DNA of 40,311 nt from Ectothiorhodospiraceae bacterium (GTDB lineage: Bacteria > Pseudomonadota > Gammaproteobacteria > Thiohalomonadales > Thiohalomonadaceae). The notes beneath the pieces were generated by a model, which was not told where the DNA came from, did no database searches, and saw only the letters and a program-made list of their open reading frames with translations. A program made the position numbers and the translations under genes. Shown here piece by piece: positions 1 to 40,311 of this stretch. The stretch's first letter is position 1, and each line of letters opens with the position of its first letter. The stretch lies in assembly GCA_007125455.1 (NCBI GenBank), contig SLDE01000018.1, forward strand, positions 1 to 40,311. Reading direction: 5' to 3'.

Positions 1-2268
1 GGCCAGTTCGATACGCCCTGCCTCGCTGGGGCCGTACACCTCGGCCACCAGGGTCTGGCGTACCGGCGGGCCGGGCGGCACCTCGGCCACTTTGATCTTG
101 GCCTCATGGCGTTGTGCGATGGGTTCGATCAGGCCGCGCACCTGCTTGGCGATGTCACGGCTCTGTAGATTGCGCTGATGGCGGTCGACCAGGTTCACCT
201 GCAGGTCGGCGCGGGCCGGGCCACCGCGCAGGTAGTAGTGTCGGATCAGGCCATTGAAGTTGAAGGGTGCCGCCACGCCGCTGTAAACCTGCACATCGCG
301 CACCGTATCGACGGCAGTGATCACCCGCGCCATCTCACGGGCGACGGCATCGGTTCGCTCCAGGGTGCTGCCCTCGGGCATGTCGATAATGACCTGAAAC
401 TCGTTCTTGTTGTCAAACGGCAGCATCTTGACTTCGACCAGGTTGGCCGGGAACAGCATCAGCGCACCAATCAGTAGCAGGATGGCGCCGCTCAAGAACA
501 ACCAGCGATTGCGCGCCGAAGCCAGGATGAACACCATGCTGCGCCGATACATCGCCGTCAGCGGACCTTCCGCTTCGCCATCCTGGCCGTGGTTGCGCAG
601 GCGCGCCAACAACCCCGCGTGGCGGGAGAGCGGTGCTTGGTCCGATGCGTTGCCATTCGCGGCGTCCCTTTTCAACCAGCGCACGCTGGCCCAGGGCGTG
701 ATGATGAAGGCCACCAGCATGGAGGCGGCCATGGCGATGCTTGCCCCAACGGGGATCGGCCGCATGTAAGGCCCCATCAGGCCACCAACCGCGGACATTG
801 GCAGGATCGACAGGATCACCGCCAGGGTGGCCAGGATCAAGGGGCGGCGCACCTCGTCGACGGCCTCGATCACCACCTGGGCGATGTCTCGCCCGTGGTT
901 GCCCGGCATCTGCAGGTGCCGGACGATGTTCTCGATGTCGACGATCGGGTCATCCACCAGGATGCCAATGGAGAAGATCAGGGCGAACAGGGTGATGCGG
1001 TTGAGCGTGTAGTCGAGGAAGTAGAAGCCGCTCAGGGTAATGGCGAGTGTCACCGGGATGGCGATAGCAACGACCATGGACGCGCGCCAGCCCAGGAAGA
1101 ACCAGATCAGCAGGGTCACCGAGAATACCGCGATGCCCATGTGCAGCAGCAGTTCGTTGGACTTTGTGGTGGCGGTGAAGCCGTAGTTACGGGTCACCTC
1201 GACCTTGACCGAGGCGGGGATCAGACGCCCCTTTTCCGCTTCGACCCGGTTCATCACCCGGTCGACCACGTCGATGGCACTGGTCCCCGGCAGCTTGGCC
1301 ACCGAGATGGTCACGGCATTGCGAAAACTGCCTGGCCGGAACGTCTCGTCTTCGCCCAGCTCATCCAGAACACCGGCCCCGTAGCTGAAGTGCACGTAGT
1401 TGTCCGGTTCGCCCGGGCCGTCCTCGATGGTGGCGATATCACCCAGGCGCAGTGGTTTCTTCAGCGCAGCGATGATGGTCATGTCATAGTTCTTGACCTG
1501 GGTGTCGGCCACGTCCTCGGCCGATCGGTAGGTGGCGACGCCGTCAACCCTGACCTCGCTATCGGCCATGCGGATGCCACCGGCCGTGACCGACTGGTTG
1601 CCTTGGTGCAGGGCATACACGATATCGCTGAGCATGACGTTGTTGGCACGCAGCGCAGCACGATCGGGCAGCACCCGTAGCTCGCGCTGTTGGCCGCCGA
1701 TGACCTTGGTCTCTGCCACATCCTTGACACCCTTCAACTCCTCGCGAAGTTGAACGGCCAGGCGACGCAGCATGTAAGCGTCGTAGTGGTCGCTCCACAA
1801 GGTCAGGGTCAGCACCGGCACATCGTCGATGTTACGCATTGTCAGCACGGGCGTGGAGGCACCCGCTGGCAGCCAGTCGAGATTTTCGTCGATCTGGGTA
1901 CGGGCCTCGGTGATCGCCTGCAGGGGCGAGTAGCCGACGTAGAAGCGCAGGGAAACCAGACACTGGTTTTCCAATGCGGTGGTGTATACGTATTCGACAC
2001 CAGGCAGTTCCTTCAGCAGACTCTGCAACGGGCGGCAGACCCGCTGCTCCACATCAGGTGCCGGGGTTGCCGCGATATCGACGCGCACATCGATCATGGT
2101 GACGTTGATCTGAGGCTCTTCCTCGCGCGGCAGGTTGGCAATGGCCACGAGGCCGATCAGGGTTGCGATAAGGATCACCAGCGGGGTGATCTTGGAATGG
2201 ATGAACTCTGCGATCAGGCGTTGGCTGAAGCTCATCGGAGGTGATTGGGGCGAGACAGGATTCGACAT
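1..2268 (-). CDS. RND efflux transporter, AcrB/CzcA-like permease subunit (C-terminus runs off the left edge)
   Basis: Minus-strand frame open from ATG at 2268 to the window edge: MSNPVSPQSPPMSFSQRLIAEFIHSKITPLVILIATLIGLVAIANLPREEEPQINVTMIDVRVDI...; RND N-terminal and TM motifs (e.g. GILVDDPIVDIENI). Adjacent to a membrane-fusion protein. Not in the ORF table because it is open at the edge. Confidence 0.9.
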   Translation of the reverse strand, partial: MSNPVSPQSPPMSFSQRLIAEFIHSKITPLVILIATLIGLVAIANLPREEEPQINVTMIDVRVDIAATPAPDVEQRVCRPLQSLLKELPGVEYVYTTALENQCLVSLRFYVGYSPLQAITEARTQIDENLDWLPAGASTPVLTMRNIDDVPVLTLTLWSDHYDAYMLRRLAVQLREELKGVKDVAETKVIGGQQRELRVLPDRAALRANNVMLSDIVYALHQGNQSVTAGGIRMADSEVRVDGVATYRSAEDVADTQVKNYDMTIIAALKKPLRLGDIATIEDGPGEPDNYVHFSYGAGVLDELGEDETFRPGSFRNAVTISVAKLPGTSAIDVVDRVMNRVEAEKGRLIPASVKVEVTRNYGFTATTKSNELLLHMGIAVFSVTLLIWFFLGWRASMVVAIAIPVTLAITLSGFYFLDYTLNRITLFALIFSIGILVDDPIVDIENIVRHLQMPGNHGRDIAQVVIEAVDEVRRPLILATLAVILSILPMSAVGGLMGPYMRPIPVGASIAMAASMLVAFIITPWASVRWLKRDAANGNASDQAPLSRHAGLLARLRNHGQDGEAEGPLTAMYRRSMVFILASARNRWLFLSGAILLLIGALMLFPANLVEVKMLPFDNKNEFQVIIDMPEGSTLERTDAVAREMARVITAVDTVRDVQVYSGVAAPFNFNGLIRHYYLRGGPARADLQVNLVDRHQRNLQSRDIAKQVRGLIEPIAQRHEAKIKVAEVPPGPPVRQTLVAEVYGPSEAGRIELA

Positions 2269-2272
2269 ACGG

Positions 2273-3358
2273 CTAGAGACGGTCGCCGTCGCGCAGGCTT
2301 TCGGTCGGGTTCAACACGATGCGCTCACCCGCCGTCAGGCCGGACAGTACCTCGATGCCGTCCCGCTCCTGTCGGCCGGTTCGCACCAGGCGCAGTTCGG
2401 CACTACCAAGGTTATCGATGAACACGACGTCGAGCTGACCGCGCTTGAGCAGCGCACTGCTCGGCACGATGATCGTCGAACGTGAGCCGCTGGCGAAATG
2501 CACCCGCCCCAGCATACCCAGCTTAAGACCATTCGCCGACGGCAGGTCAATGCGGGCGATGAATGAGCGCGTCGCCTGGTCGACCACGGGCACCACCTCG
2601 GCAAACTCGGCCTCTATCGCCAGGCCCGCCGCACCGATTGTCACCCGTGCCGGTCTACCGGGCTCAACCTCGCGGGCGAAGCGTTCGGGAATACGGGTCT
2701 CGATCCACATGGAATCAGGGTCATACAGGGTCACCAGAACGGGGCCCTCGGTGACATCCCTGCCGGAGGCCAGGCCCGGTGTGGCGAAGTCGCCTGGGTT
2801 GACGCTTTTGTCGGCGACAATTCCGTCGATGGGGCTTGTCAGGGTGGTGTAGCCGAGCTGGGTAGCGGCATCCTTGACAGCGGCCTCGGCCCCGTCGAAC
2901 TCAGCCAGGGCGCTCTTCCAGTTGGCCGTTGCCGCACCCAGGTCATGGGCCGATGCCAGCTTATCCTCGTGCAGGCGCTGGATGCGTTGGTGCTCTCGCT
3001 CCATCCGCTCCAGATTGGCCCTGGCGGTATTCAGGCGCGACTGGGCCACCCGCCGTCTTGCCAGGAAATCCTCGGATTCGAGCTCCAGCAGGATATCCCC
3101 GTGCTTCACCCGTTGACCTGCCCGCACATGCACCGACTTGACTCGTCCTGTCACCAGGGGAATCACATCGATGCGATTGCGCGAATCGACGACACCGTCG
3201 TACTCAACCCATTCGGACAGGTTGGAGGTGATGACCTCGAAGCGCGTATCGGGATAAACCGCTGGCGGTTCGTCGGCGATGGCGGCCGTTGCCGCCAGGC
3301 TGAGCGCGATAAGGCTTGCCTGACTGAGTTGCATCAAAGACTGAGCGCATCGGGCCAT
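2273..3358 (-). CDS. RND efflux periplasmic adaptor (membrane fusion protein)
   Basis: HlyD/MFP-type translation (GRVKSVHVRAGQRVKHGDILLELESEDF...TLTSPIDGIVADKSVNPGDF) ending 4 nt before the RND start. Start chosen at MARCAQSLMQLSQASLIALSLAATAAIADEP (signal peptide); alternative starts at 3496 or 3568. Confidence 0.85.
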   Translation of the reverse strand: MARCAQSLMQLSQASLIALSLAATAAIADEPPAVYPDTRFEVITSNLSEWVEYDGVVDSRNRIDVIPLVTGRVKSVHVRAGQRVKHGDILLELESEDFLARRRVAQSRLNTARANLERMEREHQRIQRLHEDKLASAHDLGAATANWKSALAEFDGAEAAVKDAATQLGYTTLTSPIDGIVADKSVNPGDFATPGLASGRDVTEGPVLVTLYDPDSMWIETRIPERFAREVEPGRPARVTIGAAGLAIEAEFAEVVPVVDQATRSFIARIDLPSANGLKLGMLGRVHFASGSRSTIIVPSSALLKRGQLDVVFIDNLGSAELRLVRTGRQERDGIEVLSGLTAGERIVLNPTESLRDGDRL

Positions 3359-3582
3359 CGTGAACCCAGGTGCCGAAACGGGAAAAAGCCCTGCCTCACT
3401 CGACATCTCGACGGCATGGGCGCCTGGGATGCTGGCCGCCAGCGAGCCGAACAACCCGACTCGGATGGGCGTTCGGGTGGAGATCTGCTTTTTCATATCC
3501 CTGATTCTCTGGTTTGTCCCGGTAACGCCAGGGTGTTCCGGCAACACGCACGAGCTTAGGGAAAACAAGGGCAGGGATCTAT

Positions 3583-3598
3583 CCTGCTAATTAGCAGG
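3583..3598. promoter_or_regulatory. 16-bp perfect palindrome CCTGCTAATTAGCAGG (candidate operator)
   Basis: Self-complementary sequence read directly; lies between the efflux operon and the LuxR-type regulator gene. Confidence 0.5.
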
Positions 3599-3693
3599 TA
3601 TGAGGTGTGGGGCACCGAGTAGCCGGTAGTGCTTTGCCCCAGCGTCTGCGGCTGGGATGTATCAGTCGATGATTGTTGAACCAGCCTGACGGC

Positions 3694-4476
3694 TCAGCCG
3701 GATGCCTGATTCAACCACAGGCTCATCAGCCCCGCCCGGCCCCGCACACCGAACTTGCGGAACACACCGGTGACATAGCTGTGGGTAGTCGAGAATGCGA
3801 GCCCCAGCTGTTCTGCAATCTGCTTTTCCGTGGCTTCGGTCAGAAGCAGCTTCAGCACATCACGTTCCCGAGGCATCAAGGGCGTGGATGCGACCAGTAA
3901 ACCATGGCTCAGCATCAGTCGACGATGAAACCACTTGATGCCGCGCAAGGTAAAAGCGAGCAGTTCCGCTTCATTTTCCGTGAACGGCTGACGGGAATGA
4001 AAGCCAAAATAGGATTCGGCGTCCTGATTGACCGGGAAGCCAACCCAAACGGAGTCGTGGGTACCGACGGAGGCATAGAATTGCTTGTAGTAGGGTGAAT
4101 CAAACCAGTCTGCAGGCAAATCCCTGCGGATAATATGACACCGGAACGTGCCGACCTCCTTCAGCGGAAGAAGAAAGGCGGGATCAACCTCCCTGCGCTC
4201 CCAGCGTCGCTTTATCTCCTTAACGAGCTCTTCATCGGGGTGCGGAGCCACCGCGTGAAGTTGCTGACCACCGGGCACCCGCCACCCCTTCAGGGGATCG
4301 TCGGCATAATCGCCCGACATGCACACGGCACCGGTCCAATTGGCATTCCAGGCACCCACCAGATCGCAAAGGGAGCTCATCAGGTAGCTGGTTGCCTCTT
4401 CGGTTTGGTTGACGCCAAAATCTGCCAGACCATCCCAAATGCGATTTACTTCTTCGTAAGCGGCTACCGGATTCAT
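3694..4476 (-). CDS. LuxR-family HTH transcriptional regulator
   Basis: C-terminal LuxR HTH: LMPRERDVLKLLLTEATEKQIAEQLGLAFSTTHSYVTGVFRKFGVRGRAGLMSLWL. Confidence 0.85.
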   Translation of the reverse strand: MNPVAAYEEVNRIWDGLADFGVNQTEEATSYLMSSLCDLVGAWNANWTGAVCMSGDYADDPLKGWRVPGGQQLHAVAPHPDEELVKEIKRRWERREVDPAFLLPLKEVGTFRCHIIRRDLPADWFDSPYYKQFYASVGTHDSVWVGFPVNQDAESYFGFHSRQPFTENEAELLAFTLRGIKWFHRRLMLSHGLLVASTPLMPRERDVLKLLLTEATEKQIAEQLGLAFSTTHSYVTGVFRKFGVRGRAGLMSLWLNQASG

Positions 4477-4574
4477 GAAGTCTCAGTTCGGTTGTCATGA
4501 GCATCGCCCAGGCGCGGGTTCGCATCCTCGGCATACGATTATCCAGAATTCGCTGCTGGACGCAACGGAAACTA

Positions 4575-4615
4575 ACGAACTAAGGGTAACGAACTACGGG
4601 AAAGCGAACTAAGGG
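4575..4615. repeat. Three imperfect tandem copies of ACGAACTAAGGG, period 14-15 bp
   Basis: ACGAACTAAGGG (4575), ACGAACTACGGG (4589), GCGAACTAAGGG (4604). Confidence 0.7.
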
Positions 4616-4638
4616 GACACCCACCGTTCGACTTGTCT

Positions 4639-4656
4639 GTCGGCCTAAAGGCCGAC
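4639..4656. repeat. REP-like hairpin GTCGGCCT-AA-AGGCCGAC
   Basis: Perfect 8-bp inverted repeat with a 2-nt loop. Confidence 0.65.
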
Positions 4657-4675
4657 CTACATGGCATGGGTTTTT

Positions 4676-4705
4676 CTCTGTGTGCTCTGTGCCCTCTGTG
4701 TTGAA
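4676..4705. repeat. Solo arm of the CTCTGTGNN 9-bp repeat family
   Basis: CTCTGTGTG-CTCTGTGCC-CTCTGTGTT-GAA, matching the right arms of the paired elements at 9105-9138 and 12781-12810. Confidence 0.7.
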
Positions 4706-4720
4706 AGCTTGTATCTACTC

Positions 4721-4750
4721 GCCCCCTCTCCCCTCAAGGGGAGAGGGGGC
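4721..4750. terminator. Perfect 14-bp inverted repeat GCCCCCTCTCCCCT-CA-AGGGGAGAGGGGGC
   Basis: Read directly; intergenic, between the LuxR and tpx genes. Terminator or REP-like repeat. Confidence 0.6.
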
Positions 4751-4872
4751 TTAACAGATTATTTTTATTTCGCTTGCTCACCGCAAGGACGTAGACAAGC
4801 CGATGATCGTTCAGACGACTCCGGGGGTGTCGTCTGTGCTGACTATTCGATGCGCTGGGTAATGACTTATCC

Positions 4873-5373
4873 CTACAACACTGCCACTGCCGCATCGTAA
4901 TCCGGCTCGTGGGTGATCTCGCCCACCAGTTGGCTGTGCAGGACCTTGTTGTCTTCATCCAGCACCAGCACGGCACGGGCGGTGATCCCGGCCAGTGGGC
5001 CATCGGTGATCAGCATGCCGTAGTCCTTGGCGAAGTGCTTGTCGCGCATCATCGACAGGGTGACGACATTCTCCAGCTTTTCGCCGGTGCAAAAGCGTTG
5101 CGCGGCGAAGGGCAGATCGGCGGAGACGATCAGCGCCACCAAATCCTTGGCGTGATCCTTGGCTATCTGATTGAACTTGACGGTGGAGGCGGCGCAGACG
5201 CCAGTATCCATGCTGGGGACGATGCTGATCAACTTCTTCTTGCCGACAAAATCGGCCAGGGTTTTGTCGGCCAGCTCAACGCTGGTGAGGGAGAAATCGG
5301 GGGCAGTTGTGCCGATCGCGGGCAGTTCGCCGTTGGTGGTGACGGGGTTGCCTTCGAGGGTAACGCTAGCCAT
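4873..5373 (-). CDS. tpx: Thiol peroxidase
   Basis: MASVTLEGNPVTTNGELPAIGTTAPDFSLTSVELADKTL...PSMDTGVCAAST...SADLPFAAQRFCTGE; both Tpx cysteines present. Confidence 0.93.
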   Translation of the reverse strand: MASVTLEGNPVTTNGELPAIGTTAPDFSLTSVELADKTLADFVGKKKLISIVPSMDTGVCAASTVKFNQIAKDHAKDLVALIVSADLPFAAQRFCTGEKLENVVTLSMMRDKHFAKDYGMLITDGPLAGITARAVLVLDEDNKVLHSQLVGEITHEPDYDAAVAVL

Positions 5374-5457
5374 GGGCTTTACTCCTGGTTGGTGGAAATT
5401 TATTATCAAGCCATAAAACTATAGGCTGACCCAATACAAATTACCACTCCCTATCCC

Positions 5458-5757
5458 CTACTTATCCCACATCACCTGTGCGTTGCTCTGCTGCGCATCC
5501 CGCAGTAGCTTGATCATCGGCATGGCACGTTGCGCCAGACCCGGCTTGAAATCCTCCTCGTCGGCGTCGGGAGCTTGCTCGGCAGCCTTGCTGGCGGCAA
5601 CTGCGGCCTCCAGCCGCGCCAGGGCCACGGGAATATCCTCGGGCATCATCGCGCTGGGGATGGTACCGCTGTGGCCCATGATCTTGAGCAGGCTGCGGGC
5701 CACATCTCCCATCATGGTGATATCCGCCGAGGCGGGTGAGCTAAAGGTGACTAGCAT
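5458..5757 (-). CDS. DUF1840 domain-containing protein
   Basis: MLVTFSSPASADITMMGDVARSLLKIMGHSGTIPSAMMPEDIPVALARLEAAV, DUF1840 signature. Confidence 0.85.
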   Translation of the reverse strand: MLVTFSSPASADITMMGDVARSLLKIMGHSGTIPSAMMPEDIPVALARLEAAVAASKAAEQAPDADEEDFKPGLAQRAMPMIKLLRDAQQSNAQVMWDK

Positions 5758-5796
5758 CGGTTTCTCCCAGTTATTCGGTGGTGTAACGGATTCAGC

Positions 5797-6240
5797 TTAA
5801 CACTGTCGGCAGGGTTCAGTGGGTAAACCACGACGCAACCAACCGGGCCCGGCACCACTGCCGGCCATGCCCTCACGGATATTATAGACCTGGGTGAAGC
5901 CCTGGGCCTGTAGGAAGCGTTGTACCTGGGTGGTACGGTTGCCGGTACGGCAGATCAGGCCGATTGGGGCATTACGATCGCCATCAACGCTGCGCAACAC
6001 CTCGTCGAGAAAGCCGCGCGGCCCATCGGGGTGGAGCATATTTATCCGCAGCACCCCTTTGGCAACACCGGTCTGGCGCCACTCACGCGGGGTGCGGATA
6101 TCGATCACGGTCAGCTGCTCTCGCTCCATCAACTCCCGCGCCTCCGGCGCAGAGAGGTTCTGCGGCTGCGCCGCGGTCGGCGTGATCGCTTGTGCCAGGC
6201 CAACGAACAGAAACAGGCTTACTATCAGTAGGTACTTCAA
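5797..6240 (-). CDS. Rhodanese-like domain protein (exported)
   Basis: Rhodanese active-site loop ICRTGNRTT. Probable TTG start at 6240 (LKYLLIVSLFLFVGLAQA signal peptide) with AGGAG just upstream; the ATG ORF extends to 6297. Confidence 0.85.
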   Translation of the reverse strand: MKYLLIVSLFLFVGLAQAITPTAAQPQNLSAPEARELMEREQLTVIDIRTPREWRQTGVAKGVLRINMLHPDGPRGFLDEVLRSVDGDRNAPIGLICRTGNRTTQVQRFLQAQGFTQVYNIREGMAGSGAGPGWLRRGLPTEPCRQC

Positions 6241-6499
6241 GGGACAACTCCTAAATAGACTTCGGTTCAGCCAATCAGATGCAGGCAAGGGGGACAAGTT
6301 CCACTAACCATCACGCCTTATTCACAATTGGGGCAAGCCGAACTATGGCCATAGGCGGTAAGTAACCGCTCACCTTGCCGCAAGACCACAAAAACACGTA
6401 ACTAATTGATTTATATAGCGCATGTGCGACACGGCCTAAAATGGCAGCAAACCGCCGCAAGCCCCGTGGGGACAGGCACTTGGCCCGCTTGCCCAAGTG

Positions 6500-6537
6500 T
6501 TACCCACAAACTTATCCACAGCTTTTGTGGATAAGTT
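6500..6537. promoter_or_regulatory. Cluster of DnaA-box-like 9-mers within a 12-bp perfect inverted repeat
   Basis: TTACCCACA (6500-6508, one mismatch), TTATCCACA (6512-6520), TGTGGATAA (6526-6534); arms AACTTATCCACA / TGTGGATAAGTT. Confidence 0.5.
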
Positions 6538-6553
6538 TTTCACCCAAACATAA

Positions 6554-6580
6554 AAAAGGGCAGCCGCTGGCTACCCTTTT
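6554..6580. terminator. Rho-independent-type bidirectional terminator
   Basis: AAAAGGG-C-AGCC-gct-GGCT-A-CCCTTTT stem-loop with flanking A/T runs. Confidence 0.65.
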
Positions 6581-6676
6581 GCTAAGCCCCAGAGGGGGCT
6601 GATCTAAATAATATTTACACTCTAGCGCAACTGAGCCATCCCTGCTGTGATGGCAACACAACGCCGAACCGCCCGC

Positions 6677-6883
6677 CTAGGCCCAAGCGTCGAGTCGGCC
6701 CTCCATCGGGCGCTGGTCATCGCCGGTGCGGCTTTGCTGCTCGTTGCTGGTCTCCTGGCTTTCCTCGACCGGATTGGCAATCACTGCCTCGTTCTGGGAC
6801 TGGCTGCGCATCTCCTCCTGGGTCTGAGAATAGAGCGGCGCCAGCGAGGACTGCTGAGTATTGGGATTGACGTTGTTGATCAT
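6677..6883 (-). CDS. Small hypothetical protein (68 aa, Q/N/E/S-rich)
   Basis: MINNVNPNTQQSSLAPLYSQTQEEMRSQSQNEAVIANPVEESQETSNEQQSRTGDDQRPMEGRLDAWA; strong AAAGGAG ribosome-binding site upstream of the ATG. Confidence 0.6.
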   Translation of the reverse strand: MINNVNPNTQQSSLAPLYSQTQEEMRSQSQNEAVIANPVEESQETSNEQQSRTGDDQRPMEGRLDAWA

Positions 6884-6949
6884 GGTGGACTCCTTTCAGG
6901 ACTCCCGTTGCTAGTACACTGATTCTAGCAGAAAATCCGCCGTGCGCCA

Positions 6950-8956
6950 CTATTGGAGCATGTTCTTGAGATTGGCCAGGTGGGCCTTGCCACGCTGCTG
7001 ACGCACCTCTTCGGGCACCTCGATCCCCTTGCCCTCCCATTCGATGTCGTCCTGGGGCAGTTCGGCAAGGAAACGGCTGGGTTCGCAGCGCACCAGCTCG
7101 CCGCCCCGGCGGCGGCGGTGGGCGAGGGTGATGGTGAGGGTGCGCTGGGCGCGGGTGATCCCCACGTAGGCGAGGCGGCGCTCTTCTTCGATGTTGTCCT
7201 CCTCGATGGAGACCCGGTGCGGCAGCAACTCCTCCTCGGCACCGACCAGGAAGACGTGGGGGAATTCCAGCCCCTTGGCGGCGTGCAGGGTCATCAGGCG
7301 CACGCTGTCGCCGCCTTCCTCTTCGTTCTGGCGTTCGAGGATGTCGAGCAGGCTGATGCGTGCAACCATCTCGGAGAGGTCTTCGATCTGGTTCTCTGGG
7401 TCGTCGGCCATGCGTTGCAGCCAGCCCAGCAGCTCCTCCACGTTGGCCATCTTGCGTTCGGCCTGTTTGAGATCTTTGCAGTTGTCGTTGAGCCAGAGTT
7501 GGTAGTCGATCTCGCGCACCAGGTCGCGCACCGCCGCCACCGGCTCGCCACGGCGGGCGCGATCGGCGATGTCCACCAGCCAGTGGGCGAACTGGCTGAG
7601 CCGCCCATGGGCCCGTTCGCTGAGGGCCTGCTTGAGGCCCAGCTCAAAGCTGGCAGCAAACAGGCTGATCCCGCGCCCACCGGCGTAGGCACCGAGTTTT
7701 TCGATGGTGCTGGCCCCCAGCTCGCGCCGCGGGGTGTTGACCACCCGCAGGAAGGCGCTGTCGTCATCCGGGTTCACCAGCAGGCGCAGGTAGGCCATGA
7801 TGTCCTTCACCTCGGTGTGCGAAAAGAAGGAGGTGCCGCCGGAGAGGGTGTAGGGGATGCGGTTTTCGCGCAGGGTCTTTTCGAACAGGCGCGACTGGTG
7901 GTTGCCGCGATAGAGGATGGCAAATTCGCCATATTCGGCGCGGTGTTGCAGGCGGTGGTGGATGATCTGCGAGGCCACCTTGAGGGCCTCGTCCTGCTCG
8001 TCGGCGGCGGAGACGATGCGGATCGGATCGCCATAGCCCAGCTCGCTCCACAGCTTCTTTTCGAAGACGTGGGGGTTGTGGTCGATGAGCTGGTTGGCGG
8101 CCTTGAGGATGCGCCCCATGGAGCGGTAGTTCTGCTCCAGCTTGATCACCTTGAGGGTGGGGAAGTCCTGGCTCAGTAGCGCCAGGTTCTCCGGCTGGGC
8201 GCCGCGCCAGGCGTAGATGGACTGGTCGTCATCGCCCACCACGGTGAGCGCACCGCGCACCCCCACCAGCAGGCGCACCAGGCGGTACTGGGTGGCGTTG
8301 GTGTCCTGGTATTCATCCACCAGCAGGTAGCGGATGCGGTTCTGCCAGGCCTCCAGTACCTCGGGGTGCTGCTCGAACAACAGTACCGGCAGCATGATCA
8401 GGTCATCAAAATCGACCGCGTTATAGGCCTTGAGGTGGCGGTTGTAGCTCTCATAGAGGATCGCCGCGCTGTGGGCGAGGGCGTCATCGGCCCCGGCCAA
8501 CGCCTGCTCGGGGGTGATAAAGGCGTTCTTCCAGCTGGAGATGCGCCGCTGCATCTCCTTTTCCAGCGCATCGTCGGTATTCTCCTTGCGCAGCAGCTCG
8601 CGCAGTAGCGCGGCACTGTCCTGGGCATCGAAGATGGTAAAGCCCGGCTTGTAGTCCAGCGCCTTGAGCTCGCGACGCACGATCTCCAGCCCCAGGGTGT
8701 GGAAGGTGGAGACCCGCAGCCCGCGCCCCTCCTTGCCCTCCAGCAGGCCGCTGACGCGCTCCTTCATCTCCCGCGCCGCCTTGTTGGTGAAGGTCACCGC
8801 CGCGATGGTATTGGGCGCCGTGCCGCATTGCTGGATCAGGTGGGCGATCTTCTGGGTGATCACCCGCGTCTTGCCGCTGCCGGCACCGGCCAGCACCAAC
8901 AGGGGACCATCGATATAGCGCACCGCCTCACGTTGGCGGGGATTGAGACCGGACAT
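6950..8956 (-). CDS. rep: ATP-dependent DNA helicase Rep (UvrD/PcrA superfamily 1)
   Basis: MSGLNPRQREAVRYIDGPLLVLAGAGSGKTRVITQKIAHLIQQC...; SF1 motifs DEYQDTN, VGDDDQSIYAWRGA, LMTLHAAKGLEF. The ORF-table extension to 9223 translates a repeat and is not the real N-terminus. Confidence 0.93.
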   Translation of the reverse strand: MSGLNPRQREAVRYIDGPLLVLAGAGSGKTRVITQKIAHLIQQCGTAPNTIAAVTFTNKAAREMKERVSGLLEGKEGRGLRVSTFHTLGLEIVRRELKALDYKPGFTIFDAQDSAALLRELLRKENTDDALEKEMQRRISSWKNAFITPEQALAGADDALAHSAAILYESYNRHLKAYNAVDFDDLIMLPVLLFEQHPEVLEAWQNRIRYLLVDEYQDTNATQYRLVRLLVGVRGALTVVGDDDQSIYAWRGAQPENLALLSQDFPTLKVIKLEQNYRSMGRILKAANQLIDHNPHVFEKKLWSELGYGDPIRIVSAADEQDEALKVASQIIHHRLQHRAEYGEFAILYRGNHQSRLFEKTLRENRIPYTLSGGTSFFSHTEVKDIMAYLRLLVNPDDDSAFLRVVNTPRRELGASTIEKLGAYAGGRGISLFAASFELGLKQALSERAHGRLSQFAHWLVDIADRARRGEPVAAVRDLVREIDYQLWLNDNCKDLKQAERKMANVEELLGWLQRMADDPENQIEDLSEMVARISLLDILERQNEEEGGDSVRLMTLHAAKGLEFPHVFLVGAEEELLPHRVSIEEDNIEEERRLAYVGITRAQRTLTITLAHRRRRGGELVRCEPSRFLAELPQDDIEWEGKGIEVPEEVRQQRGKAHLANLKNMLQ

Positions 8957-9004
8957 GGAACTCACAGGGGACGGCAAACGGGGGCACAGTATACCTGCTA
9001 AAAA

Positions 9005-9138
9005 CCTTTTCCACACAGAGCTCACGGAGAGCACAGAGGAATGGTGGCTGTGCTTCATCCCATAAACACACACCTCACCTTGACCACTGCAAAGTCCTAT
9101 AAAACCCTGTGGTCTCTGTGACCTCTGTGTTGAAGAGG
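9005..9138. repeat. Paired inverted-repeat element (9-bp CACAGAGNN arms), copy 1
   Basis: Left arm 9005-9038 matches the reverse complement of right arm 9105-9138 at 28 of 34 positions. Confidence 0.75.
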
Positions 9139-9141
9139 TCT

Positions 9142-9170
9142 TTGAGACTACGTTAGGGTTTTCTGATAAA
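9142..9170 (+). promoter_or_regulatory. Candidate sigma70 promoter of the mqo-like gene
   Basis: TTGAGA - 17 nt - GATAAA, immediately next to the repeat element and 41 nt before ATG 9211. Confidence 0.45.
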
Positions 9171-9210
9171 CTTGCCTCACTGTCTCCACCCCTTCCCAGG
9201 AATGCCCTTG

Positions 9211-10533
9211 ATGAACAGTTCACACGTCGATGTCGCCATCGTTGGCGGCGGGATCTCCGGTGCCGCCCTGCTCTACCTGCTCTCGCGCTATACCGATCTG
9301 GGGCGTGTCGCCCTCTTGGAGAAGTACCCGGCCATCGGCGAGGTGAATACCCACGGGCGCAATAACAGCCAGACCCTGCACTGCGGCGACATTGAGACCA
9401 ACTACACCCTGGAGAAGGCGGTGCAGGTCAAAAAGACCGCGCAGATGCTGGTGCGCTATGCCCAGGCCCAGGAGAATCGCGACCAGCTGCTGTTCCGCTA
9501 TCCCAAGATGGTGCTGGGGGTGGGTGAGCGCGAGTGCGCCGAGCTGCGTGAACGCTTTGACACCTTCTCCCCCCACTTCCCGGCGATGCGGCTGATGGAG
9601 AGCAAGGACATCGCCGCGGTGGAACCGGCCCTCACCGAGGGGCGCGAGGAGGCCATCGTTGCCCTCGGCAGCCAGGACGAGATCAGCACCGCCAACTTCA
9701 GCGCGCTGGCCAAATCCTTTGTCGAGCAGGCCCAGGCCGGTGGCGGGGAGCGGGTGGATCTGCGGCTCAACACCCAGCTTAAATCCATTGAGGCCGAGGG
9801 CGAGGGCTATCGACTCACCACCAACCAGGGCGAGATCACCGCCAGGTTCGTGGTGGTGAGCGCCGGGGGGCACAGCCTGCTCTACGCCCAGCGCATGGGC
9901 TATGGCCGCCAGTTCTCCTGTCTGCCCATCGCCGGGAGCTTCTACTACACCCCGCAAGTGCTCAACGGCAAGGTCTACACGGTGCAAAATCCGCTGCTGC
10001 CCTTCGCCGCGATCCACGGCGACCCGGACATCCTCGAAGCCGGCAAGACCCGCTTCGGCCCCACCGCGCTGGTACTCCCCCTGCTAGAGCGCCACAAGCT
10101 CTCCAGCTTCCCCGAATACCTGCAGGTATTGCGCCCAGACATGCAAGTGGCCAAGGTGATGTTCGATCTGTTCAAGCAAAAGGCGATCCGCAACTACATG
10201 ATGAAGAACACCCTGTTCGAGATCCCCGTGGTACGCCGCCGCCTGTTCCTCAAGGATGCACAGAAGATCGTGCCGAATCTGCGCCTGGAAGATCTCAGTT
10301 TCGCCGGGGGGATCGGTGGTATTCGCCCGGTGCTGATCGACAAGGAAAACCGCAAGCTGCACCTGGGCGAGGCACGCATCGCCCCCGGTAACGGGCTGAT
10401 CTTCAACATGACCCCCTCACCCGGTGCCACCTCCTGCCTGGGCAATGCCGAGAACGACCTGCGCCTGATCGTCGAACACCTCCATTGCCGCTTCGACGAA
10501 GCCGCCCTACAAACCGAGCTGCACGGCGAGTAA
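9211..10533 (+). CDS. mqo: FAD-dependent malate:quinone oxidoreductase, epsilon/Helicobacter-type
   Basis: VDVAIVGGGISGAALLYLLSRYTDLGRVALLEKY...NNSQTLHCGDIETNYTLEKA...PKMVLGVGERECAELRERFDTF; resembles the Helicobacter-type MQO pattern ([36 protein letters not shown]) as I remember it. Confidence 0.75.
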   Translation: MNSSHVDVAIVGGGISGAALLYLLSRYTDLGRVALLEKYPAIGEVNTHGRNNSQTLHCGDIETNYTLEKAVQVKKTAQMLVRYAQAQENRDQLLFRYPKMVLGVGERECAELRERFDTFSPHFPAMRLMESKDIAAVEPALTEGREEAIVALGSQDEISTANFSALAKSFVEQAQAGGGERVDLRLNTQLKSIEAEGEGYRLTTNQGEITARFVVVSAGGHSLLYAQRMGYGRQFSCLPIAGSFYYTPQVLNGKVYTVQNPLLPFAAIHGDPDILEAGKTRFGPTALVLPLLERHKLSSFPEYLQVLRPDMQVAKVMFDLFKQKAIRNYMMKNTLFEIPVVRRRLFLKDAQKIVPNLRLEDLSFAGGIGGIRPVLIDKENRKLHLGEARIAPGNGLIFNMTPSPGATSCLGNAENDLRLIVEHLHCRFDEAALQTELHGE

Positions 10534-10700
10534 TGGCCGGCCTGTCGGGCTCCCGCCCGAGATACCTCCATCACGGTGCGGTTCGCAAGCTCACCAGCAC
10601 CCGACAAACAAGGGGACAAGGGATGGCGTGCGCGGGTCGCACATGCTTTTCATGAGGCTCCAACCCATTCCCCACTCATCATTCACCACCCCACCCCCTA

Positions 10701-10737
10701 ATAGCCTTTAGCTATCGCTCTCTTAGTTACAATCAAT
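10701..10737 (+). promoter_or_regulatory. Putative OxyR operator upstream of rubrerythrin
   Basis: ATAGcctttagCTAT-N7-TTAGttacaatCAAT against ATAGntnnnanCTAT-N7-ATAGntnnnanCTAT: 9/10 plus 8/10 defined positions, exact N7 spacing. Followed by TTCACA-17-TACGTT as a possible -35/-10. Confidence 0.6.
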
Positions 10738-10829
10738 TTCACATAAACCCCTTCCTCGACTACGTTTATAGAGCGTTGTCACACAGCGCCCTGATTTTTC
10801 TCGCAACATACGTTACCGAGGTGAAAGAT

Positions 10830-11246
10830 ATGGAACTGAAAGGAAGTAAGACTGAGCAGCATCTTAAGGACGCCTTCTCTGGCGAGTCCCAGGCCAACCG
10901 TCGCTACCTGTACTTCGCGAACAAGGCCGATGTGGAAGGTTACGCCGATGTGGCCAGCCTGTTCCGCTCCACCGCCGAGGGTGAAACCGGCCATGCTCAC
11001 GGCCACCTGGAATACCTGGAGCAGTGCGGCGACCCCGCCACCGGCATGCCCTTTGGCAGCACCAATGACAACCTGAAGGCCGCCGTAGCGGGTGAAACCC
11101 ACGAGTACACCGACATGTATCCGGGTATGGCCAAGACCGCGCGTGACGAAGGCTTCGACGAGATCGCCGACTGGTTTGAAACCCTGGCCAAGGCTGAGCG
11201 TTCCCACGCCAACCGCTACCAGAAGGCCCTGGACGAACTGTCCTGA
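10830..11246 (+). CDS. Rubrerythrin-family diiron protein (no C-terminal rubredoxin domain)
   Basis: [38 protein letters not shown]...; ends ...KALDELS without CxxCG rubredoxin motifs. Confidence 0.9.
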
Positions 11247-11325
11247 TCGCCGCTGAGTAGCTGCCGGGGCGGTGGAGTACCGCCCCGGTGATTCCACACA
11301 CGACCCACAAGAAGAGGCATTCAGC

Positions 11326-12666
11326 ATGGCCGCACCGACCGGACCCCGTGAAGGCAACCTGGAGGCGCCCACCCGGCACCCCCTGGACTGGAAGAATCCC
11401 GACTTTTATAGCGAGCAGTCACTCTTCACGGAATTGGAGCGTGTCTTCGATATCTGCCATGGCTGTCGTCGTTGTGTCAGCCTGTGCCAATCATTTCCGA
11501 CCCTGTTCGATCTGGTGGACGAATCGGACACCTTCGAGGTGGACGGGGTCGCCAAGGCGGACTACTGGAAGGTGGTGGATCACTGTTATCTGTGTGATCT
11601 GTGCTACCTGACCAAGTGCCCCTATGTACCGCCCCACGACTGGAACCTGGACTTCCCCCACCTGATGCTGCGCGCCAAGGCGGTGAAGTTCCAAAAGGGC
11701 GACATCAAGACCCGCGACCGCATCCTCACCAGCACCGATACGGTGGGCAAGCTGGCGGGCATCCCGGTGGTGGCCCAGGTGGTCAACGCCGCCAACAAGA
11801 TGAAACCGGCGCGCAAGCTGCTGCAGGGGGTACTGGGCGTACACGCCGATGCGCGCCTGCCCGAATACCAAAGCAACACCCTGCGCAAGCGCCTCAAGGG
11901 CCACACCAGCAACAATGTTGCCGAACCCGCGGGCAAGACCACCGGCAAGCTGGCCCTGTTTGCCACCTGCTACATGAACCGCAACGAACCGGCCCCCGGC
12001 GAGGACTTCTTCGCAGTATTCGAGCACAACGGGATCGAGCTTACCCTGGCCGAAAAGGAGCAGTGCTGCGGCATGCCCAAGCTGGAGCTGGGCGATCTGG
12101 AGGCAGTGGCCAAGGCCAAAGAGGCCAACATCCCGGTATTGGCGAAGATGGTAGACCAGGGCTACGACCTGACCGCCCTGATCCCCTCCTGTGTACTGAT
12201 GTTCAAACAGGAACTGCCGCTGATGTTCCCGGACGACGAACAGGTACAAAAGGTGGCCCAGGCCTTCTACGATCCCTTCGAATACCTGATGCTGCGCCAC
12301 AAAGAGGGCAAACTGAACACCGCGTTCCAGCAGCCGCTGGGCAAGGTCGCCTACCACGCCGCCTGTCATCAACGGGTGCAAAACGTAGGGCAAAAGACCC
12401 GCGAGATCCTGGCACTGATCCCCGACTCCACCATCGAGATCATCGAACGCTGCTCCGGCCACGACGGCACCTACGCGGTGAAGAAGGAGTTCCACGAGGC
12501 CTCGATGAAGATCGTCAAGCCGGTGGTGAGCCGGGTACAAAAGGCCGAGGCCGATCACTACGGCAGCGACTGCGCCATGGCCGGTCACCACATCGAGCAC
12601 GGCCTGGCCGACGGACGCCCCGCACAGCACCCCATTACCCTGCTGCGCAAGGCCTACGGAATTTAA
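11326..12666 (+). CDS. Heterodisulfide reductase/GlpC-like [4Fe-4S] and CCG-domain oxidoreductase
   Basis: Two ferredoxin motifs (CHGCRRCVSLCQSFP; CYLCDLCYLTKCPYVPP), CCG domain 1 (...CCGMPKLELGD), degenerate domain 2 (...CSGHDG). Confidence 0.88.
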   Translation: MAAPTGPREGNLEAPTRHPLDWKNPDFYSEQSLFTELERVFDICHGCRRCVSLCQSFPTLFDLVDESDTFEVDGVAKADYWKVVDHCYLCDLCYLTKCPYVPPHDWNLDFPHLMLRAKAVKFQKGDIKTRDRILTSTDTVGKLAGIPVVAQVVNAANKMKPARKLLQGVLGVHADARLPEYQSNTLRKRLKGHTSNNVAEPAGKTTGKLALFATCYMNRNEPAPGEDFFAVFEHNGIELTLAEKEQCCGMPKLELGDLEAVAKAKEANIPVLAKMVDQGYDLTALIPSCVLMFKQELPLMFPDDEQVQKVAQAFYDPFEYLMLRHKEGKLNTAFQQPLGKVAYHAACHQRVQNVGQKTREILALIPDSTIEIIERCSGHDGTYAVKKEFHEASMKIVKPVVSRVQKAEADHYGSDCAMAGHHIEHGLADGRPAQHPITLLRKAYGI

Positions 12667-12672
12667 CGGCTT

Positions 12673-12810
12673 TTCAACACAGGGGCCACAGAGAACACGG
12701 AGTAACTAGACAATGGGCGGTTCATTTCTTCACCGATCCCCATCTACCCCGCAAGCAAAGATCCAACTTGCCGATATTTTCTCTGTGGTCTCTGTGCTCT
12801 GTGTGTTGAA
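12673..12810. repeat. Paired inverted-repeat element (9-bp CACAGAGNN arms), copy 2
   Basis: Left arm 12673-12702 matches the reverse complement of right arm 12781-12810 at 24 of 30 positions. Confidence 0.75.
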
Positions 12811-12833
12811 TCATTCATTAAAAGGGCACAACC

Positions 12834-13415
12834 ATGAGTAAATTGACCGCTGCAGATTTAATGTCACTGGAACAATACGCCCGCGAACGCCAAACGTTTC
12901 GTGCGCGTGTGATGGCGCATAAAAAGTCCCGCCAGTTGGCGCTGGGGGAGCACGCCACCTTGTATTTTGAAGATGCCCTGACCATGCAGTATCAGGTGCA
13001 GGAGATGCTGCGCATCGAGCGGATCTTTGAGGCTGAGGGGATTCAGGAGGAACTGGATGTCTACAACCCGCTGATCCCCGATGGCAGCAACTGGAAGGCC
13101 ACCTTTATGGTGGAGTACGACGACGAGCAAGAGCGCAAACAGATGCTGGCCAAGCTGATCGGTGTCGACAAGGCCGTCTGGATGCAGGTGGAGGGCTTCG
13201 ACAAGGTGCGCCCGATCTGCAACGAGGATCTGGAGCGCGAGACCGAGGACAAGACCTCCTCGGTGCACTTTATGCGCTTTGAACTCAGCCCCGAGATGGT
13301 CGCCGCCGCCAAGGCGGGTAAGCCCCTGCATGCCGGGATAGACCATACCGAGTACCGGGTGGAGTGCACCATCCCCGAAGCGATCCGGCAATCCCTGATC
13401 AATGACCTTGCCTGA
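12834..13415 (+). CDS. DUF3501 family protein
   Basis: MSKLTAADLMSLEQYARERQTFRARVMAHKKSRQLALGEHATLYFEDALTMQYQVQEMLRIERIFE..., DUF3501 pattern. Confidence 0.85.
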   Translation: MSKLTAADLMSLEQYARERQTFRARVMAHKKSRQLALGEHATLYFEDALTMQYQVQEMLRIERIFEAEGIQEELDVYNPLIPDGSNWKATFMVEYDDEQERKQMLAKLIGVDKAVWMQVEGFDKVRPICNEDLERETEDKTSSVHFMRFELSPEMVAAAKAGKPLHAGIDHTEYRVECTIPEAIRQSLINDLA

Positions 13416-13469
13416 TCGCGCAGCCCATCGCATGATGGCGCTTTTCACCCAATCATAAAGGAGCAACAC

Positions 13470-13760
13470 ATGTCGAATGAAGGTTATCACGAGCCGGTGT
13501 CTGAACTGAGCGACAAGACCCGTGACATGCATCGCGCCATCGTCTCACTGATGGAGGAGCTGGAAGCCGTAGACTGGTACAACCAGCGCGTCGATGCCTG
13601 TAAGGATGAGGAGCTGCGCCAGATCCTGATCCACAACCGTGATGAAGAAAAGGAACACGCCGCGATGGTGCTGGAGTGGATCCGCCGTCAGGACGAGAGC
13701 TTCGACCACGAGTTGAAGGACTACCTGTTCAAAGAAGGCCCCATCGGCCACCACGACTGA
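13470..13760 (+). CDS. EncFtn-like (encapsulated-ferritin family) protein, 96 aa, no encapsulation tail
   Basis: HEPVSELSDKTRDMHRAIVSLMEELEAVDWYNQRVDACKDEELRQILIHNRDEEKEHAAMVLEWIRRQDESFDHELKDYLFKEGPIGHHD; near-identical in the core to the Rhodospirillum rubrum EncFtn pattern (MEELEAVDWYDQRVDA...HNRDEEKEHAAMTLEWLRR). Metal ligands map to E30, E60, H63. Confidence 0.88.
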   Translation: MSNEGYHEPVSELSDKTRDMHRAIVSLMEELEAVDWYNQRVDACKDEELRQILIHNRDEEKEHAAMVLEWIRRQDESFDHELKDYLFKEGPIGHHD

Positions 13761-13771
13761 AGCAGACAGCA

Positions 13772-13794
13772 CACGGCGGCCCCCCGCCGCCGTG
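13772..13794. terminator. GC-only 9-bp perfect hairpin between the EncFtn-like gene and oxyR
   Basis: CACGGCGGC-CCCCC-GCCGCCGTG; no following T-run. Confidence 0.5.
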
Positions 13795-13818
13795 ACTTAC
13801 GGAAAAGACCCCACCACC

Positions 13819-14742
13819 ATGACCCTGACAGAACTCCGATACATCGTCGCCGTGGCCGACAAGCGCCACTTCGGCCAGGCCGCCGAGGCCTGCCATGTAA
13901 GCCAGCCCACCCTGAGTGTGGCCGTCAAGCGGCTGGAGGAGGATTTGGGGGTCATCCTGTTCGAGCGATCGCGCAGTGAGATCAGCTTAACCCCTGTGGG
14001 GGAGCGCGTGGTCGACCAGGCAAAAAAGGCCCTGGCAGAATCCGCAGCGGTGCGCGAGGTGGCCTGCGCCAGCCGCGATCAACTCAACGACCCGCTACGC
14101 CTGGGGGCGATCTACACCATCGGCCCCTACCTGCTACCACAGCTGATCCCCAGGGTGCACGAACGGGCCCCAAAGATGCAGCTGCTGATCAGCGAAAACT
14201 ACACCCATGAACTGCGTCCCCGGCTAAGGAACAACGAGCTGGACGCGATCCTCGTCGCACTGCCCTTCGACGAGCCCGGCATCGAGACCCTGCCGCTCTA
14301 CCATGAGCCCTTTAATATACTGCTACCCACCAGCCACCCCCTGAGCCAGCGAGAGGTGATCGCCCCCGGCGATCTGGAGCAAGAGACCGTGCTATTGCTT
14401 GGCCCCGGCCATTGCTTCCGCGATCAGGTGCTGGAGGCCTGTCCAGGCTGTGCACAGGAGTCTGGTGGTCAGCCCGGCCTGCAGCGCAGCCTGGAAGGGG
14501 CCTCCCTGGAGACCATACGGATGATGGTTTCCAGCGGGGTGGGAACCACGGTGCTGCCTTGCAGCGCCGCCGTTGCATCGCAAAACGACTCGCTGGTTAC
14601 CCTGCGCCCCTTCACCGCCCCGGTGCCAGGACGCGATGTCGCGCTGGCCTGGCGCAAGAGCTTTCCGCGCCCCAAGGCGATCGAGGCCATCGCCGAGGCG
14701 GTGCGTGCGGTAGGGATGAGCTGTGTGATGAAGTTTACCTAG
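13819..14742 (+). CDS. oxyR: Hydrogen peroxide-sensing LysR-type regulator OxyR
   Basis: MTLTELRYIVAVADKRHFGQAAEACHVSQPTLSVAVKRLEEDLGV...; redox-cysteine region GPGHCFRDQVLEAC corresponds to E. coli OxyR GHCLRDQAMGFC. Confidence 0.92.
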   Translation: MTLTELRYIVAVADKRHFGQAAEACHVSQPTLSVAVKRLEEDLGVILFERSRSEISLTPVGERVVDQAKKALAESAAVREVACASRDQLNDPLRLGAIYTIGPYLLPQLIPRVHERAPKMQLLISENYTHELRPRLRNNELDAILVALPFDEPGIETLPLYHEPFNILLPTSHPLSQREVIAPGDLEQETVLLLGPGHCFRDQVLEACPGCAQESGGQPGLQRSLEGASLETIRMMVSSGVGTTVLPCSAAVASQNDSLVTLRPFTAPVPGRDVALAWRKSFPRPKAIEAIAEAVRAVGMSCVMKFT

Positions 14743-14808
14743 GGTCTCTTTTGCTAGCAGGCTGTTGTTGTCGCTCAGGCGAGTGCGAGAGAAGGCAAAA
14801 TCGGGCGA

Positions 14809-16968
14809 CTAGACGACATCCAGCCTGGCGTAGGCCAGCACCAACCACTTGCTGCCCACCCCCGGATCGTCGAAGTGGACCTGCACCCTGGCCTGGGCCC
14901 CGCTGCCCTCGCTGTTGAGGATCACCCCCTGACCAAACTTGGGGTGTTGTACCTGTTGGCCCACCTCCAATCCGGCCTCACCCTGCGCAGCACTGTGCTC
15001 ACGACGAAACAGGGGCTGGCTGACACCACCACCCATGCGCACCTCTTGCAACAGCTCGGCGGGGATGTCGCGGATAAAGCGCGAGGGGCGGGTGTATTTC
15101 TCTTCACCGTAGAGGCGGCGTACCTCGGCGTGGGTGATGTAGAGCTGCTCCATGGCGCGGGTGATCCCCACATAGGCAAGACGCCGCTCCTCTTCCAGAC
15201 GATTGGGGTCGGCGATGGAGAGTTTGTGCGGAAACAGCTCTTCTTCCATCCCGGCAATAAACACCAGCGGGAACTCCAGTCCCTTGGCGCTGTGCAGGGT
15301 CATCATCTGTACCGCCTCTTCGTTCTCGGCGGCCTGGGTGTCGCCCGCCTCCAGTGCGGCATGGGCGAGGAAGGCGTCGAGGTCGTCCATGCCCTCTTCG
15401 TCGTCGAACTCGAACTGGCGGGCGGCGGATACCAGTTCCTCCAGGTTTTCGATGCGCGCCTGGCCCTTCTCGCCCTTCTCCTTTTTGAAGTGTTCCAGCA
15501 GACCGCTGTGGGCAACCACATGTTCTACCCGTTCATCCAACAGCCCGTCGCGGCTGTCCTGATCCATGTTATCGATCAATTCCAGGAAGTATTTCACTGC
15601 ATTGGCGGCGCGCGCAGGCAGCCCCTGGCCGTTTACCAGATCGCTGGCGGCCTGCCACATGGAGATCTCGGTGGCGCGGGCCTGGCTGCGTATCGCCTCG
15701 ATGGTGCGTAAGCCGATCCCGCGCGTGGGGGTGTTGACCACCCGCTCAAAGGAGGGCTCGTCGTGGCGGTTGGCCAGCAGGCGCAGGTAGGCGAGTGCGT
15801 CCTTGATCTCGGCACGCTCGAAGAAGCGCAGGCCCCCATAGATGCGGTAGGGCAGGCGTGCCTGCATCAGCGCCTCTTCCAAGACCCGCGACTGGGCATT
15901 GGAGCGATAGAGGATCGCCACCTCATCGCGGCGCCGACCGGGTTGGCACCACTGCTGGATGCGATCGGCGATAAAGCGCGCCTCGTCCAACTCGTTAAAG
16001 GCGGTGTAGAGGCTGATCGGCTCGCCCGGCTCGCCTTCGGTCCAGAGGTTTTTGCCCAGGCGATCGGTGTTGTAGGCGATCAGGGCGTTGGCGGCATTGA
16101 GGATGGTGGCGGTGGAGCGGTAGTTCTGCTCCAGGCGGATCAGCTCTACCCCGGGCAGGTCGCTCTGAAAACGGTGCAGATTCTCCACCCGCGCGCCGCG
16201 CCAGCCATAGATGGATTGGTCATCGTCCCCCACCGCGAAGACCTGGCCGTCTTTCCCCGCCAACAGACGGATCCAGGCGTACTGGATGGCGTTGGTATCC
16301 TGAAACTCATCCACCAGGATGTGGCGAAAACGCTTGCGGTAATGTTCAAGGATTTCGGGGTTTTTCAGCCACAGCTCGTGGGCACGCAGCAGCAGCTCGG
16401 CAAAGTCGACCACGCCGTTGCGCTGGCAGGCAGACTCGTAGGCGCGGTAAAGCTCAATGAGCTTCTTTTCCTGGTAGTCGTGGCCCTCTTCCAGGTGCTG
16501 CGGGCGCAGCCCTTCGTCCTTTTTGCCATTGATAAACCACTGTGCCTGGCGTGGCGGCAGTTTTTCGTCGTCGATACCCAACTCACGGATCAATCGTTTG
16601 AGCATGCGGTATTGATCGTCGCTGTCGAGGATGGCGAAGCCCTGGGGGAGGTCCGCTTCGCGCCAGTGGGTGCGCAGCAGGCGGTGGGCGATACCGTGGA
16701 AGGTACCGACCCACATCCCCTGGGCTGGGGTCTCCAGCAGGGCCTCGATACGACCGCGCATCTCGCGCGCCGCCTTGTTGGTAAAGGTGACCGCCAGGAT
16801 CCCGTAGGGGGAGGCCTGGCCGGTGCGCACCAGAAAGGCGATGCGGTGGGTGAGCACGCGGGTCTTGCCGCTGCCAGCCCCGGCGAGGATCAGGTGGTTG
16901 CCCGGCGCGGCACAGACCGCCTCGCGCTGGGCATCGTTGAGGTCGTCGATGAGATCGGTAATATCCAT
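14809..16968 (-). CDS. uvrD: DNA helicase II UvrD
   Basis: MDITDLIDDLNDAQREAVCAAPGNHLILAGAGSGKTRVLTHRIAFL...; SF1A motifs and a UvrD-type C-terminal tail (VGQQVQHPKFGQGVILNSEGSG). Confidence 0.93.
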   Translation of the reverse strand: MDITDLIDDLNDAQREAVCAAPGNHLILAGAGSGKTRVLTHRIAFLVRTGQASPYGILAVTFTNKAAREMRGRIEALLETPAQGMWVGTFHGIAHRLLRTHWREADLPQGFAILDSDDQYRMLKRLIRELGIDDEKLPPRQAQWFINGKKDEGLRPQHLEEGHDYQEKKLIELYRAYESACQRNGVVDFAELLLRAHELWLKNPEILEHYRKRFRHILVDEFQDTNAIQYAWIRLLAGKDGQVFAVGDDDQSIYGWRGARVENLHRFQSDLPGVELIRLEQNYRSTATILNAANALIAYNTDRLGKNLWTEGEPGEPISLYTAFNELDEARFIADRIQQWCQPGRRRDEVAILYRSNAQSRVLEEALMQARLPYRIYGGLRFFERAEIKDALAYLRLLANRHDEPSFERVVNTPTRGIGLRTIEAIRSQARATEISMWQAASDLVNGQGLPARAANAVKYFLELIDNMDQDSRDGLLDERVEHVVAHSGLLEHFKKEKGEKGQARIENLEELVSAARQFEFDDEEGMDDLDAFLAHAALEAGDTQAAENEEAVQMMTLHSAKGLEFPLVFIAGMEEELFPHKLSIADPNRLEEERRLAYVGITRAMEQLYITHAEVRRLYGEEKYTRPSRFIRDIPAELLQEVRMGGGVSQPLFRREHSAAQGEAGLEVGQQVQHPKFGQGVILNSEGSGAQARVQVHFDDPGVGSKWLVLAYARLDVV

Positions 16969-17028
16969 CGGGCTATTGTATCAGTCCAGGCGGGGGATGG
17001 GGTGGACGAAACCCACCACATCGTCGCT

Positions 17029-19083
17029 TCAGTCCTTGTCGGTCAGGTAGGCCTTGAGCTGTTCCAGCGGCAGGGGCTTGGCGTAGTAGTAACCCTGGTA
17101 TAAGTCGCAGCCACGTTCGCGCAGGAATTGCTGCTGGGCCTCGGTCTCCACCCCTTCAGCCACCACCTGCAATTTGAGACTGTGGGACATCAGGATTATC
17201 GCCTCGACCAGCGCGACATCATCTCCGTCATCGGGCAGGCCATCGACAAAGGAGCGGTCGATCTTGAGCACATTGATCGGAAACTGTTTGAGATAGCTAA
17301 GCGAGGAGTAGCCGGTGCCAAAGTCATCAATGGCCAGCCCCACACCGATCTCGCGCACCCCCTTCAGCAACTCGATCACCTGGGTGGTGTTTTCCATCAT
17401 CGCCCGCTCGGTGATCTCCAACTTGAGACAGTGGGCGGGTAGACCGCTCTTCTCCAGCACCGAGCCGAGAACGTCCCAACACTGGTCACTCTTGCACTGC
17501 ACACTGGAGATATTGACGGTGACAAAGAAATCCTCCCCCAGCATCTCGCACAGGCCCACCGTGTCGTGGCAGGCGGTGAGCATCACCCAGCGCTCGATCT
17601 CGGTGATCAGGCCGATCTCTTCTGCCAGGTGGACGAACTCATCGGGAGGAATAAAGCCATGCTGGGGATGGGGCCAGCGCAGCAAGGCCTCGGCACCGCA
17701 CGCTACCCCGGCGGCATCGACGATCGGCTGATACCAAACCTCCAGCTCCCCGCGGGCCATGACCTGACGAAGCTCGGCCTCCAGCATCAGGCGGCGCTGG
17801 GCCTCCTCGTTCATCTGCTGGGTAAAGTAACGGAATACGTTGCGCCCGGCCTCCTTGGCCGAATACATCGCCGCATCGGCGTTGCGCAGCAACTGCTCTA
17901 TACCGTCCCCATCGTTGGGGTAGAGGGTGATCCCCACACTGGCGCTGGTGAAGACCTGATGGCCCTCCAGGTTATAGGGCTCGGCGATGTGCTGGATCAG
18001 CTTTTCGGCGATGCGATCCACGTCATAGTGATCACGCACCTCACCGAGGATCACCGTAAACTCATCCCCGGAGAGGCGCGCCACGGTATCGTTGCGGCGC
18101 ACGATATTCTGCAGCCGACCGGCCACTTCATAGAGCAGCATGTCACCCACGGCGTGGCCCAGGGTGTCGTTGACCCACTTGAAGCGATCCAGATCGACAA
18201 ACAACAGCGCCATCCGCTGGCCACCCCGCTTGGCCGACTCCATCGTCTGGAGTAGACGATCCTTGAACAGGTTGCGATTGGGCAGGTGGGTTAGGCTGTC
18301 GTAGTTGGCCTGTAACCAGATCTTCTCCTCGTCCTGCTTGCGCTTGGTGATGTCGCTGAAGATCGCCATGTACTGCTGCACCTGACCCTGTGCATCGCGG
18401 ATAGCGACGATCGAGAGCCACTCAGGAAAAAGCTCGCCGTTCTTGCGCCGGTTCCAGATCTCCCCCTGCCAGCGCCCCACCCGCTGTAGGCTGCGCCACA
18501 TCTCGCGGTAAAAGGCGGCGCTGTTGCGTCCGGAGCTGAGCAGGTTAGGGTTTTGCCCGATCACCTCTTCTGCGCTGTAGCCGGTGATCTGGCAAAAGGC
18601 CGGATTGACGCGGATGATGCGATTTTGCGCATCGGTAACGGTGATCGCCTCAGAGGTAGTATTGAAGAAGGTCTCGGCAATGCGCAACTCCTGCTCGGCC
18701 TGTACCCGCTCACTAATGTCATGCACGATGGAATAGAGCACCGTTCTGCCGTCCACCTCCAGCGGGCCGGAGTGAACCTCTACATCGCGGATCTGACCGT
18801 TGGCCAAGCGATGGCGAAAGTGAAAGCAGTCGCGCTCCAACTCGCGGGCACGGGCCATTTCGTTGGCGATCTGATCCGCGCTGAGGGTGTTGATCGCGCT
18901 GATATTCATCTGTAGCAGTTGCTCGCGGGTGTAACCGTAAAAGCGCTCGGCGGCGCGGTTGGCATCGACAATCCGCCCATCGGCGGGATCGATCAACATC
19001 TCCACGGCGCGGTTGGCCGCAAACATCTGGCTGTAAAACAGCTCCCCCTCACTGGCGGAGGGGTTGTTTGAATCAGTACCCAC
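17029..19083 (-). CDS. PAS-PAS-GGDEF-EAL c-di-GMP turnover protein
   Basis: Two PAS domains, RRND I-site, SGDEF catalytic loop, EALLRW and DDFGTGYSS EAL motifs. Confidence 0.9.
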   Translation of the reverse strand: MGTDSNNPSASEGELFYSQMFAANRAVEMLIDPADGRIVDANRAAERFYGYTREQLLQMNISAINTLSADQIANEMARARELERDCFHFRHRLANGQIRDVEVHSGPLEVDGRTVLYSIVHDISERVQAEQELRIAETFFNTTSEAITVTDAQNRIIRVNPAFCQITGYSAEEVIGQNPNLLSSGRNSAAFYREMWRSLQRVGRWQGEIWNRRKNGELFPEWLSIVAIRDAQGQVQQYMAIFSDITKRKQDEEKIWLQANYDSLTHLPNRNLFKDRLLQTMESAKRGGQRMALLFVDLDRFKWVNDTLGHAVGDMLLYEVAGRLQNIVRRNDTVARLSGDEFTVILGEVRDHYDVDRIAEKLIQHIAEPYNLEGHQVFTSASVGITLYPNDGDGIEQLLRNADAAMYSAKEAGRNVFRYFTQQMNEEAQRRLMLEAELRQVMARGELEVWYQPIVDAAGVACGAEALLRWPHPQHGFIPPDEFVHLAEEIGLITEIERWVMLTACHDTVGLCEMLGEDFFVTVNISSVQCKSDQCWDVLGSVLEKSGLPAHCLKLEITERAMMENTTQVIELLKGVREIGVGLAIDDFGTGYSSLSYLKQFPINVLKIDRSFVDGLPDDGDDVALVEAIILMSHSLKLQVVAEGVETEAQQQFLRERGCDLYQGYYYAKPLPLEQLKAYLTDKD

Positions 19084-19257
19084 AAAAAAGCCTCAATTAA
19101 CCACAGCCAGCAATGGCCGAACCACATTCCCTTGCCAATTTACCTTATAATACAAATGGATATCTTCCCGTTTATAGGGCCGCATTCTAATTGAAGTTTG
19201 CATGTATTGCCCACACTTCAAGGCCTCCCGATAAGCTCAGTCTAGTCCAGGATCACC

Positions 19258-19644
19258 ATGAACGATAATACCCACTACCAGCGCATTGGCAGCGAAGCAG
19301 GCATCCGTGCGCTGGTCGAACGCTTCTATGAACTGATGGATACCCTGCCCGAAACCCAAACCATTCGGCAGATGCATGCCAAGGATCTGCGCATCTCCCA
19401 AGAGAAGCTATTTATGTTTCTTAGCGGCTGGCTGGGCGGCCCCCAGCTCTATACAGAGAAATACGGCCACCCGCGCCTGCGCCAACGCCACCTGCCCTTT
19501 GCCATCGATAGCTCGGCACGGGATCAGTGGATGCAGTGCATGGTGCAGGCGATGAAAGACGTAGGGATCGAGCCGGAACTGAGAAAGGAGCTGGAAGCGG
19601 CCTTCTTCAAAACCGCCGACTTCATGCGCAACAAGGCGGACTGA
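19258..19644 (+). CDS. Group II truncated hemoglobin
   Basis: YTEKYGHPRLRQRHLPFAIDSSARDQWMQCM carries the proximal His and TrHb-II Trp(G8) signature. Confidence 0.9.
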   Translation: MNDNTHYQRIGSEAGIRALVERFYELMDTLPETQTIRQMHAKDLRISQEKLFMFLSGWLGGPQLYTEKYGHPRLRQRHLPFAIDSSARDQWMQCMVQAMKDVGIEPELRKELEAAFFKTADFMRNKAD

Positions 19645-19650
19645 TAGGCT

Positions 19651-19823
19651 TTCACCGCCGAGTACGCAGAGAGCGCAGAGGTTTTTGATTGGACTACGCT
19701 GAGCTTGGATGTAGGCATCATTTGCCAATTATCAGCACACCTGGCCAAACTTAAGTGGGCACCTGAGCTACTGTGCCTGCATAGGATCTTTTCTCTGCGA
19801 ACTCGGCGCTCTCTGCGTTGAGG
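19651..19823. repeat. Paired inverted-repeat element (9-bp CGCAGAGNN arms), copy 3
   Basis: Left arm 19651-19680 against the reverse complement of the right arm (ending about 19823): 22 of 30 positions. It fills the gap between the globin and sbcB stop codons. Confidence 0.7.
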
Positions 19824-19828
19824 TCTTA

Positions 19829-21277
19829 TTAACCCAGCCAGGCCTTCAGGTCGTTGCCGAAGTCTTCCAGTTCGGAGAGGATGAAGGCCTTGCGCTCGTC
19901 CAGGCTTTCCTCGGCGCGAATGCGTTCGATCTCGGCGAAGTAGGCGGCGAAGTTGCGGTGTTCGTGCTCCCCCTCGACTACCCGGTGGCGACAGTGTTCC
20001 AGCCACTGGGCCTGCTCCTCGGCGCTGAGGGTTTCGGGATAGTTGCGTGCCCGAAAGCGAAACAGCATCTCCGGTAGGCGTTTGTCGTTAAAATGCCAGC
20101 TGCGCTGGGCCAGCTCCGCCGGTTCGCACTGGTGGAGCTGCGCCATCAGCCGCTTGTCGCTGTCGTTGAAAAAACCGCCGCCGTAGATCTGCAGATCCGG
20201 GTCGGGGAGGGTCTCGAAAGGTTGTGGGGCGAAGACCTCGGCCAGCTTGTCCTTGAGCTGGCGGCGCGCCGCCAGCAGCGCCTGGCGGTTTTGGTTGCAG
20301 CGCATGATGTCGATCTGCAAGCGCTTGGCAGAGCCACCATCCAGGGTGGAGGAGGGGGCGATCACCGGGCATTTGTTGATCAACACCTGCTTGAGCGCCG
20401 GGCGCTCCACCCCCTCGGGCAGCTCTGCCGCCGGGGTATAGAGCCGCTCGCGCAGCTTCTTGGCGCTCAGCTCCAGCAGGATCTTCGGATCCTGCATCAG
20501 ATCGAAGACGATCACGCTGTTCTTGTTGACCGGATGCATCGCCAACGGTGCCACCATGCGGGTATTACCATGGTCGCTGCCATACATGCCCGAGGTGTGC
20601 AGCAGTGGACTCATCTCTTTGATGTCGAGGTACTTGCTCACCTCCTGCTTGCGGCGCAGCTTGTAGCAGAATTCGTAAAGCTTGGGCTGTTTTTCCTTGA
20701 TCAGCCGCGCCAGGGCGATCGTGGCGTAGACATCGGAGAGGGCATCATGGGCCTGTTCGTGGCCGATGCCGTTGGCGGCGGTAAGCTCTTCCAGCTTGAA
20801 GCTGGGGCGCGGTGCGTCCTCACGTTGCGGCCAAACGATCCCCTCCGGGCGCAGATCGTGACAGGCGCGCACCATGTCGATGATGTCCCAACGGGAGTTG
20901 CCGTCCTGCCATTCGCGGGTGTAGGGGTCGTAGAGGTTGCGATAAAGGGTGTTGCGAGTCACCTCGTCATCGAAGCGCAGGGAATTGTAGCCCACCCCGC
21001 AGGTGCCGGGCTGGGACAGCTCTTCCAGAATGCGGGCGATGAACTCATCTTCCGCCAGCCCCTGCTCCAATGCCTGCTGCGGGGTGATCCCGGTGATCAG
21101 CGAAGACATTGGGCTGGGCAGGGTATCCGGTGCCGGGCGGCAGAAGATGTTCAGTGGCTCGCCGATGATGTTCAAATCCTCATCGGTGCGCACCCCGGCA
21201 AACTGCACCGGGCGATCGCGGCGGGGGTCGACGCCGGAGGTTTCGTAGTCGTGCCAATAGAGGGTGTTGTCTGCCAT
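19829..21277 (-). CDS. sbcB: Exodeoxyribonuclease I
   Basis: MADNTLYWHDYETSGVDPRRDRPVQFAGVRTDEDLNIIGEPLNIFC...PSPMSSLITGITPQQA; ExoI DEDD exonuclease. Confidence 0.93.
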   Translation of the reverse strand: MADNTLYWHDYETSGVDPRRDRPVQFAGVRTDEDLNIIGEPLNIFCRPAPDTLPSPMSSLITGITPQQALEQGLAEDEFIARILEELSQPGTCGVGYNSLRFDDEVTRNTLYRNLYDPYTREWQDGNSRWDIIDMVRACHDLRPEGIVWPQREDAPRPSFKLEELTAANGIGHEQAHDALSDVYATIALARLIKEKQPKLYEFCYKLRRKQEVSKYLDIKEMSPLLHTSGMYGSDHGNTRMVAPLAMHPVNKNSVIVFDLMQDPKILLELSAKKLRERLYTPAAELPEGVERPALKQVLINKCPVIAPSSTLDGGSAKRLQIDIMRCNQNRQALLAARRQLKDKLAEVFAPQPFETLPDPDLQIYGGGFFNDSDKRLMAQLHQCEPAELAQRSWHFNDKRLPEMLFRFRARNYPETLSAEEQAQWLEHCRHRVVEGEHEHRNFAAYFAEIERIRAEESLDERKAFILSELEDFGNDLKAWLG

Positions 21278-21368
21278 GGTTCTGTCTCGTATTTACCTGT
21301 GGGAGGACTTTAACATACTCCCGGCGCTATCGGCTTTGCCTTGCCCGAATCCCCCGCCCATTTGCTGG

Positions 21369-22301
21369 CTACTCCGCCAACCAGTCACGCGGGCGCAGGT
21401 AGTGATCATACAAGGTCGCCTCGGGCGTGCCCGGCTCGGGTGACCAGTTATAGCGCCACTTCACCAGCGGCGGTAGCGACATCAGGATCGACTCGGTGCG
21501 CCCGCCCGACTGCAGGCCAAACAGGGTGCCACGGTCGAACACCAGGTTGAACTCCACATAGCGGCCACGGCGATAGAGCTGAAAATCCCGCTCGCGCTCG
21601 CCGTAGGGAGTGGCCTTGCGCCGGTTGACGATGGTCTGGTAGGCAGGCAAGTAGGCCTCGCCCACGCTGCGGGTCAGTCCGAAGCAGCGCTCAAAACCAC
21701 CCTCGTTAAGGTCATCGAAAAACAGCCCGCCGATACCACGGGTTTCCTGGCGGTGTTTCAGATAGAAATACTCATCACACCATGCCTTGTATTTCGGGTA
21801 GACCTCCTCGCCAAAGGGCGCACAGGCCTTACTGGCCATTCGGTGCCACTCGACCACATCCCCGTGGAAGGGGTAGTAGGGGGTCAGATCAAAGCCACCA
21901 CCAAACCACCAGATCGGTGCCTCGCCCGCCTTTTCGGCAATGAAGAAACGCACATTGGCATGGGAGGTGGGCACATAGGGGTTACGCGGGTGGATCACCA
22001 GCGATACCCCCAGTGCCTGAAAGGCCCGCCCGGCCAGCTCCGGGCGATGGGCGGTGGCCGATACGGGCATACTCGCGCCCTGTACATGGGAGAAATTCAC
22101 CCCCGCCTGCTCGAATACCTCGCCCTCACTGAGCAGACGCACAATGCCCCCGCCCGCCAGGCCCTCACCATCCGGGCGCTGCCACTCATCACGGATAAAA
22201 CGGCCACCGTCCTCCTGCTCCAGGCCATCGACGATCTGCTGTTGCAGGCCAAGCAACCACGCCTTGACCTGGGCCACGGCATTCTCGGGTAGTGCGCTCA
22301 T
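21369..22301 (-). CDS. hemF: Oxygen-dependent coproporphyrinogen III oxidase
   Basis: [15 protein letters not shown]..., [11 protein letters not shown]-type motif ([31 protein letters not shown]). Confidence 0.95.
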
Positions 22302-22368
22302 GGTTTACTCCACCACTAGGTTATTTGCGCATACACTACCACACCCGTCATAGCCCCTGGCACGGGCA

Positions 22369-22701
22369 TCACCGTGGTGAACCGCAAGGGCTGTCCGGAA
22401 GGCTTTGCATGCGATGACGATACGGCCAGCTCAGCACGAGCTGTCCTGATTCGATGGGTGTATGGATGAACGCATGGTCCAGCGCCATCTCGCCGACATG
22501 GATCTTCAGGCGCTCACCGGTGATATCCGCCAACTCCTCGCGCCCTTCCGCTGAAAGCCGGATATAAAGCTGCCCCTGTTGCTGCTGCCATGCGTCAACA
22601 TTGTGCGCACACAGATGAAAGATCGGTTCTGCCGTGGCACTCAGCGGCAGCGAGAGCGTTAGGCACCACCACAACGCCCGTGGATATAACCCCCTTACCA
22701 T
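22369..22701 (-). CDS. Small secreted protein with possible SecD P1-head-like domain
   Basis: Signal peptide (LWWCLTLSLPLSATAEP) then LYIRLSAEGREELADITGERLKIHVGEMALDHAFIHTPIESGQLVLSW. Confidence 0.6.
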   Translation of the reverse strand: MVRGLYPRALWWCLTLSLPLSATAEPIFHLCAHNVDAWQQQQGQLYIRLSAEGREELADITGERLKIHVGEMALDHAFIHTPIESGQLVLSWPYRHRMQSLPDSPCGSPR

Positions 22702-22751
22702 CGCGCTACCGGCCTCCCTGTGATTGCCATTGAATCCGAACCGATTAGCGC

Positions 22752-23324
22752 CTATCCCGCACGCACCAGTCTGCCGCTACGCCCGTCACGGATCTCGCTG
22801 GGCTGCGCTCGTCCACCCAACGGGCCGTGGAGGATCATTACGGGGGCGTTGCCAAAATAACTGCGTACCTTGAGCGGGTTGCGCGCCGGGGGTAGGGTGG
22901 CGGGGTTGGCACTGGTGGATACGATGGCACCACCAAAGGCCTCGCACAGGGCACGGCTGCCGGGATGGTCGGTGACACGCACCGCGATGCTGTCGTGCGT
23001 GCCGCGCAGCCAGTTTGGCACCTCGGGACGGGCGGGCAGCAGCCAGGTGACCGGGCCGGGCCAGCTTTGCTCAAGTTGTGCCTGTATTTCGGTGCTGAGT
23101 GGCTGTATGAAAGGTGTCAGTTGCTGTTGGGCACTGGCGATGAGGATCAATCCCTTTTGCCAGGGGCGCTGTTTCAGGGTCAGGATGCGCTGTACCGCCC
23201 CGGCATCGAGGGGATCACAGCCCAGGCCATAGACCGCCTCGGTGGGGTAGGCGATCACCCCTCCGCGGCGTAGCACACGCACCGCGCGGCGGATCTGGAA
23301 GGCGTGGGGGATGGTTGTTGTCAT
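22752..23324 (-). CDS. tsaC: Threonylcarbamoyl-AMP synthase (YrdC/Sua5 family)
   Basis: GGVIAYPTEAVYGLGCDPLDAGAVQRILTLKQRPWQKGLILIA...VSTSANPA. Confidence 0.92.
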   Translation of the reverse strand: MTTTIPHAFQIRRAVRVLRRGGVIAYPTEAVYGLGCDPLDAGAVQRILTLKQRPWQKGLILIASAQQQLTPFIQPLSTEIQAQLEQSWPGPVTWLLPARPEVPNWLRGTHDSIAVRVTDHPGSRALCEAFGGAIVSTSANPATLPPARNPLKVRSYFGNAPVMILHGPLGGRAQPSEIRDGRSGRLVRAG

Positions 23325-23478
23325 GATGATGATTCCTGCCACCGTGCACACCGAGGGCAGGGAGAAAAGCAACGCTGCCCATTGACCAGGCCCTTGCTGA
23401 CAACCCGGTCATACCCTTGGGATGATCCCGGTACGCGCCGTATCCTCGGTGCCCGCTGTGTCATCTGCGGCTATCCCG

Positions 23479-25773
23479 TTATTCCTCGTCGTCTTCGCAG
23501 GGCTCGGCGTAGCCGCACTCCTTTTGCGGGCAGACCTTCTCTTTGCCCTTGCGCTTGGTGGTCTTGACGGTGAGGATCGGCCACTCACAATCGGGGCAGG
23601 GCTCGTCCAGCGGCTCGTTCCACACCGCGTAGTCGCAGTCGGGGTAGGTGGAGCAGGAGAAGAAGATCTTGCCACGGCGGGATTTGCGCCGCAGCATCGT
23701 ACCCTTCTTGCACACCGGGCAGGCCACCCCGGTATCCTCGGGCTGCTCTAGTGGCTCGATATGTTTGCAGTTGGGGTAGCTGCTGCAACCGATAAATTTG
23801 CCATAACGCCCTTCGCGGATCCACAGCGGGGAGTCGCACTTAGGGCAACTGCGCCCTTCGACCACTTCCGGCTCGCTTTTGGTGTCTTTGTCATCACCGA
23901 GGTTGCGGGTGTAGTCGCAGTCGGGATAGCCGGTGCAGCCGACAAAGCGCCCACGGCGGCCCAGGCGGGTCGCCAGCGGCTTGCCACACTGGGGACAGTC
24001 TTCATCCATCGCCTCTTGGGTGACATCCTTGCGCGAGACACTGGTCTCTTTTTCGTCGACCAGGTCCTTGAAGGGCTGCCAGAATTTCTTCATCAGCGGC
24101 ACCCATTCCTCCTCACCACGGGAGACCGCATCGAGCTCATCTTCCAGCTTGGCGGTGAAGTCGTAGTCCACGTAGCGGGTAAAGTGTTCGGTGAGGAAGC
24201 GGTTGACCACCCGGCCCACATCGGTGGGGATAAAGCGGCGCTTGTCCATTTCCACATACTCACGCTGCTGCAGGGTGGAGATGATGCTGGCGTATGTGGA
24301 GGGGCGACCGATCCCGTACTCTTCCAGGGTCTTGACCAGGCTGGCCTCGGAGAAGCGTGGCGGCGGCTCGGTAAAGTGTTGCTCCGGGCGTATTGCGATC
24401 AGATCGACACGCTCCCCCTCCAGCATCTTGGGGAGCAGTTTGTTGTCGTCGTTCTTCTCTTTGGCGTCGTCCACGCTCTCTTGGTAGACCGCCATGAAGC
24501 CGGGGTTGACGATGGTCGAGCCATTGGCGCGGAACACATGCTCCTCGCTACCGGCGTGCAGGTCCACCGCGACGGTATCGAGGGTGGCATGCACCATCTG
24601 ACAGGCGATGGTACGTTTCCAGATCAGTTCGTAGAGGCGAAACTGGTCCTTGGAGAGGTGGCCCTGTAGCGATTCGGGGACACGCATCGCCGAGGTGGGG
24701 CGGATCGCCTCATGGGCCTCCTGGGCATTTTTGGACTTGGTCTTGAACATGCGCGGTTCGGGGGGGATATTGTCCTTGCCGTAGCGCTGACCGATAAACT
24801 CGCGGATCTCATCCAGCGCGTCGTTGGCGAGGTTGACCGAGTCGGTACGCATATAGCTGATCAGACCCACGGTCTCACCGCCGATGTCGATCCCCTCGTA
24901 GAGCTGCTGGGCGGTGCGCATGGTGCGCTGGGCGGTGAAGCCGATCTTGCGCGAGGCCTCCTGCTGCAGGGTGGACGTGGTAAACGGGGCAGCCGGGTTG
25001 CGCTTGCGTTGCTTTTTGCTGACCTTGGCGACGGTCAGCTTGCCCTCGGCGGACTTGAGCAGGGCAGATTCAACCTCGTCGGCGCGTGCACTGTTGTTGA
25101 TGGTGAACTGCTCGACCTTCTCCCCGGCGAAGCGGATCAGTTTGGCGCTGAAGTTCTGGCCCTTGCAGCTGGTGTCGGCCTCCACGCTCCAGTATTCGCG
25201 TGGCTCGAAGCGCTCGATCTCTTCCTCGCGCTCGACGATCAGGCGCAGGGCCGGACTCTGCACGCGCCCGGCGGAGAGGCCGCGGCGGATCTTTTTCCAC
25301 AGCAGCGGGGAGAGGTTAAAGCCCACCAGATAATCGAGGGCGCGTCGGGCCTGCTGGGCATTGACCAGGTCCATCGACAACTCACGTGCATTATCCACCG
25401 CTTCGCGCACCGCACGCTTGGTGATCTCATGGAAGACCACCCGGCTTACGGGCTTATCCTTGATCAGCTTTTTGGCCTTAAGGATCTCCAGCAGGTGCCA
25501 GGAGATGGCCTCGCCTTCGCGGTCCGGGTCAGTGGCGAGCATCAGGCTGTCGGCCTGCCTCAATGCCTTGGCGATGGCATCGACATGTTTGCTGTTGCGA
25601 TCGATCACCTGATACTTCATGGCAAAATCGTTGCCCGGATCGACCGCCCCTTCCTTCGGCAGCAGGTCGCGCACATGGCCATAGGAGGCCAGTACCTCAA
25701 AGTCCTTGCCGAGATATTTCTTGATGGTCTTCGCCTTGGCAGGCGACTCCACGATTACCAGATGTTTCGTCAT
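23479..25773 (-). CDS. topA: DNA topoisomerase I (with C-terminal zinc-finger domains)
   Basis: MTKHLVIVESPAKAKTIKKYLGKDFEVLASYGHVRDL...; SYMRTDSVNLA active site; four C-terminal CxxC...C modules. Confidence 0.96.
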   Translation of the reverse strand: MTKHLVIVESPAKAKTIKKYLGKDFEVLASYGHVRDLLPKEGAVDPGNDFAMKYQVIDRNSKHVDAIAKALRQADSLMLATDPDREGEAISWHLLEILKAKKLIKDKPVSRVVFHEITKRAVREAVDNARELSMDLVNAQQARRALDYLVGFNLSPLLWKKIRRGLSAGRVQSPALRLIVEREEEIERFEPREYWSVEADTSCKGQNFSAKLIRFAGEKVEQFTINNSARADEVESALLKSAEGKLTVAKVSKKQRKRNPAAPFTTSTLQQEASRKIGFTAQRTMRTAQQLYEGIDIGGETVGLISYMRTDSVNLANDALDEIREFIGQRYGKDNIPPEPRMFKTKSKNAQEAHEAIRPTSAMRVPESLQGHLSKDQFRLYELIWKRTIACQMVHATLDTVAVDLHAGSEEHVFRANGSTIVNPGFMAVYQESVDDAKEKNDDNKLLPKMLEGERVDLIAIRPEQHFTEPPPRFSEASLVKTLEEYGIGRPSTYASIISTLQQREYVEMDKRRFIPTDVGRVVNRFLTEHFTRYVDYDFTAKLEDELDAVSRGEEEWVPLMKKFWQPFKDLVDEKETSVSRKDVTQEAMDEDCPQCGKPLATRLGRRGRFVGCTGYPDCDYTRNLGDDKDTKSEPEVVEGRSCPKCDSPLWIREGRYGKFIGCSSYPNCKHIEPLEQPEDTGVACPVCKKGTMLRRKSRRGKIFFSCSTYPDCDYAVWNEPLDEPCPDCEWPILTVKTTKRKGKEKVCPQKECGYAEPCEDDEE

Positions 25774-25795
25774 GGTTTTCCGTCTTCAATATAAA

Positions 25796-25818
25796 AATGC
25801 CCGCGTCAGGCGGGCATT
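25796..25818 (-). terminator. Rho-independent terminator downstream of smg
   Basis: AATGCCCGC-GTCAG-GCGGGCATT perfect stem, with a T-run on the minus strand. Confidence 0.7.
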
Positions 25819-25839
25819 ACAGCGATTAGTGTGTGTTAC

Positions 25840-26310
25840 TCAGTGCAACTGGGCTGGCATCTCGTCGAGCACCAGATCTTCCATCCAGGCCACCGACGCC
25901 TCCTGCCCAGGCAGGTTGAACAACACCATCAATACGACCCATTTGAGTTGGTCCAGTTCGACCTCGTCGCTCTCCAGCGCCATCACCCGCTCGATCACCA
26001 TCTCGCGAGTGGCGTGGTCCAGCACCCCCATCTGCTCCAGGAAGAGCAGAAAGCCACGGCTTTCGGTATCGAGCTTGAGTGCCTCATCGGCGCTGAAGAT
26101 ACGAAAGCTGCTGCCACCGGGCCGCGACAGCCCTTCATCGCTCACGCCCAGACCATCCAGCCAGTCAAAGGCCTTCTCTATCTCATGCAGGTGGAAGCCC
26201 GCCGCATGCAACTCCTGTTGCAGTGATTCGCGGTCATGCTCACGATCTTCCTCTTCGTACATGTAATTTTCGAACAGGTAGATCAGCACTTCAAATACAT
26301 CTTGCTTCAT
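25840..26310 (-). CDS. smg: Smg/DUF494 family protein
   Basis: MKQDVFEVLIYLFENYMYEEEDREHDRESLQQELHAAGFHLHEIEKAFDWLDGL, Smg signature; between topA and dprA as is usual. Confidence 0.93.
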   Translation of the reverse strand: MKQDVFEVLIYLFENYMYEEEDREHDRESLQQELHAAGFHLHEIEKAFDWLDGLGVSDEGLSRPGGSSFRIFSADEALKLDTESRGFLLFLEQMGVLDHATREMVIERVMALESDEVELDQLKWVVLMVLFNLPGQEASVAWMEDLVLDEMPAQLH

Positions 26311-26381
26311 ATGGCACCCAGGCGGCTGACCGCACACATCTCATCATTAACCCAAGTTGCTCTGCCGCACTTGGCGGTCAT

Positions 26382-27497
26382 TCAGGTGCTTCGCTTACCT
26401 GCACGGCTGTAACCACCGGGGGCGGAGACAACCTTACCTTGTAACTCCAATATTAACAGCATGGAGGAAACCGCCTCTGCCGTCAATCCACTCCGGGTCA
26501 CCAATTGATCCACCGAGCTGGGGCCGTCTCCGAGGCTATCCATCAGTCGCTGCTGTGATTCATCCAGTGCGTCGTCTGCCGCCTGCGTCGCGTTTTCGGG
26601 GCGGTGCTTGCCCTCACTGGCCAGGGCGGCGTGCAGCTGCGGGGCCAACTCCTCGATGATGTCGCTGGCGGTCTCCACCAGCTTGGCACCATCGCGGATC
26701 AGGCGATGACAACCCCGCGCCAGCGGGTTATGGATCGAGCCGGGGATGGCAAAGACCTCGCGCCCCTGTTCAGCGGCCATCCGTGCGGTGATCAGCGAGC
26801 CGCTGCGCAGCGCCGCCTCGACCACCAGAGTCCCCAGCGACAGACCGCTGATGATGCGGTTGCGGCGCGGAAAGTTACCCTGGCTGGGCGCGGTGCCCGG
26901 CGGCACCTCGGCCACTAGTACCCCACCCTCGGCGACAATACGGTGGGCCAGCTGGCGATTTTTGGCCGGGTAGACCCGATCCAACCCGGTGGCGAACACC
27001 GCAATGGTCTGACCACCGCCCTCTATCGCCCCCTGGTGACTGGCCGCATCGATCCCCATTGCCAGCCCGCTGGTGATCACCATCCCACTGGCCGCCAGGT
27101 GGGCGGCAAAATCCCGCGCCGTCTCGACCCCGATCCGGCTGGGGTTGCGACTACCCACCATCGCCAATTGTAACTCGTGCAGCCGCGCAGGATCGCCACG
27201 GACGAACAACAGCGGCGGGGCATCGTGTAACTCGGCCAGACGGGGCGGGTAAGCGGATTCACCCAGCATCAGAATGTGGCAATCCGGCTGCGCCAACCAG
27301 GCCAGATCCTGATCCACCGCTGCCCAGTCGGGTTGGCGCAGGGCCTCGTGCAGCGCAGGGGATAGGGTAGCAGGGGGGGCATGAAACAGGGACTGGATCG
27401 AACCTGCCTCGTTTATCAGCCGTGCAAACTGCACTGGCCCCACACCACGGATGCGATGTAGGGCCAGCCAATAACGCAGGGTTTGCTCTCTGTTCAT
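26382..27497 (-). CDS. dprA: DNA-processing protein DprA
   Basis: Rossmann-like fold MVGSRNPSRIGVETARDFAAHLAASGMVITSGLAMGIDAASHQGAIEGGGQTIAVFATGLDRVYPAKN. Confidence 0.94.
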   Translation of the reverse strand: MNREQTLRYWLALHRIRGVGPVQFARLINEAGSIQSLFHAPPATLSPALHEALRQPDWAAVDQDLAWLAQPDCHILMLGESAYPPRLAELHDAPPLLFVRGDPARLHELQLAMVGSRNPSRIGVETARDFAAHLAASGMVITSGLAMGIDAASHQGAIEGGGQTIAVFATGLDRVYPAKNRQLAHRIVAEGGVLVAEVPPGTAPSQGNFPRRNRIISGLSLGTLVVEAALRSGSLITARMAAEQGREVFAIPGSIHNPLARGCHRLIRDGAKLVETASDIIEELAPQLHAALASEGKHRPENATQAADDALDESQQRLMDSLGDGPSSVDQLVTRSGLTAEAVSSMLLILELQGKVVSAPGGYSRAGKRST

Positions 27498-27531
27498 GGT
27501 TGCCTTGCGCATCCTTGCGCCAGGGGCGCTA

Positions 27532-28683
27532 TCAGGGGTTAACAACCTTATCGTGCAGCGCCAGCGGCTTGGTGGTTTGCATCACCAGGGCATAGCTGAC
27601 CCGCTCGAAGCTGCGAAAGACCATCACCACCCCGGCACGCTCTTCGGGCAGCTGCACGGTCTCGTTGGCGATATTGTCACGTACGCTCGCACCTTGCTGG
27701 TAGACCGCCAGGACATGCCCAGGCTCAATACCCTCGCGCTGGCCCATATTCAAAGCCACCACACGATGCTGGCCGATCTTCGCCAGGCTGTCGAATACTG
27801 ACAGGATCTGCCCCTCGACCGGCTCACTCGGTGAGCGCGGCAGGTAGCGATGCTGGAAACGCTCGTCCCCTCTGGGCAACAGGCGGTCGCCGTTAAGTAC
27901 CTCACGGGTGGATGAGCTTACCCGCAGGGTAGAGGGATCACCATGTTCCAACAGGCGGGCATCGCCCACATGCATGGCCTCAAAACCCAGATCCTCACCG
28001 GTGAGCGGGTCGATATAGCGCTCACCACGACGCACAATGACGTAGTCGCCGTGCATGTTATCTTCATCGATCCCACGGGCAAAGACGCGGAAACCGGAGC
28101 CTGAGATCAGGCGGTTGTCATCGTGGGCCATGATGTAGGGAGCGGCACTGAGCTCGGCATCGGTGCTCACCCGCGGGCGACTGAGGAAGGGACGAATGGT
28201 GTCCAGGTCGATGGCACTGATCGCCGCATCGAGGGGTTGTTCGCGAATGCGCGGTGACATCCGCTCAGTGCGGTACTCACGCCCGGCCATCTCGTCGGGT
28301 AAATAGGGGCGCTCGACTCGCATTACCGGCTTGCCATCGATAAAATACAGCCGCAGCACGTCCCCAGGATAGATGAGATGGGGATTTTCAACCTGCGGAT
28401 TGCCATGCCAGACCTGCGGCCACATCCATGGGTTCTTAAGGAAGCGCGCCGAGATATCCCATAGGGTGTCACCTCGCACGACGGTGTAGCTCTCGGGGTA
28501 GTCCCGGCGAACCTCAACCGTGGGTGCGGGGGCTGCTGGGGCTTCCGCAGCAGGGGCCGCTGGCGGTGGTGTTGGCTCCTCAGCTACCTCCTGCGGTGGC
28601 GGGCTGCTCGCACAGGCAGACAGCAGTAACAGGGTCGCGGCAGCACCGGACAGTTGCAGGGTAGAGCGAAATTTGGTGACCAT
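27532..28683 (-). CDS. LysM-domain lipoprotein
   Basis: Lipobox LLLLSACAS; LysM YTVVRGDTLWDISARFLKNPWMWPQVWHGNPQVENPHLIYPGDVLRL. Confidence 0.88.
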   Translation of the reverse strand: MVTKFRSTLQLSGAAATLLLLSACASSPPPQEVAEEPTPPPAAPAAEAPAAPAPTVEVRRDYPESYTVVRGDTLWDISARFLKNPWMWPQVWHGNPQVENPHLIYPGDVLRLYFIDGKPVMRVERPYLPDEMAGREYRTERMSPRIREQPLDAAISAIDLDTIRPFLSRPRVSTDAELSAAPYIMAHDDNRLISGSGFRVFARGIDEDNMHGDYVIVRRGERYIDPLTGEDLGFEAMHVGDARLLEHGDPSTLRVSSSTREVLNGDRLLPRGDERFQHRYLPRSPSEPVEGQILSVFDSLAKIGQHRVVALNMGQREGIEPGHVLAVYQQGASVRDNIANETVQLPEERAGVVMVFRSFERVSYALVMQTTKPLALHDKVVNP

Positions 28684-28826
28684 GGGCATCCCTTTTCTCA
28701 TCAAACTCTGTAGAGTCTAGCGAAGTTTCCCCCGTCCTCATAGAGGTACGGTATACTTAATTTGAGTATGATCATTACTTTAGCAACAAAAGCTGCCTTT
28801 TTACTATAGCTTTTTACGGAATTAAC

Positions 28827-29330
28827 ATGGCACACCTCACAATTTTGCACTACCCGGATGAACGTTTACGCACCCAGGCACGCCCGATCGAACAGGTCGA
28901 CGATGCCTTGCGCTCGCTGATCGACGATATGTTCGAGACCATGTACGATGCCCCAGGCATCGGCTTGGCCGCCACCCAAGTGGACCATCACATTCGCCTG
29001 ATTGTAGTCGATGTTTCGGAGGATAAAAGCCAGCCGCTGGTTTTCATCAACCCCGAGATCCTCGAAAAGGACGGGGTGGAACAGATGGACGAGGGCTGCC
29101 TGTCGGTGCCCGGTGTCTACGAGCGGGTGGAGCGGGCCGAGCGCATCAAGGTGCGCGCCCTCGATCGCCACGGCGCAAGCTTCGAGATGGAGGCCGATGA
29201 TCTGCTCGCGGTCTGCATCCAGCACGAGATCGACCACCTGGACGGCAAGCTGTTTGTTGACTATCTCTCCAAGCTGAAGCAGTCACGCATCCGCAAGAAG
29301 CTGGAAAAGCAGCGTCGCCAAACAATGTAA
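28827..29330 (+). CDS. def: Peptide deformylase
   Basis: [29 protein letters not shown] motifs. Confidence 0.96.
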
Positions 29331-29452
29331 ACACTCACTCACCGCAGAGCGCATGGATTCCGGGACAGCCAACTCGGCTCACCCGCCATGCGCCACATCG
29401 ACACGGTGTTCCCTGCGATGCGTCTGAACTAGCCAAAAGACAAGACAAGCCC

Positions 29453-30394
29453 ATGAGCCAAGCCCTGAAGATCATCTACGCCGGCACCCCGGAGTTTGCC
29501 GCCACCGCCCTGCAGGCCCTGCTGGGTTCACCCCACCAGGTCTGTGCGGTCTATACCCAACCGGATCGCCCGGCCGGGCGCGGGCGCAAACTCACCGCCA
29601 GCCCAGTCAAGCAGCTGGCGCAGCAACATGACATTGAGGTACTCCAGCCCCTTTCCCTCAAGGGGGAAGAGGAACAGGCTCGCCTGGCCGCCTTTGGGGC
29701 GGATGTGATGGTTGTCGCCGCCTATGGTCTGCTGCTGCCCGCCGCGGTATTGGATACCCCACCGATGGGCTGTCTCAATATCCACGCCTCCTTGCTGCCG
29801 CGCTGGCGCGGGGCAGCACCGATCCAGCGCGCCATCGAGGCGGGTGATGCCGAGACCGGGGTGACCATCATGCAAATGGATGTGGGCCTGGATACCGGCG
29901 ACATGCTCTACAAGGTCAGCACCCCCATCCACCCCGACGACACCACCGCCACCCTGCATGATCGCCTCGCCGAACTCGGCGCGCAGGCACTGCTGCACAC
30001 CCTGACAGGGCTACAACAGGGCAGTATCCAGGCCGAAGGCCAAGACGAGGGCCGGGCCTGCTACGCCAAGAAGCTGCACAAGAGCGAGGCGCTGCTGGAC
30101 TGGTCCCTGCCCGCCGCCCAGCTGGCGCGGCGCATCATGGCCTTCAACCCCTGGCCGGTGGCCCAGACCCCACTGGATGACAAGGTCCTGCGCATCTGGC
30201 AGGCCAGCGCCCTGGAGGAGGAGGGCAGCGGGGTGCCGGGCGAGGTGATCCGAGCCGACAAACAGGGGGTGTTGGTCTGCTGCGGCACCGGGCTGTTGCG
30301 TATCGAGCGCCTGCAACTGCCGGGGGGCAAACCACTGTCCGCCGCCGAATTCGTCAATGCCCACCCCCTGCAAGGGATGGTGCTGGGTGGCTAA
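29453..30394 (+). CDS. fmt: Methionyl-tRNA formyltransferase
   Basis: LKIIYAGTPEFAATALQALL...MGCLNIHASLLPRWRGAAPIQRAI. Confidence 0.96.
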   Translation: MSQALKIIYAGTPEFAATALQALLGSPHQVCAVYTQPDRPAGRGRKLTASPVKQLAQQHDIEVLQPLSLKGEEEQARLAAFGADVMVVAAYGLLLPAAVLDTPPMGCLNIHASLLPRWRGAAPIQRAIEAGDAETGVTIMQMDVGLDTGDMLYKVSTPIHPDDTTATLHDRLAELGAQALLHTLTGLQQGSIQAEGQDEGRACYAKKLHKSEALLDWSLPAAQLARRIMAFNPWPVAQTPLDDKVLRIWQASALEEEGSGVPGEVIRADKQGVLVCCGTGLLRIERLQLPGGKPLSAAEFVNAHPLQGMVLGG

Positions 30395-31706
30395 GCAAAA
30401 GAACAAGGTCAGCAACAATCCCCGCGCCGTAGCGGTCGGCATCCTGCAGCAGGTGCTGGCCCAAGGGCAATCCCTCTCGGCGCAATTGCCCGAGGCGCTG
30501 GAAGGCTTGGCACTGGAACGGCGCGCCCTGACCCAGGAGCTCTGTTACGGTACCCTGCGCTGGCTGCCACGGCTGGAATGGCTGCTGGGGCAACTGCTCG
30601 ACAAGCCGCTCAAGGCCAAGGATCAGGATGTTCACCTATTGGCCCTACTTGGCCTCTACCAGCTAGGTTTTATGCAGATCCCCCCTCACGCCATCGTCTC
30701 CGAAACCGTGGCAGTGACCACCACCCTCAACAAACCCTGGGCGCGGGGGCTGATCAACGCCCTGCTGCGCCGTTATCAACGGGAGCAATCCGCCTGGGAG
30801 AGCGCCCTGGCGAAGGATCCGGTCGCCCACAGCGCCCATCCGGCCTGGCTTCTTCAATTGCTGCAACGGGCCTGGCCCAAGGACTGGGAGGCCATCGTAC
30901 AGGCCAATAACCAGCGCCCGCCGATGACGCTGCGGGTCAACCGTCGCCAGGCCAGCCGTGACGACTACCTCCAGCAACTACAACAGCAGGGGATCGCCGC
31001 CACAGCGACACCACACGCCCCCGATGGGCTGACCCTGGCACGCCCCCAAGGCATCGAACAGCTGCCGGGCTTTGCCAGCGGACGGGCCTCCGTCCAGGAC
31101 GCGGCGGCGCAGCTGGCCGCCACACTGCTGGCCACCGAGGCGGGGATGCGGGTGCTGGACGCCTGCGCCGCCCCCGGCGGCAAGACCGGCCACATCCTGG
31201 AATGCAGTGACCCGGCAGAGGTCGTGGCACTGGATGTGGATGAACAGCGCCTGGCGCGAGTGGCACAAAACCTGGCACGCCTGGGGCTGTCGGCCACCCT
31301 GCTCAGCGCCGATGCGGCCACCCCCTCGGCATGGTGGGATGGCAAGCCATTCGAGCGGATCCTGCTGGATGCCCCTTGCAGCGCCAGCGGGGTGATCCGC
31401 CGCCACCCGGACATCAAGTCACTGCGCCGCGCAGGGGATATTGCGACGCTGGTCACCCTGCAGGCGACGATCCTCGATGCGCTCTGGCCTCTGCTGGCGC
31501 CGGGGGGTATGCTGCTGTACGCCACCTGCTCGGTCCTGCCGGAAGAAAACCACCAACAACTGGCATCATTCCTCGCACGCCACAGTGATGCGCAGGAGCA
31601 GGTGATCGATGCCGCCTGGGGCCAGGCGGCGGCAATTGGTCGGCAAATCCTACCAAATCAGGATGGGATGGATGGTTTTTACTACGCCTGCATTCGCAAA
31701 CAGTAA
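30387..31706 (+). CDS. rsmB: 16S rRNA (cytosine-967-C5)-methyltransferase
   Basis: GTG start at 30387 (MAKQKNKVSNNPRAVAVGILQQVL) overlapping fmt by 8 nt; DACAAPGGKTGHILE and LLDAPCSASGVIRRHPDIK motifs. Confidence 0.94.
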   Translation: MAKQKNKVSNNPRAVAVGILQQVLAQGQSLSAQLPEALEGLALERRALTQELCYGTLRWLPRLEWLLGQLLDKPLKAKDQDVHLLALLGLYQLGFMQIPPHAIVSETVAVTTTLNKPWARGLINALLRRYQREQSAWESALAKDPVAHSAHPAWLLQLLQRAWPKDWEAIVQANNQRPPMTLRVNRRQASRDDYLQQLQQQGIAATATPHAPDGLTLARPQGIEQLPGFASGRASVQDAAAQLAATLLATEAGMRVLDACAAPGGKTGHILECSDPAEVVALDVDEQRLARVAQNLARLGLSATLLSADAATPSAWWDGKPFERILLDAPCSASGVIRRHPDIKSLRRAGDIATLVTLQATILDALWPLLAPGGMLLYATCSVLPEENHQQLASFLARHSDAQEQVIDAAWGQAAAIGRQILPNQDGMDGFYYACIRKQ

Positions 31707-32259
31707 GCAATGGCTCCGCTACGGGTGGCTGGGGCTGATGCTGCTGTTCGCCCAGCCGGTGGCGGCGGCGAGCTTTCATATCAGCAATGTCGACCTGCAC
31801 CTGCATGAGGGTGTCTACCTGCTCGATGCCGACATCTATTATGGCTTTTCTGACGAGGCCCTGGATGCCTTGCACAATGGCGTGCCCCTGACCATCATGA
31901 TCGATATCCAGATCGAACGCCCACGCCGATGGCTGTGGAATGTGGGCATGGCCAGCCTGCAGCAGGAACTGCGCCTGCACTACCACGCCCTCTCCGAGCA
32001 ATATGTGGTACAAAACCTCAACAGCGGTGCCTTGCACTCTTACCATAGCCGTGGTGTTGCCCTGAGTGCGCTGGGGCGCCTGCGCGACTTCCCGCTCATC
32101 GACAAGCAGCTACTGGCACCGGAGGAAGAGTTTCTGCTGCGCATGCAGGCGCGGCTCAATATTGAGGCACTGCCACAGCCGCTGCGTCCCATCGCCTACA
32201 CCACCCCGGCCTGGCGACAGCTGAAGAGCGACTGGTACCAATGGCCCTTCACACCCTAA
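31672..32259 (+). CDS. DUF4390 domain-containing exported protein
   Basis: Signal region then SFHISNVDLHLHEGVYLLDADIYYGFSDEALDALHNGVPLTIMIDIQIERPRRWLW; located between rsmB and an ntrY-like gene. Start uncertain (31609, 31663 or 31672). Confidence 0.85.
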   Translation: MVFTTPAFANSKQWLRYGWLGLMLLFAQPVAAASFHISNVDLHLHEGVYLLDADIYYGFSDEALDALHNGVPLTIMIDIQIERPRRWLWNVGMASLQQELRLHYHALSEQYVVQNLNSGALHSYHSRGVALSALGRLRDFPLIDKQLLAPEEEFLLRMQARLNIEALPQPLRPIAYTTPAWRQLKSDWYQWPFTP

Positions 32260-34457
32260 AGCGACTCACCAACGGCCCCTGGCCGGTGGTGCTGTTACTG
32301 ATCCTGATCCTCAGCTCACTCTACCTGATGAGTGCTGCCACCCAGCACTCAGTATTGTTCGGCAAGCTCTATTCCTGGATTTTGGCGATCAATGTGCTGG
32401 CCATGCTGATCCTGCTGGGGCTGATCGGACGCAACCTGTTTCGCCTGGTCAGACAGTATCGCCAACACGTGGTCGGCTCCCGGCTCACCGTCAAGCTCCT
32501 GGTGATCTTTATCATCCTGGCGGTCGCGCCGATCTCCATCCTTTACTACTTTTCGGTACAGTTCATCCACCGCGGCATCGACAGCTGGTTCGACCTCAAG
32601 ATCGAAAGCGCGCTGGAAGACTCTCTGGAGCTGGGGCGTAGCGCCCTGGATAGCCGTCTGCGCGAATTGGTACGTCAAACCCGCCAACAGGTAGAGATCC
32701 TCGCGCGGGAGTCGGATAGTTCAGCCACGCTACGGCTGCACGAACTGCGCAGCGAGAGCGAGGCGGTGGAGCTGACCCTGCTAAGCGGTGGTGGGCGGGT
32801 GCTGGGCAGCAGCAGTGTCGATCCCTCGATGATCATCCCCACCCTGCCCAATAGCGCCATCCTGCAACAGCTACGCAGCGGTATCGACTATGTAGGGGTC
32901 GAGCCACTGCGTCAGCACGGCGGCATCCATATGCGCATCGTGATGCAGGTACCCAACCCCGCACCGCTAGGCGAGCCGCGCCTGCTACATGCACTCTACA
33001 GTGTGCCGGAACGCCTCGACGACCTGGCCAACAACGTACAACAGGCCTACAACCAATACAGCGAACTGGGTTTTTTGCGCCAACCACTCAAATACAGCTT
33101 CACCGTCACCCTGTCCCTGGTGCTGATGCTGAGTATGCTCACCGCCATTTGGGCGGCCTTCTTCTCCGCCCGCCGCCTGACCGCCCCGATCAGCGATCTG
33201 GTAGAGGGGACACGCGCGGTGGCCGAAGGCAACTACGATATGCGCCTGCCGATGCCCAGCCACGACGAACTGGGCTTTCTGGTGGTCTCCTTTAACGACA
33301 TGACCCGGCGCATCGCCCGCGCCCGTAGCGATGCACAGCAGAGCCAGCTATTGGCCGAGCAGCAGCGCGCCTATGTCGAGGCGGTACTGGCCTGCCTCTC
33401 CTCCGGGGTCATCACCCTGGATGAACATGCGCACCTGCGTACCGCCAACGCCGCCGCCACCCAGATCCTCGGTGTGGAGCTATCCACCCTGGCCGAAAGC
33501 CCCCTGGCAGATGTTGGCGAACAGCATCCACCCCTGCTTCCCCTGCTGGAGACCATCGAAGGCCAGCTGGAACAGGCGGACCACTGGCAGGCGGAAGTGG
33601 TGCTGTTTGGCCCCAACGGTCGCCAAATCCTGATCTGCCGTGGCTCCCCGCTGCACGGCGGGGAGTCACAACAGCACGGCCATGTGATCGTCTTTGACGA
33701 CGTGACCACCCTGCTACAGGCCCAGCGCGATGCGGCCTGGGGCGAGGTAGCACGGCGTCTGGCCCATGAGATCAAAAACCCCCTCACCCCGATCCAGCTT
33801 TCGGCCGAACGCCTGCGCCACAAATACCTCGGCACCCTGCCAAAGGATGATGCCGAAGTGCTGGATCGCGCCACCCACACCATCGTGCAACAGGTGGAAA
33901 GCATGAAGGAAATGGTACGCGCCTTCTCCGACTACGCCCGCCCCCCGCAGATCCAGCTGCAGGCACTCGATCTGTCCGTCTTGCTGCAGGAGGTACTGGA
34001 GCTCTACCAGGGCGACCCGCGCCTCCAGGTGGTGCTGGAGCTACAGTCCGACATGCCCGTGCTGCAGGCCGATGAGGGGCGGATGCGTCAGCTGCTGCAT
34101 AACCTGATCAAAAACAGCCTGGAGGCGGCACAACGCGGCACGGTCACCCTGAAGATCCATGCCGCCTGCGCGGCCGACAGCGCCTGCCGCTTTATCGAAT
34201 TACGCTTTCATGACGATGGCCCAGGCTTTCCCGAAAAGCTGCTCGGCCAGGTATTTGAACCCTATATCAGCAACAAACCCAAGGGCACCGGGCTTGGCCT
34301 GGCCATCGCCAAGAAGATTGTCGAGGAGCACGGTGGTATCCTGTGGGCAGCCAACCATCCGCAGGGCGGTGCCGAACTTGGTCTGCGCCTGCCTATCGGT
34401 GAGCAATCCGGCCACACCGCCGACCCGAATAACCCCAGCCAATCGGATCAACCATGA
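32241..34457 (+). CDS. NtrY-like membrane sensor histidine kinase (HAMP-PAS-HisKA-HATPase)
   Basis: N-terminal TMs, HAMP, PAS, H-box VARRLAHEIKNPLTPIQLSAERL, ATPase GPGFPEKLLGQVFEPYISNKPKGTGLGLAIAKKIVEEHGG. Confidence 0.92.
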   Translation: MALHTLKRLTNGPWPVVLLLILILSSLYLMSAATQHSVLFGKLYSWILAINVLAMLILLGLIGRNLFRLVRQYRQHVVGSRLTVKLLVIFIILAVAPISILYYFSVQFIHRGIDSWFDLKIESALEDSLELGRSALDSRLRELVRQTRQQVEILARESDSSATLRLHELRSESEAVELTLLSGGGRVLGSSSVDPSMIIPTLPNSAILQQLRSGIDYVGVEPLRQHGGIHMRIVMQVPNPAPLGEPRLLHALYSVPERLDDLANNVQQAYNQYSELGFLRQPLKYSFTVTLSLVLMLSMLTAIWAAFFSARRLTAPISDLVEGTRAVAEGNYDMRLPMPSHDELGFLVVSFNDMTRRIARARSDAQQSQLLAEQQRAYVEAVLACLSSGVITLDEHAHLRTANAAATQILGVELSTLAESPLADVGEQHPPLLPLLETIEGQLEQADHWQAEVVLFGPNGRQILICRGSPLHGGESQQHGHVIVFDDVTTLLQAQRDAAWGEVARRLAHEIKNPLTPIQLSAERLRHKYLGTLPKDDAEVLDRATHTIVQQVESMKEMVRAFSDYARPPQIQLQALDLSVLLQEVLELYQGDPRLQVVLELQSDMPVLQADEGRMRQLLHNLIKNSLEAAQRGTVTLKIHAACAADSACRFIELRFHDDGPGFPEKLLGQVFEPYISNKPKGTGLGLAIAKKIVEEHGGILWAANHPQGGAELGLRLPIGEQSGHTADPNNPSQSDQP

Positions 34458-35770
34458 GCCACGCCCCACACATCCTGGTGGTCGATGACGAACCGGATAT
34501 CCGTCGCCTGCTGCAGGAGATCCTTGAAGACGAAGGCTATTCCGTCGCCATCGCCGAAGACGCCAGCGCAGCCCGTCAATCACGTCGTCAACAGCGCCCG
34601 GATCTGATCCTCCTCGATATCTGGATGCCCGATGTAGACGGCATCACCCTGCTCAAGGAGTGGAACAAGCACGAACCACTCAACCAGCCGGTGATCATTA
34701 TGTCCGGCCACGGCACGGTGGAGACAGCGGTGGAGGCGACCCGACTCGGTGCCTACGACTACATCGAAAAGCCCCTCTCCCTCGCCAAGCTGCTGCTCAC
34801 CGTGGAGCACGCCCTCGAACACCACAAACTGCAACAGGAAAACCTCGGCCTGCGCCAGGCGGTGCAACCGCTGGACGAGCCCATCGGGCGCAGCCCCGGG
34901 ATGCAGAAATTGCGTCAACACGCACAGCAGATCGCCCAACACGACACCCCCTTACTGATCAGCGGGGAGGCCGGCAATGGCCGCAAGCTCTTTGCCCGCT
35001 ACATCCACCACCACAGCGCCCGTCAGCACGGACCCTTTATCCAACTGGCTCTTTCCGCTGAGGGCGCGGAGCAATACGCCCAGCTGTTTGGCGAGGAAGA
35101 TACCCCCGGATCCCTCACCCAGGCGCTGGGGGGAACCCTTTATCTGGACGATATCGCCGAGCTGGAGCAGGGCTGCCAACTGCAACTGGTGGAAAAGTTG
35201 CGCGCACAAGAGCCACTGCCACGCATCATCGCCGCGACCCGCATGCCGCTGGAGCAGATGGTTGCCCGTGGGCAGTTCAACGATACCCTCTACTACCAGC
35301 TCAACGTACTCAACCTAGCGCTTCCTCCCCTGCGCGAACACAACGAAGACGTACTCGATCTGGTGAGTTTCTACTGCGACTACTACGTAGAGACCGAAAA
35401 ACTGCCCTATCGCAGCTTCACCACGGCCGCGCTAAACCGCCTACGCCAGCATGACTGGCCGGGAAACGTGCGGGAACTCAAGAACCTGGTGCAACGCCTG
35501 CTGATACTGGGCCAATCCCACCAGATCGATATCGGTGAGGTAGAGGAAAGCCTTGCCCAGCAACCGCGCCAGACCCACGTGGACGCCTCGGCCGCCTACG
35601 AGTTGCCACTGCGCCAGGCTCGCGAGCGCTTTGAGTACGACTATTTCAGCCACCTGCTGCGCCGCTACGAAGGCAGTGTACACAAGGTGGCCCAGCACGC
35701 CGGGGTCGAGCGCACCCACCTCTATCGCAAGCTGCGCGGCCTGGGGATCGACGCCAAGGAGTTTGCTTAA
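34454..35770 (+). CDS. NtrX-like response regulator (REC - degenerate AAA+ - Fis HTH)
   Basis: Intact REC (VVDDEPD...LLDIWMPD...), AAA+ without GAFTGA, Fis-type HTH YEGSVHKVAQHAGVERTHLYRKLRGLGI. Confidence 0.88.
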   Translation: MSHAPHILVVDDEPDIRRLLQEILEDEGYSVAIAEDASAARQSRRQQRPDLILLDIWMPDVDGITLLKEWNKHEPLNQPVIIMSGHGTVETAVEATRLGAYDYIEKPLSLAKLLLTVEHALEHHKLQQENLGLRQAVQPLDEPIGRSPGMQKLRQHAQQIAQHDTPLLISGEAGNGRKLFARYIHHHSARQHGPFIQLALSAEGAEQYAQLFGEEDTPGSLTQALGGTLYLDDIAELEQGCQLQLVEKLRAQEPLPRIIAATRMPLEQMVARGQFNDTLYYQLNVLNLALPPLREHNEDVLDLVSFYCDYYVETEKLPYRSFTTAALNRLRQHDWPGNVRELKNLVQRLLILGQSHQIDIGEVEESLAQQPRQTHVDASAAYELPLRQARERFEYDYFSHLLRRYEGSVHKVAQHAGVERTHLYRKLRGLGIDAKEFA

Positions 35771-35975
35771 CCGGCGAGGAACTACGCGCCCACTCGAAGT
35801 GCTGGCAACGCAACGAGCGAAATGGGAAGCCTTGATATGCCAGAACAACGCAGCGGCTCGCAGAACGCCCTCTTTCACAAGTGACGTAGGGCAGGGGGCG
35901 CATTGGTTCACTATCCGTGCATTCATCGCTGGCTTCGCGTTAGAATAGCCCACCCTTTCAGTGGCAAGACAGCCC

Positions 35976-37349
35976 ATGAAGATCATCATACTCGGTGCCG
36001 GACAAGTCGGCTCTTCGCTGGCAGACCACTTGGCCAATGAAGCAAACGATATCACCGTGGTCGATACCGATGGTGAACGCCTGCAGGGCTTGCAGGATCG
36101 CCTGGATCTGCGCACCGTGTCCGGCCAGGCCTCGCACCCGGATGTGCTGTTACGTGCCGGGGTAGAAGACGCCGACATGATCATCGCCGTCACCAACAGC
36201 GATGAGACCAATATGGTCGCCTGCCAGATCGCTTACACCCTGTTTCACACCCCTACCAAGATCGCCCGGGTGCGTGCCCAGGAGTATTTGCTCTACCCCC
36301 AGCTCTTCTCCCAGGATGCCCTGCCCATCGACGTGATGATCAGCCCCGAGCAGCTGGTTACCGACTATATCCACCGCCTGATCCAACATCCCGGCGCGTT
36401 GCAGGTGCTGGACTTTTCCGCCGGGCGGGTGCAATTGGTTGCGGTACGCGCCTACTACGGCGGCCCCCTGGTGGGCCATGAGTTGCGCACCCTGCGAGAT
36501 CACATCCCCGGTGTACAAAGCCGGGTGGCGGCGATCTACCGCCGAGGGCGCGCCCTGCACCCCGAGGGACACACCGTTATCGAGGCCGATGATGAGGTCT
36601 TCTTCCTCGCCGCCAAGAAGGATATCCGCGCGGTCATGAGCGAGCTGCGCAAGCTGGAAAAACCCATCAAACGGGTGATCATCGCCGGAGGCGGCAACAT
36701 CGGCCAGCGCCTGGCCAAGGCGCTGGAAAACGACTACCAGGTCAAGCTCATCGATCACAACGCCGCACGCACCAAATCCATTTCGGAAGAGCTCAACCGC
36801 ACTATCGTATTGCAGGGCGATGCCGCCGACGAGGAGCTGTTGCTGGAAGAGAATATTGAAGACACCGATGTCTTCTGTGCGCTGACCAACGACGATGAGG
36901 CCAATATCCTCTCCGCCATGCTCGCCAAGCGCCTCGGCGCACGCAAGGTCATGGCACTGATCAACCGCGCCGCCTATGTAGATCTGGTCGAAAGCGGCGA
37001 CATCGATATCGCCATCTCGCCACCCCAGGCCACCATCGGCAGCCTGCTCGCCCATGTACGACGCGGCGACGTAGTGATGGTGCATTCACTGCGCCGTGGT
37101 GCCGCCGAGGCGATCGAGGCCGTTGCCCATGGCGATCAATACTCCTCCAAGGTGGTCGGGCGCGCCATTGAAGACATCAAGCTGCCGGACGGCACCACCA
37201 TCGGTGCCATCGTGCGGGGTGACGAGGTATTGATCGCCCATCACGACACGGTGATCGAAGCGGAAGACCATGTGCTGTTGTTCGTGGTCGACAAGAAACG
37301 CATTCCCGAAGTCGAGCGACTGTTCCAGGTCGCCGTTACCTTCCTCTAA
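35976..37349 (+). CDS. trkA: Trk potassium transport NAD-binding regulatory protein
   Basis: [36 protein letters not shown]...; duplicated RCK_N/RCK_C. Confidence 0.95.
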
Positions 37350-37354
37350 TCACC

Positions 37355-38809
37355 ATGCAACTGGCCGCCATCCAACGCATCCTGGGCCTGCTGTTGATGC
37401 TGTTTAGCATCACCATGTTACCGCCCGTACTGGTCTCGCTATTCTATAGCGACGGTTTCTACATCTCCTTCCTGTTCGGCTTCGCCCTCACCCTGGGCAC
37501 AGGCCTGCTGATCTGGCTGCCGGTACGCAACAACCGCCGCGATCTGCGCCTGCGCGACGGCTTTATGGTAGTAGTGATGTTCTGGGTAGTGCTTGGGTCC
37601 TTTGGTTCGCTACCTTTCATGATCGGTGCCGAACCCAACCTATCCCTGCCCGATGCGATGTTCGAATCCTTCTCCGGGCTGACCACCACCGGCGCCACCG
37701 TGATCACCGGGCTAGATACCCTGCCCAAGTCGCTGCTCTATTACCGCCAGCAACTGCAATGGCTGGGCGGCATGGGGATCATCGTCCTGGCCGTGGCGAT
37801 CCTGCCGATGCTGGGGATCGGGGGGATGCAGCTCTATCGCGCAGAAACCCCGGGCCCAATGAAGGAAAACAAGCTCACCCCCCGCATAACCGAGACCGCC
37901 AAAGCGCTTTGGTATATCTATCTAGGCCTCACCGTCGCCTGTGCACTGGCCTACTGGGCCGCCGGAATGACCCCCTTCGACGCCATTGGCCACAGCTTCT
38001 CCACCGTAGCCATCGGCGGCTTCTCCACCCACGACGCCAGCATGGGCTACTTCATCGACCAACCGCTGATCGAGATGATCGCCATCGTCTTCATGTTGCT
38101 TGCGGGCACCAACTTCGCACTGCACTTCATTGCCTTACGACGCCTTAGCGCTGCGCCCTACCGCCACGATGCCGAGTTTCGCACCTACCTGACCATACTG
38201 GCCACTGTGGCAGGGATTACCGTGCTCTATCTCCACATGACCGCCACCTTCAGTGATCTTGGCAGCGCAGCGCTACACGGGGTCTTTCAGGTGGTCTCCA
38301 TCGGCACCACCACCGGCTTTACCACCAGTGACTACGCCAGTTGGCCCAGCTTTCTTCCGGTAATGCTGCTGTTTGTCAGCTTTATCGGCGGCTGTGCAGG
38401 CTCTACCGGTGGCGGGATGAAGGTGATCCGCTTCCTGCTGCTGTTCAAGCAGGGCACCCGCGAGATCGTCCGTCTGGTCCACCCCAATGCGGTGATCCCC
38501 ATCAAGGTGGGCGGCAAGCCGATGCCAGAGCGGGTAATTGAGGCGGTGTGGGGATTCTTCGCCACCTATGTGGCGATCTTCGCCATCCTGTTGCTGGTGC
38601 TGATGATGACTGGACTGGATCAGATCACCGCCTTCTCCGCCGTGGCAGCTACCATGAATAACCTCGGCCCAGGCCTGGGCGAGGTAGCGCTAAACTATGC
38701 CAGCATCTCCGACGTTGCCAAGTGGGTGCTGATCTTCGCCATGCTGCTCGGTCGCCTGGAGATCTTCACCCTGCTGGTCCTGCTCACCCCGGCCTTCTGG
38801 CGCAATTAG
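37355..38809 (+). CDS. trkH: Trk-type potassium transporter membrane subunit
   Basis: Selectivity-filter repeats SGLTTTGATV, FSTVAIGGFSTHD, SIGTTTGFTTSD, GGCAGSTGGGMKVIR. Confidence 0.95.
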   Translation: MQLAAIQRILGLLLMLFSITMLPPVLVSLFYSDGFYISFLFGFALTLGTGLLIWLPVRNNRRDLRLRDGFMVVVMFWVVLGSFGSLPFMIGAEPNLSLPDAMFESFSGLTTTGATVITGLDTLPKSLLYYRQQLQWLGGMGIIVLAVAILPMLGIGGMQLYRAETPGPMKENKLTPRITETAKALWYIYLGLTVACALAYWAAGMTPFDAIGHSFSTVAIGGFSTHDASMGYFIDQPLIEMIAIVFMLLAGTNFALHFIALRRLSAAPYRHDAEFRTYLTILATVAGITVLYLHMTATFSDLGSAALHGVFQVVSIGTTTGFTTSDYASWPSFLPVMLLFVSFIGGCAGSTGGGMKVIRFLLLFKQGTREIVRLVHPNAVIPIKVGGKPMPERVIEAVWGFFATYVAIFAILLLVLMMTGLDQITAFSAVAATMNNLGPGLGEVALNYASISDVAKWVLIFAMLLGRLEIFTLLVLLTPAFWRN

Positions 38810-38824
38810 GCCCGTCCATCATCC

Positions 38825-39433
38825 ATGTCAGCCCATCGCGAGCCAAACCACAACAACAAGTGGGACAGCCACTACCTGCACCACAGCAGCGAATCACCAC
38901 AAGCCTGCCAGTTGCTGCAGGAATTCAAGCACCTGCTACCCGCCCAAGGTCGCGCCTTGGACCTGGCCTGCGGGCGTGGCGGCAATGCAATCCTGCTCGC
39001 CAGCCACGGTCTGGAGAGCCACGCCTGGGATAGTTCAGCACAGGCCCTGCAACAGCTCGACAGCGACGCCCAAGAGCATCAGCTCACTATCCATACCCAA
39101 CAGCGCGACGTGATTGCCTCGCCGCCTGCGCCGGAAAGCTTTGCGGTGATTGTGGTATCGCGCTTTTTACACCGCCCGCTGTGTCCCTCGCTGATACACG
39201 CCCTGCGCCCCGGTGGACTGCTATTTTATCAAACCTTCACCCGCAAACGGCCAGCGGGCATGCGCGGCCCCAGCAATCCCGACTACCTGCTCGCCCCCGG
39301 CGAACTGGCGCAACTATTCGCCCCACTGCGACTACGCCTCTACCGGGAGGAGGGGGACTGCGGCGACCTGCAACAAGGGCTACGCGGGCAGGCCTGGCTT
39401 ATCGCACAACAGCCGAGTGATCTCGATGGATAA
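38825..39433 (+). CDS. Class I SAM-dependent methyltransferase
   Basis: ALDLACGRGGNAILLASHGLESHAWDSS...; motif I and Rossmann pattern. Confidence 0.88.
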   Translation: MSAHREPNHNNKWDSHYLHHSSESPQACQLLQEFKHLLPAQGRALDLACGRGGNAILLASHGLESHAWDSSAQALQQLDSDAQEHQLTIHTQQRDVIASPPAPESFAVIVVSRFLHRPLCPSLIHALRPGGLLFYQTFTRKRPAGMRGPSNPDYLLAPGELAQLFAPLRLRLYREEGDCGDLQQGLRGQAWLIAQQPSDLDG

Positions 39434-39716
39434 CAGCTTCCCCCACCCGATAACCTTTCTGCCACTGTTTGGCCTGGTGCTGGTATTCCTTCTCGCCTGG
39501 CTACTACGCAAACGTGCTGCAGTCATGCCGATCCTCATCCTCGGCCCCCTGCTGGTGCTCCTGCCCGGTTACCTCTTCCTGGAAGAGATCATGCGTTGGG
39601 CACATCCCTTCTTTATCCCGCTATTCATCGCCAGCACCGCACTGATGCTGCTTTACTATCCAGCACTGCTGCTAACCTGGTACTGGCAGCAACGCTCTTG
39701 CAACAAAAAGCGATAA
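39426..39716 (+). CDS. Small hydrophobic membrane protein (96 aa)
   Basis: MDNSFPHPITFLPLFGLVLVFLLAWLLRKRAAVMPILILGPLLVLLPGYLFLEEIMRWAHPFF...; overlaps the methyltransferase stop by 8 nt. Confidence 0.65.
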   Translation: MDNSFPHPITFLPLFGLVLVFLLAWLLRKRAAVMPILILGPLLVLLPGYLFLEEIMRWAHPFFIPLFIASTALMLLYYPALLLTWYWQQRSCNKKR

Positions 39717-39719
39717 ATC

Positions 39720-39966
39720 GAATCCGCGCCTGCACTCTCCCATCGTGGCTTCCCCCCTCACTCTGCTTTGAATAATCACCGGAGCTTCACTGAAACTTGG
39801 CGAACCCTTGAGGGCACCTGCGAACTGCGTCAGGCTCGGGGCACTTTCTGGCAAACTCGTTCCATCTATCAGCAGGATGAGCTAGGCATCTTTGCCATCG
39901 AATCGCTCGTAACTGCTGGGAAATTGCCGTTTTCCGTGCTCATCGATATGGGCGTTTAGCTCATAG
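39720..39966 (-). pseudogene. Possible small-protein remnant (antitoxin-like?) with in-frame TAG
   Basis: Minus frame: AYELNAHIDEHGKRQFPSSYERFDGKDA*LILLIDGTSLPESAPSLTQFAGALKGSPSFSEAPVIIQSRVRGEA; stop at 39882-39884. Confidence 0.3.
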
Positions 39967-39971
39967 GCTAT

Positions 39972-40185
39972 TCAGCCTCCCAGGGCTTGGGGCCGTTGTT
40001 GTTTCAGCGCTTGCTGTATGGTCAACACCTGCTGCTGCATGCGCTGATATTCAGCCAACAGTTCGTCCGGAGCTCCGGGACCTTCGTCCGCATTGACGCA
40101 GATTTTTGATGTCCAAACTGTAGTTGTTGGCCTTGATGGTGCCGATGTCGACACGCCAGGCCTCTTCGCTCTCTTCGCACCTTGG
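39972..40185 (-). pseudogene. hsdM: C-terminal remnant of a type I restriction-modification methyltransferase (HsdM), frameshifted
   Basis: One frame gives ESEEAWRVDIGTIKANNYSLDIKN, then the next frame gives NADEGPGAPDELLAEYQRMQQQVLTIQQALKQQRPQALGG*. Together these match the usual HsdM C-terminus layout. Confidence 0.65.
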
Positions 40186-40206
40186 GGAGAGGGGCTTTTG
40201 CTTGCT

Positions 40207-40230
40207 CCCTTCTCCCCCGGGGGAGAAGGG
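40207..40230. repeat. 24-bp perfect palindrome CCCTTCTCCCCCGGGGGAGAAGGG
   Basis: Read directly; lies at the upstream edge of the hsdM remnant. Confidence 0.65.
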
Positions 40231-40311
40231 CCGAGGATGAGGGGGCTTTGCTTGCTATTGGTTCGAGGCTGAGTGTTGGCGGGCTTCGGTGACACTCCCC
40301 CCTCATCCCAA

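Follow-up and report, generated by a model that had tools for sequence, protein, structure and literature searches.

A candidate OxyR operator upstream of an aerobic-type rubrerythrin operon and its apparent exchange for another operator among relatives

Within the window, the whole 40,311-nucleotide stretch analyzed here, the segment 10701–10737 is best explained as an operator for OxyR activation of an aerobic-type rubrerythrin (rbr) operon, a reading to which we assign a probability of about 0.88. Already proposed in the earlier note, this reading gained support from the uniqueness and conservation of the site, its dependence on a spacer of 7 bases, the constant distance to a −10-like element and the recurrent linkage to oxyR. 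The elements of the promoter and the cluster are:

10701–10737, + strand: OxyR box; tetranucleotides ATAG/CTAT/TTAG/CAAT, 7-7-7 spacing, 17/20 to the consensus
10738–10743, + strand: weak −35 region TTCACA, directly adjoining the box (from the sequence and a box-anchored alignment)
10761–10766, + strand: −10 element TACGTT, 17-nt spacer after TTCACA (box-anchored alignment)
10830–11243, + strand: rbr, aerobic-type rubrerythrin, 138 aa, without rubredoxin domain (family described in PMC5114695)
11326–12663, + strand: RFO, GlpC-like Fe-S protein (member of the PMC5114695 cluster)
12834–13412, + strand: DUF3501 protein
13470–13757, + strand: EncFtn-like ferritin-like protein, 96 aa (TIGR04535 above its cut-off)
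13819–14739, + strand: oxyR (OxyR1), redox-cysteine motif GHCFRDQVLEAC

In the proposed mechanism, peroxide-oxidised OxyR would activate a σ70-type promoter with a poor −35 region, its tetramer making contact with all four tetranucleotides just ahead of the −35 hexamer and recruiting RNA polymerase. The rbr, RFO, DUF3501 and EncFtn-like genes would be induced, as would the distal oxyR1 if it is read through. Using electrons that arrive via RFO, rubrerythrin would reduce peroxide, while the ferritin-like protein would oxidise free iron. That OxyR binds, which OxyR does so, that H2O2 induces the genes and that they are transcribed together are inferences, as is the enzymology.

The OxyR box, its promoter and the gene cluster

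The box was compared with the OxyR consensus ATAGntnnnanCTAT-N7-ATAGntnnnanCTAT, comprising 20 defined bases (ATAG-N7-CTAT-N7-ATAG-N7-CTAT type). Its forward-strand sequence, ATAGCCTTTAGCTAT-CGCTCTC-TTAGTTACAATCAAT, differs from this consensus by exactly three mismatches at exact spacing, confirming the 17/20 match and the 7-nt spacer given in the earlier note. Fourteen of the 16 tetranucleotide bases match, and the 3′ half (TTAG, CAAT) is the weaker one. All genome-wide searches were pattern scans allowing mismatches, run on a draft genome of 2.6 Mb in 265 contigs with a completeness of 95.5%. The genome-wide scan that had been suggested for this site returned the box as the single best match and as the sole match at three or fewer mismatches, the reversed control pattern giving none in the same draft genome. 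Within the window the runner-up site scored 12/20, and a match at three or fewer mismatches arose in none of 100 dinucleotide-shuffled versions of the window. Class-wide, consensus matches were also seen away from rubrerythrin, several of them in AT-rich sequence, with five control matches in the same set.

Directly behind the box the hexamer TTCACA was found at 10738, as previously read, and the relatives show the consensus TTTCA at this place in the box-anchored alignment. Likewise, a TAnnnT motif is kept at fixed distance across the relatives, at box positions 61–66; the columns of neither element had been used for selection. The site adjoins the −35 region of a predicted antioxidant-gene promoter, TTCACA-N17-TACGTT in the window, and as far as sequence can tell, the layout of box and −10 element is the geometry of an activator abutting a poor −35. 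A generic promoter scan of the window returned no σ70 site, as expected with a poor −35 region, though this is no proof of such a promoter. A 7-bp hairpin followed by T-rich sequence (10773–10789) lies exactly at the presumed transcription start; for this position an ordinary terminator was rejected, and the element could be a 5′ stabilising hairpin.

The encoded rubrerythrin has no rubredoxin domain and is linked to RFO and DUF3501, the features of the aerobic type. The last gene of the cluster starts 3.08 kb from the box on the same strand, in line with the oxyR anticipated about 3 kb downstream. The closest relatives of its product are OxyR proteins and cysteines of the C199/C208 type are present; its best NCBIfam model is PRK11151 OxyR (234.6 bits, below the curated cut-off of 329) and its best PDB match is the OxyR structure 4x6g (E 3.6e-104). 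Despite the presence of the EncFtn-like gene, an encapsulin shell gene (PF04454) was not found in the draft genome; the short 96-aa protein resembles the s-FLP class without targeting peptide (PMC11202242). The 170-nt gap between RFO and DUF3501 is filled by an imperfect 36-bp inverted repeat (12673–12810; fold z −3.9), and a related CTCTGTG-rich repeat occurs at four other places in the genome. The cluster region is flanked by two long reverse-strand open reading frames, 6950–9223 and 14809–16968, read as putative Rep/UvrD-type helicases on the basis of an AGAGSGKTR Walker motif.

Conservation of the box and its linkage to oxyR

The conservation set comprised 108 upstream regions of orthologous rubrerythrins, the window being excluded. 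Agreement with the OxyR consensus reached at least 14/20 in 41 of these regions and at least 15/20 in 23, compared with means of 2.0 and 0.30 (maximum 8 and 3, respectively) for 1000 column-permuted patterns, indicating that the site is conserved in orthologous promoters. The 41 matches were obtained with a spacer of 7, other spacers giving 4–15, and the half-site ATAG-N7-CTAT occurred in 30 regions as compared to 0–2 for other gaps. For roughly one in three to four rbr orthologues, neither the OxyR box nor the rival palindrome described below was clear.

The linkage to oxyR recurs in several arrangements. Genomes G001 and G008 show the same five-gene order as the window with oxyR 3′ of the operon, a position also found at L109. 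The gene lies directly 5′ of rbr at L077, L081, L086, L087, L088, L091, L096, L101, L110, L111, L116 and L136 as well as in G011, G016 and G034, and is divergent from rbr in G005. These rbr-linked OxyR proteins are of two types, one close to OxyR1, with which it shares 51–83% identity, and the other closer to E. coli OxyR and a second OxyR of the window's genome (OxyR2), which suggests from sequence relationships that the association probably arose more than once. Some linked OxyRs deviate from the strict cysteine motif (GNCFRDQ, GHCMRGQ, EHCLHHE), with both cysteines kept.

A second rubrerythrin of about 36–40% identity directly follows oxyR in genus g9 (G009, G015, G017 and G018; loci L160, L185, L186 and L187) and in G040 (L161). 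Its OxyR box scores 16–17/20 and is located about 120–145 nt before the matched start. The G009 locus L160 carries an additional 17/20 box just upstream of oxyR itself.

Candidate regulators acting at the box

Autoregulation through the operon's own oxyR1 is plausible, since this gene is the fifth of a co-directional cluster; the structured RFO–DUF3501 gap could uncouple it from the rbr promoter. Directly upstream of oxyR1 we found no OxyR box, the best score being 10/20 near 13806. Besides OxyR1 with its motif GHCFRDQVLEAC, the genome encodes the E. coli-type OxyR2 on contig C6 (cysteine motif GHCLREHALDVC), each with a redox-active cysteine pair, and OxyR2 could act at the rbr site too.

A relaxed scan was based on a pattern built from the rubrerythrin family, with no mismatch at rbr and matches taken at two to three mismatches. 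It pointed to putative OxyR sites at C6:3348–3384 (L158/L174), between a peroxiredoxin–glutaredoxin (Prx-Grx) fusion gene and the divergent oxyR2, and at C255:3789–3825 (L176), upstream of a 1-Cys peroxiredoxin gene. A further match, on contig C193, was set aside as chance, having three mismatches and a neighbour that by eye is cytochrome-like, with the control also giving one match. The putative OxyR targets of this genome thus form a small and coherent group.

The alternative that survives best is a sub-case of OxyR activation and does not exclude it, namely that OxyR2 is the activator, with OxyR1 either serving a different function or being carried along as a passenger. We consider this possible, if somewhat doubtful: OxyR2 has the redox cysteines and its own gene has an OxyR-like box next to it, and an OxyR of the E. 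coli/OxyR2 type is linked to rbr in G011 and G016 and at L088, L116 and L136, but the OxyR1 type is linked to rbr in the window, in G001, G008 and G034, at L077, L081, L091, L096 and L110, and at other loci. As the same kind of box is linked to both types, their specificity is probably shared, which counts against this alternative.

Two further readings are unlikely, and about equally so. The site might mainly serve reduced OxyR as a repressor site, keeping rbr off without peroxide, in analogy to the repression of catalase by OxyR in some bacteria, e.g. Corynebacterium diphtheriae (PMC3306370); however, the box stops exactly at the −35 and leaves the −10 uncovered, an activator geometry that is conserved in the relatives. 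Alternatively, another LysR-type regulator might bind, as several other genes of this kind are present in the genome and the generic LysR-type core T-N11-A is contained in ATAG-N7-CTAT. Against this stands the conservation of all four tetranucleotides at 7-7-7 spacing, together with the association of the box with genes encoding OxyR cysteines and of the other matches with peroxiredoxins and oxyR2. A chance resemblance without function, conceivable in that single sites can be fortuitous, is highly improbable for a site unique in 2.6 Mb, equalled in none of the shuffles and kept upstream of rbr in G001, G008, G013 and other genomes.

A rival palindrome in relatives and comparison with known systems

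The OxyR box is not shared by all rbr orthologues. In 36 of them, about a third, a 15-base palindrome, TTAGACTnAGTCTAA (at least 12/14), lies near the promoter in place of the OxyR box, and none of the 36 loci with this palindrome alone has an oxyR neighbour. Coexistence is rare, with both boxes found by score in three orthologues. Two of these, G011 (L057/L163) and G016 (L058/L164), carry the palindrome-like sequences TTAGACTCACTCTAT/TTAGACTCATTCTAT after the OxyR box in the same promoter and possibly represent an intermediate in a regulator swap. The third case, G029, has its OxyR-like score at −345, which may be due to chance. Furthermore, in genus g9 and G040 the palindrome is located at the aerobic-type rubrerythrin and the OxyR box at the second rubrerythrin beside oxyR.

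Of 18 genomes whose rbr carries the palindrome, 17 have a short-class Fur-family gene, as compared to 2 of 12 genomes without the palindrome there, and from this co-occurrence we infer that TTAGACTnAGTCTAA would be bound by an Irr-like protein. The three short Fur-family proteins tested best fit the IrrA/Irr models, all below their cut-offs; the interpretation of the palindrome as a PerR box was dropped in view of this fit of the candidate regulator (IrrA 133 bits, cut-off 150), and because the score falls short of the cut-off the protein is termed Irr-like only. Irr-like Fur-family proteins with an HHH/HxH motif were observed in γ-proteobacteria (L150–L157, L165, L167–L169), where they occur together with the TTAGACTnAGTCTAA box at rubrerythrin. 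The window's genome contained no TTAGACTnAGTCTAA-like palindrome at two or fewer mismatches, hence no PerR/Irr-type 7-1-7 operator of this kind, and a search of its draft assembly for an Irr-like gene was likewise negative.

We placed OX/IR labels on a tree of rubrerythrin and RFO covering 97 loci. The labels require at least 9 changes versus a mean of 23 in shuffles, indicating, as far as the sequence-derived tree goes, that the box types are clustered and yet were exchanged several times. Fisher tests on the exclusivity of the boxes ignore relatedness, and with labels clustered in this way their p-values overstate independence. Overall, we lean slightly towards a repeated exchange, in β- and γ-proteobacteria, of the control of this conserved peroxide-defence operon between two modes that differ chemically, activation by the thiol peroxide sensor OxyR and the TTAGACTnAGTCTAA operator, the latter probably bound by an Irr-like protein.

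Scored on the same scale, the best sites in upstream regions of E. coli K-12 reached 16 of 20 for oxyS-oxyR and dsbG-ahpC, 14 for dps and katG and 13 for ahpC; these classic OxyR targets range from 13 to 16 and stay below the 17 of the window box. The Pseudomonas aeruginosa OxyR sites in PMC5720770 match 13/16 (ahpB) and 12/16 (ahpC) tetranucleotide bases as compared to 14/16 in the window, and CAAT/ATTG variants are found at P. aeruginosa sites too (PMC5720770). The window box thus resembles the E. coli and P. aeruginosa operators in its four tetranucleotides, its 7-7-7 spacing and its position upstream of a peroxide-defence gene, but differs in its target, an operon for an aerobic-type rubrerythrin in which oxyR is the distal gene. 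Our literature search found no description of OxyR control of such an operon. The RBR-RFO-DUF3501 cluster of PMC5114695 comprises the same three families, with a rubrerythrin lacking the rubredoxin domain, whereas the window operon adds the EncFtn-like gene and oxyR; OxyR and PerR are unmentioned in the main text of that paper. Regulated rubrerythrins are known from the PerR-rbr system of δ-proteobacteria (PMC545781), and Irr controls the rubrerythrin-like gene mbfA in α-proteobacteria (PMC3413700). Both share with the predicted circuit of the window the peroxide- or iron-responsive control of rubrerythrin-type genes, in contrast to which the window promoter is devoid of such a palindrome.

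The type of switch, an OxyR operator, is known, and it is the exchange of regulators around it that may appeal to specialists. The regulated rubrerythrins that we found in the literature are under PerR or Irr, while the window presents a predicted OxyR–rubrerythrin circuit whose operator is well defined and recurs far outside this genome. Orthologous promoters with the OxyR box, the Irr-like one or the two together constitute a natural experiment in transcription-factor replacement, which allows the evolution of such a swap to be examined from one promoter to the next.
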